Source: Chitinophagales bacterium (GTDB lineage Bacteria; Bacteroidota; Bacteroidia; Chitinophagales; JADIYW01). Taken from it: a stretch of DNA of 64,000 bases. Position 1 is the stretch's first letter, and each line of letters starts with the position of its first letter. The position numbers and the translations under genes are program-made. Under the pieces are notes generated by a model. The model saw only the letters and a program-made list of their open reading frames with translations. It did not search any database and was not told the DNA's origin. The DNA is taken from contig JAIBAX010000002.1 in assembly GCA_019694955.1 (NCBI GenBank), positions 62,001 through 126,000 of the forward strand, given 5' to 3'. This document shows positions 1 to 64,000 of the stretch, piece by piece.

Positions 1-1
1 A

Positions 2-2098
2 ATCTATATCATACCGCCTAGCCGTGTCAGATACCTTTCCGATATAACGCAAAACAATAGAAATTATGATAATTGGGTAAAAGAACAAAGAGAGATAGCG
101 CAAGACTTGTACGCCATTAATCGTTTAAAGACGATTAAAAAAGACTTGGTTGAATTAACCGCGCTAGAAAAAGAAAAATCTGCATTACTACATCCAGAAA
201 ACAAAAAACTTATAGAAACGTGGGAACAAAAAAAACAATCCTATGCAAAAGATGAATTTGAGTTTCAGGTTCGAGACAAAGTTTTAAAAATAAAAGCAAA
301 TTCCACCTCCCTTTCCCATATAAAAATTCCTAAAGTAGCTCTTCCAAAATATGAGGCCTGGGGAGATATATTATATTGGAATTTACAGGAAAATGTTCCC
401 GGAGAATTTCCTTATACTGCCGGTGTTTTTCCCTTTAAACGGGAAAATGAAGACCCTACCAGAATGTTTGCTGGAGAAGGCGGTCCCGAAAGAACGAATA
501 AACGCTTCCATTATGTCTCATTGGGAATGCCGGCAAAGCGATTATCAACAGCCTTTGACTCAGTAACGCTTTATGGGGAAGACCCTGCTATCAGACCGGA
601 TATTTATGGAAAAATTGGCAATTCGGGCGTTTCTATCTGCACCTTGGATGATGCTAAGAAGCTATATTCAGGATTTGACCTCTGCAATCCTGCAACCTCT
701 GTCTCAATGACAATTAATGGTCCTGCGGCAACGATATGCGCTTTCTTCATGAATGCCGCCATCGATCAGCAATGCGAAAAATATATCTTCGCAAATAATC
801 TAGTTGACGAGGTGAAACAGAAAATTGCTGAAATTTATAAACAAAAAGATGCACAAATACCTACCTACAACGTTGATAATGAACGATTACCAGAAGGAAA
901 TGACGGCTTGGGTTTATTGCTGTTAGGCGTTACCGGAGATCAAGTTCTGCCAAAAGAAATCTATGAAAAAATAAAAGCAGACACACTTTCACAAGTAAGA
1001 GGAACTGTTCAGGCAGACATCTTAAAGGAAGACCAAGCGCAAAACACCTGTATCTTCTCTACCGAATTTTCATTAAAACTCATGGGTGATGTTCAGGAGT
1101 ATTTTGTGCAACATAAAGTAAGAAACTTCTATTCAGTATCTATTTCAGGGTACCATATTGCCGAGGCAGGTGCGAACCCCATTTCACAATTAGCATTTAC
1201 GTTGGCAAATGGGTTTTCCTTCGTGGAGTATTATCTTTCCAGAGGGATGCATATTGACGATTTTGCACCAAACCTGTCATTCTTTTTCTCCAATGGCGTC
1301 GATCCGGAATATGCCGTTATCGGTCGTGTGGCACGTAAGATATGGGCAAAAGCCATGAAATACCTTTACAAAGGGAATGACCGTTCACAAAAACTTAAAT
1401 ACCATATTCAGACATCCGGTCGCTCCTTACATGCACAGGAAATTGATTTTAATGATATCAGAACCACTTTGCAGGCGCTGTATGCCATATATGACAATTG
1501 CAACTCTTTACACACCAATGCTTACGATGAAGCTATTACAACGCCAACGGAAGAAAGCGTACGGCGCGCAATGGCAATACAGTTGATTATCAACAAGGAA
1601 CTAGGTTTGGCAAAAAATGAAAACCCCATACAAGGCGCATTCATTATCGAAGAGTTGACCGACTTAGTAGAAGAAGCAGTATATGCTGAATTTGACAGGC
1701 TCACTGAGCGTGGTGGTGTGTTAGGTGCGATGGAAACGATGTACCAACGCAGCAAAATTCAAGAGGAAAGCATGTATTATGAAATGAAAAAACATACAGG
1801 CGAACTTCCTTTGATAGGGGTGAATACCTTCCTCTCCTCAAAAGGCTCTCCCACCAATATCCCGCAAGAAGTCATACGTGCTACTACCGCCGAGAAAGAT
1901 CTTCAAATCAGCAACCTTAAAGCACTGCAAGAACGCAATAAAGAAGAAGCAAATCAATTGTTGACAAAGCTAAAAGATGCAGCACTCAACAACAAAAACC
2001 TCTTCGAAGTGCTGATGGAAACCGTCAAATACTGTAGTTTAGGACAAATCACCAACGCTTTATTCGAAGTGGGTGGACAGTACAGAAGAAATATGTAG
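2..2098 (+). CDS. icmF: Fused isobutyryl-CoA mutase, C-terminal part (5' end outside window)
   Basis: B12-dependent acyl-CoA mutase interconverting isobutyryl-CoA and n-butyryl-CoA. The frame is open to the left edge, so the first visible ATG-like start (a TTG at 107) is not the true start. The 35 residues before it ([11 protein letters not shown], then NYDNWVKEQ) match the linker that follows the G-protein domain in IcmF. The cobalamin-binding and MeaI-type GTPase domains, normally N-terminal in this roughly 1090-aa fusion, must lie upstream of the window. The visible part is the mutase TIM barrel: [43 protein letters not shown] and a C-terminal [11 protein letters not shown]. The Phe after TAGV sits where methylmalonyl-CoA mutases carry Tyr (RGPY), which argues for isobutyryl- rather than methylmalonyl-CoA. 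No acyl-CoA genes follow it here. Confidence 0.93.
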
Positions 2099-2150
2099 GC
2101 GTCGTACAGCGTAGTTCGTATTGTGTATTGCGACTAGCTTCCTTTGTATT

Positions 2151-2271
2151 CATGGTGATATTCGTATAGTGTATTAGGACCATTTTAGATCCATATTCTA
2201 TATTAATCGTTCATTATCAACGATTAATGCTTGTTTTCAAATGCTTACATAAAATTCGTGCATTCGTGGCA
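2151..2271 (+). repeat. Intergenic direct repeat, copy 1
   Basis: Begins CATGGTGATATTCGTATAG, runs through CCATTTTAG and TATTAATCGTTCATT, and ends ACATAAAATTCGTGCATTCGTGGCA. The same order of sub-motifs, with scattered substitutions and small gaps, occurs at 3417-3510 and 3598-3699. This copy has an 11-17 bp insertion that completes the 2202-2228 palindrome. Confidence 0.75.
2202..2228. repeat. Perfect 10-bp inverted repeat ATTAATCGTT / AACGATTAAT
   Basis: The arms at 2202-2211 and 2219-2228 are perfectly complementary around a 7-nt CATTATC loop. It belongs to a recurring TCGTTGAT/ATCAACGA-type palindrome family in this window (18349-18369, 21041-21053, 40500-40512, 40630-40646, 43250-43262). 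Confidence 0.7.
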
Positions 2272-2409
2272 TGGTGATATTTCTCGAAGGGAGTATTGCG
2301 ACCATTTTAGAGACCCTTTTAGTCTCCATTCTGCACATTGTGATATCAAAAGATTCCAAGTCCTCAAATTCCGTGAACGGTGAACTGAGCAACTATGAAC
2401 AACATACTA

Positions 2410-3198
2410 TTATTGTAACTGATTGATTTGGTTTCTGAGAGAATCCTTTAAAGATTTAGAGAAAATCTCTCTTCCCATGGCAGGCGCATTGAGTTTTAAC
2501 TCCCTAAAATTCGTTTCATCAATCTCTGTAAATTTCTTATCATTATCAATGTCAATTGCCGTTTTAATCAGTATGACATTTTTCTCAGGATAGTAAAAAT
2601 AATCAAAATACTGCTCATTCTCAGGAGTAATTTGCGTAAATTCTTTGCCGTTCAACTTCGAAGTGTAAAGCATGACAGCATCCTTAGAATTATACTTCTT
2701 ATCTAAGTTGATATCTCTTTTCACCACACGATAAAATATCAAGGGATTTGCGAACTCTTTATGGATGGCAAAAGATAAAATATGTAGCGTGTCATTCGTA
2801 AGCGGAAATGTATTACCATTTTCCTTTGCATAAAACAAAATATTCCTGATATCAAAATCTTCCTCCTGTTCATTAAAGAACTCGGAAGAAGCATTTTTGT
2901 CGTACAAGGCAACGTCTCGTTTCTTAAAACTTAGCTTATCTTCTGTTGCAGCATACAATCCTTGCTGGCTTTTTGTTATCTCAACACTTTCAGAAGATTC
3001 TTTTTCCTTCTCAACCAATTTTGGATTATAATTAGCCCCCACCGGAAATGCTAAAACGCTATCAAGCCCATAATCAACGGGATTGCCAATAATTAAAGCC
3101 AGTTCTTCGGGATGGGTGGCAATAGTTGGTTTATTTGGGCGATTACATCCTTGCAGCAACACAAATCCAAACAATAAAAAGAATAGTAGATATTTCAT
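2410..3198 (-). CDS. Hypothetical lipoprotein
   Basis: I do not recognise this 262-aa family. The N-terminus MKYLLFFLLFGFVLLQGC is a clear lipoprotein signal with Cys18 as the lipidated residue, so the protein should be anchored in the envelope. The mature part is soluble, rich in charged residues and has no membrane segment. It contains an ASSEFFNEQEEDFDIR stretch and an acidic DIDNDKKFTEIDE loop with EF-hand-like spacing, which I would not call a calcium site without structural support. It stands alone, convergent with icmF, and is flanked on both sides by copies of the same degenerate intergenic repeat. No promoter with a perfect -7 box is visible upstream. Confidence 0.75.
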   Translation of the reverse strand: MKYLLFFLLFGFVLLQGCNRPNKPTIATHPEELALIIGNPVDYGLDSVLAFPVGANYNPKLVEKEKESSESVEITKSQQGLYAATEDKLSFKKRDVALYDKNASSEFFNEQEEDFDIRNILFYAKENGNTFPLTNDTLHILSFAIHKEFANPLIFYRVVKRDINLDKKYNSKDAVMLYTSKLNGKEFTQITPENEQYFDYFYYPEKNVILIKTAIDIDNDKKFTEIDETNFRELKLNAPAMGREIFSKSLKDSLRNQINQLQ

Positions 3199-3416
3199 AT
3201 ATCAAAGATTCGTCTCTTTGTTTAAAGAATGAAGTTAAATTGTATCAATATACATCTGAAAAGCATAAAATAAGTTAAGATTCTAGATTTTATACTGCCA
3301 AGCACAAAAAACCACAATAAATCGCAATGCGTTCATTATCAACGAAAGGAAAACACAACTCTAAATTCGTGCATTCGTGGCAATTGTACAGCGTAGTTCG
3401 TATTGTGTATTGCGAC

Positions 3417-3510
3417 ATTCGCACAGTGCATTGCAACCATTTTAGTGCCTATTTATTGTATTAATCATTCATTTTCAAATACTTACATATAACTTGTGCA
3501 TTCGTGGCAA
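3417..3510 (+). repeat. Intergenic direct repeat, copy 2
   Basis: Carries the CCATTTTAG, TATTAATCATTCATTTTCAAATACTTACAT and GTGCATTCGTGGCAA sub-motifs in the same order as copies 1 and 3. It is followed by a second GTACAGCATAGTTCGTATT phrase. Confidence 0.75.
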
Positions 3511-3597
3511 TTGTACAGCATAGTTCGTATTACGACTTTCCAAAAAATCCATGCATTCAAGGCAAAACTTAGTGAAACTTTGCGCCTCCTTTGTGTG

Positions 3598-3699
3598 CAT
3601 GGTGATATTCATACAGTGCATTGCACCCATTTTAGTACCTGTTTCTTATATTAATCGTTCATTTTCAAATATTTACATAAAATTCGTGCATTCGTGGCA
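3598..3699 (+). repeat. Intergenic direct repeat, copy 3
   Basis: CATGGTGATATTCATACAG at the left end and AATTCGTGCATTCGTGGCA at the right end match copy 1 closely. The central TATTAATCGTTCATTTTCAAAT lacks the extra palindrome arm seen in copy 1. Confidence 0.75.
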
Positions 3700-3750
3700 A
3701 TACTTTGTGCCTGCTTTGTGTGCAGGATGATATGGTGAATTTGCCATCCA

Positions 3751-4932
3751 CTAATAATAACTAGCCCGATACGGATATCGTTTATAATACATGTCCTGAA
3801 CTGTCATGACCAAAATTCTTCTAAACTCATCCAAGTGCTCCTTTTTTGTGGCAGAAATAAATACGCAGTTGTGTTTGAACGACTTAGACAAGTTTTTCTT
3901 GAATTCTTCCAACAACTCATCTTTTACTTCTTCCGGCAAAAACTTATCAAAATATTTCTCTTTATAGGCGTCCATCTTGTTAAAAACCATGATAACAGGA
4001 ACATCTATTACACCTAATTCTGTCAAAGTGGTATTTACCACATCAATTTGTTCATGAAACTGCTCATGTGAAGCGTCTACAACGTGTAGGATGATATCCG
4101 ATTCGCGTGCTTCATCTAAAGTTGTCTTGAAGCTCTCTATCAAATTATGTGGCAACTTCCTTATAAAACCTACCGTATCGGAAAGCAAAAATGGTACATT
4201 GTCGATGACCACTTTCCTAACGGTAGTGTCTAAAGTAGCAAAGAGTTTGTTTTCTGCAAGGATATCGGCTTTGCTGATGACGTTCATAATCGTTGATTTT
4301 CCGACATTTGTATAGCCTACCAATGCCACCCGTATAAACTCACCCCTCGTTTTGCGCATCGTCTGACTTTGTGAGTCTAGTTTACGCAGTTGCTCCTTTA
4401 ATAGCGCAATTTTATCTTTCACCACCCTTCTGTCTGTTTCAATTTCCTTTTCTCCCGGTCCACGCATACCAATACCACCACGCTGCCGCTCCAAGTGCGT
4501 CCATAGTCCTTTTAAGCGAGGATACAAATATTGCATCTGCGCCAGCTCAACCTGCGTCTTTGCTTGTGCTGTTTGTGCACGTGAGGCAAAAATATCAAGA
4601 ATAAGTCCCGTTCTATCAACGATTTTCATCTTTAACTCCGCCTCTAAATTTCTAATCTGAGCGGGTGATAATTCATCATCAAAGATAACTGTTGACGCAT
4701 CTACCAGTACTGCATATTCAGCAATTTCTTTCACTTTTCCGGAGCCAATAAAGAAATTATGGTCGGGGTGATCCAATTTTTGTATGAACTTCTTGGTGGT
4801 AGTCGCACCAGCCGTTTCAGCTAAAAATGCCAATTCGTCCAAATACTCGTTAATCTTCTCTAGGGACTGCCCGGGCAAACATATTGCCGCCAAGACAACC
4901 TTCTCTTCTATTGTAGGGTTTATGACAATCAT
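3751..4932 (-). CDS. hflX: GTPase HflX
   Basis: Ribosome-associated GTPase of the Obg/HflX class, known in other bacteria to split stalled or stress-inactivated 70S ribosomes. At 393 aa it is family-typical. The N-terminal HflX domain has the glycine-rich RGGIGMRGPGE segment (residues 151-161). The G domain follows with P-loop GYTNVGKST (206-214), Thr-containing switch I region ATLDTTVR, DTVGF (252-256) and NKMD (318-321). The ATG lies 3 bp downstream of the arsR-like stop codon, so the two genes are surely co-transcribed and the regulator probably controls hflX dosage. Confidence 0.95.
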   Translation of the reverse strand: MIVINPTIEEKVVLAAICLPGQSLEKINEYLDELAFLAETAGATTTKKFIQKLDHPDHNFFIGSGKVKEIAEYAVLVDASTVIFDDELSPAQIRNLEAELKMKIVDRTGLILDIFASRAQTAQAKTQVELAQMQYLYPRLKGLWTHLERQRGGIGMRGPGEKEIETDRRVVKDKIALLKEQLRKLDSQSQTMRKTRGEFIRVALVGYTNVGKSTIMNVISKADILAENKLFATLDTTVRKVVIDNVPFLLSDTVGFIRKLPHNLIESFKTTLDEARESDIILHVVDASHEQFHEQIDVVNTTLTELGVIDVPVIMVFNKMDAYKEKYFDKFLPEEVKDELLEEFKKNLSKSFKHNCVFISATKKEHLDEFRRILVMTVQDMYYKRYPYRASYY

Positions 4933-4935
4933 TCG

Positions 4936-5241
4936 TTATTCTATCAATTTAAACAATTTCTTAAAAAGCTTCTCCGCCTTGCCTACACTTTTTAATTTCA
5001 AAGAGTATTCCGACTTCGTCCCAACGGCTCTTGCAGTGATCAATCCGGCGTTCTTCAACTCCTGTAAATGTTGGGAAACAGTAGATTGTGACAGCGATAA
5101 TTCACGTACAATTTCTCCACAAGTATACGCATCATTTTCTCCCAAAATCTTTAATATCGTCACCCGTGCAGGATGTGCCAACGCCTTCGCATAAACAGAA
5201 AGCTGAACATCATCTTCTTCATATTTAAAATCTAAAGCCAT
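4936..5241 (-). CDS. ArsR-family transcriptional regulator
   Basis: A 101-aa winged-helix repressor. Residues 18-30 (AKALAHPARVTIL) and the recognition region SLSQSTVSQHLQELKNAGLI are diagnostic of ArsR/SmtB proteins. The metal-sensing ELCVCDL motif is absent. The single Cys in the equivalent region (AYTCGEIV) makes classical arsenite or zinc sensing unlikely, so the signal is unknown. It is the first gene of a two-gene operon with hflX. A TAATCG-N8-CGATTA inverted repeat lies 12 bp upstream of its start and could be its autoregulatory operator. Confidence 0.9.
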   Translation of the reverse strand: MALDFKYEEDDVQLSVYAKALAHPARVTILKILGENDAYTCGEIVRELSLSQSTVSQHLQELKNAGLITARAVGTKSEYSLKLKSVGKAEKLFKKLFKLIE

Positions 5242-5590
5242 ATAGATTATTTTAATCGCAAATTAACGATTATTTTTATTAATTACAAATAACTTGCATA
5301 AAATTATCTCAGGATAAGCAATAGATAAGTTAATTCATCTTTTATGCTTTTCCCTCAGCTATACTACACTGTCGACAACTATTGACCATTGACTACTGAC
5401 AAATAATAAATAGCCTTATAACATTCCAATGTATCACATTTTATCTAATCCTGAATTTCAAATAGACAAAACCACAACGAAACGACGCCTAATATTTGTT
5501 AAAATCGAGCAATTAGCTGAAAAAATAACATCCTTTCCTATCTTTTTAGTATTTTGGCACTAATTATGAAGTTTTTGTCCTAAAACAAGC
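5242..5590. other. Divergent intergenic region
   Basis: About 350 bp of AT-rich DNA between the divergent arsR and DUF3089 genes. It should contain both promoters. A short phrase ATTGACCATTGACTACTGAC (5380-5399) resembles the GGTCAAT tandem array at 57.9 kb. A near-consensus box GTATTTTG lies at about 5549-5556, about 35 bp before the DUF3089 gene. Nothing else is recognised. Confidence 0.5.
5253..5272. promoter_or_regulatory. Possible ArsR operator (TAATCG-N8-CGATTA)
   Basis: Perfect 6-bp arms (5253-5258 and 5267-5272) separated by 8 bp, starting 12 bp upstream of the arsR start codon. This position is typical of autoregulated ArsR genes. The assignment rests on location and symmetry only. 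Confidence 0.35.
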
Positions 5591-6565
5591 ATGCGTACGA
5601 TACATTTCTGTTTATTTTGCCTTTTTATATCCGTCAGTTATAGCCAAACCACAGACTATAGTCTTTCTAACAATTGGGCGGCATTGCCCGGAAACGGTAG
5701 CAATGCTTCCTGGGTTCCTGAAGATACTGACTTAAAAGATCTTCAAGATTCAGCGAAAGCCGATGTTTTTTACATTCACCCTACCACACATCTTATTGGA
5801 TACAAAGGCAATAGTAGTATAGACAATAGAAACGTCAACAATTCTACTGACGAAGGGCCTATAAAATATCAAGCATCCGTATTTAATGGATCTTGCAAAA
5901 TATATGCCCCAAGATACCAACAAGCCGTTTTGCACAATTTCTTTACGAAAGACTCAGAAGCATCCAAACAAGCGTTTAACGTTGCTTATCAAGATGTTAA
6001 GGCGGCTTTCCAGTATTATCTCGATCATTACAATCAAGGAAGACCCATTATTATTGCAGGACATAGTCAGGGCGCTATGCATGCAAAAACGTTGTTAAAA
6101 GAATTCTTTGAAGGGAAGCCCCTTGAAAAACAATTGGTAGCAGCCTATGTCATTGGTTATCCCGTTGAAAAGGGCTATTTTTCCAGCCTACAACCCTGTG
6201 GTGACTCTACTCAAACAGACTGCTTTATTACCTATAGCACATTTGGGGAAGGTACAAAGTCTGATTGGTTCGATTATAGCCAAATGTTGTGTGTGAACCC
6301 ACTTTCGTGGAAAGCGGATGAAGATTATGTCGGATCAAAAACTCATTTGGGTGGTATCAACAAAAAAATGGAGGGAATCGCTACACAATTGACAGGATGC
6401 AGATGTGATGGCGGCAAACTTTTAGTACACAAACCGGAGGAAAATGGATTTATCCCACTTGCCGGAAAAAACTATCATCTATATGATTATCAACTATTTT
6501 ATATGAATATAAGAAAAAATATCCACGACCGAATTACAGAATTTTTAAAAAATAAACCACAATAA
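5591..6565 (+). CDS. DUF3089 family secreted alpha/beta hydrolase
   Basis: A 324-aa protein with an N-terminal signal peptide (MRTIHFCLFCLFISVSYSQ). The core matches DUF3089 (KADVFYIHPTTHLIG at residues 57-70, IIIAGHSQGAMHA at 153-165). Ser159 in GHSQG is the expected nucleophile of an alpha/beta-hydrolase, and the C-terminal region (residues 267-305) contains a conserved-looking THLGGINKKM segment. Reaction and substrate are unknown; family members are usually annotated as lipase- or esterase-like. The next gene starts 1 bp after its stop codon, so it is probably the first gene of an operon with the alpha-2-macroglobulin and serine hydrolase. Confidence 0.85.
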   Translation: MRTIHFCLFCLFISVSYSQTTDYSLSNNWAALPGNGSNASWVPEDTDLKDLQDSAKADVFYIHPTTHLIGYKGNSSIDNRNVNNSTDEGPIKYQASVFNGSCKIYAPRYQQAVLHNFFTKDSEASKQAFNVAYQDVKAAFQYYLDHYNQGRPIIIAGHSQGAMHAKTLLKEFFEGKPLEKQLVAAYVIGYPVEKGYFSSLQPCGDSTQTDCFITYSTFGEGTKSDWFDYSQMLCVNPLSWKADEDYVGSKTHLGGINKKMEGIATQLTGCRCDGGKLLVHKPEENGFIPLAGKNYHLYDYQLFYMNIRKNIHDRITEFLKNKPQ

Positions 6566-6566
6566 T

Positions 6567-9500
6567 ATGCATCATCACCATCAACTTTGGAAGAAATGGT
6601 TACTTACCTTCCTCCTTGCCCCGGTTTTTTCATTCACCTTTGCACAAAATGCAAATAATATGCCTGACAAAATGTACTCTAAGCAATGGAGCGAAATACA
6701 AAGCCTTGAAAATGAAGGAAAAACAAAAACAGCGCTAGAGAAAATTGACCTCTTGGTTAAGCAAGCGCAATCAGATAATAATCCAACACAGATTATTAAA
6801 GCGCTTTTCCATCGTTACAAATACATGATGGTCATAGAAGAAAATTCAGAATCTAAGATTGTACAAGAATTGCAAGATAGAATTGCAGGTGTCAATGGCA
6901 TCGAAAAAGCCCTACTGCAGTCCATCTTAGCAGAATGTCTGAACAATTATTACGAAAATAATTCTTGGCAGTTCCAAGATAGAACCAATGTAGAGGGCAA
7001 TGCAGCACCTACAGATTTCAAAACCTGGGATCAGAAACGCTTCAATGAAGAAACAAGGGCTTTATACCTTGCTTCCGTACAAGACGCTATCTTGTTGCAA
7101 TCAACAGATATTACTGCCATTGGTGATATCTTGACAGAAAAAGGAAAAGACTCCAAACTAAGACCAACCTTATACGACTTTTTGGTACATAGGGCAATAG
7201 ACCACTTTTCTAGTACTAACGAAAATGACGAAAAAGGAACGGATGAGTTTCTTATGGAAAGTACAACGTATTTCTCTTCTGCCAATGAATTTGCCAACTT
7301 TAGCATTCCTCCACCAAGAAATAATTACAAAAACTATGACGCCATCAAACTTTATCAGGAGTTGACAAAATTTTCCTTAAAAAGGAATAATATTCCCGTT
7401 TTAATCCAACTAGAACTGGAAAGACTATCTTTTGTTAATGCTTCATCGGTACACAGCGATAAAAAAGATTTATATAAGAAAGCGTTAGAAAGGCTCATAA
7501 ATGATTATACTTCTTATCCGGCAGTATCAAATGTTTATTACAATCTTATTAGCCACATACAAACAAACGCTTCCAAAACCGAAGAAGGCTATTCTTTAAA
7601 AAGAGCGGTTCAATTATGCGATGAAATCAATAAAAAGTATCCGGAAGAGCAAGGTAGTAAGAATTGTTTGGCATTAAAACAAACCATTCTAAACCCATCT
7701 ATACAAATACTTAATGAGAATTTCCTGAGCGCCAATAAGGCTTCAAAGGTGTTTATCGATTATAAAAATATCGATAAAGTATTCGTTAAAATTATACCAA
7801 TCAAAGCAACAGAAGATATTTATAAAAATAGAAATGGTGATGAGGTCTTAAAATTATTAAACAGCAAGAAAGTACTTAAATCTTGGTCTGTGGTGCTCCC
7901 CAATCCCGGCGATTATTGGAATCACACTACAGAGATTATGTTGGATGGTCTTGCCCCTGGAAAATATGTTATCATGGTGGCAACATCCGATAAATTCACC
8001 AAGAAGGAACAATGTGTTGCATATAAAATGGTACAAGCCACGAATATTGCCCTTATCACACAGAATGGACAGAATGTTATCAACTATTATGCACTAAATA
8101 GAATCACTGGTAGTCCTCTCGGCGGTGCCAAGATTGATGTTTATCAAAATAATTATGATTATAATTCACGTATCTATAAGAAAAACAAGGTTGCATCGTT
8201 AACTGCCGATGCAAATGGATGGGCATCATATGCTCCAGCCAACGTAGGTTATAATAACTATTATGCCACAGTCACTTATCAAAAAGAAGTTTTCGACCCA
8301 GTGTATGCACAGTATTTTTATGGCAACACACCACATCCCGAAACCAACCATACCGTTATACAGCTCTTTACCGATCGTTCTATTTACCGCCCAGGCCAGA
8401 AGGTTTATTTCAAAGGCATCGTTTTCATAAATCAAAGTTTGAAAAACGAAGTCGTTCCGGACTATAAAACCATCATTCACCTGAACGATGTAAATAATCA
8501 GGAAGTAGGAAAATTGGAAGTGACCTCAAATGAGTTTGGTTCATTCACAGGTAGTTTTGACCTGCCCGTTTCTGGATTGACGGGTACTTTTAGCTTGGTG
8601 ATTGAAACCCTTGCTTATCATAACATCCAAGTAGAAGAATACAAAAGACCCAAATTTGAAGTTGAAATACCCCCATTAGACAAATCGTTCACAATCAACG
8701 ACAAAGTAGTAGTAGTAGGAAAAGCAACCGCATATTCCGGTGCAAATATTGACGGCGCGGATGTAAATTATCGGGTAGTAAGAAAAACCATTTACCCGCG
8801 TTGGTGCTATTCATGGTATTATTGGTTCATGCCGAACATGAATGATGCTGAAAGAATTATTACAACCGGAACAACAAAAACGGATGCGAATGGAAACTTC
8901 ACCATCCCGTTCGAAGCCATCCCAGATTTAAGTGCAGATAAGAAGCTGTCTCCATTTTTCCATTATGAAATTCAGGCCGATGTCGTAGATATCACAGGAG
9001 AAACACATTCCGGTTCAACAATAGTAAAAGTAGGTTATGTCGGATTAGAAGCAGATATTCAAATAGCAGAAAATCTACAAAAAGACCAAAAAAATGAGCT
9101 AAAGGTTACTACCAATAACCTCAACGGTCAATTTGAAGCCGCTCAGGTGGAGGTGACGATTTATAAATTGAATGACTACACCATATTAAAGAAGGCTCGT
9201 TTATGGGAAATGCCCGACCAGTTCGTTATTTCAAAAGAACAACACGACAAGTATTTTCCAAATGATGTCTATAATGATGAAACAAATCCAAGCACATGGG
9301 AAATAGGAGCCTTAATTAAAAAAGAAGTTTTTAATACAAAAGATAAGAAATCCATCGAACTCTTGCCCAATACACTTATTCAATCGGGTGCTTATTTAGT
9401 AGAATTATCCACCAAAGATAAAAACGGACAGGCAGTAACTGTTAAAAAAATCATTTATGCGACTGCTTTTGAAGACAATAAATTGAGCCCGCCAAATGCA

Positions 9501-12500
9501 CTATCGGTTGTATACGATAAAACTTCCTATCAACCTAATGAAACAGCAAAAATTCGTGTTGGCACGTCCATAAAAGGGGCATTTGTACACCTTGAAGCAA
9601 CCTTTAAAGGCACGCCCCTCTTGAATACTACTTTTATCCTCCATGATGAAATTAAAATTTTTGATCTTCCCATCAAAGAAGAATATAGAGGAGGAATTGA
9701 GGTGCAAGCCTTTTTAGTGTATGACAATAGGTCTTACCAATACAATGGCGATATATCCGTACCTTATGATAGCAAAGAATTGAAAGTTGAATGGTCTTCG
9801 TTTAGAGATAAATTATTGCCCGGACAAAATGAAACATGGAGCTTAAAAATAAAAGGACCGAAAAGCGATGCTGTTAATGCAGAAATGCTGGCCACCATGT
9901 ACGATGCTTCTCTTGACGCATTTTTACCACATAATTATGCACTCAACATCTATCAGCCCTATTATTATGGCTATCTACAGACCATCAATGCCGGAAATAA
10001 TTTTAACTCGGGACATTTCACCCAATATGATGAGCAATGGCAGAAATGGAAAAGCACCCTCTTCCCTAATTTCGAAAATATCAATTACTATGGGTTTTCA
10101 TTGGGATATGGCAATAGAATGTATTTATATGATAAGATATATTTTGCCGCACCAGTTGCAACGGCTCCAATGGAGTCCGAAGAGGCTCCTGAACCCAAAA
10201 AGTCCAAACGAAAGGATGATGATGTATTGATGGATGCTAATGTTGTATTCGATACTGCTACTGCTGCGGTAGAAAGACCTACGGGAAATTCCCTAACGCT
10301 TGCGTCTCCTCAATTAACACCTGCTGTAAAAGTGCGTACCAACCTCAATGAAACGGCACTCTTCTTGCCACAGTTGCGTACGGACGAGCAAGGAAACATC
10401 TCTTTTAATTTTACCATGCCGGAAGCGCTTACCAGATGGAAATTTATAGGATTGGCACATACCAAAACCATGGATAATGCCGTATTCACCAAAGAAGTAG
10501 TGACACAAAAGGAATTAATGGTTACACCAAATGCACCTAGGTTCCTGCGCGAAGGTGATAAAATTATTTTCTCTGCAAAAGTAACCAACCTTTCAGAGGG
10601 AGACCTCAACGGTCAGGTGGAATTGCGCTTAAAAGATGCCTCTACCGGACAATTGGTCAATATAGACTTAGGAAATACCAACCCAACTCAAAACATCACC
10701 ATTCCAAAAGGGCAAAGTACCTCTGCAAAATGGGCGTTGACGATACCATTTACGGTTCGTGCCGTTTCTTATGAAGTGGTAGCAGTAGCCGGAAATTATA
10801 GCGATGGAGAAGGCGCTACCTTGCCCGTTCTAACCAATAGGATGTTGGTAACAGAATCAATGCCATTGCCAATCAGAGGCAAGCAAACAAAAACATTTAA
10901 TTTCACCAAATTAATAGAAAGTCGTTCATCATCAACGATTAAGCATGAGAAATTGACATTAGAATACACCTCACAACCCGCTTGGTATGCGGTACAAGCC
11001 ATTCCTTACCTGATGGAATTCCCTTATGAGTGTGCCGAGCAATTGTTCAGCCGCTATTATGCCAATGCACTCGGCACCAATATCGTCAATTCCAGCCCAA
11101 GAATTAAAGAAGTATTTGATCAATGGAAAGGTACAAAAGAAGCATTATTGAGTAATTTGGAGAAAAATCAGGAACTAAAATCGTTGATGCTCGAAGAAAC
11201 ACCTTGGTTATTGCAAGCAAAAGACGAAACAGAAAGCAAGAAAAGAGTAGCACTTTTCTTCGACCTCAACAGAATGAGTAAAGAGAAAGAAGCCGCATTA
11301 GATAAGTTGCTGACCATGCAAACCCCCAACGGAGGATTTACATGGTTTCCCGGAATGCCGGACAACCGCTATATCACACAGCACATCATATCTGGATTAG
11401 GTCATTTGCAGCACTTAAAAGTGGAAAGCTATCAGGACGAGCGCAAAGAATCACTTGCCGTGAAGAAAGCCGTAAAATATTTAGACGATAGAATGCGGGA
11501 AGATTATGAAAACATCAAAAAATACAATACAGATATTTCCAAAGACTTTTTATGGCAAGACGATATCCAATATTTATATATGCGCTCATTCTTCCCTTAC
11601 ATCGAAATAGATAAGAAGAATCTGGAAGCTTATGACTATTTTATGGGTCAAACAAAGAAATACTGGCTCAATAAATCTATGTACATGAAGGGCATGATTG
11701 CCCTTGTTTTGGAAAGAAGCAAAGATCATACACTTGCCGCTAAAATTATGAATAGCTTAAAAGAGAATGCTGTAAGAAATGAAGAGATGGGCATGTATTG
11801 GAAGGAACTTGAAACGGGTGGCTACTATTGGTATCAGGCACCTATTGAAACACATGCTTTGATGATTGAAGCATTCGACGAGGTGGTGAAAGATGAAGAA
11901 ATGGTGGATGAACTGAAAACATGGCTGTTGAAAAAAAAGCAAACGCAAAACTGGAATACCACCAAAGGTACAACCGAGGCTTGTTATGCCTTGTTAATGA
12001 CAGGCGATAATTGGTTGGCACAAACACAATTGGTAGAAGTATGGATGGGCGGTCAAAAAATCGACCCTAAAGCTTCTAATGTTAGCGTAGAACCCGGAAC
12101 TGGCTACTACAAAATACAATATGATGGCAGCGAGGTAATGCCTGATATGGGTAAAATTAAAGTCAGCAAAAAAGATAAAGGTCCTGCATGGGGCGCTATT
12201 TATTGGCAGTACTTTGAAGATTTAGATAAAATTACACCACATGCTACACCATTAAGCATCGTTAAAAAGATGTATAAAGTAGAAAAAACAGATGATGGCA
12301 CGAAACTTGTCTTAATAGATGCGCAACATCCCATTAAACCCGGGGATGAAGTGAAAGTACGCATCGAACTTCGTGTAGATAGGGATATGGAGTATGTACA
12401 CATGAAAGACATGCGCTCATCAGGATTAGAACCAATAGACGTGATAAGTACATACAAATATCAAGATGGATTGGGCTATTATCAGAGTACCAAAGATGCT

Positions 12501-12674
12501 GCCACTCATTTCTTCTTTGACTATGTAAGCAAAGGTACTTATGTCTTCGAATATTCTTTGAGGGCAAATTTGGCCGGAGAATTCTCTAATGGCATAACCC
12601 ATGTTGAGTGCATGTATGCTCCAGAATTTACCAGCCATTCTGAAGGAACTAGATTAATCATCAATGAGAAATAA
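6567..12674 (+). CDS. Bacterial alpha-2-macroglobulin family protein with thioester motif
   Basis: A 2035-aa periplasmic or surface protein. After a signal peptide (residues 1-26) comes a roughly 350-aa helical N-terminal region unlike the rest. Macroglobulin domains then follow: the MG2-type motif FTDRSIYRPGQKVYFKG starts at residue 601, and the A2M domain (LPQLRTDEQGNISFNFTMPE) starts near 1267. The thioester domain has PYECAEQLFSRYY with Cys1489 and Gln1492 as the predicted thioester pair, followed by an alpha/alpha barrel with NGGFTWFPGMPDNRYITQHI. Such proteins are thought to trap attacking proteases covalently. The intact CxEQ suggests a working trap. PBP1C, the usual partner, is not adjacent. 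The MHHHHQ start is natural and not a tag. Confidence 0.93.
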   Translation: MHHHHQLWKKWLLTFLLAPVFSFTFAQNANNMPDKMYSKQWSEIQSLENEGKTKTALEKIDLLVKQAQSDNNPTQIIKALFHRYKYMMVIEENSESKIVQELQDRIAGVNGIEKALLQSILAECLNNYYENNSWQFQDRTNVEGNAAPTDFKTWDQKRFNEETRALYLASVQDAILLQSTDITAIGDILTEKGKDSKLRPTLYDFLVHRAIDHFSSTNENDEKGTDEFLMESTTYFSSANEFANFSIPPPRNNYKNYDAIKLYQELTKFSLKRNNIPVLIQLELERLSFVNASSVHSDKKDLYKKALERLINDYTSYPAVSNVYYNLISHIQTNASKTEEGYSLKRAVQLCDEINKKYPEEQGSKNCLALKQTILNPSIQILNENFLSANKASKVFIDYKNIDKVFVKIIPIKATEDIYKNRNGDEVLKLLNSKKVLKSWSVVLPNPGDYWNHTTEIMLDGLAPGKYVIMVATSDKFTKKEQCVAYKMVQATNIALITQNGQNVINYYALNRITGSPLGGAKIDVYQNNYDYNSRIYKKNKVASLTADANGWASYAPANVGYNNYYATVTYQKEVFDPVYAQYFYGNTPHPETNHTVIQLFTDRSIYRPGQKVYFKGIVFINQSLKNEVVPDYKTIIHLNDVNNQEVGKLEVTSNEFGSFTGSFDLPVSGLTGTFSLVIETLAYHNIQVEEYKRPKFEVEIPPLDKSFTINDKVVVVGKATAYSGANIDGADVNYRVVRKTIYPRWCYSWYYWFMPNMNDAERIITTGTTKTDANGNFTIPFEAIPDLSADKKLSPFFHYEIQADVVDITGETHSGSTIVKVGYVGLEADIQIAENLQKDQKNELKVTTNNLNGQFEAAQVEVTIYKLNDYTILKKARLWEMPDQFVISKEQHDKYFPNDVYNDETNPSTWEIGALIKKEVFNTKDKKSIELLPNTLIQSGAYLVELSTKDKNGQAVTVKKIIYATAFEDNKLSPPNALSVVYDKTSYQPNETAKIRVGTSIKGAFVHLEATFKGTPLLNTTFILHDEIKIFDLPIKEEYRGGIEVQAFLVYDNRSYQYNGDISVPYDSKELKVEWSSFRDKLLPGQNETWSLKIKGPKSDAVNAEMLATMYDASLDAFLPHNYALNIYQPYYYGYLQTINAGNNFNSGHFTQYDEQWQKWKSTLFPNFENINYYGFSLGYGNRMYLYDKIYFAAPVATAPMESEEAPEPKKSKRKDDDVLMDANVVFDTATAAVERPTGNSLTLASPQLTPAVKVRTNLNETALFLPQLRTDEQGNISFNFTMPEALTRWKFIGLAHTKTMDNAVFTKEVVTQKELMVTPNAPRFLREGDKIIFSAKVTNLSEGDLNGQVELRLKDASTGQLVNIDLGNTNPTQNITIPKGQSTSAKWALTIPFTVRAVSYEVVAVAGNYSDGEGATLPVLTNRMLVTESMPLPIRGKQTKTFNFTKLIESRSSSTIKHEKLTLEYTSQPAWYAVQAIPYLMEFPYECAEQLFSRYYANALGTNIVNSSPRIKEVFDQWKGTKEALLSNLEKNQELKSLMLEETPWLLQAKDETESKKRVALFFDLNRMSKEKEAALDKLLTMQTPNGGFTWFPGMPDNRYITQHIISGLGHLQHLKVESYQDERKESLAVKKAVKYLDDRMREDYENIKKYNTDISKDFLWQDDIQYLYMRSFFPYIEIDKKNLEAYDYFMGQTKKYWLNKSMYMKGMIALVLERSKDHTLAAKIMNSLKENAVRNEEMGMYWKELETGGYYWYQAPIETHALMIEAFDEVVKDEEMVDELKTWLLKKKQTQNWNTTKGTTEACYALLMTGDNWLAQTQLVEVWMGGQKIDPKASNVSVEPGTGYYKIQYDGSEVMPDMGKIKVSKKDKGPAWGAIYWQYFEDLDKITPHATPLSIVKKMYKVEKTDDGTKLVLIDAQHPIKPGDEVKVRIELRVDRDMEYVHMKDMRSSGLEPIDVISTYKYQDGLGYYQSTKDAATHFFFDYVSKGTYVFEYSLRANLAGEFSNGITHVECMYAPEFTSHSEGTRLIINEK

Positions 12675-12680
12675 TTTATA

Positions 12681-13637
12681 ATGAGAAATTTCTATGCCAT
12701 AATTTTGATTTTCTTTTCAGCATGTCACGTGTTTGGACAAACAGCTTATCAGAATGATACCGCCTCTATAGTACTTACAGAAAGCAAATATGGGAATCAA
12801 TATAAGTTTATCAATCCCTTATTGGATTGTTATGATTTAAAGCCAACCTCTATCCCAAAAATAAAGAGAATTGGTCATCTGGTGGATTCAGTCATAACGC
12901 ATTATAAAAAGGAAAAAGAGATAGAAGAAATCTCATTCTATGTCAGAGATATGGAAAATGGTCCTTGGTATGGTGTCAATGAGGATAAAAAATATATTCC
13001 CGCCAGTCTCTTGAAGGTTCCAACCATGATAGCTTTATTATTGGAGGCTCAAGAAGATCCGGATCTCCTTTCCTTACAAGTCTATTATGAACAACCTTCA
13101 GAAAACATGTTGGCACTCACTAGTGATAGCAATCATATTATCCCGGGTCATATTTACACTATTGAAACACTAATGAGATACATGATTTCGAACTCTGATA
13201 ATGAGGCGAGGCTATTATTGCTCAATTATATTTCTGATTCTGTGCTCATGTATGTATATCAAGAACTTGGATTGCAAATAGAAGGGCACACAGATTTCGA
13301 AGAATTCATTTCTGCTAAAGATTATGCTTCTTTCTTAAGAGTATTGTACAATGCAACACTTTTAAATAAGCATATGTCGCAGAAAGCACTGTATTATTTG
13401 AGCGAATCTTCCTTTCATGATGGACTTGAAGCGGGCATTCCTAAAGGTGTCGTAATAGCACATAAATTTGGGGAGCGTGGCTTTCCCAATAGCAATGTCA
13501 AGTATTTACATGATTGCGGCATCGTATACAAAGCAGAGAACCCTTATTTAATCTGTGTCATGACTAAAGGAGTTAGCATGGCTAAACAACAGGAGATTAT
13601 TGCAACAATCTCTAAAATTGTCTATGACAATATATAG
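12681..13637 (+). CDS. Secreted serine hydrolase with class A beta-lactamase fold
   Basis: A 318-aa protein with signal peptide MRNFYAIILIFFSACHVFGQ. The active-site set of the serine beta-lactamase/PBP superfamily is visible: S109-L-L-K112 (SxxK), S172-D-N174 (SDN) and H261-K-F-G264 in place of KTG. The overall order, with ISFYVRDMENG before SxxK, matches the class A-like beta-lactamase2 domain. The long SxxK-to-SDN spacing and the HKFG triad make a cell-wall or peptide hydrolase as likely as a true penicillinase. It follows the alpha-2-macroglobulin gene after 6 bp, suggesting joint expression. Confidence 0.85.
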   Translation: MRNFYAIILIFFSACHVFGQTAYQNDTASIVLTESKYGNQYKFINPLLDCYDLKPTSIPKIKRIGHLVDSVITHYKKEKEIEEISFYVRDMENGPWYGVNEDKKYIPASLLKVPTMIALLLEAQEDPDLLSLQVYYEQPSENMLALTSDSNHIIPGHIYTIETLMRYMISNSDNEARLLLLNYISDSVLMYVYQELGLQIEGHTDFEEFISAKDYASFLRVLYNATLLNKHMSQKALYYLSESSFHDGLEAGIPKGVVIAHKFGERGFPNSNVKYLHDCGIVYKAENPYLICVMTKGVSMAKQQEIIATISKIVYDNI

Positions 13638-13753
13638 TCTCATCAAAATACCTAATTATGATTACTTTGCTTAGTACGAATTGGGTATTTTTCGACATTA
13701 ATTTGCTTATGGCACAAGTTTTGGTTTCATTTGCAAAAAAAATAAGTTTATTT

Positions 13754-14437
13754 ATGAAAAAAATTATTCTAGGAGGTCTTATTGCTTTTAGCCTCATGAC
13801 AGCAAATCAAGTAAAAGCGCAAGACAGAGGTGGATTCGGAATTAAAGGTGGTGTAGGTTTAACAACCATTTCCTTTCCAAAAGATGAATTTGATGACCAA
13901 AAAAACCGCATGAAAGTGGGCGGATTAGTGGGTATTTCTTATGAACATTTTTTCGGCGATCATTTCGCATTAGATGTTGAAGCCCTTGCCGTTAATAGGG
14001 GTTCAAAGCAAACTTGGGATTTACCCGGCGGAAATACTGCCGTTTATAAAAACAATATTATCGCTATTGATGTGCCTGTTTCTGCAAAATGGTACATCAT
14101 CGATAATTTAAACATTTATGTTGGACCATATTTTTCGACAACAGTGGCAGCTTTTGGCAAAAGCTATACCAAAACTGAGGATGGTGACAAAATCAACGAA
14201 GAAGACTCTGAAAATCTTTTTTCTGAGGATTTTGAAGACTTAGATGGCGATCGCTATTTAAATCGCTTTGATGTTGGTATCAACGCTGGTCTTGAGTTTG
14301 TTACAGATGGTGGCTTTGGCGTAGGTGCAAGATTTAACAAAGGATTCCTAGATTTTACCAACGACGATTGGTTTGTTGGCGATGGAAAAAATGTTACACA
14401 TACGGGTATCCAAATCTATGGTGTAGTACGTTTCTAA
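13754..14437 (+). CDS. Outer-membrane beta-barrel protein (PorT-like)
   Basis: A 227-aa protein starting MKKIILGGLIAFSLMTANQVKAQ, a clean signal peptide. A start further upstream in the same frame (13658) is possible but would bury the signal sequence, so ATG 13754 is chosen. The mature chain is an alternation of short amphipathic strands (GFGIKGGVGLTTISF, KVGGLVGISYEHFFG, LNIYVGPYFSTTVAAFG) ending in an aromatic residue (VVRF), the hallmark of an outer-membrane barrel of the OMP_b-brl_2 type. An acidic insertion at residues 142-166 probably forms an extracellular loop. A TTAATTTG box lies about 50 bp upstream. The role is unknown. Confidence 0.8.
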   Translation: MKKIILGGLIAFSLMTANQVKAQDRGGFGIKGGVGLTTISFPKDEFDDQKNRMKVGGLVGISYEHFFGDHFALDVEALAVNRGSKQTWDLPGGNTAVYKNNIIAIDVPVSAKWYIIDNLNIYVGPYFSTTVAAFGKSYTKTEDGDKINEEDSENLFSEDFEDLDGDRYLNRFDVGINAGLEFVTDGGFGVGARFNKGFLDFTNDDWFVGDGKNVTHTGIQIYGVVRF

Positions 14438-14453
14438 ACATTATAATACTCAC

Positions 14454-14485
14454 GAAGAGGTCGGGTAGAAATATCCGACCTCTTC
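14454..14485 (+). terminator. Hairpin after the outer-membrane barrel gene
   Basis: Arms GAAGAGGTCGG (14454-14464) and CCGACCTCTTC (14475-14485) are perfectly complementary over 11 bp with a 10-nt loop and are followed by TTATTTC. The hairpin starts 17 bp after the stop codon and very likely terminates transcription. Confidence 0.75.
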
Positions 14486-14607
14486 TTATTTCTGAATATT
14501 TCATCATCTTTGCCAATTAAACGTAAACTTAGTGTTTCTTTATTTGTTCTTATAGTGGATAGTATTTTTTTATTAGCGTGTTACTTTTTTGATATAAAAT
14601 CAATATT

Positions 14608-15030
14608 ATGAAGATTAATATAGAAAGAATCAACGATGCAGTGCATCTAAAAGCTACGAATGAAGTTGGAAATGAACTATTTATGGATGGTTCTCCGGAG
14701 ATTGGCGGACAAGATTTGGCTCCTCGCCCCATGCAGGTATTGCTAATGGCTTTAGGAGGATGTACTTCTATGGATGTTTTGTCAATTTTAGAAAAAATGA
14801 GACAAAAACCCGATAAATACCACGTTGAAATAGATGGTGAGCGCGGAAAAGATGAAACACCCGCAGTATTTAGAAATATACACCTCAAGTATATATTCCA
14901 TGGCAACCTAGATGAAGCGAAAGTAAAGCATGCGATTGATTTGAGCATGGAAAAGTATTGCTCTGTATCTGCTATGCTACACCATGATGCAACCATCACA
15001 TACAGCTTTGAAATTATACAAACCGTCTAA
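14608..15030 (+). CDS. OsmC family peroxide reductase
   Basis: A 140-aa member of the OsmC/Ohr superfamily, thiol peroxidases that reduce organic hydroperoxides. The two catalytic cysteines are present: Cys52 in MALGGCTSMD and Cys118 in MEKYCSV. GGQDLAPRPMQVLL (residues 33-46) matches the YhfA-like OsmC subgroup rather than Ohr. It precedes mrp by 47 bp, and mrp has its own perfect promoter box in that gap, so the two need not be co-transcribed. Confidence 0.9.
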   Translation: MKINIERINDAVHLKATNEVGNELFMDGSPEIGGQDLAPRPMQVLLMALGGCTSMDVLSILEKMRQKPDKYHVEIDGERGKDETPAVFRNIHLKYIFHGNLDEAKVKHAIDLSMEKYCSVSAMLHHDATITYSFEIIQTV

Positions 15031-15043
15031 AACCCGATATGGG

Positions 15044-15073
15044 TTGTTAATTAAACGAATACCCGTATTTTTG
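15044..15073 (+). promoter_or_regulatory. mrp promoter, TTG-N19-TATTTTTG
   Basis: The -33 TTG is at 15044-15046 and a perfect TAnnTTTG -7 box at 15066-15073. The box ends 4 nt before the mrp ATG, so the predicted transcription start falls on or next to the start codon (a leaderless mRNA). Confidence 0.7.
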
Positions 15074-15077
15074 CACC

Positions 15078-16163
15078 ATGAATATTAGTGAAGAATTAGT
15101 TTTAATGACGTTGTCACGGGTGGAAGACCCTGATTTTAAGAAAGATCTGGTCACCTTAAATATGATTAAAGACGTTCATATTCAAGGAAATACATTGAGT
15201 TTTATTATCGAACTAACCACGCCTGCATGCCCCCTAAAAGATAAGTTGGAGGGCGACTGTCGGAAAGCCCTTCTTGAAGATTTTGGCGCAAATCTACAGG
15301 TAGATATTTCTTTTTCATCTCGAGTTACTTCATTAAGAGCGAAATCTGATGTATTGCCGGGTGTAAAAAACGTGGTGGTAGTTGCCTCAGGAAAGGGTGG
15401 TGTTGGCAAATCTACCGTTGCTGTTAATCTGGCACTTGGGCTTGCTAAAACTGGTGCTACTGTTGGCATAATTGATGCGGATATCTATGGTCCTTCCATT
15501 CCAATTATGATGGGTTTACAAGGAATGCGCCCCGGCATTAAAGAAGTGGAAGGAAAACATAAAATTATACCCATAGAAATCGAGCATACAAAAGTACTGT
15601 CCATTGGATTCTTGGTAGATGAGAAACAAGCCATCGTTTGGCGTGGCCCTATGGTTTCCAGTGCCTTGCGTCAGTTTGTCACTGATGTTATTTGGGGGGA
15701 ATTAGATTATCTCGTGGTAGATTTACCCCCGGGAACCGGAGATATTCACCTAAGTCTGATACAAAATCTTCCGGTAACGGGTGCCGTCATTGTATCAACG
15801 CCTCAAGATGTGGCTTTAGCTGACGCAAAAAAAGCCATTGCCATGTTCCAAATGGAGCAGATTGCCGTCCCAATTATTGGCATTGTTGAAAATATGGCAT
15901 ATTTCATCCCGCCTGATATGCCGGAAAAGAAATATTATATTTTTGGAGAAAATGGTGCAAAAAGAATGGCAGAAGCATATAAAGTTCCTTTCCTCGGACA
16001 CCTTCCCATCTATGCTGAAATAAGAGAAGGTGGAGATGAAGGGAATCCTGTTGTATTAAAAAACAGTGTAGCAGGGACCATATTTGATGAATTGGCACAG
16101 AATGTTGCCAGAAATATTGCCATCATTAATGCCGCCAAACAAGAATTTCCAGTACAAGCTTAA
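15078..16163 (+). CDS. mrp: Mrp/ApbC-type iron-sulfur cluster carrier ATPase
   Basis: P-loop ATPase of the Mrp/NBP35 family that carries and transfers Fe-S clusters to target apoproteins. At 361 aa it has an N-terminal DUF59/MIP18-like domain (residues 1-80, with TTPACPLKD) and a ParA-like ATPase domain with the deviant Walker A GKGGVGKST (105-113), DADIYGPS and VDLPPGTGDIHL. The usual CxxC that bridges a cluster between subunits after ENMxxF is not there: the sequence reads ENMAYFIPPDMPEKKYY, so Pro278 and Met281 occupy the cysteine positions. The neighbour Nfu supports a role in cluster assembly. Confidence 0.92.
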   Translation: MNISEELVLMTLSRVEDPDFKKDLVTLNMIKDVHIQGNTLSFIIELTTPACPLKDKLEGDCRKALLEDFGANLQVDISFSSRVTSLRAKSDVLPGVKNVVVVASGKGGVGKSTVAVNLALGLAKTGATVGIIDADIYGPSIPIMMGLQGMRPGIKEVEGKHKIIPIEIEHTKVLSIGFLVDEKQAIVWRGPMVSSALRQFVTDVIWGELDYLVVDLPPGTGDIHLSLIQNLPVTGAVIVSTPQDVALADAKKAIAMFQMEQIAVPIIGIVENMAYFIPPDMPEKKYYIFGENGAKRMAEAYKVPFLGHLPIYAEIREGGDEGNPVVLKNSVAGTIFDELAQNVARNIAIINAAKQEFPVQA

Positions 16164-16462
16164 GGATTCCTTGTTAGTGCTATAAAATTAATTTTTGATA
16201 AAACCGAAATGCACAGCATTAGAAGAAATATGATCCAATGGAATGTTAGAAGGCTGATTTTTGTCAAAAGTCAAGTGTCAATAGATGTCCTAAGTTCGAC
16301 GTAGCTGAGGAAATGCGTAAACATTCATTTTTCTTATCTAATGCGTAATTGGGGATAAAAATATTGTCATAGCAGCAAAAAAGGACATAAAGGACTTGAA
16401 TCATCAGCATAATTTAATCTTCCTACATTGGTTTGAAGATAAAAAATATTTAATTTTGCATC
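16164..16462. other. Intergenic region between mrp and nfu
   Basis: 299 bp with no ORF and no clear terminator. The last 35 bp carry the nfu promoter. The rest shows no structure I can name. Confidence 0.5.
16428..16458 (+). promoter_or_regulatory. nfu promoter, TTG-N20-TAATTTTG
   Basis: TTG at 16428-16430 and a perfect -7 box TAATTTTG at 16451-16458, ending exactly 4 nt before the nfu ATG, as at mrp. The two genes share the sequence TTTTGCAYCATG across the box and start codon. Confidence 0.7.
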
Positions 16463-16711
16463 ATGCAATCGGTTATTACGGATATCATTTGGGGTAAAGT
16501 AGAAACTGCTTTGGAAAGCATACGTCCTTTTCTTGCAGCAGATGGTGGTGATATTGAACTCGTAGATATCTCTGATGAGGGAGTAGTACAAGTTCGTTTG
16601 AAAGGTGCTTGCGAAACCTGCCCAATGAGTTTCTCTACCATGAAAGCAGGCGTTGAATCAACCGTAAAAAACAGCGTTCCAGAAATCATTGCTGTTGTTG
16701 CTATCGATTAA
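16463..16711 (+). CDS. Nfu-type iron-sulfur scaffold protein
   Basis: An 82-aa NifU C-terminal-domain protein. It has [16 protein letters not shown] (residues 21-36) and the cluster-binding motif C50-E-T-C53 within [11 protein letters not shown]. Such small Nfu proteins hold a 4Fe-4S cluster at a dimer interface and deliver it to client enzymes. It lies near mrp on the same strand but with its own promoter. The downstream pyrF starts 1 bp after its stop codon, so nfu and pyrF form an operon. Confidence 0.93.
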
Positions 16712-16712
16712 G

Positions 16713-17516
16713 ATGAATCGTACATCTCTTATAGAGCAAATAAGGCTCAAAAAATCATTCCTCTGTATTGGCTTAGATACAGATTTAGACAAAATACCAC
16801 CGCACTTACTTGATTTAGAAGATCCCATTTTCGAATTTAACAAACAGATTATTGATGCTACACATGATTTGTGTATTGCTTATAAACCAAACATAGCCTT
16901 TTATGAGCGATATGGTGCGCGTGGATGGACGGCATTAGAAAAAACCTGTAAGCACATTCCGAAAAATATCTTCACCATTGCCGATGCCAAGCGTGCTGAC
17001 ATCGGAAATACTTCTACTGAATATGCAAAGGCGTTTTTTGAGCAGATGGATTTCGATAGCATTACGCTACATCCCTATATGGGCGAGGATTCTGTAGGGC
17101 CATTTCTGCAGTTTAAAGGAAAGTGGGCAATTGTTCTAGCGCTCACCTCCAATAAAGGAAGCTATGATTTTCAGATGCATCGTTTAGAAAATGGTATGCC
17201 TTTATATGAACAGGTCTTAAGAACGTGTATGACATGGGGAACACATGAAAATACGATGTTCGTTATCGGTGCCACCCATGAAGAAATGTTCACCGAAATA
17301 CGCCGCATTTGCCCAGATCATTTTTTGCTGGTACCCGGTGTTGGTGCGCAAGGCGGTGACTTAGAAAAAGTATGCAAATTTGGGTTAAACAAAGACATTG
17401 GGCTTATTATTAATTCTACCAGACAAATTATTTATGCCTCCAAAGGTGTTGATTTTGCAGAAAAAGCACGTGAAGAAGCTTTAAAAGTTCAAAAGCAAAT
17501 GGAACAATATTTTTAA
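16713..17516 (+). CDS. pyrF: Orotidine 5'-phosphate decarboxylase
   Basis: Last step of de novo UMP synthesis: decarboxylates OMP. With start ATG 16713 (1 bp after the nfu stop) it has 267 aa, the size of the longer class of Pyr[11 protein letters not shown] (residues 17-26) begins the barrel. The catalytic Asp-Lys-Asp cluster is D91-A-K93-R-A-D96 followed by IGNT. The phosphate-binding end is [11 protein letters not shown] and [12 protein letters not shown]. No other pyrimidine genes are nearby. Confidence 0.95.
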
Positions 17517-17588
17517 ACCAACGATAAACTCATGAAGGGTTTGGAACACTTGCTTTATAAATATTATAACCACAGAGATGCAATGTTA

Positions 17589-17624
17589 ACGCCAAGTCCC
17601 GACGAATTGGTCGGGACTTGGCGT
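17589..17624. terminator. 15-bp perfect hairpin between convergent genes
   Basis: ACGCCAAGTCCCGAC (17589-17603) and GTCGGGACTTGGCGT (17610-17624) pair perfectly around a GAATTG loop. It lies between pyrF (+) and the Spy-like gene (-). There is no strong U-tract on either side, so it may be an unusual bidirectional terminator, a REP-like element or an RNA-protecting hairpin. Confidence 0.55.
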
Positions 17625-17722
17625 ATTCTTCGTTACTTAGCGGTTAAGAAATAACCGAAACCAATCTTGTGAACGCCGTAAACCTTTCATTATCATTAAT
17701 TTATGATTTGTTCGTTCCATTA

Positions 17723-18226
17723 CTATTCGCCTTTCGGTGCTGGTTTTGTCCCCGGCTTCGGTGCTTGTGGCGGACCAGGTTGTTGAGGCGAACCATTTTC
17801 CTTAGCTTTTTCCAATAACATCTTTTTAAAATGTTCTTCCACCATCAACAATTTCGCCACCTTTTTTACAGGTAAAACTTTTTTAAATTCGGCGATATAC
17901 TTTTTGTTCAGGTCCAGTTCCTTTGATTTGAAAGCAATTTGGTTATCGATGAATTTTTGTGCTTCTGCATCGGTCATTTCGTCGATATTCTTGATGTCAT
18001 CTTTTTCACCGAAAGTAGCTTTCCGAAGGGCTTTTTTCTCTTCTTCATACTGGTTGTATATAGGCCAAAACAGCTTGGCTTCCTCAGGGGTGAGGCTAAG
18101 CTTATTGGTAATAAAGGAGATTTTTAGTGCTTCTACTTTTTGTGGGTCTCCTTGTGGTTTAACGGTTTGAGCTTGTGTGAGCAAACACATAGCAAATAGA
18201 ACCGCGACAGACAATAATTTTTTCAT
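17723..18226 (-). CDS. Periplasmic Spy/LTXXQ-like helical protein
   Basis: A 167-aa protein with signal peptide MKKLLSVAVLFAMCLLTQAQ, a long charged helical region containing KLSLTPEEAKLFWPIYNQYE (residues 37-56), and a Pro/Lys-rich tail (GSPQQPGPPQAPKPG). The LTPEEAxxFWPxY pattern is frequent in Bacteroidota proteins encoded beside ECF sigma factors and related to Spy/CpxP-type sensors. It is the third gene of a set with an ECF sigma factor and a membrane anti-sigma candidate (gaps of 18 and 36 bp), so it may sense envelope stress. The function is inferred from context. Confidence 0.7.
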   Translation of the reverse strand: MKKLLSVAVLFAMCLLTQAQTVKPQGDPQKVEALKISFITNKLSLTPEEAKLFWPIYNQYEEEKKALRKATFGEKDDIKNIDEMTDAEAQKFIDNQIAFKSKELDLNKKYIAEFKKVLPVKKVAKLLMVEEHFKKMLLEKAKENGSPQQPGPPQAPKPGTKPAPKGE

Positions 18227-18244
18227 CTTTTACTAATTTATACG

Positions 18245-18913
18245 TTAAAAAATTTCAGTGTTAATATCTTCTAATGATATATCGTGTATGTTTTCTTCCA
18301 GATATTGCTGGATATCTTCTTCTGTTACTTCTTCTCCCGGATTCGCATAATCGTTGATTTCCAACGATTTCTCCGCAATTTCAGTAGTAGATGTCATTAT
18401 TTCCTTTTCAGTAGGGATGGTTGATTCTATATTATTCAAGGCTAGCAAATCTTCATCTTCAAATTCATGCAGGTTTTCCTCAATATAACTCATCACATCC
18501 TGCTGAGAGATTTGATCTTCCATGATTTGAGCACTGGTCTCGTGCTGAGGGTGTTCATCAAAATAAAGCCCTTTAATGGCAATAAAGCTTATGAGGAAGA
18601 CGGCAGCTATTTTTGAAAACATACCAAACATCCGATAGATTTTTGTATCTCTGTCATCTTTTTTAACCCTATTGGGCGTTGCCGCTTCTATTTTTGCAAA
18701 AATGGCCGCTTCTAATCCTTCAAAATAGCCATCTGGCACTTCTTGATTAAGGCTGTCATTATGCAAGATGGTTTTCTCTAATATGTTGATTTCCAACGTT
18801 TCAAAATAATCTTCAGGTACTCGGTATATATCTCCTTTAATGGTTGCTTTTAAGTTTGCCACAACAGGAGAAATCTCGGTCAATTCTTGCAATATGTTAT
18901 TATCTGTGTACAT
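18245..18913 (-). CDS. Probable anti-sigma factor (single-pass membrane protein)
   Basis: A 222-aa protein with a soluble N-terminal part (about 100 residues) containing two related segments, IYRVPEDYFETLEINIL and VPDGYFEGLEAAIF. A single membrane helix (KIAAVFLISFIAIKGLYF, about residues 107-124) and an acidic C-terminal part follow. It has no zinc-binding HxxxCxxC motif. Position directly downstream of the ECF sigma gene and the topology (N-in, C-out) support an anti-sigma role. The sequence family is not one I recognise by name. Confidence 0.6.
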   Translation of the reverse strand: MYTDNNILQELTEISPVVANLKATIKGDIYRVPEDYFETLEINILEKTILHNDSLNQEVPDGYFEGLEAAIFAKIEAATPNRVKKDDRDTKIYRMFGMFSKIAAVFLISFIAIKGLYFDEHPQHETSAQIMEDQISQQDVMSYIEENLHEFEDEDLLALNNIESTIPTEKEIMTSTTEIAEKSLEINDYANPGEEVTEEDIQQYLEENIHDISLEDINTEIF

Positions 18914-18949
18914 AATCTTATTCTTTAGACTGGGTTAACTATAAAAGGT

Positions 18950-19489
18950 TTAATTTCCAAGAATATAATCTTCAATTTTTTTGACGGCATGAAAATAGGA
19001 AGCTTTTAATGCCCCGACAGAAGTTTCCATTACTACGGACATTTCTTCGTATTTCATTTCTTCAAAATACCGGAGAGAAAATACAGCCCTTTGCTTTTCA
19101 GGAAGTCGCTCAATGGCAGATGTAAGTTTTATTTTTAAAAGATCGCCATCTGGAGAGGAGGAGGATTCCATATATTGTGCGTTGGGTGCGTCATCTATAT
19201 CAATGGCAAGGTGCTTTTTTTCTTTATTTAAGAAGTTTATAGATTCATTGGTAGCAATTCGATACAGCCAAGTATATAACTGCGCATCGGAACGGAAATT
19301 ATCCAGTCCTTGCCAAGCCTTTAAAAAGGTATTTTGAATAACATCATTAGCATCCTCATGTTGCGACACCATTCTTCGAATATGCCAATACAAAGGCTTT
19401 TGATATTTTTTTACCAACAAAGAGAATCCTTTCTTCTTCTGTTCAGGATCTCTGAATAAACGCAATATTTCTCCATCTGTTAGTTCCAT
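18950..19489 (-). CDS. ECF-type RNA polymerase sigma factor
   Basis: A 179-aa group IV sigma factor. Region 2 covers residues about 22-90 (ISFINTFL-like core seen here as DANDVIQNTFLKAW, then QLYTWLYRIATN) and region 4 about 120-175 (LPEKQRAVFSLRYFEEMKYEEM). It directs a small regulon in response to an envelope or extracellular signal. Two downstream genes on the same strand encode its probable anti-sigma factor and a periplasmic helical protein. Confidence 0.93.
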   Translation of the reverse strand: MELTDGEILRLFRDPEQKKKGFSLLVKKYQKPLYWHIRRMVSQHEDANDVIQNTFLKAWQGLDNFRSDAQLYTWLYRIATNESINFLNKEKKHLAIDIDDAPNAQYMESSSSPDGDLLKIKLTSAIERLPEKQRAVFSLRYFEEMKYEEMSVVMETSVGALKASYFHAVKKIEDYILGN

Positions 19490-19529
19490 GTTTTTTTGAC
19501 AACCAAAAATGGAAAAGGTTTAATCTGTC

Positions 19530-20492
19530 TTATTTTCTTTTCATTACTGATAAAGCTGCCTGCACGATATGCTGAGGTGCTAAACCATATTTTTCCAGTA
19601 ATTGATCTGGCGTTCCACTTTCTCCAAAAGAGTCATTAACGGCCACCATCTCTATCGGCGATGGACGATGTAGCGATAATAATTGGGCAATGCTATCGCC
19701 TAAGCCGCCATTTCGTTGATGCTCCTCAGCAGTTACCACACAGCCTGTTTTTGAAACAGAAGCCAGAATGGCTTCCTCATCCAAGGGTTTGATGGTGTGC
19801 ATATTTATTAGTTCTACAGACACTCCTTGTTTTTCTAATTCCTGCCCTGCCAATACGGCTTGCCAAACCAAGTGACCACATGCAATGATGGTCACATCTG
19901 TACCATGCGATAAATATTGGGCTTTCCCAATTTGAAAATCGGGATCATTGGCTTTTGTAAAGATTGGCCAAGCTGGCCTACCAAAGCGCAGATAACAAGG
20001 GCCATGTCTTTCGATAAGCAATTCCGTAGCCAGTTTCGTTTGGTTATAGTCGGCAGGGACAACAACCGTCATGTTTGGCAACATCTTCATCATGCCGATA
20101 TCTTCCAAAATTTGATGGGTGGCACCGTCTTCACCCAGCGTAAGTCCGGCGTGTGAGCAGCAGATTTTCACATTCTTATCAGAATAGGCAACCGATTGAC
20201 GGATTTGGTCATATACGCGCCCGGTGCCAAAATTTGCAAAGGTGGTAGGTACAGGTATTTTTCCGGCAGTTGCCAGTCCGGCAGCAATGCCAATCATATT
20301 TGCTTCGGCAATACCTGTTTGAATAAACCTATCTGGAAAATCCTGTATAAATTTTTCCAATTTAAGGCTGCCAATTAGGTCTGCACAAAGCGCTACGACA
20401 TGAGGGTTTCGCTTGCCTGCTTCGTGTATGCCATCTCCAAAACCGGATCTGGTATCTTTTTTTTCCGTAAAAGTAATCTCTTGCAAAGACAT
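19530..20492 (-). CDS. Transketolase, C-terminal subunit
   Basis: Second half of a split transketolase (pentose phosphate pathway; thiamine diphosphate enzyme). At 320 aa it covers the pyrimidine-binding domain (TGIAEANMIGIAAGLA, with Glu63 as the ThDP-activating acid; SHAGLTLGEDGATHQ) and the C-terminal regulatory-fold domain (SLHRPSPIEMVAVNDSFGESG). The N-terminal PP-binding half normally sits directly upstream, but here the upstream DNA is a 105-bp gap and then RDD/PAQR genes, so the partner must be elsewhere. A TAACTTCG box (1 mismatch) lies at about 20509-20516. Confidence 0.9.
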   Translation of the reverse strand: MSLQEITFTEKKDTRSGFGDGIHEAGKRNPHVVALCADLIGSLKLEKFIQDFPDRFIQTGIAEANMIGIAAGLATAGKIPVPTTFANFGTGRVYDQIRQSVAYSDKNVKICCSHAGLTLGEDGATHQILEDIGMMKMLPNMTVVVPADYNQTKLATELLIERHGPCYLRFGRPAWPIFTKANDPDFQIGKAQYLSHGTDVTIIACGHLVWQAVLAGQELEKQGVSVELINMHTIKPLDEEAILASVSKTGCVVTAEEHQRNGGLGDSIAQLLSLHRPSPIEMVAVNDSFGESGTPDQLLEKYGLAPQHIVQAALSVMKRK

Positions 20493-20597
20493 GAATAAGA
20501 ATTTGCTCCGAAGTTAGCGTTTTTTAGAAAATGGTATTCATTTTTTTATCCCAGAATAACCAATAGACTTTTCTTGCAGTAAATTTCTATTACTTTT

Positions 20598-21062
20598 CTA
20601 TGGTTGTTCAATCGGGATTACTTTTTCTTTAGTTAAATCCACCACTTTCGTCTTTGTCCATTGATCATGCCATCCTGTGGCATAGCTATTTCTGCCATTA
20701 TTTTCTCCCCAAAGGAAACTTACAGCATTAAACGGCAATAGCCTCACCAACGTTCTGGCGATAATATCCACCGGTTTAGTGGGAAGATTATTCTCTTTTA
20801 CCACTTTTGTTTTAGTAATGAGTTTCCCCAATGTAAACCCATTCATTTCAAAAATCAGGTAATATATAGCTTTTAGCAAAAGAAAAGGAGGGATGAAAAC
20901 ATTGACAAATGGGAGAAATTCAAAAGAGGGAATCATTTTGGATGGAATGATAATCCAAATTATAGGGAGTACGACCAAGCCATCAATGAAATAATTAGCC
21001 ATTCTTTTTTGAAAAGAGGCTTTATAATATATTTTTAAAAGTTGATTATCAACGTCTTTCAT
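20598..21062 (-). CDS. RDD family membrane protein
   Basis: A 154-aa protein from ATG 21062, just after the PAQR stop; the longer reading from 21083 would need a TTG start. The family's Arg-Asp-Asp core is diverged: SFQKRMANYFIDGLVV (N-terminal helix start), an LIFEMNGFTLGKLITKTKVV loop after the second helix, and ARTLVRLLPFNAVSFLWG. Three or more hydrophobic segments are visible. RDD proteins are poorly understood; some act in ion or solute transport. It is the last gene of the efflux operon on the - strand. Confidence 0.8.
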   Translation of the reverse strand: MKDVDNQLLKIYYKASFQKRMANYFIDGLVVLPIIWIIIPSKMIPSFEFLPFVNVFIPPFLLLKAIYYLIFEMNGFTLGKLITKTKVVKENNLPTKPVDIIARTLVRLLPFNAVSFLWGENNGRNSYATGWHDQWTKTKVVDLTKEKVIPIEQP

Positions 21063-21069
21063 ACAATAG

Positions 21070-21726
21070 TTATAAAAAGTCAACAGCGGCCCACGTGGCT
21101 GCAGTAAAATGTGCTACGCTACCTACCAAGACAAAGATATGCCAAAAAGCATGGTGATAGGTAAATTTTTTCCATGCATAGAAAATAACGCCAAAAGAAT
21201 AAGATAATCCGCCTCCAACAATCAAGTAGAAAACAGGTAATGGCATAATTTGATAGAAGGCTTTGATATAAATAACGGCCATCCATCCCAATAAGACATA
21301 AAAAACGGTGGAGATAAAATCATATTTTCCGGTGAAAAAGATTTTGAGAACCGTTCCAATTAAGATGAGACTCCACATAATAATCAGGAATATTTTACCG
21401 CGTTGATCCCAAAGGAAGAATTGTACCATTACGGTATAACTACCACCTATCAAGAAATAAATGCTGATATGGTCGAATACTCTTAGGACATACTTGGTAG
21501 TTTTTTCCTGCATTCCATGATAAAGTGTAGAAGATAAATAGGTGAATATCAACGATAAACTAAAAACCGTTGCGGATACCACATTGAGATAAGTACCATT
21601 CTTAAACGTATACAAAATGAGAATCGGGTTCGCTACCAAGAAAAAAATGGCACCCAGTGCATGCGTGATTGCATTGGCAATTTCCTTTTTTAGGTTGATG
21701 TCAATTTTTTCTTCTAACGCCTCCAT
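21070..21726 (-). CDS. Hemolysin III / PAQR family membrane protein
   Basis: A 218-aa protein with seven hydrophobic segments. ANAITHALGAIFFL at the first helix and STLYHGMQEKT at the end of the second carry the conserved Ser/His pair of the PAQR superfamily; FDHISIYFLIGGSY and the late YHHAFWHIFVLVGSVAHF supply the remaining Asp and His zinc-site residues. Bacterial members are linked to membrane homeostasis. The start codon overlaps the end of the RND permease gene by 13 bp, indicating translational coupling. Confidence 0.9.
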   Translation of the reverse strand: MEALEEKIDINLKKEIANAITHALGAIFFLVANPILILYTFKNGTYLNVVSATVFSLSLIFTYLSSTLYHGMQEKTTKYVLRVFDHISIYFLIGGSYTVMVQFFLWDQRGKIFLIIMWSLILIGTVLKIFFTGKYDFISTVFYVLLGWMAVIYIKAFYQIMPLPVFYLIVGGGLSYSFGVIFYAWKKFTYHHAFWHIFVLVGSVAHFTAATWAAVDFL

Positions 21727-24700
21727 TGCTCAATTTTTAGTTCAATTTTATCTTTCAGGTGAAACATTACCGGAACAACTACTAAGGTAAGAAAAGTTGC
21801 GAAAGAAAGTCCAAAAATGACAATCCATGATAATGGACCCCAGAAAGAAGCACTATCTCCACCAAAATAAATTTGTGGGTCACCATGTGTCAGCAATCGT
21901 ACAAAGTTGATATTCAACGCCATTACGGTAGGAATGAGTCCCAAAACATTGGTGATAGCGGTCAATAGAACCGGACGAAGACGGGTTCTTCCAGATTCAA
22001 CAATGGTTTCAATCATATCTTCATAAGGCAGCAGTGCATTCCTATGTAAACCCAATTCTTGCCTGCGCCGCTCCCTTAATAGGGTGGTATAGTCAATCAT
22101 AACGATGGCATTGTTAACAACCACTCCGGCTAAAGAAATCATACCAATACCCATCATTAGAATAACCAATTGCATTTTAAACAATGCCAGACCCAATAAT
22201 ACGCCGATGATGCTGAAAATTACGGAGAACATGATTATAAATGGCGAGATGATGGAGTTGAATTGCGCCACGAGAATCAAGAAAACCAGAAAACAGGCAA
22301 TCATCATGGCATTGGCAAGGAAGGAGGTGCTTTCTCCTTGCGATTCTTGCTCACCCGTGAAGGTAATGTGAAACCCTTCTGGAAGAGGGAAGCCTTCCAG
22401 GTATTCCTTGTACTCTGCCACAATATCATTGGCTACATATCCTTCTGTTACATTGGAATAAATGGTAATTACACGCTTCATATCTATCCTTTTTACTGAC
22501 CCGAATGTAGAGCTATAATGTACATCGGCGATAGCCGATAAAGGCACTTGCATAAACTGTCCGGTCATAGGATTTTGGAAGGTAATTTTCTGGTTGAGCA
22601 AAGAGGTGAGGTTATATCTGTAGTTAGTAGAATAGCGCAATTGAATCGGATATTCTTCTTCATCTATTTTATATTGTGACACTTCTTTTCCAAAAACGCC
22701 CGTTCTTAGGTACATGGCTACCATTCCGGTACTCATACCATATCTTCTACAGGCATCCCTATCGATGTCAACAATGAGTTCCGGGAGACCGGTTTCGAGA
22801 TTTGAGCGCAGTTTTTCAACGCCGGCGACATTTTTTGTCTCCAAGAATTTTTTTATTTTTTCAGTCAGGAGGATAAGCCTTTGGTAGTCTTCTCCACTGA
22901 CTTCAATATTAATAGGGTAGCCAACGGGAGGTCCTGATGGGTTTTGAGCGACGGTAATCTTAGCACCGACCGTATTTTTAACGGCATAGCGTATTTCTTC
23001 CATGACTCTTTTGGTAGAAATACCGCCACGTTGCACAAAAGGAACAAATGACACTGTTATACGTGCTTTGTGTGGAGAAACAGAATTGCCGCCTCCCGTG
23101 GAGCCGCTCTCTTGTGGATCTTCGGTTCCTTCGCCCACTTGTGCTAAAACAGCTTCCACAGATTGGGCTAAGGGGGCGATGGCATTCTCAATTTTCTTTT
23201 CCAGCTGCACTGCGAGTTCATTTGTTACCTCTATGTCTGTTCCGATAGGCAATTCTACAAAGACATTGACGTATTGTGGGTCTCCGGAAGGGAAAAATAC
23301 TACATCCGGTTGCCGCATGGCAAAAAACATCATGGAAGCAATTAGAAGAACAACAGTGCCTATGAATATTTTTTGAGGATTTCTTTTCCTTAAAGCCCAA
23401 GAAATTAACCTATGGTAGCCATTTTCAACTTTCACCAGCAAGTTTGTTCTAAACCAGAAAGAAGCGGGTTCAAAAAAGTATCGGTTTATAACGATTAATA
23501 GCGTAATAATAAGCAATAAACTTCCCATGCCATTCAGTCCGGGATTTTCTCCTTTCGAAATAAAAGAAATGCCATATATAAAGAGGGTGATGATAGCAAA
23601 AACGATGATGCTTCTCCAGTACTTTTTATTATTATATACTTTACCGGACTCATCATCAAGTTTCATATAAACCGAACAAATGGCAGGAGTAATGATGAAC
23701 GCAACAAAGAGAGAACTCACCAATACAATCATCAATGTAATAGGCAAGTACTTCATGAATTCGCCCATGATATCTTTCCAAAATAATAATGGGATAAACG
23801 CTACAATATTTGTTGCCGTAGAGGAGATAATGGGGATCGCCATTTCGGAAACCCCATCGATACAGGCTTTTTCTAGCGGTTTTCCTTCACTATACATCCT
23901 GTAGATGTTTTCTACCACAACGATGGCGTTATCAATGAACATACCTAATGCCAGAACAAGGGAGAAGAGTACCATGATGTTGAGTGTAACGCCCATCATA
24001 TTCAACACAATGATGCCGAGGATCATTGCCAAAGGAATGGCAATCCCCACAAATAGAGAATTGCGCAACCCGAGAAAGAACAAGATGACCAAAACGCAAA
24101 GAATGACAGCGGAAATGATGTTGTTTTCAAGATTATCTACCATATCCACCGTTTGTACAGACTGATCCCCAGTAATTTTTACCTGAAGGTCTTTCGGTAA
24201 TTTATCCTTTTTAGCCTCTGCAATAATTTTTGTGATACCTTCAGCAGCAGAGATGATATTCTCACCGCTTTTTTTCTTTACATCTAAAGTGATAACCGGT
24301 TTTGAATCCATTCTGGCATAACTCTTTCTGTCTTCAAAGTCGAATTTAACTGTCGCAACATCTTTCAAATAGACAACTTCATTATTGTTATACTTTATAA
24401 TGAGGTTTTCGATATCGCTGATTTTCTTATACTCACCAATAATTCTTATATTTCTTCTAAAGCCATCGGTTACCATTTCTCCCGCTGATACGGTGAGGTT
24501 TTCTGCATTGATTGCACCCTCAATATCGTTGAAACTCAACGTCATTGCCTCTAATTTGTATGGATCTACTTCGATTTTTACCTCTCTATCTTGCAGACCG
24601 CGGATATCGACTTTTGATATCTGGGGAAGTTCCTCGATTTTATCTTCCAGATATTCTCCATATTCTTTCATTTCATCCATGCTAAATCGATCACCATATA

Positions 24701-25178
24701 GGTTGACATTCATGATAGGGAATTCGGAGAAATCCAGTTCGAGTACCTGTGGGTCTTGATCGAGGTCTTTTGGAAGGTCGTTCTTAGATCTTTCTACGGC
24801 ATCTTTTACTTTTTGCATGACATCTCTAACATCCATATCAAAATCAAACTCGGCAATAATGATAGAGTAGTCTTGCAAGGAGTTGGAACTCAACTTTTTA
24901 AGTCCTGCGATGGTATTTACTTCTTTTTCAATGGGTCTCGTGATTAGGTTTTCAATATCTAAGGGCGCATTTCCGGCATATACAGTAGAAATAAAAATGG
25001 TGGGCGTCTTTATTTCCGGGAAGCTCTCCTTGGGCATAGTATTATAGGAGATTATTCCGGCAATAAAGATGATAAATGCCAAAATGAACACACTGGTGCT
25101 ATTTTTAATAGCAAAAGTGGAGGGTTTAAATTCCTGAATAACCTCTGATTCGTCTATGATATTTTTGTGTTCACTCAT
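21714..25178 (-). CDS. RND efflux permease (AcrB/HAE1 family)
   Basis: A 1154-aa inner-membrane proton-driven pump subunit. An N-terminal helix is followed by two porter-domain repeats and two six-helix blocks. Helix 4 has ALGMFIDNAIVVVENIYR, with an Asp-Asn pair in the place of AcrB Asp407-Asp408. A large insertion between helices 6 and 7 (around residues 500-600) has extra hydrophobic stretches and makes the protein about 100 aa longer than AcrB. It forms a tripartite pump with the adaptor and TolC-like proteins encoded upstream. Substrate unknown, probably hydrophobic compounds, given TetR control. Confidence 0.95.
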   Translation of the reverse strand: MSEHKNIIDESEVIQEFKPSTFAIKNSTSVFILAFIIFIAGIISYNTMPKESFPEIKTPTIFISTVYAGNAPLDIENLITRPIEKEVNTIAGLKKLSSNSLQDYSIIIAEFDFDMDVRDVMQKVKDAVERSKNDLPKDLDQDPQVLELDFSEFPIMNVNLYGDRFSMDEMKEYGEYLEDKIEELPQISKVDIRGLQDREVKIEVDPYKLEAMTLSFNDIEGAINAENLTVSAGEMVTDGFRRNIRIIGEYKKISDIENLIIKYNNNEVVYLKDVATVKFDFEDRKSYARMDSKPVITLDVKKKSGENIISAAEGITKIIAEAKKDKLPKDLQVKITGDQSVQTVDMVDNLENNIISAVILCVLVILFFLGLRNSLFVGIAIPLAMILGIIVLNMMGVTLNIMVLFSLVLALGMFIDNAIVVVENIYRMYSEGKPLEKACIDGVSEMAIPIISSTATNIVAFIPLLFWKDIMGEFMKYLPITLMIVLVSSLFVAFIITPAICSVYMKLDDESGKVYNNKKYWRSIIVFAIITLFIYGISFISKGENPGLNGMGSLLLIITLLIVINRYFFEPASFWFRTNLLVKVENGYHRLISWALRKRNPQKIFIGTVVLLIASMMFFAMRQPDVVFFPSGDPQYVNVFVELPIGTDIEVTNELAVQLEKKIENAIAPLAQSVEAVLAQVGEGTEDPQESGSTGGGNSVSPHKARITVSFVPFVQRGGISTKRVMEEIRYAVKNTVGAKITVAQNPSGPPVGYPINIEVSGEDYQRLILLTEKIKKFLETKNVAGVEKLRSNLETGLPELIVDIDRDACRRYGMSTGMVAMYLRTGVFGKEVSQYKIDEEEYPIQLRYSTNYRYNLTSLLNQKITFQNPMTGQFMQVPLSAIADVHYSSTFGSVKRIDMKRVITIYSNVTEGYVANDIVAEYKEYLEGFPLPEGFHITFTGEQESQGESTSFLANAMMIACFLVFLILVAQFNSIISPFIIMFSVIFSIIGVLLGLALFKMQLVILMMGIGMISLAGVVVNNAIVMIDYTTLLRERRRQELGLHRNALLPYEDMIETIVESGRTRLRPVLLTAITNVLGLIPTVMALNINFVRLLTHGDPQIYFGGDSASFWGPLSWIVIFGLSFATFLTLVVVPVMFHLKDKIELKIEQWRR

Positions 25179-25193
25179 AATATGTGTATGTAA

Positions 25194-26333
25194 CTACTTT
25201 TGAATCTTAATTTTATCACCTTCTATTACATCTCTGAAACCACCATCGATGAGTACATCTGTTGGCTGTAATCCAGAGATGATTTCTGTTTCACCATTGA
25301 AAGTAGCTCCGGTTGTTACCAATACTTTTTGAGCGGTATTTTTTCCGGTAATCATGACATATTCACCTTCTGCGGATTGTTGGATGAGGCGTGTTGGGAT
25401 AACAATAGCATGGTCATTTTGCTTGTCTTTGAGGGCAACGACTGCAACCATATTCGGCACCATTAAATGGTCGCCTGTATTGGCGATCTCGGCTTGAACT
25501 TTGAAAGTTCTGTTGCCGGGATTAATGAATTGAGTGATGTTTGTAATGGTAGCCGTTTGTTGCCGATCAATGGATGGAAACCGGACAAGGATCTGTTCTC
25601 CACGTCTGAATTTTCCTGCATATACTTCTGAGATATCTGCTTCTACTTTAATCGTAGAAAGGTTGGTGACCTTAGCAATTGGCATTCCTGGTGCAGCCAT
25701 TTCTCCAGTTTTTACGAATACCATATCAACAACACCGGAGATAGGTGCATAAACAACGGATTTGCCCACCTGATTTTGTAGGGTAATGAGTTTTTTCTCT
25801 AAGCTTTCCTTATTGGTTTTTGCTTGAAGATATTGTACTTCGGTTCCAATTTTTTGGTCCCAAAGGTTTTTTTGTCTTTCATATACTTCTTTTGCTAATT
25901 CTAAAGAACTGCGCAATTCTGTAATATTATCTTTCAGCATTTGATTGTCTAAGTAGGCAATGGCTTGACCTTTTTGAACATATTGTCCCTCTTCTATATT
26001 TACTTGAGTGGCCAAACCACCCGTTTCAGGACTTACCATCACTGATTTGTCGGCGACAACTTTTCCCTGAAACTCAATAAATTGCTGGAAATTTTTAACT
26101 TGTGGGTGTAAGGTTGTTATTAATGTATACAATTCATCTGTGGTTACATTTTTCCCATCCAATTTTAACACCTCTTCTTTGAGTTGATCCACTAATCTTT
26201 TTTGTTCCTCTAGTTTATGCTGTTCTGCCCTGAGTTTTTCCAGCGTTTTCTGAAGTTTCTCCTCCTTTGTTTCCTTACAGCTAACCAATGTAAAGAGCAA
26301 GGTTGCAGTAAAAATGATTCTAAGTACGTTCAT
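25194..26333 (-). CDS. RND efflux periplasmic adaptor lipoprotein
   Basis: Membrane-fusion protein that links the RND permease to the outer-membrane channel. ATG 26333 gives MNVLRIIFTATLLFTLVSC, a lipoprotein signal with Cys19; the alternative 24 bp upstream would need a TTG start inside the tolC-like gene. A highly charged coiled coil (about residues 22-60) precedes the biotinyl-lipoyl domain (SPETGGLATQVNIEEGQYVQKG). A hairpin, then a barrel domain (VYAPISGVVDMVFVKTGEMA), follow. The extra N-terminal coiled coil is unusual for HlyD/AcrA proteins but frequent in Bacteroidota. Confidence 0.92.
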   Translation of the reverse strand: MNVLRIIFTATLLFTLVSCKETKEEKLQKTLEKLRAEQHKLEEQKRLVDQLKEEVLKLDGKNVTTDELYTLITTLHPQVKNFQQFIEFQGKVVADKSVMVSPETGGLATQVNIEEGQYVQKGQAIAYLDNQMLKDNITELRSSLELAKEVYERQKNLWDQKIGTEVQYLQAKTNKESLEKKLITLQNQVGKSVVYAPISGVVDMVFVKTGEMAAPGMPIAKVTNLSTIKVEADISEVYAGKFRRGEQILVRFPSIDRQQTATITNITQFINPGNRTFKVQAEIANTGDHLMVPNMVAVVALKDKQNDHAIVIPTRLIQQSAEGEYVMITGKNTAQKVLVTTGATFNGETEIISGLQPTDVLIDGGFRDVIEGDKIKIQK

Positions 26334-26343
26334 ATTAATAAGC

Positions 26344-27675
26344 TTAATTTTTTTCAAGAATATTGTTTAATGCCTGATTTGCCATGACCACTTTATACAT
26401 AGCGTTCAGATAATTGGATTGTGTAAGGTAGAGTTCTGATTCGGCGCTTTTGAGTTCAAGGCTAGAGCCGATACCTTCTTTATATTTGATATTTGCTACC
26501 TTATAAATTTTCTCTGCCAACGCCAAAGTTTCGATATAGCTATTGTAATCATTGAGGGCGTTAACGAGATTGGCTTTTGCACTTTCATATTGAATCTCAT
26601 AGGCATCTACCATCATATCTCTTTTGTTTTCAATTTGTTTGATGGTTACTTCCACACCCTGTATCTGCCTTTTTCTGGTGTAACTATCCCAAATGGGCAC
26701 TTGAATCTGTACACCGAAGAACCGATTGTTTAACCAGGGTTCTTTGAAGTTGAAGAAATTAAATTTTTCCCGCTGAGCCTGAGAGCCCAAAGTAGCATAA
26801 CCTACCAAACTTGGAAGATATTCATACCTGATTCTTTTAATATTGGTTCTTTGCAAGTCTGCGCTGGCATTCATCAGTTGCACATCCTTTCTGAAAGTAA
26901 AAGCAGGTCTGTTTTCCAGTGGCACTTGAATACTTTCAACAAATTCACTTAGCTTTCCAGTAATTTCAATTGAAGAATCAAGAGACATGCCCATATTGTA
27001 TTTTAGGAGAGTAAGGGTGAGTTCTTTTTGTACTTCAAGATTCTTTATAGAAGTTTTAAGATTGGTAAGGCTGAGTTTTAACCGATCAACATCTAATTCT
27101 TCTGCAAAGCCATTTTTATAAATTTGTTCTGTCTCGAAAATAAGTTTTTCAAGATTTTGTATGTTTTGTTGAATGATGGTGATATTTTCTCTTGCTATTA
27201 ATGCATTAAAAAAAGCGGTTGTTACATCATTTTTAATTACTTGCTCTTGAATGGCGGTTTCCTTTTTAGAGAGTTCAACATATTCCTGAGCACCCTTAAC
27301 GCCAATTAGAAAAGAACCATTAAAAATGATTTGCGTAAGATTTATGTTCGCAGACAGATTATTGGGTGTGCCAAAAGTTGCTTCAATCGGTTCGGGATTG
27401 CCAAAAGTTCCTGCCGGAATGATACTGGCGGGCAGTTTTCCATAATGCGTGTACGATAATTCGCCATTTACTTGTGGCAACAAAACCCCCAGATATTCCT
27501 TTACTTTTAATTCGGCTTTTTCTATATCATAGTTGATGTCTGTTAGCGCATGTGAATGTTGTAAGGCATAAGCCTTTGCTTCATCCAGTGTGAAAACGGT
27601 GGTTTGTTGCGCAGATCCTTCTAAAAAGATAGCATAGATTGCGAGTAGAATAGGTAGCTTAAGATGTCTTATCAT
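26344..27675 (-). CDS. TolC family outer-membrane channel
   Basis: A 443-aa outer-membrane efflux protein with signal peptide ending SAQQ. It has two repeats of long helices with short beta strands, typical of OEP proteins (LNLTQIIFNGSFLIGVKGAQEYVELS; VQIQVPIWDSYTRKRQI; SSLELKSAESELYLTQSNYLNAMYK in the second repeat, shortened here). It is encoded immediately after the TetR regulator (17-bp overlap) and just before the adaptor, so it is the exit duct of the pump. Confidence 0.93.
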   Translation of the reverse strand: MIRHLKLPILLAIYAIFLEGSAQQTTVFTLDEAKAYALQHSHALTDINYDIEKAELKVKEYLGVLLPQVNGELSYTHYGKLPASIIPAGTFGNPEPIEATFGTPNNLSANINLTQIIFNGSFLIGVKGAQEYVELSKKETAIQEQVIKNDVTTAFFNALIARENITIIQQNIQNLEKLIFETEQIYKNGFAEELDVDRLKLSLTNLKTSIKNLEVQKELTLTLLKYNMGMSLDSSIEITGKLSEFVESIQVPLENRPAFTFRKDVQLMNASADLQRTNIKRIRYEYLPSLVGYATLGSQAQREKFNFFNFKEPWLNNRFFGVQIQVPIWDSYTRKRQIQGVEVTIKQIENKRDMMVDAYEIQYESAKANLVNALNDYNSYIETLALAEKIYKVANIKYKEGIGSSLELKSAESELYLTQSNYLNAMYKVVMANQALNNILEKN

Positions 27676-28297
27676 AAGAAAAATTAATAAAGTGTTTTAA
27701 ACCGGATGTTGTAAGTATGGCCCTTAAATGGTATTCGATGAAGGCCTTAAAATATTGAGGAAAGTCCCATCTTTTTTCCGGAAATCTATCTTGTAAAGTA
27801 ATCATGGAGGTTGAGCCACTAATATAAAATAGCGAAATCTTCTCCACCTCTATTTCTGGGCGATACAGCTGTTGCACAATACCTTTTTTGAGATTCTGTA
27901 TAATTAAGTTAACGACAAACTCATTTTGATGTTTTTCTACTAATAGCCAACTTTCCGGATAAAATTTCTCTAACTCTGATAATCTTCCGGGAGTGAACTT
28001 ATCTAAACAGGCAGCAATATAAAATCCAATCTTGAGCATCTCATCGACCGCATTATCAGTACTTAAACAGATATTTGTTGTATCCCTCTCAATAGAATCA
28101 ATATCATATTGAACAGATTTAAGCACTAAATCCGCTTTATTCTCTACAAATTGATAAATGGTTTTTTTGGATATACCTAATTCTTTAGCAAGATCTTCCA
28201 TCGTCACATTTCTAATGCCATTCCTAAGAAATAATTCCTTTGACTTGGTATAAATTTTCTCCTGAATGATATGGTGACAAGAAGCATGAATTTCCAT
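27659..28297 (-). CDS. TetR/AcrR family transcriptional regulator
   Basis: A 212-aa repressor. The helix-turn-helix at residues 24-52 (NVTMEDLAKELGISKKTIYQFV) is typical of TetR proteins, and the C-terminal part would bind the inducer. It is the first gene of the tetR-tolC-adaptor-permease-PAQR-RDD operon, so it most likely represses its own operon. A perfect -7 box TAGTTTTG lies 7 bp upstream, and a GGAAAC-N16-GTTTCC inverted repeat lies 28-56 bp upstream. Confidence 0.92.
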   Translation of the reverse strand: MEIHASCHHIIQEKIYTKSKELFLRNGIRNVTMEDLAKELGISKKTIYQFVENKADLVLKSVQYDIDSIERDTTNICLSTDNAVDEMLKIGFYIAACLDKFTPGRLSELEKFYPESWLLVEKHQNEFVVNLIIQNLKKGIVQQLYRPEIEVEKISLFYISGSTSMITLQDRFPEKRWDFPQYFKAFIEYHLRAILTTSGLKHFINFSYDKTS

Positions 28298-28304
28298 GGC
28301 AATG

Positions 28305-28312
28305 CAAAACTA
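28305..28312 (-). promoter_or_regulatory. tetR operon -7 box (TAGTTTTG)
   Basis: CAAAACTA on the + strand is a perfect TAnnTTTG on the - strand, 7 nt before the tetR ATG. The 5' untranslated region would be only a few nucleotides. Confidence 0.6.
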
Positions 28313-28325
28313 AATAAAAAACCAT

Positions 28326-28353
28326 GGAAACCGAAAAAAGTTTTACAGTTTCC
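28326..28353. promoter_or_regulatory. Possible TetR operator GGAAAC-N16-GTTTCC
   Basis: Perfect 6-bp arms at 28326-28331 and 28348-28353, placed over the -33 region of the tetR promoter. Position and symmetry suit a TetR-family dimer-of-dimers site; no footprint evidence is available from sequence. Confidence 0.4.
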
Positions 28354-28491
28354 TATAAAGAAATTATTAATTCACTATTCGTCTTTAACTTATGTTAAGG
28401 TGTGTTATTGGAAATAGGGTTCCATACAAATACCCGGGCGATTAATTAACTTTTTCTAAAAGTTTGTATATTTAACCCAAAATTTTTAAAC

Positions 28492-29442
28492 ATGGCATAT
28501 ATTCCGGTAGTTGACCTAAGTGATTATTTATCAGGTGAGGAGGCGCGTAAGCAGAAATTTATTCAAGGATTTGGTAAAGCATATGAAGAGATTGGCTTTG
28601 CCGCAATAGAAAATCATGGCATAAGTCAGGATTTAATCAATAAATACTATGGATTGGTAGAGCAGTTTTATCAACTGGATTTACCCACGAAATTAAAATA
28701 TGAAAAAGTAGAATTGGCAGGTCAAAGAGGATATACATCTTTTGGTCGTGAGAAAGCCAAACAAAGTGAAGTAGCGGATTTAAAAGAGTTTTGGCAAGTT
28801 GGACAATATATTGAGGATGGCGAAAAAATGTCCGAAGAAGACTACCCAGACAATTTGGAGGTGGCAGAGTTGCCTGATTTTAATGAAACAGGAAGACAAT
28901 TATATAAGAGTTTTGAAAACTCTGGTCGTCATTTATTGCGCTCAATAGCGGAGTATTTAGCATTACCTGTTGACTATTTTGACGCAAAAATCCACAATGG
29001 CAACAGTATTTTACGTGCCATCCATTATCCACCCATTACACAAGAGCCAAAATCTGCCATCAGAGCCGAAGCACATGAAGATATTAACCTAATAACACTA
29101 TTAGTTGGGGCAAGCGCTGACGGACTACAAGTACAAGACTTGCAAGGCAATTGGCATGATGCAAAAGCGGAACCACACCAAATCATGGTGAATGTTGGCG
29201 ATATGTTGCAAAGATTAACCAATAATAAACTCAAGTCCACCACACATAGAGTGGTTAATCCACCCAAAGAAAAATGGCACACTCACCGCTATTCAATTCC
29301 GTTCTTCCTACATCCAAGAAGCGAGGTGCGGTTAGATTGTCTGGAAAGTTGTGTTACACCATCCAATCCATTACAATACGAGCCCATTAGTGCAGGAGAG
29401 TACTTGAATGAAAGATTGATAGAAATCGGATTGAAGAAATAA
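28492..29442 (+). CDS. Isopenicillin N synthase-like 2-oxoglutarate/Fe(II) oxygenase
   Basis: A 316-aa non-heme iron dioxygenase. The N-terminal DIOX_N part (IPVVDLSDYLSG, IGFAAIENHGIS) is followed by the jelly-roll core with the iron ligands His195, Asp197 (AHEDINLITLL) and His252 (STTHRVVNPP), and the RxS motif Arg266-Ser268 that binds the 2-oxoglutarate carboxylate. Substrate unknown; this broad family hydroxylates small molecules. A TATATTTA box lies just upstream. It sits 45 bp before two methyltransferase genes on the same strand, possibly one operon. Confidence 0.9.
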   Translation: MAYIPVVDLSDYLSGEEARKQKFIQGFGKAYEEIGFAAIENHGISQDLINKYYGLVEQFYQLDLPTKLKYEKVELAGQRGYTSFGREKAKQSEVADLKEFWQVGQYIEDGEKMSEEDYPDNLEVAELPDFNETGRQLYKSFENSGRHLLRSIAEYLALPVDYFDAKIHNGNSILRAIHYPPITQEPKSAIRAEAHEDINLITLLVGASADGLQVQDLQGNWHDAKAEPHQIMVNVGDMLQRLTNNKLKSTTHRVVNPPKEKWHTHRYSIPFFLHPRSEVRLDCLESCVTPSNPLQYEPISAGEYLNERLIEIGLKK

Positions 29443-29487
29443 TACTGCGCTAAAACAACTTACTATGATGTACCTTGACGATATAGT

Positions 29488-30225
29488 ATGAAACATTTGG
29501 ATTTGCCTGAGACCACGCTCGCACACAGAGAAATAGTTTTATCTAAACCGTTTTTAAAAAGAATTCATCAAGATTGGTACAATGACTTTAAAAGATACGA
29601 CGAGCAGATTCCTTTAGAAGGGAAAACTATCGAGATTGGTGCTGGTGGCGGATTTTTAAAAGAGGTATATCCAACAGTAATTACCTCGGATATCATGAAG
29701 CTGGCGTGTTGCGATATGCAATTTTCCGCTACAGACATGCCTTTTCAAGACAATGAAATAAAGTCGATTTTTATGCTCAATGTTTTGCACCATATTCCCG
29801 ACAACGAACAATTCTTTAAGGAGGCCGATAGAGTGCTAAAGAAAGGCGGATTCGTTTATATGATTGAACCGGCAACAACATTTTTCTCAAAGTTCATATA
29901 CAAAAACTTCCACCACGAGCCATTCGATGAAAAGGCTACTGATTGGGCCTTTGAAAGCAAAGGACCACTAAGCGATGCCAATGGTGCCTTGCCCTATATG
30001 ATATTCAAAAGAGATATCAATAAATTCAAAACATTGTTTCCGAATCTCGAATTAATACAGTTCAAATACCACACACCATTCAAGTATCTGCTTTCAGGAG
30101 GATTGTCAAAACCCGCATTAGTGCCACTATTTGCATACCCAATCATCCAACTAATAGAGAAAATACTGACGCCAATTTTACCCCAAATTGCATTATTTCA
30201 AACAATCATCATCAAGAAAAAATAA
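29488..30225 (+). CDS. Class I SAM-dependent methyltransferase
   Basis: A 245-aa protein with the Rossmann-type SAM motif I E49-I-G-A-G-G-G-F, then the motif NVLHHIPDNEQFFKEADRVLKKGG of Methyltransf_11 proteins. The later FFSKFIYKNFHHEPFDE region and a hydrophobic C-terminus suggest a lipid- or polyketide-like acceptor, but the substrate cannot be read from sequence. The next gene, a methyltransferase-glycosyltransferase fusion, starts 2 bp after its stop codon, so the two are co-expressed. Confidence 0.88.
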   Translation: MKHLDLPETTLAHREIVLSKPFLKRIHQDWYNDFKRYDEQIPLEGKTIEIGAGGGFLKEVYPTVITSDIMKLACCDMQFSATDMPFQDNEIKSIFMLNVLHHIPDNEQFFKEADRVLKKGGFVYMIEPATTFFSKFIYKNFHHEPFDEKATDWAFESKGPLSDANGALPYMIFKRDINKFKTLFPNLELIQFKYHTPFKYLLSGGLSKPALVPLFAYPIIQLIEKILTPILPQIALFQTIIIKKK

Positions 30226-30227
30226 CG

Positions 30228-31661
30228 ATGGAATTAAGCATCCGTAAAAAAAATATCCATCAGCACTTCAATAGCTTGGCAAACGACTACATTTCGTATA
30301 GGAAACGCTTTTCTTACTATGAAAACGATATCGTTCAATACCTCAACTTCTTCTTACAAAGCGATAACAGCGTTTTAGAGATTGGTTGCGGTACAGGAAA
30401 TACTTTGGCAAAGCTACTGGTAACAAAAAAAACAGGCATAGACATCAGCGAGAACATGATTGCCGTTGCCCAAAACAATGTACCGGACGCCACTTTTTAT
30501 GTTATGGATGCGGAAAATTTCACCTTGCAAGAAAAGTTTGATGTCATCATCTTTAATAATGTTGTTGGCTATTTAGACAATATACAAGATGTTTTTTATG
30601 CCATCAAAGAAAACTGTCATGAGCATACACGCATCATCATTTCCTACTACAACCATTGGTGGGAACCAATCCTACATTTCGGTGAAATTCTTGGACTCAA
30701 AAAGAAATCGCCCCACCAAAACTGGCTCAACGAAGGCGATATCGCCAATTTATTATACCTAAGTGGGTTTGAAACTTATCGTACCAACAGAAGATTATTA
30801 TTGCCGGTATTTATTCCAATACTTTCTTGGCTCATCAATAAATATATAGCAAAACTCCCCTTCTTCAAATCTTGCTGTTTAAATGAATTTATCATGGCAA
30901 GACCGCTATTGAGCAAAAGCGAAGAAGCCGTTCAGAACGATTATTCGGTAACCATTTGTATTCCTGCGCGCAATGAAAGCGGCAACATCGAAGCCGCCAT
31001 CCAACGCATTCCCAAGTTTGGCAAACATCAGGAAATCATCTTCGTTGAAGGCAATTCCTCTGACAATACTTGGGAAACCATCCAACAGATACAGCAAAAA
31101 TATAAAGACACCCACGACATAAAAATTGCCCAGCAAGAAGGCAAAGGCAAAGGTGATGCCGTCAGAAAAGGCTATTCCATGGCTTCTGGCGATATTCTGA
31201 TGATCCTCGATGCAGACCTCACCATGCCGCCGGAGGAGTTGCCTAAATTTTATAACGCCATTGCCACCGGAAAAGCAGAATTCATCAATGGTTCCCGTTT
31301 AGTTTATCCCATGGACAAGAATGCAATGCGTTTTCTCAACACATTGGGCAATAAATTTTTTAGCAAAATGTTCAGCTGGCTGCTGGAGCAACCTATTAAA
31401 GATTCCCTATGTGGCACCAAAGTAATGTTCAGAGACGATTATCAACGACTCATTACCAACAGAAAATTTTTCGGCGATTTTGATCCGTTTGGCGATTTCG
31501 ACCTCTTATTTGGCGCATATAAATTGAACCTAAAAATCATCGACTTACCCATAAGGTATCGAGAAAGGACTTATGGCGATACCAATATCTCCCGTTTTAC
31601 TAATGGTTTCATGCTTTTGCGGATGTGTTGGTTTGCTATGGGAAAAATAAAATTCTGGTAA
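30228..31661 (+). CDS. Methyltransferase-glycosyltransferase (GT2) fusion protein
   Basis: A 477-aa two-domain protein. Residues 1-225 form a SAM methyltransferase (E51-I-G-C-G-T-G-N; FDVIIFNNVVGYLDN). Residues about 239-477 form a GT-A glycosyltransferase of the GT2 family (YSVTICIPARNESGNIEAAI, then D328-A-D330 for metal/UDP or GDP binding). The C-terminal RYRERTYGDTNISRFTNG resembles dolichol-phosphate mannosyltransferase-type enzymes, suggesting a lipid-linked sugar acceptor. It follows a separate methyltransferase by 2 bp. The fusion implies that one acceptor is both glycosylated and methylated. Confidence 0.88.
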   Translation: MELSIRKKNIHQHFNSLANDYISYRKRFSYYENDIVQYLNFFLQSDNSVLEIGCGTGNTLAKLLVTKKTGIDISENMIAVAQNNVPDATFYVMDAENFTLQEKFDVIIFNNVVGYLDNIQDVFYAIKENCHEHTRIIISYYNHWWEPILHFGEILGLKKKSPHQNWLNEGDIANLLYLSGFETYRTNRRLLLPVFIPILSWLINKYIAKLPFFKSCCLNEFIMARPLLSKSEEAVQNDYSVTICIPARNESGNIEAAIQRIPKFGKHQEIIFVEGNSSDNTWETIQQIQQKYKDTHDIKIAQQEGKGKGDAVRKGYSMASGDILMILDADLTMPPEELPKFYNAIATGKAEFINGSRLVYPMDKNAMRFLNTLGNKFFSKMFSWLLEQPIKDSLCGTKVMFRDDYQRLITNRKFFGDFDPFGDFDLLFGAYKLNLKIIDLPIRYRERTYGDTNISRFTNGFMLLRMCWFAMGKIKFW

Positions 31662-31663
31662 TT

Positions 31664-31754
31664 GGGCGCGCCCCAAGGGTCAGGCTATCCACTTATACGC
31701 CTGCCACACCTATCCCAAAACCCACCCGGCAGGTAACGTTCCTATCCTTCGCGC
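31664..31754 (+). repeat. GGCGC(n)CCCC...AAGGGTC.GGCT element, copy 1
   Basis: Left end GGGCGCGCCCCAAGGGTCAG followed by GCTATCCACT; right end CCTATCCTTCGCGC. The same left and right ends, in the opposite orientation, bracket 57126-57185. The middle differs in sequence and length. From memory, related elements are common in intergenic regions of Bacteroidota; their function is unknown. Confidence 0.7.
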
Positions 31755-31881
31755 AAAAAAATCGTGCATCCGTGGCAAAACTTTGTGCCACCTTTGTGTG
31801 CATTGTGATATTCGCAACGTGTATTGCGTATTATGACTTTTCCAAAAATTCGTGCATACGTGGCAGTCTTTGTGACTCCTT
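31755..31881 (+). repeat. GTGCATCCGTGGCA phrase repeats
   Basis: Two copies of ATCGTGCATCCGTGGCA-like sequence (31762-31778 and 31846-31863) separated by CTTTGTGTGCATTGTGATATTCGC. This repeats the sub-motifs of the 2.1-3.7 kb repeat. Confidence 0.6.
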
Positions 31882-32041
31882 AAAGCGAAAGTGATTAGAT
31901 TAACAATTGACTAATAACTAATTCGAAACCTTAGCGTCCTTTGCGGTTAGAAAAGTCCCCCAAGCCTCATATTCCATATATCAAGATAAAAATTAGTTAT
32001 TTTATAATCCAATTCTATAAGATAAAAATTGCATAATTTCC

Positions 32042-32049
32042 TATATTTG
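32042..32049 (+). promoter_or_regulatory. mdh -7 box (TATATTTG)
   Basis: Perfect TAnnTTTG 25 nt before the mdh ATG. The short leader contains an AAAAATTAAAATTTTT inverted repeat. Confidence 0.6.
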
Positions 32050-32074
32050 CGGCTCAAAAATTAAAATTTTTAGC

Positions 32075-33010
32075 ATGAAAGTAAGTGTAATAGGTGCCGG
32101 TAATGTAGGTGCTACTTGCGCAAACGTGTTAGCGGAGCGCGATTTTCTTAAAGAAGTGGTATTGTTAGACATAAAAGAAGGAACCGCAGAGGGGAAGTCC
32201 TTGGATATGTGGCAAACAGCACCCATCAATTATTACAGTACAAAAACTCTTGGCGTTACCAATAACTACGAAGCTACTGCCGGTAGTGATGTAGTGGTGA
32301 TAACCTCCGGGTTGCCCAGAAAACCGGGTATGAGCCGTGATGATTTAATTTCTATCAACGCTGGTATCGTAAAATCTGTTACAGAAAATGTAATGAAGTA
32401 TTCACCTAATGCCATCATCATCGTAGTTTCTAATCCTTTAGACGTGATGACTTACTGTGCATTTTTAGCAGCAAAAGTAGATAGCAAAAAAGTATTCGGT
32501 ATGGCAGGTGTCTTAGATACAGCTCGTTATCGTGCATTCTTAGCAACAGAGTTAAACGTTTCTCCAAAAGATATTCAAGCAGTACTAATGGGTGGACATG
32601 GCGATACCATGGTGCCTCTACCGAGGTATACTACCGTAGCAGGTATTCCTGTTACCGAATTAATCTCTAAAGAAAAATTAGATCCAATCATCGAAAGAAC
32701 AAAAGTAGGTGGTGGAGAAATCGTTAACCTTTTGGGTACATCTGCATGGTATGCTCCTGGAGCCGCTGCCGCACAAATGGCAGAAGCAGTTTTAAAAGAT
32801 GAGCAAAGAATTTTCCCAGTAGCGGCATGGTTACAAGGAGAATATGGCATGAAAGACATCTATTTAGGCGTTCCGGTGAAATTGGGAAGAAATGGCATCG
32901 AACAAATCATAGAATTACCTTTGAATGAAGAAGAAATGAACCTCTTAAAAGGTTCTGCCGATGCAGTAAGAAGTGTATGTTCCGTTTTAGACAATATGAA
33001 ATTGTTTTAA
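32075..33010 (+). CDS. mdh: Malate dehydrogenase (LDH-like type)
   Basis: NAD-dependent malate-to-oxaloacetate step of the TCA cycle. At 311 aa it has NAD-binding GAGNVG (7-12), the active-site loop GLPRKPGMSRDDL with Arg82 and Arg88 (Arg82 is the residue that distinguishes malate from lactate dehydrogenase), Asn120 in VVSNPLDVMT, Arg151 in DTARYR and catalytic His175 in GGHGDTMVPL. It has its own -7 box upstream and a strong hairpin terminator 20 bp downstream, so it is a single-gene unit. Confidence 0.96.
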   Translation: MKVSVIGAGNVGATCANVLAERDFLKEVVLLDIKEGTAEGKSLDMWQTAPINYYSTKTLGVTNNYEATAGSDVVVITSGLPRKPGMSRDDLISINAGIVKSVTENVMKYSPNAIIIVVSNPLDVMTYCAFLAAKVDSKKVFGMAGVLDTARYRAFLATELNVSPKDIQAVLMGGHGDTMVPLPRYTTVAGIPVTELISKEKLDPIIERTKVGGGEIVNLLGTSAWYAPGAAAAQMAEAVLKDEQRIFPVAAWLQGEYGMKDIYLGVPVKLGRNGIEQIIELPLNEEEMNLLKGSADAVRSVCSVLDNMKLF

Positions 33011-33030
33011 GCGTTATACTTATTCAATAT

Positions 33031-33060
33031 AAAAGGGGCATATTTTTGCCCCTTTTTTTA
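33031..33060 (+). terminator. mdh terminator
   Basis: AAAAGGGGCA (33031-33040) and TGCCCCTTTT (33047-33056) form a 10-bp stem with a 6-nt loop and run into a T-rich tail, 20 bp after mdh. Confidence 0.85.
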
Positions 33061-33087
33061 TACCTTTAATTTTTAAATACAAAATCT

Positions 33088-33816
33088 ATGAGCAGAATAG
33101 GATTCATTATTTTTTTGGTTACCGTTGCCATGCTTTCATCTTGTAAAAAAGATTCGGCACCACCGTCAGTTACCATAGCTTGGAAAGCACAAAACAAAGG
33201 AGTGGATATCATCAAAGGAGGAAACCTGAAAGATGTCGAGAACAGAAATTTCAACTTCTCCGCCTTGAGATTTTATATCAATAATATTTCTTTAGTCGGG
33301 GTAGATGATGTAGTAACGGAATCAAAATCCGTTTTTTTATATGACTTAGGAAAGAACGAATTCGATATTTACTATAATTTTCCCGCAGGAAAGTACAAAG
33401 CCATCAGATTTGGCCTTGGATTGGATCCAACAACAAATGAATCAAACCCAAATTCTTTTGCGGACGACCACCCATTGAGTATTGAACAAGGTATGTATTG
33501 GGATATGCTTAAATATAGATTCTTAGTGATGGAAGGAAATTTTGACAATTCGCCCACAGGAACAGGCACACCTAACCAACCTTTTGCACTACATATCGGC
33601 ACGGATGCCATGTACAGAACTGTTGAGATTTTTAAATCCATAGAAATTACTGACGGTAATAATGAACTGGATATTCCTTTTGAAGTCAATCAAATCTTAT
33701 ATACCACAGGAGATACGATAAAACTAACCGAACATTATAGCAACGACAGCAATACACCGGAGCAATTGGTAATTGGGAATAAAATGATGACAAACTTTAA
33801 AAATGCATTGGAATAA
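33088..33816 (+). CDS. MbnP-like copper-associated lipoprotein
   Basis: A 242-aa lipoprotein (MSRIGFIIFLVTVAMLSSC, Cys19). The mature domain matches the MbnP family: NFSALRFYINNISLV, an FLYDLGKN/IYYNFPAGKYKAIRFGLGLD block, QGMYWDMLKYRFLVMEGNF and FALHIGTDAMYR. MbnP of methanotrophs binds copper through histidines and a kynurenine made from Trp by the diheme enzyme MbnH. Candidate sites visible here are His in DDHPLS and ALHIG and the Trp of MYWDM. The next gene encodes the MbnH-type partner and overlaps this one by 14 bp. No methanobactin peptide or MbnB/C genes are nearby. Confidence 0.82.
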   Translation: MSRIGFIIFLVTVAMLSSCKKDSAPPSVTIAWKAQNKGVDIIKGGNLKDVENRNFNFSALRFYINNISLVGVDDVVTESKSVFLYDLGKNEFDIYYNFPAGKYKAIRFGLGLDPTTNESNPNSFADDHPLSIEQGMYWDMLKYRFLVMEGNFDNSPTGTGTPNQPFALHIGTDAMYRTVEIFKSIEITDGNNELDIPFEVNQILYTTGDTIKLTEHYSNDSNTPEQLVIGNKMMTNFKNALE

Positions 33817-34951
33817 ACCAAAGCCAACCTTTTTTGTTCACCATTCTAAAGTGAAAAATTACATATATATATGTCTATTTATAATCCTTTTTATATCTTG
33901 TAAAAAGGACGTAAAAGAAACCTGTGGAGGAGCGAAAACCACTCCATATATTTTTCCGGATTTGCCGGATTGGAAAGACATTGTGCAGGATCCAGAAAAT
34001 CCAGTGACCAATGAGGGTGTGTATGTAGGAAGAAAACTATTTTATGACCCAATCTTGTCAAAAGATTTTACCGTTTCTTGCAGCACCTGTCATAAGCCGG
34101 AAAATTCTTTTTCCGATCCTTCAAAATTTAGCCAAGGCGTTGATGGAACGCTGGGAGATAGAAACTCAATGGCGTTGGTCAATCTTACGTGGGGAAAGAA
34201 ATTTTTCTGGGACGGTCGTTCAGCAACGCTCAGAGAACAAGCTTTGATACCTGTGCCACATGAAAAGGAAATGAAACTTGCCTGGGAAGACGCTGTAGAT
34301 CGACTAAACAAAGATGAAAAATACAAAGACTTATTCTGTCAGGCATTTGGCACCAGCAATATTACAAAGGAATTAGTAACAAAAGCACTCGCTCAGTTTG
34401 AAATGACCTTGATTAGCTATAACTCACAGTATGATAGGTTTTTACAGGGAACGTATAACCCGGATGCTTCATTTTTTAGAGGGCTGAATATTTTTATCAC
34501 AGAAAAAGGAGATTGTTTCCATTGCCATGCATTGGCAGCCATAGAGTCATTTGCAGATCCCATTCGGGTATTTACCAATAACGGCATGGATGAAGTATCT
34601 GATGTTAATGCATTTTCAGATTTAGGCGTAGGAGGAATAACGGGCGCTGATAATGACAAGGGGAAGTTTAAAATCCCAACCTTAAGAAATCTTGCATTTA
34701 CTGCACCCTATATGCATGATGGCAGATTTAAAACATTGGATGAAGTAATAGATTCCTATAATTTAGGCCCTCAGCAATCACCTACAGTAGACAATATCCT
34801 TATAGTGAAAGCCAATTATCGACTGGAAAATTTTGGACACTGGGGCTTAAACCTCACAGATGAAGAAAAACAAGACCTCAAAAATTTTCTATTGTCCTTC
34901 TCAGACACCTCTTTCGTCAACAATCCGGCATTCCAAAAGCCAGTGGAGTAA
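33803..34951 (+). CDS. Diheme cytochrome c peroxidase / MbnH-like protein
   Basis: A 382-aa MauG/CcpA-family protein with two c-type heme sites: C93-S-T-C96-H97 and C238-F-H-C241-H242. KFFWDGRSATLREQAL and FKIPTLRNLAFTAPYMHDGRFKTLDEVIDSYN are family signatures. The lipobox FISC suggests envelope anchoring. The ATG at 33803 lies inside mbnP-like sequence, whereas a GTG at 33851 would give a compact lipoprotein signal, so the exact start is uncertain. It is translationally coupled to the MbnP-like gene. In the characterised pair the enzyme oxidises an MbnP tryptophan; doing so here is inference. Confidence 0.88.
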   Translation: MHWNKPKPTFFVHHSKVKNYIYICLFIILFISCKKDVKETCGGAKTTPYIFPDLPDWKDIVQDPENPVTNEGVYVGRKLFYDPILSKDFTVSCSTCHKPENSFSDPSKFSQGVDGTLGDRNSMALVNLTWGKKFFWDGRSATLREQALIPVPHEKEMKLAWEDAVDRLNKDEKYKDLFCQAFGTSNITKELVTKALAQFEMTLISYNSQYDRFLQGTYNPDASFFRGLNIFITEKGDCFHCHALAAIESFADPIRVFTNNGMDEVSDVNAFSDLGVGGITGADNDKGKFKIPTLRNLAFTAPYMHDGRFKTLDEVIDSYNLGPQQSPTVDNILIVKANYRLENFGHWGLNLTDEEKQDLKNFLLSFSDTSFVNNPAFQKPVE

Positions 34952-35100
34952 ATTAGTGCATCCGTGGCATTTTTACATTTTGAATGTCTTTCATCTGCAT
35001 TCAAAAAAATAGAACACAGAATAGGCTGATGTTGTCGATTTGAGCGAATCAATTATCTGCGCAAATCCAAAAGATTTGTGTCATCAGCGTTCCAAAATAT
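34952..35100 (+). repeat. Degenerate phrase repeats between mbnH-like and htpG
   Basis: Holds GTGCATCCGTGGCATTTTTAC (34956-34976), the same phrase as at 3.4 and 31.8 kb, and CTGCGCAAATCCAAAAGATT and TGTGTCATCAGCGTTCC (35057-35094). It is part of the 235-bp gap before htpG; no promoter with a full TAnnTTTG box is visible. Confidence 0.5.
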
Positions 35101-35186
35101 TGTTGCTGACATTTTGTCAAAAAAACCTCCATGGCATATCATTTGCCAAAGAATAGCATCAAAAACACCAAAAATTAGTATTTTTT

Positions 35187-37049
35187 ATGGAAAGAGGTTC
35201 AATTCATGTTCAAACGGAGAATATTTTCCCCATCATTAAGAAGTTTTTATATTCAGACCACGAAATTTTTCTTAGAGAGTTGGTTTCCAACGCTGTAGAT
35301 GCCACACAAAAACTTAAGGGATTGGCAGCATTAGGCGAATTTAAGGGAGAATTAGGAGACGTGTCCATTCAAATTGCTATTGACAAAGAAAAGAAAACCC
35401 TCACCATTGCTGACAAGGGCTTGGGAATGACCGGTGATGAGGTGAAAAAATATATCAACCAAGTAGCATTCTCCTCCGCCGGAGAGTTTTTAGATAAATT
35501 CAAAGGAGTAGAAGACGGAAAAACCATCATTGGCCATTTCGGATTGGGTTTCTATTCTGCCTTTATGGTCGCAGACCGTGTAGAAATTTTTACCAAGTCT
35601 TACCAAGAAGCACCTGCCGTTCGATGGGAATGTGATGGAAGTCCCGAGTTTACATTAGAAGAAATCGAAAAGCAAGACAGGGGAACCGAAATTGTATTGC
35701 ATATCAACGATGAAAGCCTAGAATTCCTTGAGGATCACAAAATTAGGTCGCTCCTTAAAAAATATTGTAAGTTTTTACCAATTCCAATTCAATTCGGAGA
35801 AAAATTCCTCTCAGAAGAAGATAAAAAAGAAGGAAAACTCCCTGAAGCAGACATCGTTAATATTACAGACCCAGCTTGGACAAAACAACCTTCATCGCTT
35901 ACTGACGATAATTATATCCAATTCTACAAAGAATTATATCCTTTTGCACATGAGCCTTTGTTTTGGATACATTTAAATGTAGATTACCCATTTAACCTTA
36001 CCGGAATCCTATATTTTCCAAAATTGAACAAAGGGTATGAAGTAGAAAAAAACAAGATACACCTCTATTGCAATCAAGTATTTGTGACAGATAATGTCGG
36101 TGAAATTGTACCGGAATATTTAACACTTTTACATGGCGTTATAGATTCTCCAGATATTCCGCTCAACGTTTCTAGAAGCTACCTGCAAAGCGATAGTAAC
36201 GTTAAGAAAATCAATAGCCATATATCAAAGAAAGTTGCGGACAAATTGGCAGAATTGTTCCAAAAAGACAGAGCAGTATATGAACAAAAATGGAACGACA
36301 TAGCACTCTTTGTAAAATACGGCATGCTAAGTGACGATAAGTTTTATGAGCGTGTAAACGCATCATGTTTACTTGAAAACGTTGAGAACCAATTTTTTAC
36401 ATTGGAAGAGTATAAGGAAAAAATAAAAGACGCTCAAACCGATAAGGACGGAAATTTGGTATTGCTCTACGCCGTTGATAAAGAGCAACAACACAGTTAT
36501 ATTCAGGATGCACAATCACGAGGACTAGACGTATTGATATTAAATTCCGTTATTGATAACCACTTTATCCAGTTAGCAGAGTCAAAAAATGAGAAAACAC
36601 AATTTAAACGTGTGGATGCAGATATCACTTCCAACCTCATTCCAAAAGAGGAAACGATTGAATCGGTTATGAACGATGAACAAAAGGAAAAACTGAAAAA
36701 TAGTTTTGAAGAACAAGTCGATAAAATGCAGGTTCAGGTAGAACTAAAGCCACTTTCTCCCAACGATGCTCCCGTATTAATTACCAGAAACGAATTCATG
36801 AGGAGAATGAAGGAAATGTCGGCGATGGGTGGTGGAAGTAATATGTTCATGATGGGCGACCTTCCCGAACAACTCAATCTTGTCGTGAACACCAACCATC
36901 CTTTAAATATCGGCTTATTAGAAAAAAGCGAAGAAGAAAGACAAAAACGCATTAAACAACTATACGACTTAGCGTTGCTCTCACAAAACATGTTGAAAGG
37001 AGAAGCACTCACCAATTTTGTGAAAAGGAGTTTTGAATTAGCCATATAG
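35187..37049 (+). CDS. htpG: Chaperone HtpG (Hsp90)
   Basis: ATP-dependent chaperone of the cytosol. At 620 aa it has the GHKL ATPase domain at the N-terminus (RELVSNAVDA with catalytic Glu31 and nucleotide-contacting Asn35 and Asp38; ADKGLGMTGDEV; GHFGLGFYSAFMVAD), the middle domain with FNVSRSYLQ-like LNVSRSYLQSDSNVKKINSH, and a C-terminal dimerisation domain with a Met-rich MGGGSNMFMMGDLPEQ. A single-gene unit, convergent with the downstream esterase gene. Confidence 0.97.
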   Translation: MERGSIHVQTENIFPIIKKFLYSDHEIFLRELVSNAVDATQKLKGLAALGEFKGELGDVSIQIAIDKEKKTLTIADKGLGMTGDEVKKYINQVAFSSAGEFLDKFKGVEDGKTIIGHFGLGFYSAFMVADRVEIFTKSYQEAPAVRWECDGSPEFTLEEIEKQDRGTEIVLHINDESLEFLEDHKIRSLLKKYCKFLPIPIQFGEKFLSEEDKKEGKLPEADIVNITDPAWTKQPSSLTDDNYIQFYKELYPFAHEPLFWIHLNVDYPFNLTGILYFPKLNKGYEVEKNKIHLYCNQVFVTDNVGEIVPEYLTLLHGVIDSPDIPLNVSRSYLQSDSNVKKINSHISKKVADKLAELFQKDRAVYEQKWNDIALFVKYGMLSDDKFYERVNASCLLENVENQFFTLEEYKEKIKDAQTDKDGNLVLLYAVDKEQQHSYIQDAQSRGLDVLILNSVIDNHFIQLAESKNEKTQFKRVDADITSNLIPKEETIESVMNDEQKEKLKNSFEEQVDKMQVQVELKPLSPNDAPVLITRNEFMRRMKEMSAMGGGSNMFMMGDLPEQLNLVVNTNHPLNIGLLEKSEEERQKRIKQLYDLALLSQNMLKGEALTNFVKRSFELAI

Positions 37050-37125
37050 TAAGTTGTAAGTAATTAGTTTTAAGTCTTTAGTAGTTAATCAGTTTACAAA
37101 TTACCTATAACTTAAAACCAAGAAC

Positions 37126-37629
37126 TTATAACATATGCATGCTCCAAGCGATTATGGATTCAAATGTTTTTAGATCAATTTGATGAGATAGCCAATGACA
37201 GGTTATCGTGCGTTCCATGGTATTGCCCGATGCATATTGGCTTAACCATTCTATCGTTAGGTTCGGAAGAACAGTGGTGTCTAACATGCCAAGAACTATC
37301 ATTCTTTTAGGACAATTCCGCTCCATTATAGGTGGTACTACTGTTTTATCTATACTTCTATATGCTAGTGCAGGGTTAAACAATAAACATGGAATACCCA
37401 ATTTCTCTGACAACCAAAACCCAAGGTAACCACCGAGCGAACTGCCGACAATAAAATTGATGTTATTGTCTATTGCATACCTTTCTAGTATGGTGTAAGC
37501 ATTCGCTTCATTCCTGTAATCAATAGTTAAAGCAAATGTTTCCATTCCGACATCTTTTAGTATTTGCATTTTCTGTGGTAGAGGGGAGCTGTCCAAGCCA
37601 TGTATATATAGACACCTAATGTTTTTCAT
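37126..37629 (-). CDS. YqiA/YcfP-like esterase (UPF0227 type)
   Basis: A 167-aa alpha/beta hydrolase. CLYIHGLDSSPLPQK at the N-terminus is the oxyanion-hole HG segment; VGSSLGGYLG holds nucleophile Ser64; the loop IVLGMLDTTV and the late HWLSHQIDL supply Asp and His of the triad. Proteins of this size and layout are usually annotated as esterases acting on short acyl esters. Convergent with htpG; a -7 box is not obvious. Confidence 0.83.
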   Translation of the reverse strand: MKNIRCLYIHGLDSSPLPQKMQILKDVGMETFALTIDYRNEANAYTILERYAIDNNINFIVGSSLGGYLGFWLSEKLGIPCLLFNPALAYRSIDKTVVPPIMERNCPKRMIVLGMLDTTVLPNLTIEWLSQYASGNTMERTITCHWLSHQIDLKTFESIIAWSMHML

Positions 37630-37700
37630 TGTTTAGTTTTTGCTGACTAGTATTTTGAATAAAATTAGACAAAAATGATAGTTTGGTAAGTTTTTTGTAT

Positions 37701-37708
37701 TAACTTTA
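37701..37708 (+). promoter_or_regulatory. DUF937 gene -7 box (TAACTTTA)
   Basis: Matches TAnnTTTG in seven of eight positions, 17 nt before the ATG at 37726. Confidence 0.4.
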
Positions 37709-37725
37709 TTTAAATTTAAAAAAGA

Positions 37726-38334
37726 ATGTCAGAATTAAACGGATTATTACAAAGTGTACTCAATGAAGACACGATTGCACAAATTGGTGGACAATTAGGT
37801 GTCGATGCCAATCAGGCAACACAAGCTATTAACCTTGCTTTGCCAACGCTTTTAGGCGCCTTAAGTAAAAATGCACAATCAGAACAAGGTGCTGAGAGTT
37901 TGTCAAATGCCCTAAACAAAGACCATGATGGTAGTATTTTAGATATGTTGCCACAGTTTTTAGGCAATGCATCACAGGGTCCAGGAGCAGCAATCCTTGG
38001 TCATATCCTTGGTGGAAAACAACAACAAGTACAACAACAAATTGGACAGCATACGGGTATGAATCCTCAAGCGGTCGGACAGTTGTTGATTACATTAGCA
38101 CCCATCATTATGGGAGCATTGGGTAGGCAGCAAAGACAACAAAATACAGGAGGAAACTTAGGCAACCTAATTCAAATTTTAGGTGGTGCCCAGCAGCAAC
38201 ATCAACAACAACAAAGCAATAATCCTTTTATGCAAATTTTAGGACGTGTTTTAGATAAGGATGGAGATGGTAGCATGCAGGATGACGCCATGAATATGGG
38301 TGCAAAAATCCTCGGAAATCTTTTTAAGAAATAA
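37726..38334 (+). CDS. DUF937 (YidB-like) protein
   Basis: A 202-aa soluble protein without signal peptide. DUF937 occupies the first roughly 135 residues (QLGVDANQATQAINLALPTLLGAL; GQLLITLAPIIMGALGRQQRQ). It has Gln-rich linkers, and the C-terminus contains LDKDGDGSMQDDAMNMG, a DxDxDG loop as in EF-hand or dockerin calcium sites. A related DHDGSILDMLPQF lies in the middle, so two such loops are visible. The function is unknown; such proteins are widespread and often of high copy. Confidence 0.85.
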   Translation: MSELNGLLQSVLNEDTIAQIGGQLGVDANQATQAINLALPTLLGALSKNAQSEQGAESLSNALNKDHDGSILDMLPQFLGNASQGPGAAILGHILGGKQQQVQQQIGQHTGMNPQAVGQLLITLAPIIMGALGRQQRQQNTGGNLGNLIQILGGAQQQHQQQQSNNPFMQILGRVLDKDGDGSMQDDAMNMGAKILGNLFKK

Positions 38335-38360
38335 TAAATCGTTGATTATCAGCTTTTATA

Positions 38361-38385
38361 GAGCGGGTTATGCCCGCTTTATTTA
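38361..38385 (+). terminator. Terminator of the DUF937 gene
   Basis: AGCGGG (38362-38367) pairs with CCCGCT (38373-38378), followed by TTATTTATTT. It also follows a TCGTTGATTATC palindrome-like motif at 38340-38351. Confidence 0.6.
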
Positions 38386-38435
38386 TTTATATAAGCAAAG
38401 ATCTCAATACTCCATACAAACTATGGATTACTAAT

Positions 38436-39314
38436 TCAACGAGACATCCTATAAAATGTTCCCAAAGGCAGGTTCTTTTTATATTGATCACTGAAATAAA
38501 ATTCTCCAAATTCCTTTTTCTTACAATCGCCAAAATGGTTGGTTATCAACGTGTCAGCGATGAGAGAGGATAGACCCATAGAATATAAATTCAACACCAA
38601 ATAGCTGTTTTTGGGATATAAAAGCTGACTGCAATGAAAAAGCAGTTCGTTGATACGTTCTTCCATTACCCATTTTTCCCCTTCCGGCCCTCTGCCATAA
38701 GCAGGTGGGTCGAGAATAATGCCATCGTATTTATTACCTCTTCTAACTTCTCTTTTAACAAATTTCATGGCATCATCAACAATCCACCTGATGCCATCCA
38801 TTCCGTTGAGTTCCATGTTGTCATTTGCCCAGGTTACGACCTGTTTAACGGAGTCTACATGTACAACATCCGCACCACCCAATCTTGCTGCCAAAGTTGC
38901 AGCACCAGTATAGGCAAATAAATTTAACACCTTTGCGTTAGTAGATTTTTTGGCATGTTGATACACATATTCCCAATTTGATGCCTGTTCCGGAAACAAT
39001 CCAATGTGCTTGAAAGCCGTCAATCCAAGTCGAAACTTTAGGTTTAATCCGGAATCACTTTTATATTCAATGAACCAACGATCTTTTATTCCCGGTTTTA
39101 ATTTCCATTCTCCAGTTTCTCCTGAACCTTTTTGCTTCACAAACAAAGCATCCGCACGCATTTCCCATTCTTCCACTGATAATTCAGGTTCCCATACCGC
39201 CTGAGGTTCCGGTCTAGAGAGTGTAAGGTTTCCGAACCGCTCCAATTTATGGAAATTTCCCGAATCGATTAATTCATATTCTTTCCAGAAGCTCCCGACA
39301 TTAATAGTTTGCAT
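38436..39314 (-). CDS. SAM-dependent methyltransferase (RlmI/RlmL C-terminal-like, COG1092)
   Basis: A 292-aa class I methyltransferase. KRFVR-type start is absent; the core is NLFAYTGAATLAAR (residues 131-144), a VDSVKQVVTWANDNMELN second motif and ILDPPAYGRGPEG (from residue 200), where DPPxYG is typical of rRNA base methyltransferases of the Methyltrans_SAM family. It lacks the PUA domain of RlmI, so the substrate is uncertain but probably rRNA. A perfect -7 box TACTTTTG lies 16 bp upstream at 39331-39338. Confidence 0.85.
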   Translation of the reverse strand: MQTINVGSFWKEYELIDSGNFHKLERFGNLTLSRPEPQAVWEPELSVEEWEMRADALFVKQKGSGETGEWKLKPGIKDRWFIEYKSDSGLNLKFRLGLTAFKHIGLFPEQASNWEYVYQHAKKSTNAKVLNLFAYTGAATLAARLGGADVVHVDSVKQVVTWANDNMELNGMDGIRWIVDDAMKFVKREVRRGNKYDGIILDPPAYGRGPEGEKWVMEERINELLFHCSQLLYPKNSYLVLNLYSMGLSSLIADTLITNHFGDCKKKEFGEFYFSDQYKKNLPLGTFYRMSR

Positions 39315-39330
39315 AAAATTGTTTATTCGA

Positions 39331-39338
39331 CAAAAGTA
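39331..39338 (-). promoter_or_regulatory. -7 box of the methyltransferase gene (TACTTTTG)
   Basis: CAAAAGTA on the + strand is a perfect TAnnTTTG on the - strand, 16 nt before the ATG. Confidence 0.55.
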
Positions 39339-39443
39339 AACTTAAATACGGAATTCTTAAGAATGAAAAGTTTACCAAACAATTCTTGATTGTTTTATGA
39401 AATCTCGAAGAAATATTGTAATTTAGTTGAACAAATTTTAGAG

Positions 39444-40493
39444 ATGAAGGCAAAGAAAATAATAAACATCCTTTGGCTGACCATTTTATTAGGATGTAAA
39501 CAAGAGCAAGTTGAGATTAATGCACCTGCCAATGATAACCCGTCCATTACACTTACTAAACTGGCTTTTAGCTCGTGTGGCAATCAAAATCTAGAGCAAC
39601 CTATCCTCTATACGATCGCCAATTACCAACCGGATGTTTTCTGCTATGTCGGAGATAATGTGTATGGAGATACCAGAAATATGTCTGTCCTTAGACAGCA
39701 ATACGCCAAACTAGCCTCAAAACCAGAGTTTGCAAAATTAACAGCTGAAACACCCATTATTGCCACTTGGGATGATCATGATTACGGGGAAAATGATGCA
39801 GGCACATTCTATCCAATGAAAAATTTCTCTAAGGATATCTTCCTAAATTTTTGGGGCGAACCAGCTTCAAGCCCCAGAAGAAGTAGAGATGGCATATATA
39901 CATCGTATTATTACGGTGATCAAGAACACAGAGTGCAAATAATTTTATTAGACAATAGATACAATAGAAGCAATCTGGACGGCAGTTTAATTGGCTACAC
40001 GCCTTCCAATGATCCAACAAGGACAATGCTGGGGGAAAATCAATGGAATTGGTTGAAAAATGAATTGTTGCAGCCAGCAAAAATTCGCATCATCGCTTCC
40101 AGTACACAATTTTGTGTGGAACACAATGGATGGGAAGCATGGGCGAATTTCCCTTTACAACAAGAAAAAATGTTTGAAACCATCCGTGAAGCACATGCTG
40201 AGGGCGTTTTCTTTTTATCAGGAGATGTACACTATGGAGAGTTAAGTAAGCAAACACCGGAAGATCTTTATCCTATCTACGACCTTACCTCCAGTGGCAT
40301 TACAAATATTGAAGACAATCCGGCACCCAATCAATACCGCATCGTCACCAAAGATCCGATAATGATAAGGCATTTTGGCGCCATCGAGATTAACTGGGAC
40401 GTAAATCCAGTAACAATTACCTATAAAATTATTGGAGGACAAGGAAATACAAGATTAGAACACACCATCGACTTGGATGAGTTGAAATTTTAG
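39444..40493 (+). CDS. PhoD-like alkaline phosphatase / phosphodiesterase lipoprotein
   Basis: A 349-aa protein from ATG 39444, giving MKAKKIINILWLTILLGC, a lipoprotein signal with Cys18. The first in-frame start (39390) is TTG and would hide it. PhoD-family metal site motifs are present: FCYVGDNVYGDT (residues 66-77), ATWDDHDYGEND (107-118), ASSTQF and LSGDVHYGE. The enzyme probably releases phosphate from phosphodiesters or monoesters in the envelope. No Pho-box is recognised. Convergent with the GH5 gene over a shared terminator. Confidence 0.9.
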   Translation: MKAKKIINILWLTILLGCKQEQVEINAPANDNPSITLTKLAFSSCGNQNLEQPILYTIANYQPDVFCYVGDNVYGDTRNMSVLRQQYAKLASKPEFAKLTAETPIIATWDDHDYGENDAGTFYPMKNFSKDIFLNFWGEPASSPRRSRDGIYTSYYYGDQEHRVQIILLDNRYNRSNLDGSLIGYTPSNDPTRTMLGENQWNWLKNELLQPAKIRIIASSTQFCVEHNGWEAWANFPLQQEKMFETIREAHAEGVFFLSGDVHYGELSKQTPEDLYPIYDLTSSGITNIEDNPAPNQYRIVTKDPIMIRHFGAIEINWDVNPVTITYKIIGGQGNTRLEHTIDLDELKF

Positions 40494-40499
40494 TTTGTC

Positions 40500-40512
40500 G
40501 TTGATAATCAAC
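40500..40512. repeat. Palindrome GTTGATAATCAAC
   Basis: Perfect 6-bp arms around a single A, seven bp after the PhoD gene. Same family as at 2202 and 40630. Confidence 0.6.
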
Positions 40513-40591
40513 TATAAACATAACCCTTGAAGGTTCTATGTTCATTTATAAATTCGTTCAAGAATTGCACTACAATGATTCTAACAAAATA

Positions 40592-40621
40592 AAAATGCGG
40601 GCGCAAAACGTCCGCATTTTT
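40592..40621. terminator. Bidirectional terminator between phoD-like and GH5 genes
   Basis: AAAATGCGGGCG (40592-40603) pairs with CGTCCGCATTTT (40609-40620), a 12-bp stem with one G-T pair, A-tract on the left and T-tract on the right, so it can work on both strands. Confidence 0.8.
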
Positions 40622-40629
40622 GTTTCTAT

Positions 40630-40646
40630 TCGTTGACAATCAACGA
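40630..40646. repeat. Palindrome TCGTTGA-CAA-TCAACGA
   Basis: Perfect 7-bp arms (40630-40636 and 40640-40646) directly after the GH5 stop codon. Part of the TCGTTGA family. Confidence 0.65.
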
Positions 40647-42134
40647 CTAATTGTTAATAGTAATGTTATAATCTCCTTCTACCTTAAAATCGGCAATCCA
40701 GCCACCATTTACGGTTTTCTGCTGAAGAAGTTCTATATTATTTCCTGAGATTTGCGGTTCTTTATTCCAATTTGGAATCCAAATTTGTGTTATTCCTTGC
40801 TCTTTTCCTGCAAACGCCGACATAACAAAGTTGCCGGTTTCAGGATTTGAGGTGAAAGAAATTTTGCTGCCGTGTATTGCTAAAGGTCGAGTGCGTGCTA
40901 ATATTCGCAAATAGGTGTCATTAATATTTCCTGTAGGATGAGCGTTGGCATCTAACTCGATAAGGTGCAATGATGTGGGGGCATAAACGGTGCCATCCCA
41001 GCTGATAGCATGTGGATCTCCAGGCGCTTGTGCCCATTGCCACCAGGTTGAAGACGCCAAAGCTTGGTCTTCCAATTTGGCAAAGCGCATCAATTTTTGC
41101 TTGTCTAAAGCAGTATCTCCAAAAAATCCCCATTCACCGATGAACATCGACATTTTATACAATTTACTTAAATTCTGCAGCAACTCATAGCCTTGTTCAA
41201 TGGTTAATTCATAGGAGATGGACTCAAAATAATTGTGTGGCGCGAAGACAATATTTGGTTCGTCGGTAAAATCTGTTTTAACAATGCCGGGGAGCGGTTG
41301 GCCGTTCCAAGTTATGGTCGTTTCGAAGAAGGCTATATGTTCTAAGCCATTAGATGTTGCCTCAGCATTTCTAATTGCTGCTATAAGTTTACGGTAATAC
41401 TTTGCAACTTTCTCTAATTCTTGCGTGATAGGCTTATATCCTAAGCCGGGTTCATTGAGTAAATCATACCCTACAACATTGGGATATTTTGCTGTTGCTT
41501 TTACCAATTCTGCCCACGACCAAATGGCTTCATCCTGAATATTGTCTTTATTGTCCCAAAAGTTCTGAAAGGCGTGTATGACTGCAGGCGCACTTTCCCT
41601 GCCTGTCGTTCTGCAAGTAGAAGCGCCATCGGTAAAGGTAGCCCATTCAGGTGCGCCATCCCAACCATTATTCGGTAATTCGCAATTATCTCCTTCTGCA
41701 GAAACAATGCTCTTCCCCCATGCATCTTGGTGCATGTCTAGAAGGACATATATGCCATATTCGCCTGCATCTTTTACCGCTTGTTCAATTTCTTGTATGT
41801 AGGCTTGATTTATCACGCCCTTTTGCGGTTCTAGCTTACTCCAATTGAAGATTAAGCGGACGCAGTTCATCCCATGCGAGGCCATTTTTTTAAAATCTTC
41901 TTTGTCGTAAGATTTTGTGGTTGGAACAGCAATATTTCCTTGCCAGTAATCTCCTAAGACATTATAGTTGACGCCTCGAAGCAATACTTGCTGCTGTTTT
42001 TGGTTATATATAGCGGGGTTATCTCCTTTTACCGCATACAGGAGTTGTTCCGGTGTGGATTTGACCTCATCCTTTTTACATGATGTGATAATCCATAAAA
42101 ACAACAAAAGAATTGATATTTTGTAAACGTTCAT
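40647..42134 (-). CDS. GH5 family glycosidase lipoprotein (endoglycoceramidase-like)
   Basis: A 495-aa cellulase-fold protein. From ATG 42134 the signal MNVYKISILLLFLWIITSC ends at lipidated Cys19; the residue two codons upstream would need a TTG start. The barrel shows LRGVNYNVLGDYWQG, MNCVRLIFNWSKLEP, LDMHQDAWG, the acid/base Glu228 in DLLNEPGLGY and nucleophile Glu334 in MFIGEWGFFG. LDMHQDAW and the C-terminal beta-sandwich resemble endoglycoceramidases and sterol glucosidases rather than cellulases. So the substrate may be a glycolipid; this is an inference. Confidence 0.88.
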   Translation of the reverse strand: MNVYKISILLLFLWIITSCKKDEVKSTPEQLLYAVKGDNPAIYNQKQQQVLLRGVNYNVLGDYWQGNIAVPTTKSYDKEDFKKMASHGMNCVRLIFNWSKLEPQKGVINQAYIQEIEQAVKDAGEYGIYVLLDMHQDAWGKSIVSAEGDNCELPNNGWDGAPEWATFTDGASTCRTTGRESAPAVIHAFQNFWDNKDNIQDEAIWSWAELVKATAKYPNVVGYDLLNEPGLGYKPITQELEKVAKYYRKLIAAIRNAEATSNGLEHIAFFETTITWNGQPLPGIVKTDFTDEPNIVFAPHNYFESISYELTIEQGYELLQNLSKLYKMSMFIGEWGFFGDTALDKQKLMRFAKLEDQALASSTWWQWAQAPGDPHAISWDGTVYAPTSLHLIELDANAHPTGNINDTYLRILARTRPLAIHGSKISFTSNPETGNFVMSAFAGKEQGITQIWIPNWNKEPQISGNNIELLQQKTVNGGWIADFKVEGDYNITINN

Positions 42135-42149
42135 TTTCAACGATTAATG

Positions 42150-43190
42150 TTATTCAGAATCTTTAAGACCATCCCATCCCAGAGAAATGATATCATGATA
42201 ATTGTCTCCTTTAGTATGTAATCTAATCCCTGTGTTTTCGTCCATCATTCTGCCAATGATAGAAATATTCAGGTTTTGCTTTGTTCTCTGAATATCCTTT
42301 TCGGAGATGGTAAATAAGAGTTCATAATCTTCTCCGCCACTCAATGCACACGTGATGGGATCCATATGAAAATTGATGGCTTGAAGTTTTGTATCTTCTG
42401 CAATAGGTACTTCCGCTTCCTCTAATTGACAGCCTAATTGTGATTGCTTGCAGAGGTGTAATATCTCAGAAGAAAGTCCGTCAGAAATATCTATCATTGA
42501 GGTGGGAATGATGTCGTTTTGCGCAAAGAAATCGATGATGTCACGGCGAGGCTTCGGTTTCAACTGCCTACCGACAACATATTCATGTCCAGAAAGATCT
42601 ATTCCTGCATGAGGGTTTTCCAAGAATATTCTTTTTTCACGTTCCAATAATTGCAAACCGATATAAGCACCACCGACGTCACCGCTCACGCAAAGATAAT
42701 CGCCTTCTCTTGCACCACTTCTTCGGACAATTTTCTCTTCATCTTGCTCTCCAATAGCCACTACATTTATTATCAATCCCTTTTGTGATGCCGTAGTATC
42801 TCCACCGATTAAGTCAACTTGATACTTCTTGCATGCCAATTTGACACCTTCATACAATTCATCCAGTGCTTCAACAGAAAACCGATTAGAAACGGCCAAG
42901 GATATAAGAATTTGTTTTGGATGGGCATTCATGGCGTAAACGTCTGAGAGGTTAACCGCAACAGCCTTGTATCCTAAATGCTTTAATGGGGTATAAGTAA
43001 GGTCAAAATGTATGCCTTCAACGAGTATATCGGTGGTCACCACTTGTGTTTTGCCATTTGCGTTGATGATGGCAGCATCATCACCGGACCCTAAAATGGA
43101 TGAATCATTGATAAGAACGATATCTTCTACCAAGCGTTCTATCAATTTAAACTCTCCTAGTTCACTTATTTCAGTACGTACTTTTTCCAT
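42150..43190 (-). CDS. thiL: Thiamine-monophosphate kinase
   Basis: Phosphorylates thiamine monophosphate to thiamine diphosphate. At 346 aa it has LGSGDDAAII (residues 34-43), TTDILVEGIHFDL, KAVAVNLSDVYAM, LIGGDTT and the C-terminal SGGEDYELLFT typical of the PurM-like ThiL family. It has a perfect -7 box (TACCTTTG) exactly 4 nt before ATG. The -33 TTG falls inside the first of three CAACCTCGAGGGTTGAA repeats. It starts 9 bp before the downstream GH5 gene's TTG region on the same strand and could be co-transcribed with it. No TPP riboswitch is recognised. Confidence 0.95.
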   Translation of the reverse strand: MEKVRTEISELGEFKLIERLVEDIVLINDSSILGSGDDAAIINANGKTQVVTTDILVEGIHFDLTYTPLKHLGYKAVAVNLSDVYAMNAHPKQILISLAVSNRFSVEALDELYEGVKLACKKYQVDLIGGDTTASQKGLIINVVAIGEQDEEKIVRRSGAREGDYLCVSGDVGGAYIGLQLLEREKRIFLENPHAGIDLSGHEYVVGRQLKPKPRRDIIDFFAQNDIIPTSMIDISDGLSSEILHLCKQSQLGCQLEEAEVPIAEDTKLQAINFHMDPITCALSGGEDYELLFTISEKDIQRTKQNLNISIIGRMMDENTGIRLHTKGDNYHDIISLGWDGLKDSE

Positions 43191-43194
43191 AAAA

Positions 43195-43202
43195 CAAAGG
43201 TA
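43195..43202 (-). promoter_or_regulatory. thiL -7 box (TACCTTTG)
   Basis: CAAAGGTA on the + strand. The gap to the ATG is exactly 4 nt (TTTT). CAA at 43225-43227 provides a -33 TTG with a 22-bp spacer and is part of the first 17-bp repeat. Confidence 0.7.
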
Positions 43203-43224
43203 ATGAAACAGATGAATAGTTTAG

Positions 43225-43241
43225 CAACCTCGAGGGTTGAA
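43225..43241. repeat. CAACCTCGAGGGTTGAA repeat, copy 1
   Basis: Near-palindromic 17-bp element; covers the thiL -33 region. Identical in all three copies. Confidence 0.75.
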
Positions 43242-43258
43242 GTTTCTTTGTTGAAAAT

Positions 43259-43275
43259 CAACCTCGAGGGTTGAA
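43259..43275. repeat. CAACCTCGAGGGTTGAA repeat, copy 2
   Basis: Identical 17-mer, 34 bp after copy 1, abutting the GTTGAAAATCAAC palindrome. Confidence 0.75.
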
Positions 43276-43379
43276 ATATGATACGATTATAATTCAATAA
43301 AGCAAAAAATTACAATTCGCTGATTATCAAACAAATGAAACAAAAACAGCATTCGATTTGTTTCATATTTTTCGTTTTT

Positions 43380-43396
43380 CAACCTCGAGGGTTGAA
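43380..43396. repeat. CAACCTCGAGGGTTGAA repeat, copy 3
   Basis: Identical 17-mer, 121 bp after copy 2. Its GTTG end (43391-43394) supplies a -33 TTG for the + strand promoter of the small RNA candidate. Confidence 0.75.
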
Positions 43397-43427
43397 TGAA
43401 TTTTATCCCATTGTTAATTTTTGTGAA

Positions 43428-43571
43428 ATTGAAATGCACTCCAAAACAAAAATGGTTTTGGCATAGTTATTGAAATAGTTAGGGTAAGCAAAAAATATTA
43501 GATCCTAAAATTGCTTTTTCATTTGGTTGGTTTTTGGCCCCCTGTTTCTACAGGGGGTTTCTTTTTTAAGG
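43428..43571 (+). ncRNA. Candidate structured small RNA
   Basis: A roughly 145-nt transcript is predicted. TTG 43392-43394 and AATTTTTG 43416-43423 (seven of eight to consensus; 21-bp spacer) would start it near 43428. Then come three hairpins: CCAAAAC/GTTTTGG (43441-43461), a nested AGCAA...TTAG-ATC-CTAA...TTGCT (43487-43515) and CCCCCTGT-TTCT-ACAGGGGG (43538-43557) followed by TTTCTTTTTT. A ten-codon reading MHSKTKMVLA (43434-43466) is possible but probably fortuitous. No + strand gene follows, so a leader or attenuator role is unlikely. Confidence 0.5.
43538..43571 (+). terminator. Orphan rho-independent terminator (+ strand)
   Basis: A perfect 8-bp GC-rich stem with a TTCT loop and a U-rich tail (TTTCTTTTTT) on the + strand. 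On the - strand the flank is CCAAAAACC with no U-tract, so it does not serve the flanking - strand gene well. Confidence 0.8.
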
Positions 43572-43589
43572 ATAGTTACATATTTGAAG

Positions 43590-44645
43590 CTATTCTGAGT
43601 TATAGCTATTGCTTTTTAGTTTCCATTGTTTCTCTTTTACCTGCGCTTTTACTACTTCTATCACCTGATTTGCAACACCCGTAATCATGCTGACTTTTAT
43701 TCCTTCGCCATCTTTAGCATATAAAATACTGTGCATAACGGCAGTAGTAATTTCTTCGATTCCTCGCTTGTTTTTTGATTTTTCTAAGTCATCCATCATA
43801 TTATCGACCACATTAAAAGTAATATCGCTGATGGCATGGTCTAATGTGTTGGCAATTATTTTTCCTACGCCGGGTATGAGTTTAATGTTTTCAACTTCTC
43901 GGTTTTCTTTAACCGCTCTTGTGATGAGATCCTTAACGTATTGATGTAATTCTGTTTGATGCTGTGTATACGTCAATGTAATGGCGTTAGAAACGCGTTC
44001 ACTCAACCATTCCGAAATAATCTCACTTTTCGGCAATAGCACTTCCCGGGTAACTTTTTCTACAATGGGGTTTCCCGTTTGCATTTCGTCCTGAACGCCA
44101 TCTAAAACTTTTACCACTACCCTATCAGAGATTTCTTCGACGAAAATGTCTGTGTACTTTGCTACCTGCTTAAAGATAAATGTTTTGGTGATATCGATTA
44201 CGCCAAGCCTTTGTAAGCGATAAAACAAGCCAAAGACCCTCAAGAGTCTAAACAATCTGAATGTTCCATTTAAAGGGATGCAACCCAATACATCATACCA
44301 ATGAATGAACGGGTAATAAAACCACCTAAAATATGTTTTTTTATATATTGCCCATAACCACCTCAACAGTAACTCGGCAACAAACACGGATACAAAAATC
44401 AGGTCTATTAAGTTCGTATTGGGGTGTATATCGTGCTGATACCAGTTGTAAAATCCCGGGATAATTTTCTTCCAAAGTCCGGAAAAGAAATGCCAACTCC
44501 ATGCCCAGTCAAAGATAATGCCTCCTAAATTTATCGCTACGAGTAGCAACATAAAGAGATCGACGGCAATAATACTGGAGTTTTTACTTCTTCGTATCTT
44601 CTCTAAGTCAATTTTAAAAATTCTGTATAATTTACTTTTTCCCAT
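43590..44645 (-). CDS. Voltage-sensor-domain membrane protein without pore
   Basis: A 351-aa protein with four predicted membrane segments in the first 150 residues: S1 (25-48), S2 (79-100), S3 (107-123) and S4 (128-147). S2 has F88-V-A-E91, the FxxE charge-transfer motif; S3 has Asp118; S4 has arginines at 130, 133, 136 (every third residue) and at 143, 146. No pore helix, no TxGYG or similar filter and no further membrane segments follow. About 200 soluble residues, mostly helical with a VMHSILYAKDGEGIKV segment, take their place. It is the third gene of the scpB-rluB operon (2-bp gap). It could be a proton channel or a sensor; function not known. Confidence 0.75.
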   Translation of the reverse strand: MGKSKLYRIFKIDLEKIRRSKNSSIIAVDLFMLLLVAINLGGIIFDWAWSWHFFSGLWKKIIPGFYNWYQHDIHPNTNLIDLIFVSVFVAELLLRWLWAIYKKTYFRWFYYPFIHWYDVLGCIPLNGTFRLFRLLRVFGLFYRLQRLGVIDITKTFIFKQVAKYTDIFVEEISDRVVVKVLDGVQDEMQTGNPIVEKVTREVLLPKSEIISEWLSERVSNAITLTYTQHQTELHQYVKDLITRAVKENREVENIKLIPGVGKIIANTLDHAISDITFNVVDNMMDDLEKSKNKRGIEEITTAVMHSILYAKDGEGIKVSMITGVANQVIEVVKAQVKEKQWKLKSNSYNSE

Positions 44646-44647
44646 GC

Positions 44648-45496
44648 TTACGGCTGAGGTTTCCCTTTCTTATTATTGGCATTTTTTCCGGTGAAATATT
44701 TTAAGAAAACGATTTCTTTTTCTGTGAGGTTTCTGTACTTTCCTCTTGGAAGATCCTTTTTTGTCAACCCTGCGTAAGTGATTCTATCTAACTTAACTAC
44801 CTGATAGCCTAGATGTTCAAATATTCTTCTTACGATTCTATTCTTTCCAATATGTATTTGTATGCCAATGGTTCTTTTGTCACCACCTGAATATTCGACG
44901 GCATCAACGTTGGCGACGCCATCTTCGAGGGTGACTCCGGCACGTATTTTTTCTAAATCGGGTAGGGAAAGGTTTTTATCTAATTGAGCCTCATAGAGTT
45001 TCGGGATGGCGTTGCTGGGATGCGCTAAATTTTGCGCTAAATCGCCATCGTTTGTCAAGACCAGCAGTCCTGTAGTATTTCTATCTAATCTCCCTACCGG
45101 ATACAATCGGGTTCTATCTGCTTCTTTGATATAGTCTAATACCGTTTTTCTGCCTTTTTCATCTGAAGTGGTGGTAATGCAATCTTTAGGTTTGTTGAAA
45201 AGGATATATATCTTTTTATCGGAGACCACCTTTTTGCCATTGTGTTTAATGAGGTCTTTTGCAAATACTTTGTGTCCCATTTCGGTGACGACCACACCAT
45301 TAACGGTAATTTCTCCATTTTGTATCAGTTCGTCTGCTTTTCTTCTGGAGCATATTCCTGCATTGGAAATATATTTATTCAAACGAATGCCTTCATCCGG
45401 TTTAGGCTCGAACTTTTTTATAATGCTGCCGGGTTTCTCACGTGAAACCGGTTTGAATCCCGAGCTACTCGGTTTGTTGAATGTTTTCTTTTTCAC
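44648..45496 (-). CDS. Ribosomal large-subunit pseudouridine synthase (RluB type)
   Basis: A 282-aa RsuA/RluB/RluE-family enzyme. The N-terminus is a basic, Pro/Ser-rich extension (residues 1-35), then an S4 RNA-binding domain (RLNKYISNAGICSRRKADELI) and the catalytic domain with Asp138 in VGRLDRNTTGLL. It isomerises uridine in rRNA; RluB itself modifies 23S rRNA position 2605 in E. coli, but the assignment among paralogs is by overall resemblance. Start codon is GTG 45496, overlapping the scpB end by 32 bp. Confidence 0.9.
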   Translation of the reverse strand: MKKKTFNKPSSSGFKPVSREKPGSIIKKFEPKPDEGIRLNKYISNAGICSRRKADELIQNGEITVNGVVVTEMGHKVFAKDLIKHNGKKVVSDKKIYILFNKPKDCITTTSDEKGRKTVLDYIKEADRTRLYPVGRLDRNTTGLLVLTNDGDLAQNLAHPSNAIPKLYEAQLDKNLSLPDLEKIRAGVTLEDGVANVDAVEYSGGDKRTIGIQIHIGKNRIVRRIFEHLGYQVVKLDRITYAGLTKKDLPRGKYRNLTEKEIVFLKYFTGKNANNKKGKPQP

Positions 45497-46049
45497 CTAT
45501 TTGATTTTCAATTTCTTCAAACTCTTTTAATTTCGGGAGCTCTGTTATGTCGTTTATTCCGAAATAATCCATAAAGTATGCTGATGTTCCATAAAGTAGT
45601 GGTTTTCCGACTTCTTCACTTCTTCCTACGATTTCTACGAGTTCTTTTTCCATGAGTTTCTGGATAGTATAATCTGAATTTACGCCACGGATATGTTCCA
45701 CTTCGCCTTTTGAAACGGGTTGTTTATAGGCAATGATTGCCAATGTTTCCATTGCTGCAGTTGTGAGGCGCTTGTTTGCTTTGCGCTCTTGAAATTCCGC
45801 TACTATAAGGTGTAGGTCTGGTTTTGTCAGGAACTGATACCCGCCTCCTGTTTGGATGATTTCAAAGGGGTAATCTTGCGCCTGATACTTCTGGACGAGT
45901 TCATTGAGTATTATTTCTATGGTTTCTAATGTGAATGCCAAAGGATATAATTTCTCAAAAAAAACATACAAATCGTTGGCAGTTAGCGGTTGTGTGGAAG
46001 TAAAAACAAGTGCTTCCATTTGTAACCTTAGTGATTGTACTGTCATCAT
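45465..46049 (-). CDS. scpB: Segregation and condensation protein B
   Basis: A 194-aa kleisin-associated winged-helix protein that works with ScpA and SMC in chromosome condensation. Tandem winged helices are visible: residues about 5-75 (LEALVFTSTQPLTANDLYVFF) and about 80-165 (RLTTAAMETLAIIAYKQPVSKGEVEHIRGVNSDYTIQKLMEKELVEIVGR). scpA is not beside it. Two ATGs in tandem start it (46049 and 46046). A perfect TATTTTTG -7 box lies 4 nt before the first. Confidence 0.95.
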   Translation of the reverse strand: MMTVQSLRLQMEALVFTSTQPLTANDLYVFFEKLYPLAFTLETIEIILNELVQKYQAQDYPFEIIQTGGGYQFLTKPDLHLIVAEFQERKANKRLTTAAMETLAIIAYKQPVSKGEVEHIRGVNSDYTIQKLMEKELVEIVGRSEEVGKPLLYGTSAYFMDYFGINDITELPKLKEFEEIENQIGEKENIQQTE

Positions 46050-46053
46050 ATTT

Positions 46054-46061
46054 CAAAAATA
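46054..46061 (-). promoter_or_regulatory. scpB -7 box (TATTTTTG)
   Basis: CAAAAATA on the + strand is a perfect TAnnTTTG on the - strand with a 4-nt gap to the first ATG. No clear -33 TTG at 17-23 bp. Confidence 0.6.
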
Positions 46062-46149
46062 CCTATTTTAAAGGAAAAAGAATGCCCATAATAAAAAAAT
46101 GGTTCGTGAATAACACGAACCAACTATATTTATTTGGTTACGGTAATGT

Positions 46150-47031
46150 TTATCCCGCTGATAAGGCGGCGGCTCCACTTACTATCTCGGTTAATTCGGT
46201 AGTAATTGCCGCCTGACGAGCGCGGTTATAGGAGAGTTTCAGCTCTCTTAGCAATTCATTTGCATTCTCAGAGGCTTTATCCATTGCCGTCATTCGTGCG
46301 CCATGTTCAGAAGCATTTGAATCCAACAAATACCTAAAAAATTGTGTTTTCAATATTTTTGGCACCAACTCTTCCAATAATTGTTCTTTACCCGGCTCGA
46401 AAGCATAATCTGCATTTGTTTTAGAGGTAGACACTTCAAATTGAATGGGTAGGAATTGTTCCTTCGTAGCAATTTGAACAGCAGCATTTCTAAATTGACC
46501 GTAAACAACGTCCACTTGGTCATAATCTCCGGAATTAAATGCATCCATGATATATTGAGCTGCTTTGGCGGTTTCTTCGAAATTCAACTTAGCAAATAAT
46601 CCCAAAAACTCCGTATTGATATACATTTTTGTAGATTTGAAGGCGTCGTTCCCTTTTTTGCCGATACAAAGCAAATCCACACTTTTCTTTTCTACAAATT
46701 CTTTATAATCGTTTGCCAATAAGGTTTTAACCGCTTTAATATTATTGGCATTAAAGCCACCACACAATCCTTTATCAGAAGTAATTAATACGATCAAGAT
46801 TCTTTTTACAGGTCTCTGTTGAGCATAAGATATAGAAACATCTCCTTGTAAACTTCCTGCAATATTGCTAAGAACGGAAGACAATTGTGTTGAATATGGT
46901 CTAATTTGAATGATACGGTCTGTTGCTCTTTTGAATTTTGCAGCAGAAACCATCTTCATGGCTTTAGTAATCTGTATGGTTGAATTTACAGATGCTATCC
47001 TTCCTCTTACTTCTTTTAAATTAGCCGGCAT
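46150..47031 (-). CDS. atpG: ATP synthase gamma subunit
   Basis: Central-stalk subunit of F1. At 293 aa it starts PANLKEVRGRIASVNSTIQITKAMKMVSAAKFKRA, typical of gamma, and ends with the conserved RQAAITTELTEIVSGAAAL helix. Last gene of the atpB-E-F-H-A-G cluster; the beta and epsilon genes (atpD, atpC) are not here and must be encoded elsewhere, as is common in Bacteroidota. Confidence 0.96.
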   Translation of the reverse strand: MPANLKEVRGRIASVNSTIQITKAMKMVSAAKFKRATDRIIQIRPYSTQLSSVLSNIAGSLQGDVSISYAQQRPVKRILIVLITSDKGLCGGFNANNIKAVKTLLANDYKEFVEKKSVDLLCIGKKGNDAFKSTKMYINTEFLGLFAKLNFEETAKAAQYIMDAFNSGDYDQVDVVYGQFRNAAVQIATKEQFLPIQFEVSTSKTNADYAFEPGKEQLLEELVPKILKTQFFRYLLDSNASEHGARMTAMDKASENANELLRELKLSYNRARQAAITTELTEIVSGAAALSAG

Positions 47032-47050
47032 TCTATTCGCTTGTTTTCAA

Positions 47051-48628
47051 TTATTTGTAATTTGGTTCTAGTTCTGCTGCCAATGCTTCTATTTTATTGG
47101 TAAGGTCATCGTTAAAATTGCCTTTCTTCAATTCAGCCAATACATCCGGTAGTTTTACGGACATCTGATTAGAGAAGTCTTCTTCAAATTCTTTGATTCT
47201 ATTTACCGGAATATTTCTCAATTTCCCTTTAGTTCCTAAGTAGATTATTGCTACTTGCTTTTCTACGGTTACAGGAGAGTATTGTGCTTGCTTTAAGATT
47301 TCCACATTTCTCTTTCCTTTCTCTAATACCGCCATCGTTGCAGGGTCAAGATCGGAACCAAATTTTGCGAATGCCTCTAGTTCTCTATATTGTGCCTGGT
47401 CTAATTTCAAAGTACCAGCCACTTTTTTCATTGATTTTATTTGTGCATTACCTCCAACGCGCGATACGGATATACCTACGTTGATGGCAGGACGCACACC
47501 TGCATTGAACAAGTTAGACTCTAAGAATATCTGACCGTCGGTAATAGAAATTACGTTGGTTGGAATATATGCAGAAACGTCTCCCGCTTGTGTTTCGATG
47601 ATTGGCAACGCTGTTAAGGATCCACCTCCTTTTACCATTCCCTTAAGGGAATCCGGTAAATCGTTCATATTAGAAGCGATGGTATCATCATTGATTACCT
47701 TTGCGGCACGCTCTAACAAACGTGAGTGTAGATAGAAAACGTCTCCTGGGTAAGCCTCACGTCCCGGAGGGCGGCGAAGCAATAATGAAACTTCACGATA
47801 AGCTACTGCTTGTTTGGATAAGTCATCATAGATGATAAGTGCAGGGCGACCTGTATCACGGAAGAACTCTCCGATGGCGGCCCCTGCGAAAGGAGCAAAG
47901 AAAATGTTTGGCGCCGGGTCAGAGGCATTTGCAGCAACAATAACGGTATATGGCATTGCTCCTGCTTCTTCTAAAGTTTTAGCGATACCGGCAACGGTAG
48001 AAGCCTTTTGACCGCAAGCGACATATATACAAAATACTGTTTCGCCTCTATCGTAAAATTCTTTTTGATTGATGATGGTGTCTATTGCAATAGCCGTTTT
48101 TCCAGTTTGACGGTCGCCAATGATTAACTCCCTTTGACCACGACCGATAGGAATCATGGCGTCAATAGCTTTAATCCCTGTTTGTAAAGGTTCATTAACA
48201 GGCTGTCTATAAATAACCCCTGGTGCCTTTCTTTCCAATGGCATTGAATATGTTTGACCAGTTATCGGTCCTTTTCCATCAATTGGTTCGCCAAGCGAGT
48301 TTACTACGCGTCCCAACATTCCTTCTCCTACGTTGATGGATGCAATTTTTCCAGTTCTTTTAACAGAATCTCCTTCTTTAATCTCATCTGAAGAACCCAT
48401 CAATACAACCCCAACATTGTCTTCTTCAAGGTTCAATGCTATGGCTCTGATGCCATTTTGGAACTCTACTAATTCTCCGGCTTTTACCTTAGAAAGGCCA
48501 TACACCCTTGCAATACCATCACCTACTTGAAGTACAGTACCTACTTCTTCTAACTCTGCTTGAGAATTAAAGTTTGACAACTGACTTCTTAATATGGATG
48601 AAATTTCATCTGGTCTTACTTCTACCAT
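47051..48628 (-). CDS. atpA: ATP synthase alpha subunit
   Basis: A 525-aa non-catalytic nucleotide-binding subunit of F1. The P-loop is GDRQTGKT (171-178), with [16 protein letters not shown] following and the signature [14 protein letters not shown] near residue 380. Encoded 16 bp after atpH on the - strand. Confidence 0.97.
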
Positions 48629-48644
48629 TTTATTTCGATTTATC

Positions 48645-49187
48645 TTAATTTAAAATAAGTTCTCTTTTTAATTTTTGTAGTTTGTATGCTACACTATCAT
48701 CATAAACACGATCGCCGAGCTTGACAATAAATCCACCCAAGATGCGTGCATCGACATCTACTTTAACTTTCACATTCTTGAGATGAAGGCTTTCTTTTAC
48801 CTCTGAAGCAATTTTCACCAAAGATTCTTGCTCGAGTGCTACGGCAGTGGTGATCGTTATTTCGCTCACCTCATTTAACTCACTCACTTGTGTTTTGAAA
48901 GAATCGAGGATTTCTGCAAGATGTGCTTCTCTCTTCTTTTCTATGACCAAATGAAGAAAATCTTTTGTGTCTGCAGATATTTTATCAGAAAATAAGGCAT
49001 CAAAAATGGATAATTTCTTTTCTGTTTTAACAATAGGATTCTTCGTTAACGCTTTAAATTCTCTTGAAGCCGACAAAGCTGATTCTATTGTTTCAACGTC
49101 GCTAGAAATTACTGACAATGTATTGTTAGTAATTCCCTTTTCTAAGAGTGACTTGGCGTATCTTGTTGCTAACCTATATGCTGACAT
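48645..49187 (-). CDS. atpH: ATP synthase delta subunit
   Basis: A 180-aa peripheral-stalk subunit joining F1 to the b dimer. [14 protein letters not shown] at the N-terminus and the C-terminal [25 protein letters not shown] match OSCP/delta. It starts 2 bp after atpF. Confidence 0.95.
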
Positions 49188-49189
49188 AC

Positions 49190-49708
49190 TTAGTTAAGTT
49201 TAAATTTATCCACCAATGAATTCACCAAGTTTTGATGATCCTTTGTAGAATCGAGTTCCTTCTCTAGTACCTTTTCAGCAATTTCCAAAGCCATTTTCGA
49301 TACTTCTTGACTCAACTTGCTTCTTACATCTGCAATTGCTGTAACTTTTTGTTTCTCAATTTCGCCGATTGCTTCATCCTTCATTTTTGCGGCCTTCGCT
49401 TGTGCTTCGGCGATGATAGCTTCTTTTGCTTCCTTTGCGTCTTTCAACATGGCTGCTCTTTCTTCTCTTGCCTGCTTTAACAAGTTCTCATTGTCATTTT
49501 GTAACAATTTAATCTCATCTTTTGCCTTTTCGGCTGCGGATAAAGCGTCTGCAATTGAGTCACTTCTTTTCTTTATCGCTTCACCTATTGGCTTAAAGGC
49601 AAATTTGCTGGCTAATGTCCAGAAAAGAACGAATATTAAAGTTGTCCAGAACACCAGACCTAAATCGGGTGCAATCAACGACATTGGATCGAATAAATAT
49701 AAATTCAT
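49190..49708 (-). CDS. atpF: ATP synthase b subunit
   Basis: A 172-aa stator subunit. A single N-terminal membrane helix (LGLVFWTTLIFVLFWTLASKFAF, about 16-38) and a long charged coiled coil (KKRSDSIADALSAAEKAKDEIK onward) form the stalk. One copy is present; no b-prime gene is seen. Confidence 0.96.
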   Translation of the reverse strand: MNLYLFDPMSLIAPDLGLVFWTTLIFVLFWTLASKFAFKPIGEAIKKRSDSIADALSAAEKAKDEIKLLQNDNENLLKQAREERAAMLKDAKEAKEAIIAEAQAKAAKMKDEAIGEIEKQKVTAIADVRSKLSQEVSKMALEIAEKVLEKELDSTKDHQNLVNSLVDKFKLN

Positions 49709-49773
49709 AACTTGATTAAGTTTAATAAACTGATATGGGGAGTGTTCGACTCCCCTTTAATAATTCAGTTATA

Positions 49774-51160
<1,387 letters not shown>

Positions 51161-51197
51161 AAAAAAAATTGCACCGGACTTTTAAAATCCGGTGCAA
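51161..51197 (-). terminator. Terminator of the SusCD locus
   Basis: TTGCACCGGA (51169-51178) pairs with TCCGGTGCAA (51188-51197); the run of A at 51161-51168 becomes a U-tract on the - strand. It follows the SusD-linked lipoprotein gene and overlaps the atpB promoter. Confidence 0.85.
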
Positions 51198-51202
51198 ATT
51201 TA
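51195..51202 (-). promoter_or_regulatory. atpB -7 box (TAAATTTG) inside the upstream terminator
   Basis: CAAATTTA on the + strand. It shares 51195-51197 with the right arm of the SusCD terminator. CAA at 51227-51229 would give a -33 at 24 bp, slightly long. Confidence 0.55.
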
Positions 51203-51254
51203 CGAAATAGTCTCTGATTTTTAAAACAATCTAAAGACGTAATGTTTTTTTAAA

Positions 51255-51965
51255 CTATTGCTTAGTGCCACATCTAGACAAAGCTAATGCGTCTTCTAAA
51301 CGATAACCATCAGCGCAAATTGTTAATGTTGCATCGTCATAGGATTCATTAGAGAATTCCCAAGTTCCGAAGTTTCCAGCAGCAGTTTGCGTTCCATCAG
51401 TATCAGTTATATCTAAACCGCCAGACTGACTGTGATACATAATTGATACTAGATTCTTCCATGCCAAATTAGTAGAGAAAATTGGATTATCCAACAAATA
51501 AACGCCTGGAACCACTTGCGTTACTGTAGATACGGCTACGCCATTTCTATAATACTCTCCACTAATATCTGTTTCATAAGGATCAGATGGTGGGTCTAGT
51601 ACTAAGAAAGTGGAACTTGCAGAGCCCGCATATCCTCCTTTATTAACAGCAACCAATTTCAATGAAACGGTTCCAGGAATTAAGGTGTCGCCTGCCCATT
51701 CCGGATCAGTAAACCAAATTGTGTCAACAGTTACACCATCTACATCGAAACCGAAAACAGTATCAACAGCATAGCCAACAACTCCATCTATACGCTCAAT
51801 TTGAGCATCAAAAGCACCGCCAACGGCTCCTAGATATTGGTCTTCCATAAGGTTGACAATTAAAGGAACGCTCACTTGACGTACAGTACTTGCAGTAGGG
51901 TCTTCTTTCTTACATCCAGAAAAAAGAGCTACCATTGCTAGAACAACAAATGTTATTTTCTTCAT
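51255..51965 (-). CDS. SusCD-associated hypothetical lipoprotein
   Basis: A 236-aa lipoprotein (MKKITFVVLAMVALFSGC, Cys18). The mature part is all beta-like, with a bacterial-Ig-like first half (SLKLVAVNKGGYAGSASSTFLVLDPP) and a second half containing DISGEYYRNGVAV and a C-terminal Cys pair (TICADGYRLEDALALSRCG). It follows the SusD-type gene by 19 bp and so probably acts as the accessory surface binding protein of this uptake locus. Not recognised as a named family. Confidence 0.75.
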   Translation of the reverse strand: MKKITFVVLAMVALFSGCKKEDPTASTVRQVSVPLIVNLMEDQYLGAVGGAFDAQIERIDGVVGYAVDTVFGFDVDGVTVDTIWFTDPEWAGDTLIPGTVSLKLVAVNKGGYAGSASSTFLVLDPPSDPYETDISGEYYRNGVAVSTVTQVVPGVYLLDNPIFSTNLAWKNLVSIMYHSQSGGLDITDTDGTQTAAGNFGTWEFSNESYDDATLTICADGYRLEDALALSRCGTKQ

Positions 51966-51984
51966 ATCTTTTATTTTTCAATTA

Positions 51985-53556
51985 TTAATTATCCCAGAAC
52001 ACTTTGTTTGTAATTTCGCCTTGAGCAGGAGCATTTGAATTTAAACTTACCTCTGTTTGCGCATACAACAATAAAGATGGATGAATATTCGCTCCAAGAG
52101 GGCTATTAATGGGAACTTTAAATAATCCACCCGCGCCTCTGAAAATCGTTTGACCTGGTTTGTCGAATCTTCTACACTCAATCCAACCCTCTGTTGGTTG
52201 ACGACCGTTCAACGCTACCCATTTTTCCAAGGCAATTGAACGAATCTTTGATGCTTCGTCAGTAATGTCATAAGGATATTCTCCAAGATAAGCAGCAGCA
52301 TCTCCTGCCGCAAAGCCATTTTCAATAAAACTGGCCGTTACTGCATCATTAAAGAATGATTCATCATCACCTGAGGCCCAACCTCTTGCAAAAGCTTCTG
52401 CAATTAAGAATTGACTCTCACTCCAATTAGATAAAACCACTGGTGCAGATGCTCTGTATAAATCTAAGCTAATAGTAGAAAGCTCTGTTTTACTTACTGG
52501 AGTTCCTGGTTGGTTTGCATAACCTGGATCTAAGCCTACATGACTGCCTGCATCAGGACCTGTTGTAGCCGGAGCATACAATGCATCGATTCTTGGATCT
52601 ACTCTGCTCAACAAAAAGTTAATGCTTGTTGAATTTCCAACATAGAAGTTCTTCAAACCTGACTCTAAGCTTGCAAACAATGGATTTACGTTAATAGTAG
52701 AAGCAGCCGTTCCACTATATCCGTTGATTTGAGCTTCCCATAGTCCAAAATCATCATACTCAGCGAATAATGCAGCAGTGCTGTCTGCCATTGCGGCAGC
52801 ATTAGCTGTTTCAGACTGGCGTAAGAAGACTTTCAATTTCAGTGTATTTGCCCATGAAATCCACAGGTATTGTTGATTGTTTAAATAATCTTTTGTGCCA
52901 CCCAATGCTGAGATATCATGTCCATCTGCATCAAAACCATAGATATCACCGAACAATTGACCATAGATTAAATCTTGTGTAAATGGCCACTCGTCTGTTT
53001 CTTTGGCACTCCATAAATCTTGAATACCAGAATTTAATAATGCAGGTAATGCTGCATAAATATCTTCTTGTGTGTCAAACTTTGGATTTTGAATACCACC
53101 ATCTTCCAAAGCACCTTTGAATGCTTCAGAGAATGGAACATCACCGTGTAAGTCCACTAACAATTGGAACATATACGCCTGAAGAATTTTTGCCATTCCT
53201 CTATAGACAGGCTTTTCAGATTTGGCTAAAGTTGCCAAGTCTTGACCAGCACCACTGTACAAAGCCGCCCAAGGACGATCCATGTTTAACCCAGTCAACT
53301 CATAACGATCGAATGCCGTTTGTGAAGTACCGGGGCCACCTACCCAATATTGAGCCCAAATATTGGTAATATTATTGTACCTGTCTCCTAAGCCATTTCC
53401 AATAAACAATTCAGCTGAAGGTAATAATAAACGCTCATCTGCCGTGCTTGGATTGTTAGGATCGGTATTTACATCTAAGTATTTTTGGCAAGAACTGAAA
53501 GTCATTGCACTTCCAAGACCTATTAAAACCAAATACCTTTTAAATATTTTTTTCAT
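51985..53556 (-). CDS. SusD/RagB family surface lipoprotein
   Basis: A 523-aa outer-leaflet lipoprotein (MKKIFKRYLVLIGLGSAMTFSSC, Cys23) that caps a SusC channel and binds its substrate. CQKYLDVNTDPNNPSTADERLLLPSAEL at the start is typical of the SusD-like 2 group, as is the C-terminal FKVPINSPLGANIHPSLLLYAQTEV. Encoded 19 bp after the SusC gene. No sugar-cleaving enzymes lie in the locus, so a peptide, nucleoside or other non-glycan ligand is as likely as a glycan. Confidence 0.93.
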   Translation of the reverse strand: MKKIFKRYLVLIGLGSAMTFSSCQKYLDVNTDPNNPSTADERLLLPSAELFIGNGLGDRYNNITNIWAQYWVGGPGTSQTAFDRYELTGLNMDRPWAALYSGAGQDLATLAKSEKPVYRGMAKILQAYMFQLLVDLHGDVPFSEAFKGALEDGGIQNPKFDTQEDIYAALPALLNSGIQDLWSAKETDEWPFTQDLIYGQLFGDIYGFDADGHDISALGGTKDYLNNQQYLWISWANTLKLKVFLRQSETANAAAMADSTAALFAEYDDFGLWEAQINGYSGTAASTINVNPLFASLESGLKNFYVGNSTSINFLLSRVDPRIDALYAPATTGPDAGSHVGLDPGYANQPGTPVSKTELSTISLDLYRASAPVVLSNWSESQFLIAEAFARGWASGDDESFFNDAVTASFIENGFAAGDAAAYLGEYPYDITDEASKIRSIALEKWVALNGRQPTEGWIECRRFDKPGQTIFRGAGGLFKVPINSPLGANIHPSLLLYAQTEVSLNSNAPAQGEITNKVFWDN

Positions 53557-53575
53557 ATCCTTTTACATTAAATTT

Positions 53576-56500
53576 TTAGAAAGTAATTTTAAAGTCAACA
53601 CCCATACTTCTTGAAGGAGGATTGCTCGCTGTTTCAAATGATTGTACGTTTCCGTTTAATCCAAATGAACTTACTTCAGGATCTGCGTATTGGTTTTCCT
53701 CAGGTAACCAGAATTTTAAGTTATATCCAACAAAACCAACAGAAATACCACTCACCACTGAATTGTTAAATACTTTAGCAGGTAATGAGTAGTGTAATCC
53801 TACTTCACGAAGTTTAACAAAACTTGCGTCAATCAAGTTAACATTATCAGGAAGATTAGCCCAATAGGTAGAAACATCTCCGATTGGCGTAGTGTTTTGT
53901 GTTCCATCAGCAAGAACTGAATTAGGAACCACCCAAGGAGCTCTGTCATTCTCAGTAGAAGACAAAGTAGTACCATTGAAGTCTCCATAGAATTTAGATT
54001 GGGAGTAGAAAATACCGCCTCTCTTTATATCGAATAGAATATTGAAACTTAATCCCTTCCAAGAAAGGTTAGTTGAAGCGCCCATTATATATTTTGGTTG
54101 GTATGAACCATAATATGCTTGATTAACATCTACAACCGGAATACCTGTAGCACCTACAACAATTCTTCCTTGATCATCTCTTTTGTATTGTTCTGATTTA
54201 AAAGTACCAAAAGGATATCCTTCCTTTACGATTACTTGTGTAGCTCCTGTTGATAATGAAATTTCATCAACATCGTCAGTAATTTTATCTACGTTGTTCT
54301 TGTTCTTAGTAAAGTTAAAGTTCAAATCCCAATTGAAATCTTTCACTAGTCCTTTTATAGGAGAAACTCTAACCGTTAATTCATGTCCTTTATTTGTCAT
54401 TTGACCTACGTTTACAATAGTTCTTGTAAAACCAGAACTACTTGGAAGAGAAACGTTAACAATCAAGCTTTTGTTTTGAATGTGGTAGTATGTATATTCT
54501 ACACCTAATCTGTTTTCTAATAAGTCAACATCGATACCACCTTCATAAGTGATTGATTTTTCTGGAGTTAAATCAGGATTTCCAATAGTATTGCCAGTTG
54601 TAAAGCCTGGAATTCCAGCAAACGGGAACTGAACATTATAGTTTCCAGAGTTAAATATTGTTGGATTCGCAACAAAAATAGAGTTTGATGCATAGCGAGG
54701 AGCACCACCACCTTGTGTACCTACGTTTGCTCTTAATTTAATATTGTTGACCCATTTCGTTTTAAAGAATTCTGAAACGATGAATGAAAGACCTCCTGAT
54801 TGATAGAAGAAACCTCTATTTCCAGAAGGAAGTGTAGAAGACCATTCGTTTGCAGCAGAGTACTCTAAATACAAAGCATTCCATAAACCAACGTTCATTG
54901 AACCATAAGTTCTGATGGTTCTTGATCTGCCAATTGTATTTGTAGATTGTGGAGTTTCAATAGAGTTAGATAAGTTATAGAAACCTGGAGTAACTAAACC
55001 TCCCTGTGTAGAACCAGTAACAGATCTTTGGGAGAAATCGTTGATGTTAACACCACCAATAAGACCTAAACTAAATTTGTCCCAATTCTTCTTATAGTTG
55101 GCATAGTTATTTAAGTCCAGTACATTCAATTTGTTGAAAGACTCATTATAAGACCCTACATTACTATTGTTTGAACGATCTCTAGTAGAAAATCCCAATA
55201 ACCCACCACCTAAGTCAATCAACACATCATGTGGAGCATAAGAGTAAACTGGTACACTTTCATATGTATTGCCAATAACAAAGTTGTTGCCTACTCTTGA
55301 AACCAATTCTAAATCTTTCATTGGCTTAAATTTAAGTGCAATCGTACCAATTAAGTTATCTGCTTCATTAATGTTCACATAGTTATCCAAGAAATAATAT
55401 GGGTTAACTGTATAAGAACCATAATATCCTGTAAAATCATGATAAGGACTATTGTAGTCTCTTAATTCATTAAATGGAATATTAACTGGTGTTTGAAGTG
55501 CGGTAAAATATGCAGGATTTGTCGTGAATGAAGCTCCTTCAATATTTCCTCTCTGATTTGTTTTGATATATTTTACAGAAGACTCTAGAGCTAATTTTTC
55601 GCTTAATTGTGCATTTGCATTTACAGTAAATCCATAACGCTTCATCCAAGTGTTAGGTACGATACCTTTATTATCAACATAGTTGAAACTTGCATAATAG
55701 CTAAATTTGTCTTTAACACCACCTTCGAAAGAAAGGTTATTCGTCCAAGTAGTTCCTGTGTTAAAGAAACTTTCTAATTGATTATCGATGTTTGAATATG
55801 GTCTTTCTAATTGTGTTAAAACGCCGTTTACTTCAACTGGAGAAGTCCAAGGACGAACTACACCGTCTAATCTTGGTCCCCAAGAGAAGTTCTCACCTAA
55901 GTCTATAGTTCCTCTTTCAGGAGTGTTAGCCCAAAGACCTTGTCCGAATTGGTCTTGTCTTTGAAACAAAATATATGGAGATTCTACTGTGAAAGAAGTT
56001 CCATAATTTACCTTCATCTTTTGTGTTGCACCTTTTCCACCTTTTGTAGTAATCATGATAACACCACCATTACCAGCAGAACCGTATAATGTAGTTGCTG
56101 CAGGACCTTTTAACACGGTAATTGTCTCAATGTCGTCAGGATTGATGTCGTTTCCTCTATTACCATAGTCAACGTTACTTGCGCCACTGTTATCACCACC
56201 ACTAAATGCGGAGTTATTAACGATTACACCATCCACAACGATTAAGGCATTATTATTGCCGGAAAAAGAACTTTCCCCTCTTAATACTACTCTGGTAGAA
56301 GAGTTTATATTTCCACCTGATTTGTTTATCTTCAAACCTGCTACTTTACCTTGTAGGGCGCTAAGCGCATTTGGAGAACCTGATGTAGCCAAATCCTCAG
56401 ATTTCACCTGAGCATTAGAATACGACACTTCCCCTTTGTTTGTTGAAATTCCATAAGAACCAACAATTTCTACTTCCTCAAAGATTTCTCCTTCAGAAGT

Positions 56501-56779
56501 CATTGTTACGTCCATGGTTAGGGCAATAATTGTTTTAGTGATGGTAGTGTATCCAATGTATTGGAATTCTAATTCTTTCACATCCTTTGGAACGGATAGT
56601 GAATACTTACCATCAATGTCTGTTACTGTACCGATGGAAGTGCCTTTTCCAATTACACTTACACCGATGAGTGGCTCCCCATTGGCTCCATCTGTAACCG
56701 TACCGGAAACGGTACGATTCTGAGCCATCACCTGAACCGTCATTAGCAGTCCAAGTAGCCATAAAAACGTTCTTTTCAT
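53576..56779 (-). CDS. SusC/RagA family TonB-dependent transporter
   Basis: A 1067-aa outer-membrane channel from ATG 56779 (MKRTFLWLLGLLMTVQVMAQ); ATG 56791 would add four residues. After the signal comes a CarboxypepD_reg-like domain (NRTVSGTVTDGANGEPLIGVS), a plug with SEDLATSGSPNALSALQGKVAGL and NDINPDDIETITVLKGPAATTLYGS, and a 22-strand barrel ending in FKITF. It takes up the ligand delivered by the SusD partner, using TonB energy. No anti-sigma FecR pair or ECF factor is adjacent. Confidence 0.96.
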   Translation of the reverse strand: MKRTFLWLLGLLMTVQVMAQNRTVSGTVTDGANGEPLIGVSVIGKGTSIGTVTDIDGKYSLSVPKDVKELEFQYIGYTTITKTIIALTMDVTMTSEGEIFEEVEIVGSYGISTNKGEVSYSNAQVKSEDLATSGSPNALSALQGKVAGLKINKSGGNINSSTRVVLRGESSFSGNNNALIVVDGVIVNNSAFSGGDNSGASNVDYGNRGNDINPDDIETITVLKGPAATTLYGSAGNGGVIMITTKGGKGATQKMKVNYGTSFTVESPYILFQRQDQFGQGLWANTPERGTIDLGENFSWGPRLDGVVRPWTSPVEVNGVLTQLERPYSNIDNQLESFFNTGTTWTNNLSFEGGVKDKFSYYASFNYVDNKGIVPNTWMKRYGFTVNANAQLSEKLALESSVKYIKTNQRGNIEGASFTTNPAYFTALQTPVNIPFNELRDYNSPYHDFTGYYGSYTVNPYYFLDNYVNINEADNLIGTIALKFKPMKDLELVSRVGNNFVIGNTYESVPVYSYAPHDVLIDLGGGLLGFSTRDRSNNSNVGSYNESFNKLNVLDLNNYANYKKNWDKFSLGLIGGVNINDFSQRSVTGSTQGGLVTPGFYNLSNSIETPQSTNTIGRSRTIRTYGSMNVGLWNALYLEYSAANEWSSTLPSGNRGFFYQSGGLSFIVSEFFKTKWVNNIKLRANVGTQGGGAPRYASNSIFVANPTIFNSGNYNVQFPFAGIPGFTTGNTIGNPDLTPEKSITYEGGIDVDLLENRLGVEYTYYHIQNKSLIVNVSLPSSSGFTRTIVNVGQMTNKGHELTVRVSPIKGLVKDFNWDLNFNFTKNKNNVDKITDDVDEISLSTGATQVIVKEGYPFGTFKSEQYKRDDQGRIVVGATGIPVVDVNQAYYGSYQPKYIMGASTNLSWKGLSFNILFDIKRGGIFYSQSKFYGDFNGTTLSSTENDRAPWVVPNSVLADGTQNTTPIGDVSTYWANLPDNVNLIDASFVKLREVGLHYSLPAKVFNNSVVSGISVGFVGYNLKFWLPEENQYADPEVSSFGLNGNVQSFETASNPPSRSMGVDFKITF

Positions 56780-56823
56780 AGATCCTGTCATGTTTTGTTA
56801 TTTAATCTTAAATTAGGTTAAAA

Positions 56824-56831
56824 CAAAGTTA
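56824..56831 (-). promoter_or_regulatory. susC -7 box (TAACTTTG)
   Basis: CAAAGTTA on the + strand, 44 nt before ATG 56779. The same octamer precedes the M4 protease gene at 61622. Confidence 0.6.
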
Positions 56832-57125
56832 ACCGCAAAACTATTAATTTTTTTTAACAAAAAAACTAATTCTTCACTTTTTTAACGTTTTACCCTAATA
56901 ATTCTTTAAAATACCCATTTATAATTGCTTATCCCTTCTTTGATATTACGAGAGACTGTATTTTGTTGGCTAAAGTTGCATTCTGTTGTTCGTTTTTTTA
57001 GTTTCTTTTGGGTAAGTATTCACTTTTATACATGTCGTTGTGGATTTTTGTCTCAAACTTGTATAAATCCTATACAACCAATATTGGTCTGTTTCTTTAA
57101 AACTAACTATCATTCGTTATTGTTT

Positions 57126-57185
57126 CGCATAGGGATAGAGGAGCAACCGTGTGCGACGAAAGCCCGACCCTTTAGGGGATGCGCC
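57126..57185 (-). repeat. GGCGC/CCCC...AAGGGTC.GGCT element, copy 2
   Basis: On the - strand it reads GGCGCATCCCCTAAAGGGTC then GGGCTTTCG, ending CTATCCCTATGCG. Left and right ends match those of 31664-31754, but the copy is shorter (60 versus 91 bp) and inverted. Confidence 0.7.
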
Positions 57186-57327
57186 AAAATAATAATAAGA
57201 AATTAATTACTATTTGCTGTTTTGTGTCTATGAAATTGTGTTTATTCAAGGCTGAAGTATGCTAAAGTGACTCTATAAATCGTTAAAAAACAAATTCATT
57301 GCTTTATCTTTACACAAATTCTTTACT

Positions 57328-57777
57328 ATGATACAAGGTGTGGTGATTACTCCTATGAAAAAAATTTGCGATGACCGGGGACGTATTATGCATATTGTGA
57401 AATCCTCAGACGATGTTTTTACTCAGTTTGGCGAGGTCTACTGCTCTACTGTTTATCCTGGTATCGTGAAAGGATGGCATATTCATGATAAAATGACCTT
57501 GAACTATGTGGTGCTGAAAGGCATGATAAAGTTTGTATTGTTTGATGATAGAAAAGAATCTCCCACTTATCAGCAAATTCAAGAGGTTTGTTTAGGCGAC
57601 CACAATTATGTTCGCGTTACTGTGCCGCCCGGTGTTTGGAATGGGTTTATGGGCTTGGGTACTGAGGAGGCTTTGGTAATAAACTTAACTGACATTCCTC
57701 ATGACCCAACTGAAATCCATCGATTAGACCCCCATGAGAATCATATTCCATATGCTTGGGCGGTGAAGGATAGATGA
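57328..57777 (+). CDS. RmlC-like cupin sugar-nucleotide epimerase family protein
   Basis: A 149-aa cupin. Residues 15-70 (DDRGRIMHIVKSSD, then TVYPGIVKGWHIHDKMTLNYVVLKGMIKFVLFDDR) match the dTDP-4-dehydrorhamnose 3,5-epimerase family. His51 and His53 lie in the place of the RmlC catalytic His region. It is shorter than RmlC (about 180 aa) and lacks its C-terminal Tyr region, so a cupin epimerase or isomerase of a surface sugar pathway is a cautious call. An SDR gene follows on the same strand after a 199-bp repeat-filled gap. Confidence 0.75.
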   Translation: MIQGVVITPMKKICDDRGRIMHIVKSSDDVFTQFGEVYCSTVYPGIVKGWHIHDKMTLNYVVLKGMIKFVLFDDRKESPTYQQIQEVCLGDHNYVRVTVPPGVWNGFMGLGTEEALVINLTDIPHDPTEIHRLDPHENHIPYAWAVKDR

Positions 57778-57800
57778 TGGTGGTTCACAGTTCACGGAGA

Positions 57801-57824
57801 TTTGGAAATTTGGAAATTTGGAAA
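57801..57824 (+). repeat. Tandem TTTGGAAA x3
   Basis: Three exact 8-bp units, close to GTTCACAGTTCACGG phrases, in the gap between the cupin and SDR genes. Confidence 0.85.
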
Positions 57825-57911
57825 TGTGAGAATGGTTGCAAGACGCAATACGAATATCGTTGGACGAATTTTGTTCACGGTTCACAGATGACGGTTCACA
57901 GTTCATGGTTC

Positions 57912-57953
57912 GGTCAATGGTCAATGGTCAATGGTCAATGGACAATGGTCAAA
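57912..57953 (+). repeat. Tandem heptamer GGTCAAT x4 plus two variants
   Basis: GGTCAAT at 57912, 57919, 57926 and 57933, then GGACAAT (57940) and GGTCAAA (57947): a 42-bp array with 7-bp period ending 24 bp before the SDR start codon. Copy number may vary between cells. Confidence 0.9.
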
Positions 57954-57976
57954 CGTTATACTAAAATGGATAAATT

Positions 57977-58912
57977 ATGAAAATTCTTATTACTGGTGGT
58001 TTTGGCAATCTTGGATCTTGGTTGGTGCGACATTTCTGTTCTGCTGGGCATGAGGTTTCGATTCTTGCCAGACAAAGAAAGTCTTTTTTGGATGCATTTC
58101 CCTTTGAGTTTATTCCATGTGATATTGGTTCTTCTGCTTCTTGTGAGGATGCATTAAAAGGGAGAAGCTTTGATGTTGTCATACATACTGCGAGCTATAA
58201 CGACACTTTTCTCCCGCAATATAACGAACGGGCACTGCAAATTAATACATTGGGGACAAGAAATATCCTTCAACATCTGAATAAAGCCGACTTAAAGAAT
58301 TTTATTTATCTCTCCACTTTTCATGTGTATGGGGCTTCTTCTGGAACAATTACGGAAAAAACGCCGCCACAACCTATACATGACTATGCCACTACGCACC
58401 TATTTGGAGAAATTTATGTGGAACAATTTAGTAGAACGCATAGGTTACCCTACACGATTATCCGGCTTACCAATTCTTATGGTTGCCCAATAGATGTACA
58501 TTCTGACAAGTGGTATTTGGTTTTAAATGATCTTGCTAGAATGGCTTTTGAAAAACAAATGATTGTGCTTAAATCAAATGGTCGCCCTTCCAGAGATTTT
58601 ATTTGGATGGGAACGGTATGTAAGGTTTTTGAGTTAATTGCTCAGCTGGATATTGCACCAAGGGATGTGTTTAATCTATCTGGAGAGCAATCTTATACTA
58701 TGTTGAATATTGCTCAGGAAGTTAAAATTGCGTATGCACTTTATTCTGGTAATGAAATTGAGATATCTGTCAACGAAAATGATACCAATGATTATCCCAG
58801 TGATTTGTTGGTGGACGCTTCTAAACTAAAACGAATCATTCCCTATGAAGATACGCCTGTTTTCCAAAATGAAGCTATACAAATTTTTAATCTTCTTGCA
58901 AGAAATAAGTGA
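57977..58912 (+). CDS. SDR-family epimerase/dehydratase with YxxxH active site
   Basis: A 311-aa extended short-chain dehydrogenase. NAD-binding GGFGNLG is at residues 7-13; VIHTASYND and STFHVYG (Ser113, Thr114) match sugar nucleotide epimerases. The catalytic pair is changed: Tyr137 is present (DYATTHLFGE), but the Lys four residues later is His141, confirmed by the codon CAC. Neighbour genes encode a cupin, so a polysaccharide sugar pathway is likely; the exact reaction cannot be read. The upstream heptamer array sits where a ribosome-binding region would be. Confidence 0.85.
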   Translation: MKILITGGFGNLGSWLVRHFCSAGHEVSILARQRKSFLDAFPFEFIPCDIGSSASCEDALKGRSFDVVIHTASYNDTFLPQYNERALQINTLGTRNILQHLNKADLKNFIYLSTFHVYGASSGTITEKTPPQPIHDYATTHLFGEIYVEQFSRTHRLPYTIIRLTNSYGCPIDVHSDKWYLVLNDLARMAFEKQMIVLKSNGRPSRDFIWMGTVCKVFELIAQLDIAPRDVFNLSGEQSYTMLNIAQEVKIAYALYSGNEIEISVNENDTNDYPSDLLVDASKLKRIIPYEDTPVFQNEAIQIFNLLARNK

Positions 58913-59020
58913 AAGCGTAAATTTCCCAAAATTGCATTGGCGAAAGAGCCCGGTGAAACAAGCTATTGAAGCCCGTTTATCCTTGTTGTTTAGCTGAAAA
59001 CTTTGCTATTTTTTTTGATA

Positions 59021-59052
59021 AATAAAAGAGGCTGCCCATATAGACAGCCTCT
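59021..59052 (-). terminator. Terminator of the M4 protease gene
   Basis: AGAGGCTG (59027-59034) and CAGCCTCT (59045-59052) pair over 8 bp; the - strand tail is TTTATTTATC. Confidence 0.7.
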
Positions 59053-59078
59053 ACATAAATATAATGGTGATTAAGCTT

Positions 59079-61595
59079 TTATTTGGCTACAACAAATCTC
59101 TCTGTAAGGGTATTAAAACCTCCTTCAATGTTTACAATGTAAACACCATTAGATAAATCGTTTAGATGTATGGATACTTGTTGTCCATCTTCTAATTGCA
59201 TTTGTTGTGCAATAACCACTCTACCGGTAACATCTAACACTTTTACAAGAGCATTATTAATGGTTTCCCCAGCGTAACTAATATTCAATTCTGTTGTTGC
59301 CGGAGAAGGATAGAGCGTAATGCTATTTACTTCTTCGCCAGTAGTTCCTAGCGTTTGAACAGTTGGTGTTGAGGTGGTACTAAATCCAATTGCTGTAGAG
59401 TATGCTTTCCAAACACCACTACACTTTGAGCGAACTTTTACCGTATAGTTTGCATTTTGAGCAAGACCGGTGATATTATAAGAACTTTCTGTGTTGGCGA
59501 CAATTTTCTTAGTGAAAGTTGATACATTGTTTCTTTTATATGCCACTTCATACTCATCCACGCCGGATTGTGGTGTCCAAGTAACAGTAGCACCTGAATT
59601 TGTTATGTTGGAGACGGCTACTCCTTTCACTTGTCCGCAAGCACTAAAACATCCTGTTGTAGTGAAGTTTGCTATGGAAGATGTTCCTGTACCGGTTGTG
59701 CAAGTAGAAATAATTCTTACTTGATATGCAGTACATGCTGTTAACCCACTTATTGCAATTGGAGAGGCTGTTCCGGTTCCTTTTTGCGTCCATGATGTTC
59801 CATTTGTAGATACTTCAACTGTGTACGATGTTGGACCAGATGCTGTTGTAAAATTTACGGAAGCGGATGTGTTTGTAATTGAATTGGCAGAAACAGCTGT
59901 AGCTGCTCCACAAGAGCCACCACTGCCTCCACATGCTTCGCCAACCCAAACGGCATACCAAGCGTCTTTAACGGCACATGCTTCTGGAGAACCTACACCA
60001 TATAAATCTTCTGCTGCTTGAATAGTATATGTTCTTGCATTGGCATATTTTGTTGATGCTGTCATGTAAACATCTTCTGCGCGGAATGTAATTAACTCTG
60101 CTTTTTCGATGCCGATACCACTTACGGTATAAGCAAAACCTTTATCATTTGTACCGCTTCCACCTTCTGACAACAGGTAGAACCAAAAGTTCATCACACC
60201 ACTATTGGTATGAACACCGCCGTTGTCTACCCATGAGCCTGTACTCACCCATTTAGTGCCTTTGTAGGTGTCGGGTTGTGCTTCGGAGTTTGGATTACTC
60301 ATAGAACGCAAGCCGTTATGACCTGATCTTTTGTCTATCTCTTCACCTATTTGCCAGATTTCTTTTTCTGGGGCGGCAAAATTTTCAACACAAGCTCCCC
60401 AAATATCGGATAGGGCTTCATTTATCGCTCCTGATTCGCCTTGATATGTTAAGTTGGCTGTACTGGAGCACACTCCATGTCCAATTTCATGACCACATAC
60501 ATCTAATGATGTTAAAGGCCAAAATGTTGTTGCACCATCGCCATATGTCATTCTTGATCCATCCCAAAAAGCATTTTCATAGTTTGAACTATAATGCACA
60601 TAACTTTTTATTGTACCACCATTGCCATTGAAAGAGTTTCTATTGTGTACCTGATCCCAGTAATCCCACACCATTTCGGCACCCCAGTGTGCATCTAAGC
60701 CAGCATTGTCTTTAGCCGTATTATTAAATTCAGCATCTGTCCAGTTATTATCGTTGTCAGAAAAAAGTGTTGCTGTACCATAGTTGGTGCCTTTTTTCAT
60801 GTTATACGTTTCTACTTTCCTATTTCCACTTTCAGATGTAGTGAAGTTTGTACCAGTGCTATTTGCTGTTATTTGTCTAGTTCCACTGTATCTTGTTGCT
60901 GCTGTTCCCAATGCATCTGCGTGATGTATCAATGGATTAACGAAAAGTATTCTCCCATCTTGAGCATCTACATAAACATGCCCTCTAGAAATTGGTTCTT
61001 GCGCATAGACATCAAATTTATAGGCAAGTTTAACACCTGTGCCATTATAATAGTCTTCAACGAAAACCAATTCTGCTTTAGGATAGAATGTTGCATTCTT
61101 ATCTCCCGACTCTGCTTTAATGAAGGCCTCTTCTTCTGCTACTTGCCACTTATAGGTTTTTGCTCCTACATGTGTTAACGCCTTTTGTAAAGCGGCATCT
61201 TCTGTAATAGAAGGAATGGTAGACGTTCCTTCGTTTACCGGAACAAAATCTCCATTGGCAATGATTGGTTTACCGTTCATGTAATGAACATTGTAGGTTG
61301 CAAACTCAACTTTTATGCCGTTATAATATTGTTGGAACTTCTGGTGCTGAAACCCTTTAGAATCTGTTCCTTGGCGATATACTTCGTAAGTGTCCGATTC
61401 CTTTAATGGAAGGACTTGCTTTAATACTTCCACACCCGTTCCGGAGATTTTGCGATCCGTAGAACCATCTTCAAATTTTACATATGTCGGATTGCCCCTT
61501 TCATCCAACTCTGTGAGGTTGCCAACGGCAAAGATGTTGAGGCTTAGTCCAACACCCAATAACATTGGACTTAATCTACTAAAAAACTTTTTCAT
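59079..61595 (-). CDS. Secreted thermolysin-family (M4) metalloprotease with T9SS sorting domain
   Basis: An 838-aa protein from ATG 61595 (MKKFFSRLSPMLLGVGLSLNIFA); an upstream start at 61634 would add 13 residues. An FTP-like propeptide (about 25-200) precedes the catalytic domain: H369-E-I-G-H373 with third zinc ligand Glu393 (GAINEALSDIWG). Two fibronectin type III domains follow (about 575-740), and a C-terminal type A sorting domain (SITLYPSPATTELNIS to FVVAK) directs it through the type IX system to the cell surface or medium. Single gene with a TAACTTTG box upstream and a hairpin downstream. Confidence 0.95.
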   Translation of the reverse strand: MKKFFSRLSPMLLGVGLSLNIFAVGNLTELDERGNPTYVKFEDGSTDRKISGTGVEVLKQVLPLKESDTYEVYRQGTDSKGFQHQKFQQYYNGIKVEFATYNVHYMNGKPIIANGDFVPVNEGTSTIPSITEDAALQKALTHVGAKTYKWQVAEEEAFIKAESGDKNATFYPKAELVFVEDYYNGTGVKLAYKFDVYAQEPISRGHVYVDAQDGRILFVNPLIHHADALGTAATRYSGTRQITANSTGTNFTTSESGNRKVETYNMKKGTNYGTATLFSDNDNNWTDAEFNNTAKDNAGLDAHWGAEMVWDYWDQVHNRNSFNGNGGTIKSYVHYSSNYENAFWDGSRMTYGDGATTFWPLTSLDVCGHEIGHGVCSSTANLTYQGESGAINEALSDIWGACVENFAAPEKEIWQIGEEIDKRSGHNGLRSMSNPNSEAQPDTYKGTKWVSTGSWVDNGGVHTNSGVMNFWFYLLSEGGSGTNDKGFAYTVSGIGIEKAELITFRAEDVYMTASTKYANARTYTIQAAEDLYGVGSPEACAVKDAWYAVWVGEACGGSGGSCGAATAVSANSITNTSASVNFTTASGPTSYTVEVSTNGTSWTQKGTGTASPIAISGLTACTAYQVRIISTCTTGTGTSSIANFTTTGCFSACGQVKGVAVSNITNSGATVTWTPQSGVDEYEVAYKRNNVSTFTKKIVANTESSYNITGLAQNANYTVKVRSKCSGVWKAYSTAIGFSTTSTPTVQTLGTTGEEVNSITLYPSPATTELNISYAGETINNALVKVLDVTGRVVIAQQMQLEDGQQVSIHLNDLSNGVYIVNIEGGFNTLTERFVVAK

Positions 61596-61621
61596 GATTA
61601 ACTTTGATTTGTTATGAAATG

Positions 61622-61629
61622 CAAAGTTA
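61622..61629 (-). promoter_or_regulatory. M4 protease -7 box (TAACTTTG)
   Basis: CAAAGTTA on the + strand, 26 nt before ATG 61595; identical to the susC box. Confidence 0.6.
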
Positions 61630-61733
61630 AACAATAATTAAGAAAAAAAAGCGTTGCTCCGAATTTTAACTTTTAGGCGAAAAACTATTTGAAATCTTTT
61701 TTGTCCACAGTCGACCACCGTGGTTCTAAAATT

Positions 61734-63788
61734 TTATTTCTCCTCTATCCTTTCAAAATTTGACAACCCGCACTGAAGAAAATCTTTATACTCTTTTTTG
61801 TTAGGGGTATAAGCTACAGGCGTATTCAGTATTACCAAATCTTGGTTGAGTAAAACATAGTACGGTTGTGAGTTTTTCTTAAAATGTTTTGCTTCGAAAT
61901 CACTCCATTTCTGACCGACATTGGTAATCTTTTTAAGGGTTCCGGTATTTCCGGAAGTATATTGCTCAGCAATAGGGAGTTCTTTTCTATCGTCTACATA
62001 CAAGGATATTAACACATACTTTTGTATCAATTTATTCACTTCTGGGTCTGTCCAAACGGTTTCTTCCATTTTTCTGCAATTTACACAGCCGTAGCCGGTA
62101 AAGTCTATCATTATTGGTTTGTTCACTTGCTTGGCAAAGGCAAGACCTTCTTCAAAATCATGAAAACAATCCAGACCTGCCGGACAACCGTGGTTTTTGG
62201 GTCCCCAAAAATTATAATGAACAGGCGGAGCAATTCCGCTCAACAATTTCAAGGGCTTGTAAGTAAATCCTGTGCATAAATAGGCGGTAAATGCTAAAGA
62301 TAAAATGCCGAAAATTGCCCTCACCACACCTATTCTCTCTTTTACTTTGTTGAATTTCAATACGCCTAAAAGGAATAATCCCAAGGATAAAAATACCAAT
62401 ATCCAAATGATGAGGAAAGGCTCGATCCTTAATATTCCCCAATTTTGTACCATGTCGGCTGTTGATAGAAATTTCATTGCCAGCGCAATTTCTAAGAAAC
62501 CTAAAGACTTTTTCACTGTTTCTAACCAACCTCCGGATTTAGGAATGGATTGCATCATTTTGGGAAATATGGCAAACAACATAAAAGGCAACGCCAATGC
62601 CATAGAAAATCCCAACATGCCGACCAATGGACGTAGTGGGAAGATGCCGAAAAGGGTATTGCCTTTTCCAAAAGCGGCTTCCACCAGCAAATTTCCAACC
62701 AATGGACCCGTGCAACTGAATGAAACAATCACTAAAGTGAATGCCATGAAGAAAATACCCAAATATCCTCCACGAGAAGCCAATGCATCTGTTTTATTCG
62801 CCCAAGTATAGGGTAGTGTTATCTCAAACAACCCAAAAAAGGACAGTCCGAAGATGATAAAAATTATGGCGAAGACAATGTTTACCCAGACATTGGTAGA
62901 AAACTCATTTAATGCTGTTGACCCAAACACCAAGGTGAAAAACATCCCAATAAACACATATATCAAAATGATGGAGAGACCGTAGAGCAACGCCATTTTA
63001 ACACCTTTGCCGGATTTTAAAAACATGGAAACAGTAAGTGGCAATAATGGAAAAACGCAAGGTGTCAGCAAAGCAAAGAAACCACTTATTAGCCCCAACA
63101 AAAATATCATCCACAAGCTTTTAGCATCTTTCTCCGTCTTACACACATCCTGAGATTTCGACCAATCAAATTTGATATCGTTGAGGGCGGTTTTGGGTTG
63201 TAGGTTTGCTAGGCTGTCGAGGGTGGATTGGGAAACGGTATCTGTTTTTTGATCTATAGTGTCATCAATAATTTCATTTTCGCTCGCTTTTGCGAAATCT
63301 ATTGTTAGTGACTTTGTTTCTGGCGGAAAACAGGCTTGTTCATCACAGGCTTGAAAAAATATTTCGGTTTCTAACTTAGTCTTGAAGTTCTTGGATTGTA
63401 TTTTTTGTTTAATGATGGCTTCATTTTCTAAGTATGTAACTGCCATATCATCCCACATGGGGTCTTTTTTAACTTTTCTTACCCCTTTTACTTCAATTGG
63501 CTTTCCAATAAACTTAACATCTTTATTGGTTTTAAACCTGATTTCTGTTGCCGTCGGCTTAAAATTACTTTCATTTTCAGGCAAATACAACCCATAAATA
63601 TGGTATCCTTTTGCAAACTTGCCAATGATTGATATCTCAAAAGTATCTGCACCTAAATGCTCCACTTTATAAGACCATTTCACAGGATCTACCATTGCTT
63701 GATCATCACTCTGTGCATCAAAGCTAATCTGACCAAAAGCGGCAAAAGAAAGGAAAAGATATAGTAGCGATAACACCTGCTTTTTCAT
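61734..63788 (-). CDS. DsbD-type thiol:disulfide interchange protein
   Basis: A 684-aa inner-membrane electron transporter. Signal peptide (1-19), an N-terminal DsbD-alpha-like domain with FFQACDEQACFPPETK, eight membrane helices starting with WMIFLLGLISGFFALLTPCVFPLLPLTV (redox Cys in TPCVFP, partner Cys in SFSCTGPLVG), and a C-terminal thioredoxin domain with C568-V-N-C571 (GYGCVNCRKMEETVW). It moves reducing power from cytoplasmic thioredoxin to periplasmic proteins, for example for cytochrome c maturation or disulfide repair. A TATTTTTG box lies at 63841-63848, about 50 nt upstream. Confidence 0.93.
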   Translation of the reverse strand: MKKQVLSLLYLFLSFAAFGQISFDAQSDDQAMVDPVKWSYKVEHLGADTFEISIIGKFAKGYHIYGLYLPENESNFKPTATEIRFKTNKDVKFIGKPIEVKGVRKVKKDPMWDDMAVTYLENEAIIKQKIQSKNFKTKLETEIFFQACDEQACFPPETKSLTIDFAKASENEIIDDTIDQKTDTVSQSTLDSLANLQPKTALNDIKFDWSKSQDVCKTEKDAKSLWMIFLLGLISGFFALLTPCVFPLLPLTVSMFLKSGKGVKMALLYGLSIILIYVFIGMFFTLVFGSTALNEFSTNVWVNIVFAIIFIIFGLSFFGLFEITLPYTWANKTDALASRGGYLGIFFMAFTLVIVSFSCTGPLVGNLLVEAAFGKGNTLFGIFPLRPLVGMLGFSMALALPFMLFAIFPKMMQSIPKSGGWLETVKKSLGFLEIALAMKFLSTADMVQNWGILRIEPFLIIWILVFLSLGLFLLGVLKFNKVKERIGVVRAIFGILSLAFTAYLCTGFTYKPLKLLSGIAPPVHYNFWGPKNHGCPAGLDCFHDFEEGLAFAKQVNKPIMIDFTGYGCVNCRKMEETVWTDPEVNKLIQKYVLISLYVDDRKELPIAEQYTSGNTGTLKKITNVGQKWSDFEAKHFKKNSQPYYVLLNQDLVILNTPVAYTPNKKEYKDFLQCGLSNFERIEEK

Positions 63789-63840
63789 ATATATTATTTA
63801 TTCTTTGGTCTTAAAAATTTATGAGACCTTACAATATGGA

Positions 63841-63848
63841 CAAAAATA
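63841..63848 (-). promoter_or_regulatory. dsbD-like -7 box (TATTTTTG)
   Basis: CAAAAATA on the + strand, 52 nt before the ATG and 33 bp downstream of the purQ stop. Confidence 0.45.
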
Positions 63849-63881
63849 CAAGTAAATCAGCGAAAAAGCGGTGTAGAAACT

Positions 63882-64000
63882 TTATACAGTTGTTAAAATT
63901 CCTAAAAGCGACTCAAATAGAACTTTTCCATCGGTATTCCCTAAGATGGATTCTGCTGCTCTTTCAGGGTGTGGCATCATCCCGAATACATTTCTGTTTG
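63882..64000 (-). CDS. purQ: Phosphoribosylformylglycinamidine synthase subunit PurQ, C-terminal end (partial)
   Basis: The last 39 codons of a gene that continues past the right edge. The translation [18 protein letters not shown] and [11 protein letters not shown], ending at a TAA, is the C-terminus of PurQ, the glutamine amidotransferase subunit of FGAM synthase in purine synthesis. His and Glu of PHPE belong to its catalytic triad. The catalytic Cys region is outside the window. Confidence 0.9.

Follow-up and report, generated by a model that had tools for sequence, protein, structure and literature searches.

The DNA analysed here, a window of 64,000 nucleotides from a Chitinophagales bacterium, encodes a protein in which a voltage-sensor domain (VSD) is followed by a cytosolic all-helical domain in place of a pore. 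It is one of a widely though patchily distributed bacterial family whose members lack a pore, conserve the charges of the sensor and carry a cytosolic domain without known relatives. That the window protein works as a free-standing bacterial voltage sensor, in which a putative action of S4 is exerted on the cytosolic domain rather than on a pore, is the likeliest reading, one that we hold to be evenly balanced.

Gene, operon context and family distribution

The gene and its operon partners were located as follows.

43590..44645, minus strand: pore-less voltage-sensor-domain protein, whole gene, 351 aa, ATG start (open reading frame and translation, homologues)
44648..45496, minus strand: rluB-type pseudouridine synthase, operon partner upstream (Pfam PseudoU_synth_2 and an RNA-binding S4 domain)
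45465..46049, minus strand: scpB, first gene of the operon, overlapping the start of rluB (Pfam SMC_ScpB, E=5.9e-51)

A preliminary description had placed an open reading frame at 43590-44645 within an scpB-rluB operon. The frame is found at exactly these coordinates, on the minus strand (which had not been given), the residue numbers assigned to F88, E91, D118, R130, R133 and R136 are all correct on the translation, and both operon partners are identified by Pfam. The gene order is scpB-rluB-VSD gene, with the VSD gene last and just 2 nt between the TAA stop of rluB and its ATG. Upstream of scpB, the minus strand has a terminator-like stem at 46122-46100, which sets the operon apart from the ATP synthase genes.

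The gene product is the only family member in its own genome, where it is present in one copy. Within the same taxonomic family most genomes carry one copy, while copies are scattered across the order (17/61) and the phylum (13/395, one of them, L031, being a K+ channel), and a search with a larger alignment gave 8/274 in Gammaproteobacteria, of which two match weakly and only in part. A single-sequence scan of genome contigs returned no match. Scanning a single genome for each species yielded 389 candidate loci, the best 80 of which were fetched; these 80 come from Bacteroidota, Rhodothermota, Balneolota, Calditrichota, Spirochaetota, Pseudomonadota, Bdellovibrionota and others, with Alcanivorax, Marinobacter and Salinisphaera among the Pseudomonadota. 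Many family members come from marine or saline lineages. In Acinetobacter baumannii, a homologue with 29% identity lies between an acyltransferase gene and minCDE (L164:3920-4966, L165:3932-4978), and goes under the name of a hypothetical protein or, in error, of the preprotein translocase subunit SecA; no match to a SecA domain stands among the Pfam and NCBIfam families listed.

Phylogeny had been named as a check in the preliminary description. In a quick tree, the Pseudomonadota mostly group together and the remainder is only partly resolved, with good support for a clade of six members that have lost two of the S4 arginines (see below). No operon partner is conserved across clades: neighbours cluster within lineages only, and a close same-strand upstream gene is found at just 23/74 loci. 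At the Alcanivorax loci (L091-L110), a response-regulator-like gene lies directly downstream and is followed by a Ser/Thr-kinase-like gene, both recognised by eye from the sequence.

The voltage-sensor and cytosolic domains

An AlphaFold2 model of the window protein (mean pLDDT 85, and at least 93 across residues 31-120) places four segments in an order compatible with a voltage sensor, with no added pore domain, and these are followed by helices only.

44499..44579, minus strand: S1 helix, residues 23-49 (AlphaFold2), with N39 and D46
44340..44459, minus strand: S2 helix, residues 63-102 (AlphaFold2), with outer acid D81, charge-transfer-centre aromatic F88 and inner acid E91
44283..44318, minus strand: short S3, residues 110-121 (AlphaFold2, two short helices, 110-114 and 116-121), with D118 within HWYDVLGCIP
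44208..44264, minus strand: S4 helix, residues 128-146 (AlphaFold2), with R130, R133, R136, a small residue at 139, R143 and R146
43593..44180, minus strand: cytosolic all-helical domain, residues 156-351 (alignment; separate AlphaFold2 model, mean pLDDT 82)

The window protein matches Pfam Ion_trans at E=0.04, below the cut-off, and sub-threshold matches of this kind are found in 27/72 members, the best at 7.8e-4. Profile-profile comparisons were made with hhalign using residues 1-155, with E-values that are those of single comparisons. Against Ion_trans channels from related genomes the probability was 92.4% (11.8% for the reversed control and below 1% for shuffles). Against short-S3 K+ channels with a TVGYGD filter, in which S3 is unusually short just as it is in the window protein, it reached 96.7% (E=3.8e-10, 33% identity over S2-S4; reversed control 3.3%, column shuffles below 1%), a comparison that is partly selected, since the set contains L031, L167 and L168, which are weak outside matches of the family's own profile; L031 is itself a TVGYGD K+ channel. 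L132, which was found via Pfam Ion_trans, gave by itself 89.4% as against 1.9% reversed. A direct profile search of the PDB returned chance helical matches and no VSD, so that the case for a VSD stands on pairwise profiles, structure and conservation.

On the structural side, Foldseek alone gave no significant match for the VSD model. The best VIA-align match was the NavAb VSD (Z 8.6, rmsd 3.0 A, 97 residues), and NavAb, CavAb, HCN4, Kv2.1, GORK and similar VSDs fill the top rows, the rows listed all belonging to the voltage-gated-channel superfamily. Because a Z of about 8 is modest for helical bundles, the fold and the profiles have to be weighed jointly. Judged in this way, from profile homology and predicted structure, residues 23-146 are shown to be a true VSD, homologous to the VSD of short-S3 bacterial K+ channels.

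The pattern of conservation was followed through 72 aligned members. In S1, N39 is invariant (72/72) and an acid (D or E) occupies position 46 in 63/72, the N39-D46 spacing being 7 in every aligned member; the Asp-Glu spacing in S1 of human Hv1 (5oqk sequence) is also 7. D81 of S2 is present in 72/72, position 88 is F in 56 and Y in 16, and position 91 is E in 68 and D in 4, so the FxxE motif noticed in the window protein recurs as an aromatic and an acid in all 72. The spacing from D81 to E91 is 10 throughout, as is the S2 Asn-Glu spacing of the NavAb sequence aligned here. D118, the S3 acid that had been singled out, is likewise invariant (72/72), and is followed 9-12 residues later by R130. 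The arginines described at every third position of S4 are present in the window protein, and across the family positions 130, 133 and 136 are jointly basic (R/K) in 65/72, with R136 in 72/72. A further conserved basic residue, R or K at position 143, is found in all 72 members, while position 139, never basic, is S, A or G in all but three members, which have N or T. The two substitutions found in Acinetobacter, D81 to E and D118 to E, exchange acid for acid and keep the charge. Since these features are kept even where homologues share as little as about 30% identity, they go beyond chance. The most conserved regions are the linker between S2 and S3, on the cytosolic side, and the helix at the exit of S4. 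The loop charges (N-terminus +8/-2, S1-S2 loop +2/-1, S2-S3 loop +3/0) fit a predicted topology with both termini of the VSD in the cytosol.

The absence of a pore after S4, as first described, is borne out: S4 of the window protein is not followed by a pair of hydrophobic helices, the maximum 19-residue hydropathy past residue 155 being 1.05, and a GYGD-type selectivity filter is absent from all 72 homologues. With no filter in the 72 members and, in the window protein, no clear hydrophobic transmembrane helix past S4, we rejected identity as a voltage-gated K+, Na+ or Ca2+ channel. Positions 139 and 142 also tell the two groups apart, position 139 being R, K or Q in short-S3 K+ channels as against a small residue in the pore-less family, and position 142 being Arg in the channels and almost never basic in the family.

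The soluble part, described initially as about 200 helical residues, is all-helical in AlphaFold2 (residues 156-351). Its first long helix after S4 spans residues 156-189 and holds the invariant E170-E171 and the nearly invariant D174; P205, P258, G261 and W341 are also conserved. For this domain Foldseek gave no match at E<=0.001, VIA-align gave no convincing fold (Z below 8, rmsd mostly above 10 A) and there was no family match. An origin in DUF445 was considered and rejected: one member reached E=7.5e-4 in a genome search, but hhalign did not outperform its reversed controls, giving 6.6% as against 2.3% reversed, while the reversed profile rose to as much as 34.6% with one sequence. Nor is the effector a phosphatase, in line with the preliminary description. 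The only Cys in the whole window protein is C122, in S3, which makes a CX5R phosphatase motif impossible, and there is no Pfam phosphatase match; identity as a voltage-sensing phosphatase was thus rejected.

Possible modes of action

In a free-standing sensor, a change in membrane potential would drive R130, R133 and R136 through the field, past the charge-transfer centre formed by F88, E91 and D118. The motion of S4 would then pass through the long helix at 156-189, with E170-E171 and D174, to the helical domain, which might act on a partner or on the membrane. The arrangement would be comparable to that in voltage-sensing phosphatases, where a soluble effector is driven by the VSD. The membrane potential, or its loss, would in this way be read out in the cytosol, and the most conserved regions, the S4-exit helix and the S2-S3 linker, are where such coupling would occur. 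With three gating charges in S4, as compared with about five in the K+-channel relatives, and a short S3, the charge movement could be small.

The same two features, the short S3 and the three S4 charges, would also suit a VSD fold put to new use simply as a scaffold or to anchor the protein in the membrane. The charges would then stabilise the helix bundle, and the function would lie with the cytosolic domain and be insensitive to voltage. This reading gains from the well-supported clade of six (L036, L044, L045, L050, L053, L098; Chitinophagales-type), in which R130 and R133 are replaced by Asn and Gly/Ala while D81, E91, D118, R136 and R143 are all retained. Such losses imply that some members can do without strong voltage sensing. 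A mere anchor would, however, have no need of three basic residues at i, i+3 and i+6, and these are kept in 65/72 members over several phyla, leaving the anchor a tentative second choice. The clade of six, with its counter-charges intact, also offers a natural experiment on the role of the gating charges.

A different use of the charges would be to make the VSD itself a voltage-gated leak, with a native gating (omega) pore that passes protons or cations in the manner of Hv1. The S4 of the family reads R-x-x-R-x-x-R-x-x-[S/A/G], a pattern whose last position is R, K or Q in the K+-channel relatives, and it resembles the S4 of Hv1, in which three arginines are followed by Asn. The small residue at 139, as in Hv1 and in NavAb R3G, thus keeps a proton or cation leak among the candidates; a Gly is aligned with this residue in 6c1e, which matches best among PDB entries and is listed as a NavAb NormoPP mutant. 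In NavAb, R3G opens an omega pore (PMC13095418), and the small residue that follows three arginines in the family resembles this mutant. Against a leak, all 72 members have Asn39 where Hv1 has its selectivity Asp, D112, there is no sequence relation to Hv1, and the long conserved cytosolic domain is left unexplained. We therefore consider a leak improbable, and judge equally improbable its evolutionary form, a pore-less voltage-gated conductance that combines a cytosolic regulatory domain with an omega pore, the latter owed to a small residue where the fourth gating arginine would be, and that evolved from K+ channels on a line separate from eukaryotic Hv1.

Least probable, and very doubtful, is a regulatory role in which the protein docks as a subunit on a channel or transporter, making it sensitive to voltage: the VSD is of K+-channel type, channel VSDs pack against pore domains and the window protein's own genome has at least one partial Ion_trans match limited to the pore half (L137), but no channel or transporter is linked to the gene across clades.

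For the free-standing sensor, the simplest reading of its origin is that a K+-channel-type VSD shed its pore and became linked to a helical domain that serves as effector or scaffold. The data suggest that this loss of a pore and gain of a soluble domain took place in bacteria, from a K+-channel-like ancestor and separately from Hv1. As the family occurs in culturable genera (Alcanivorax, Marinobacter, Salinibacter), a bacterial sensor of membrane potential that is not a channel would be directly testable, and the family could supply a small VSD for biophysics.

Relation to known voltage-sensor proteins

According to a 2023 review, database searches have found every prokaryotic VSD to be accompanied by a pore domain (PMC10377628). 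We found no bacterial pore-less VSD in the literature, where our coverage of subscription journals and preprints is thin and an earlier description is possible. While eukaryotic pore-less VSD proteins are already known, a bacterial pore-less VSD family with such a cytosolic domain appears to have been undescribed so far.

By sequence, the VSD stands closest to short-S3 bacterial K+ channels and not to Hv1. These channels (L031, L132, L133, L167, L168; Pfam Ion_trans/Ion_trans_2 type), which have a TVGYGD filter, share with the pore-less family D-x9-E/D in S2, W-x-D-x(4)-IP in the short S3 and a first S4 Arg about 12 residues past the S3 Asp. They differ in having S5-pore-S6 and about five S4 charges, for which the pore-less family has neither, and instead a helical domain of ~200 residues. 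As a class, these channels carry the filter TVGYGD or TVGFGD and W-G-W-[IL]-D-L-x-x-x-IP in S3, and their S3 Asp and first S4 Arg lie only about 12-13 residues apart.

The preliminary description had drawn a parallel with Hv1 and voltage-sensing phosphatases, which holds for layout but not for sequence kinship. Like the family described here, Hv1 (HVCN1) consists of S1-S4 with F/Y-x-x-E in S2, an Asp in S3 and three S4 arginines three apart, and like Hv1 the family has no pore. When the two were compared, as had been proposed, hhalign gave a probability of 0.3% against HVCN1, no better than the reversed control. The S1 selectivity Asp (human D112) corresponds to N39 in 72/72 members, the register being fixed by the acid that comes next, 7 residues on, and the S4 Trp (RxWR) to position 132, which is L in 55, F in 15, V in 1 and A in 1; with both residues absent and no sequence match, we rejected membership in Hv1. 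The bacterial family further differs from Hv1 in its short S3 and large cytosolic domain, and Hv1 is known from eukaryotes only (PMC10377628).

The voltage-sensing phosphatases (Ci-VSP, TPTE) likewise have a cytosolic domain in the pore's place after the VSD, whereas that of the window protein is all-helical and without CX5R. TMEM266 is a pore-less VSD extended into helices, with no known conductance (PMC13095418). The window protein is like it in combining a pore-less VSD with a helical extension; TMEM266 differs in being vertebrate and Nav/Hv1-related, with an extension that is a coiled-coil dimerisation segment. Pore-less VSDs, as in Hv1, the voltage-sensing phosphatases and TMEM266, have been regarded as eukaryotic, and the family described here is a conserved bacterial exception.
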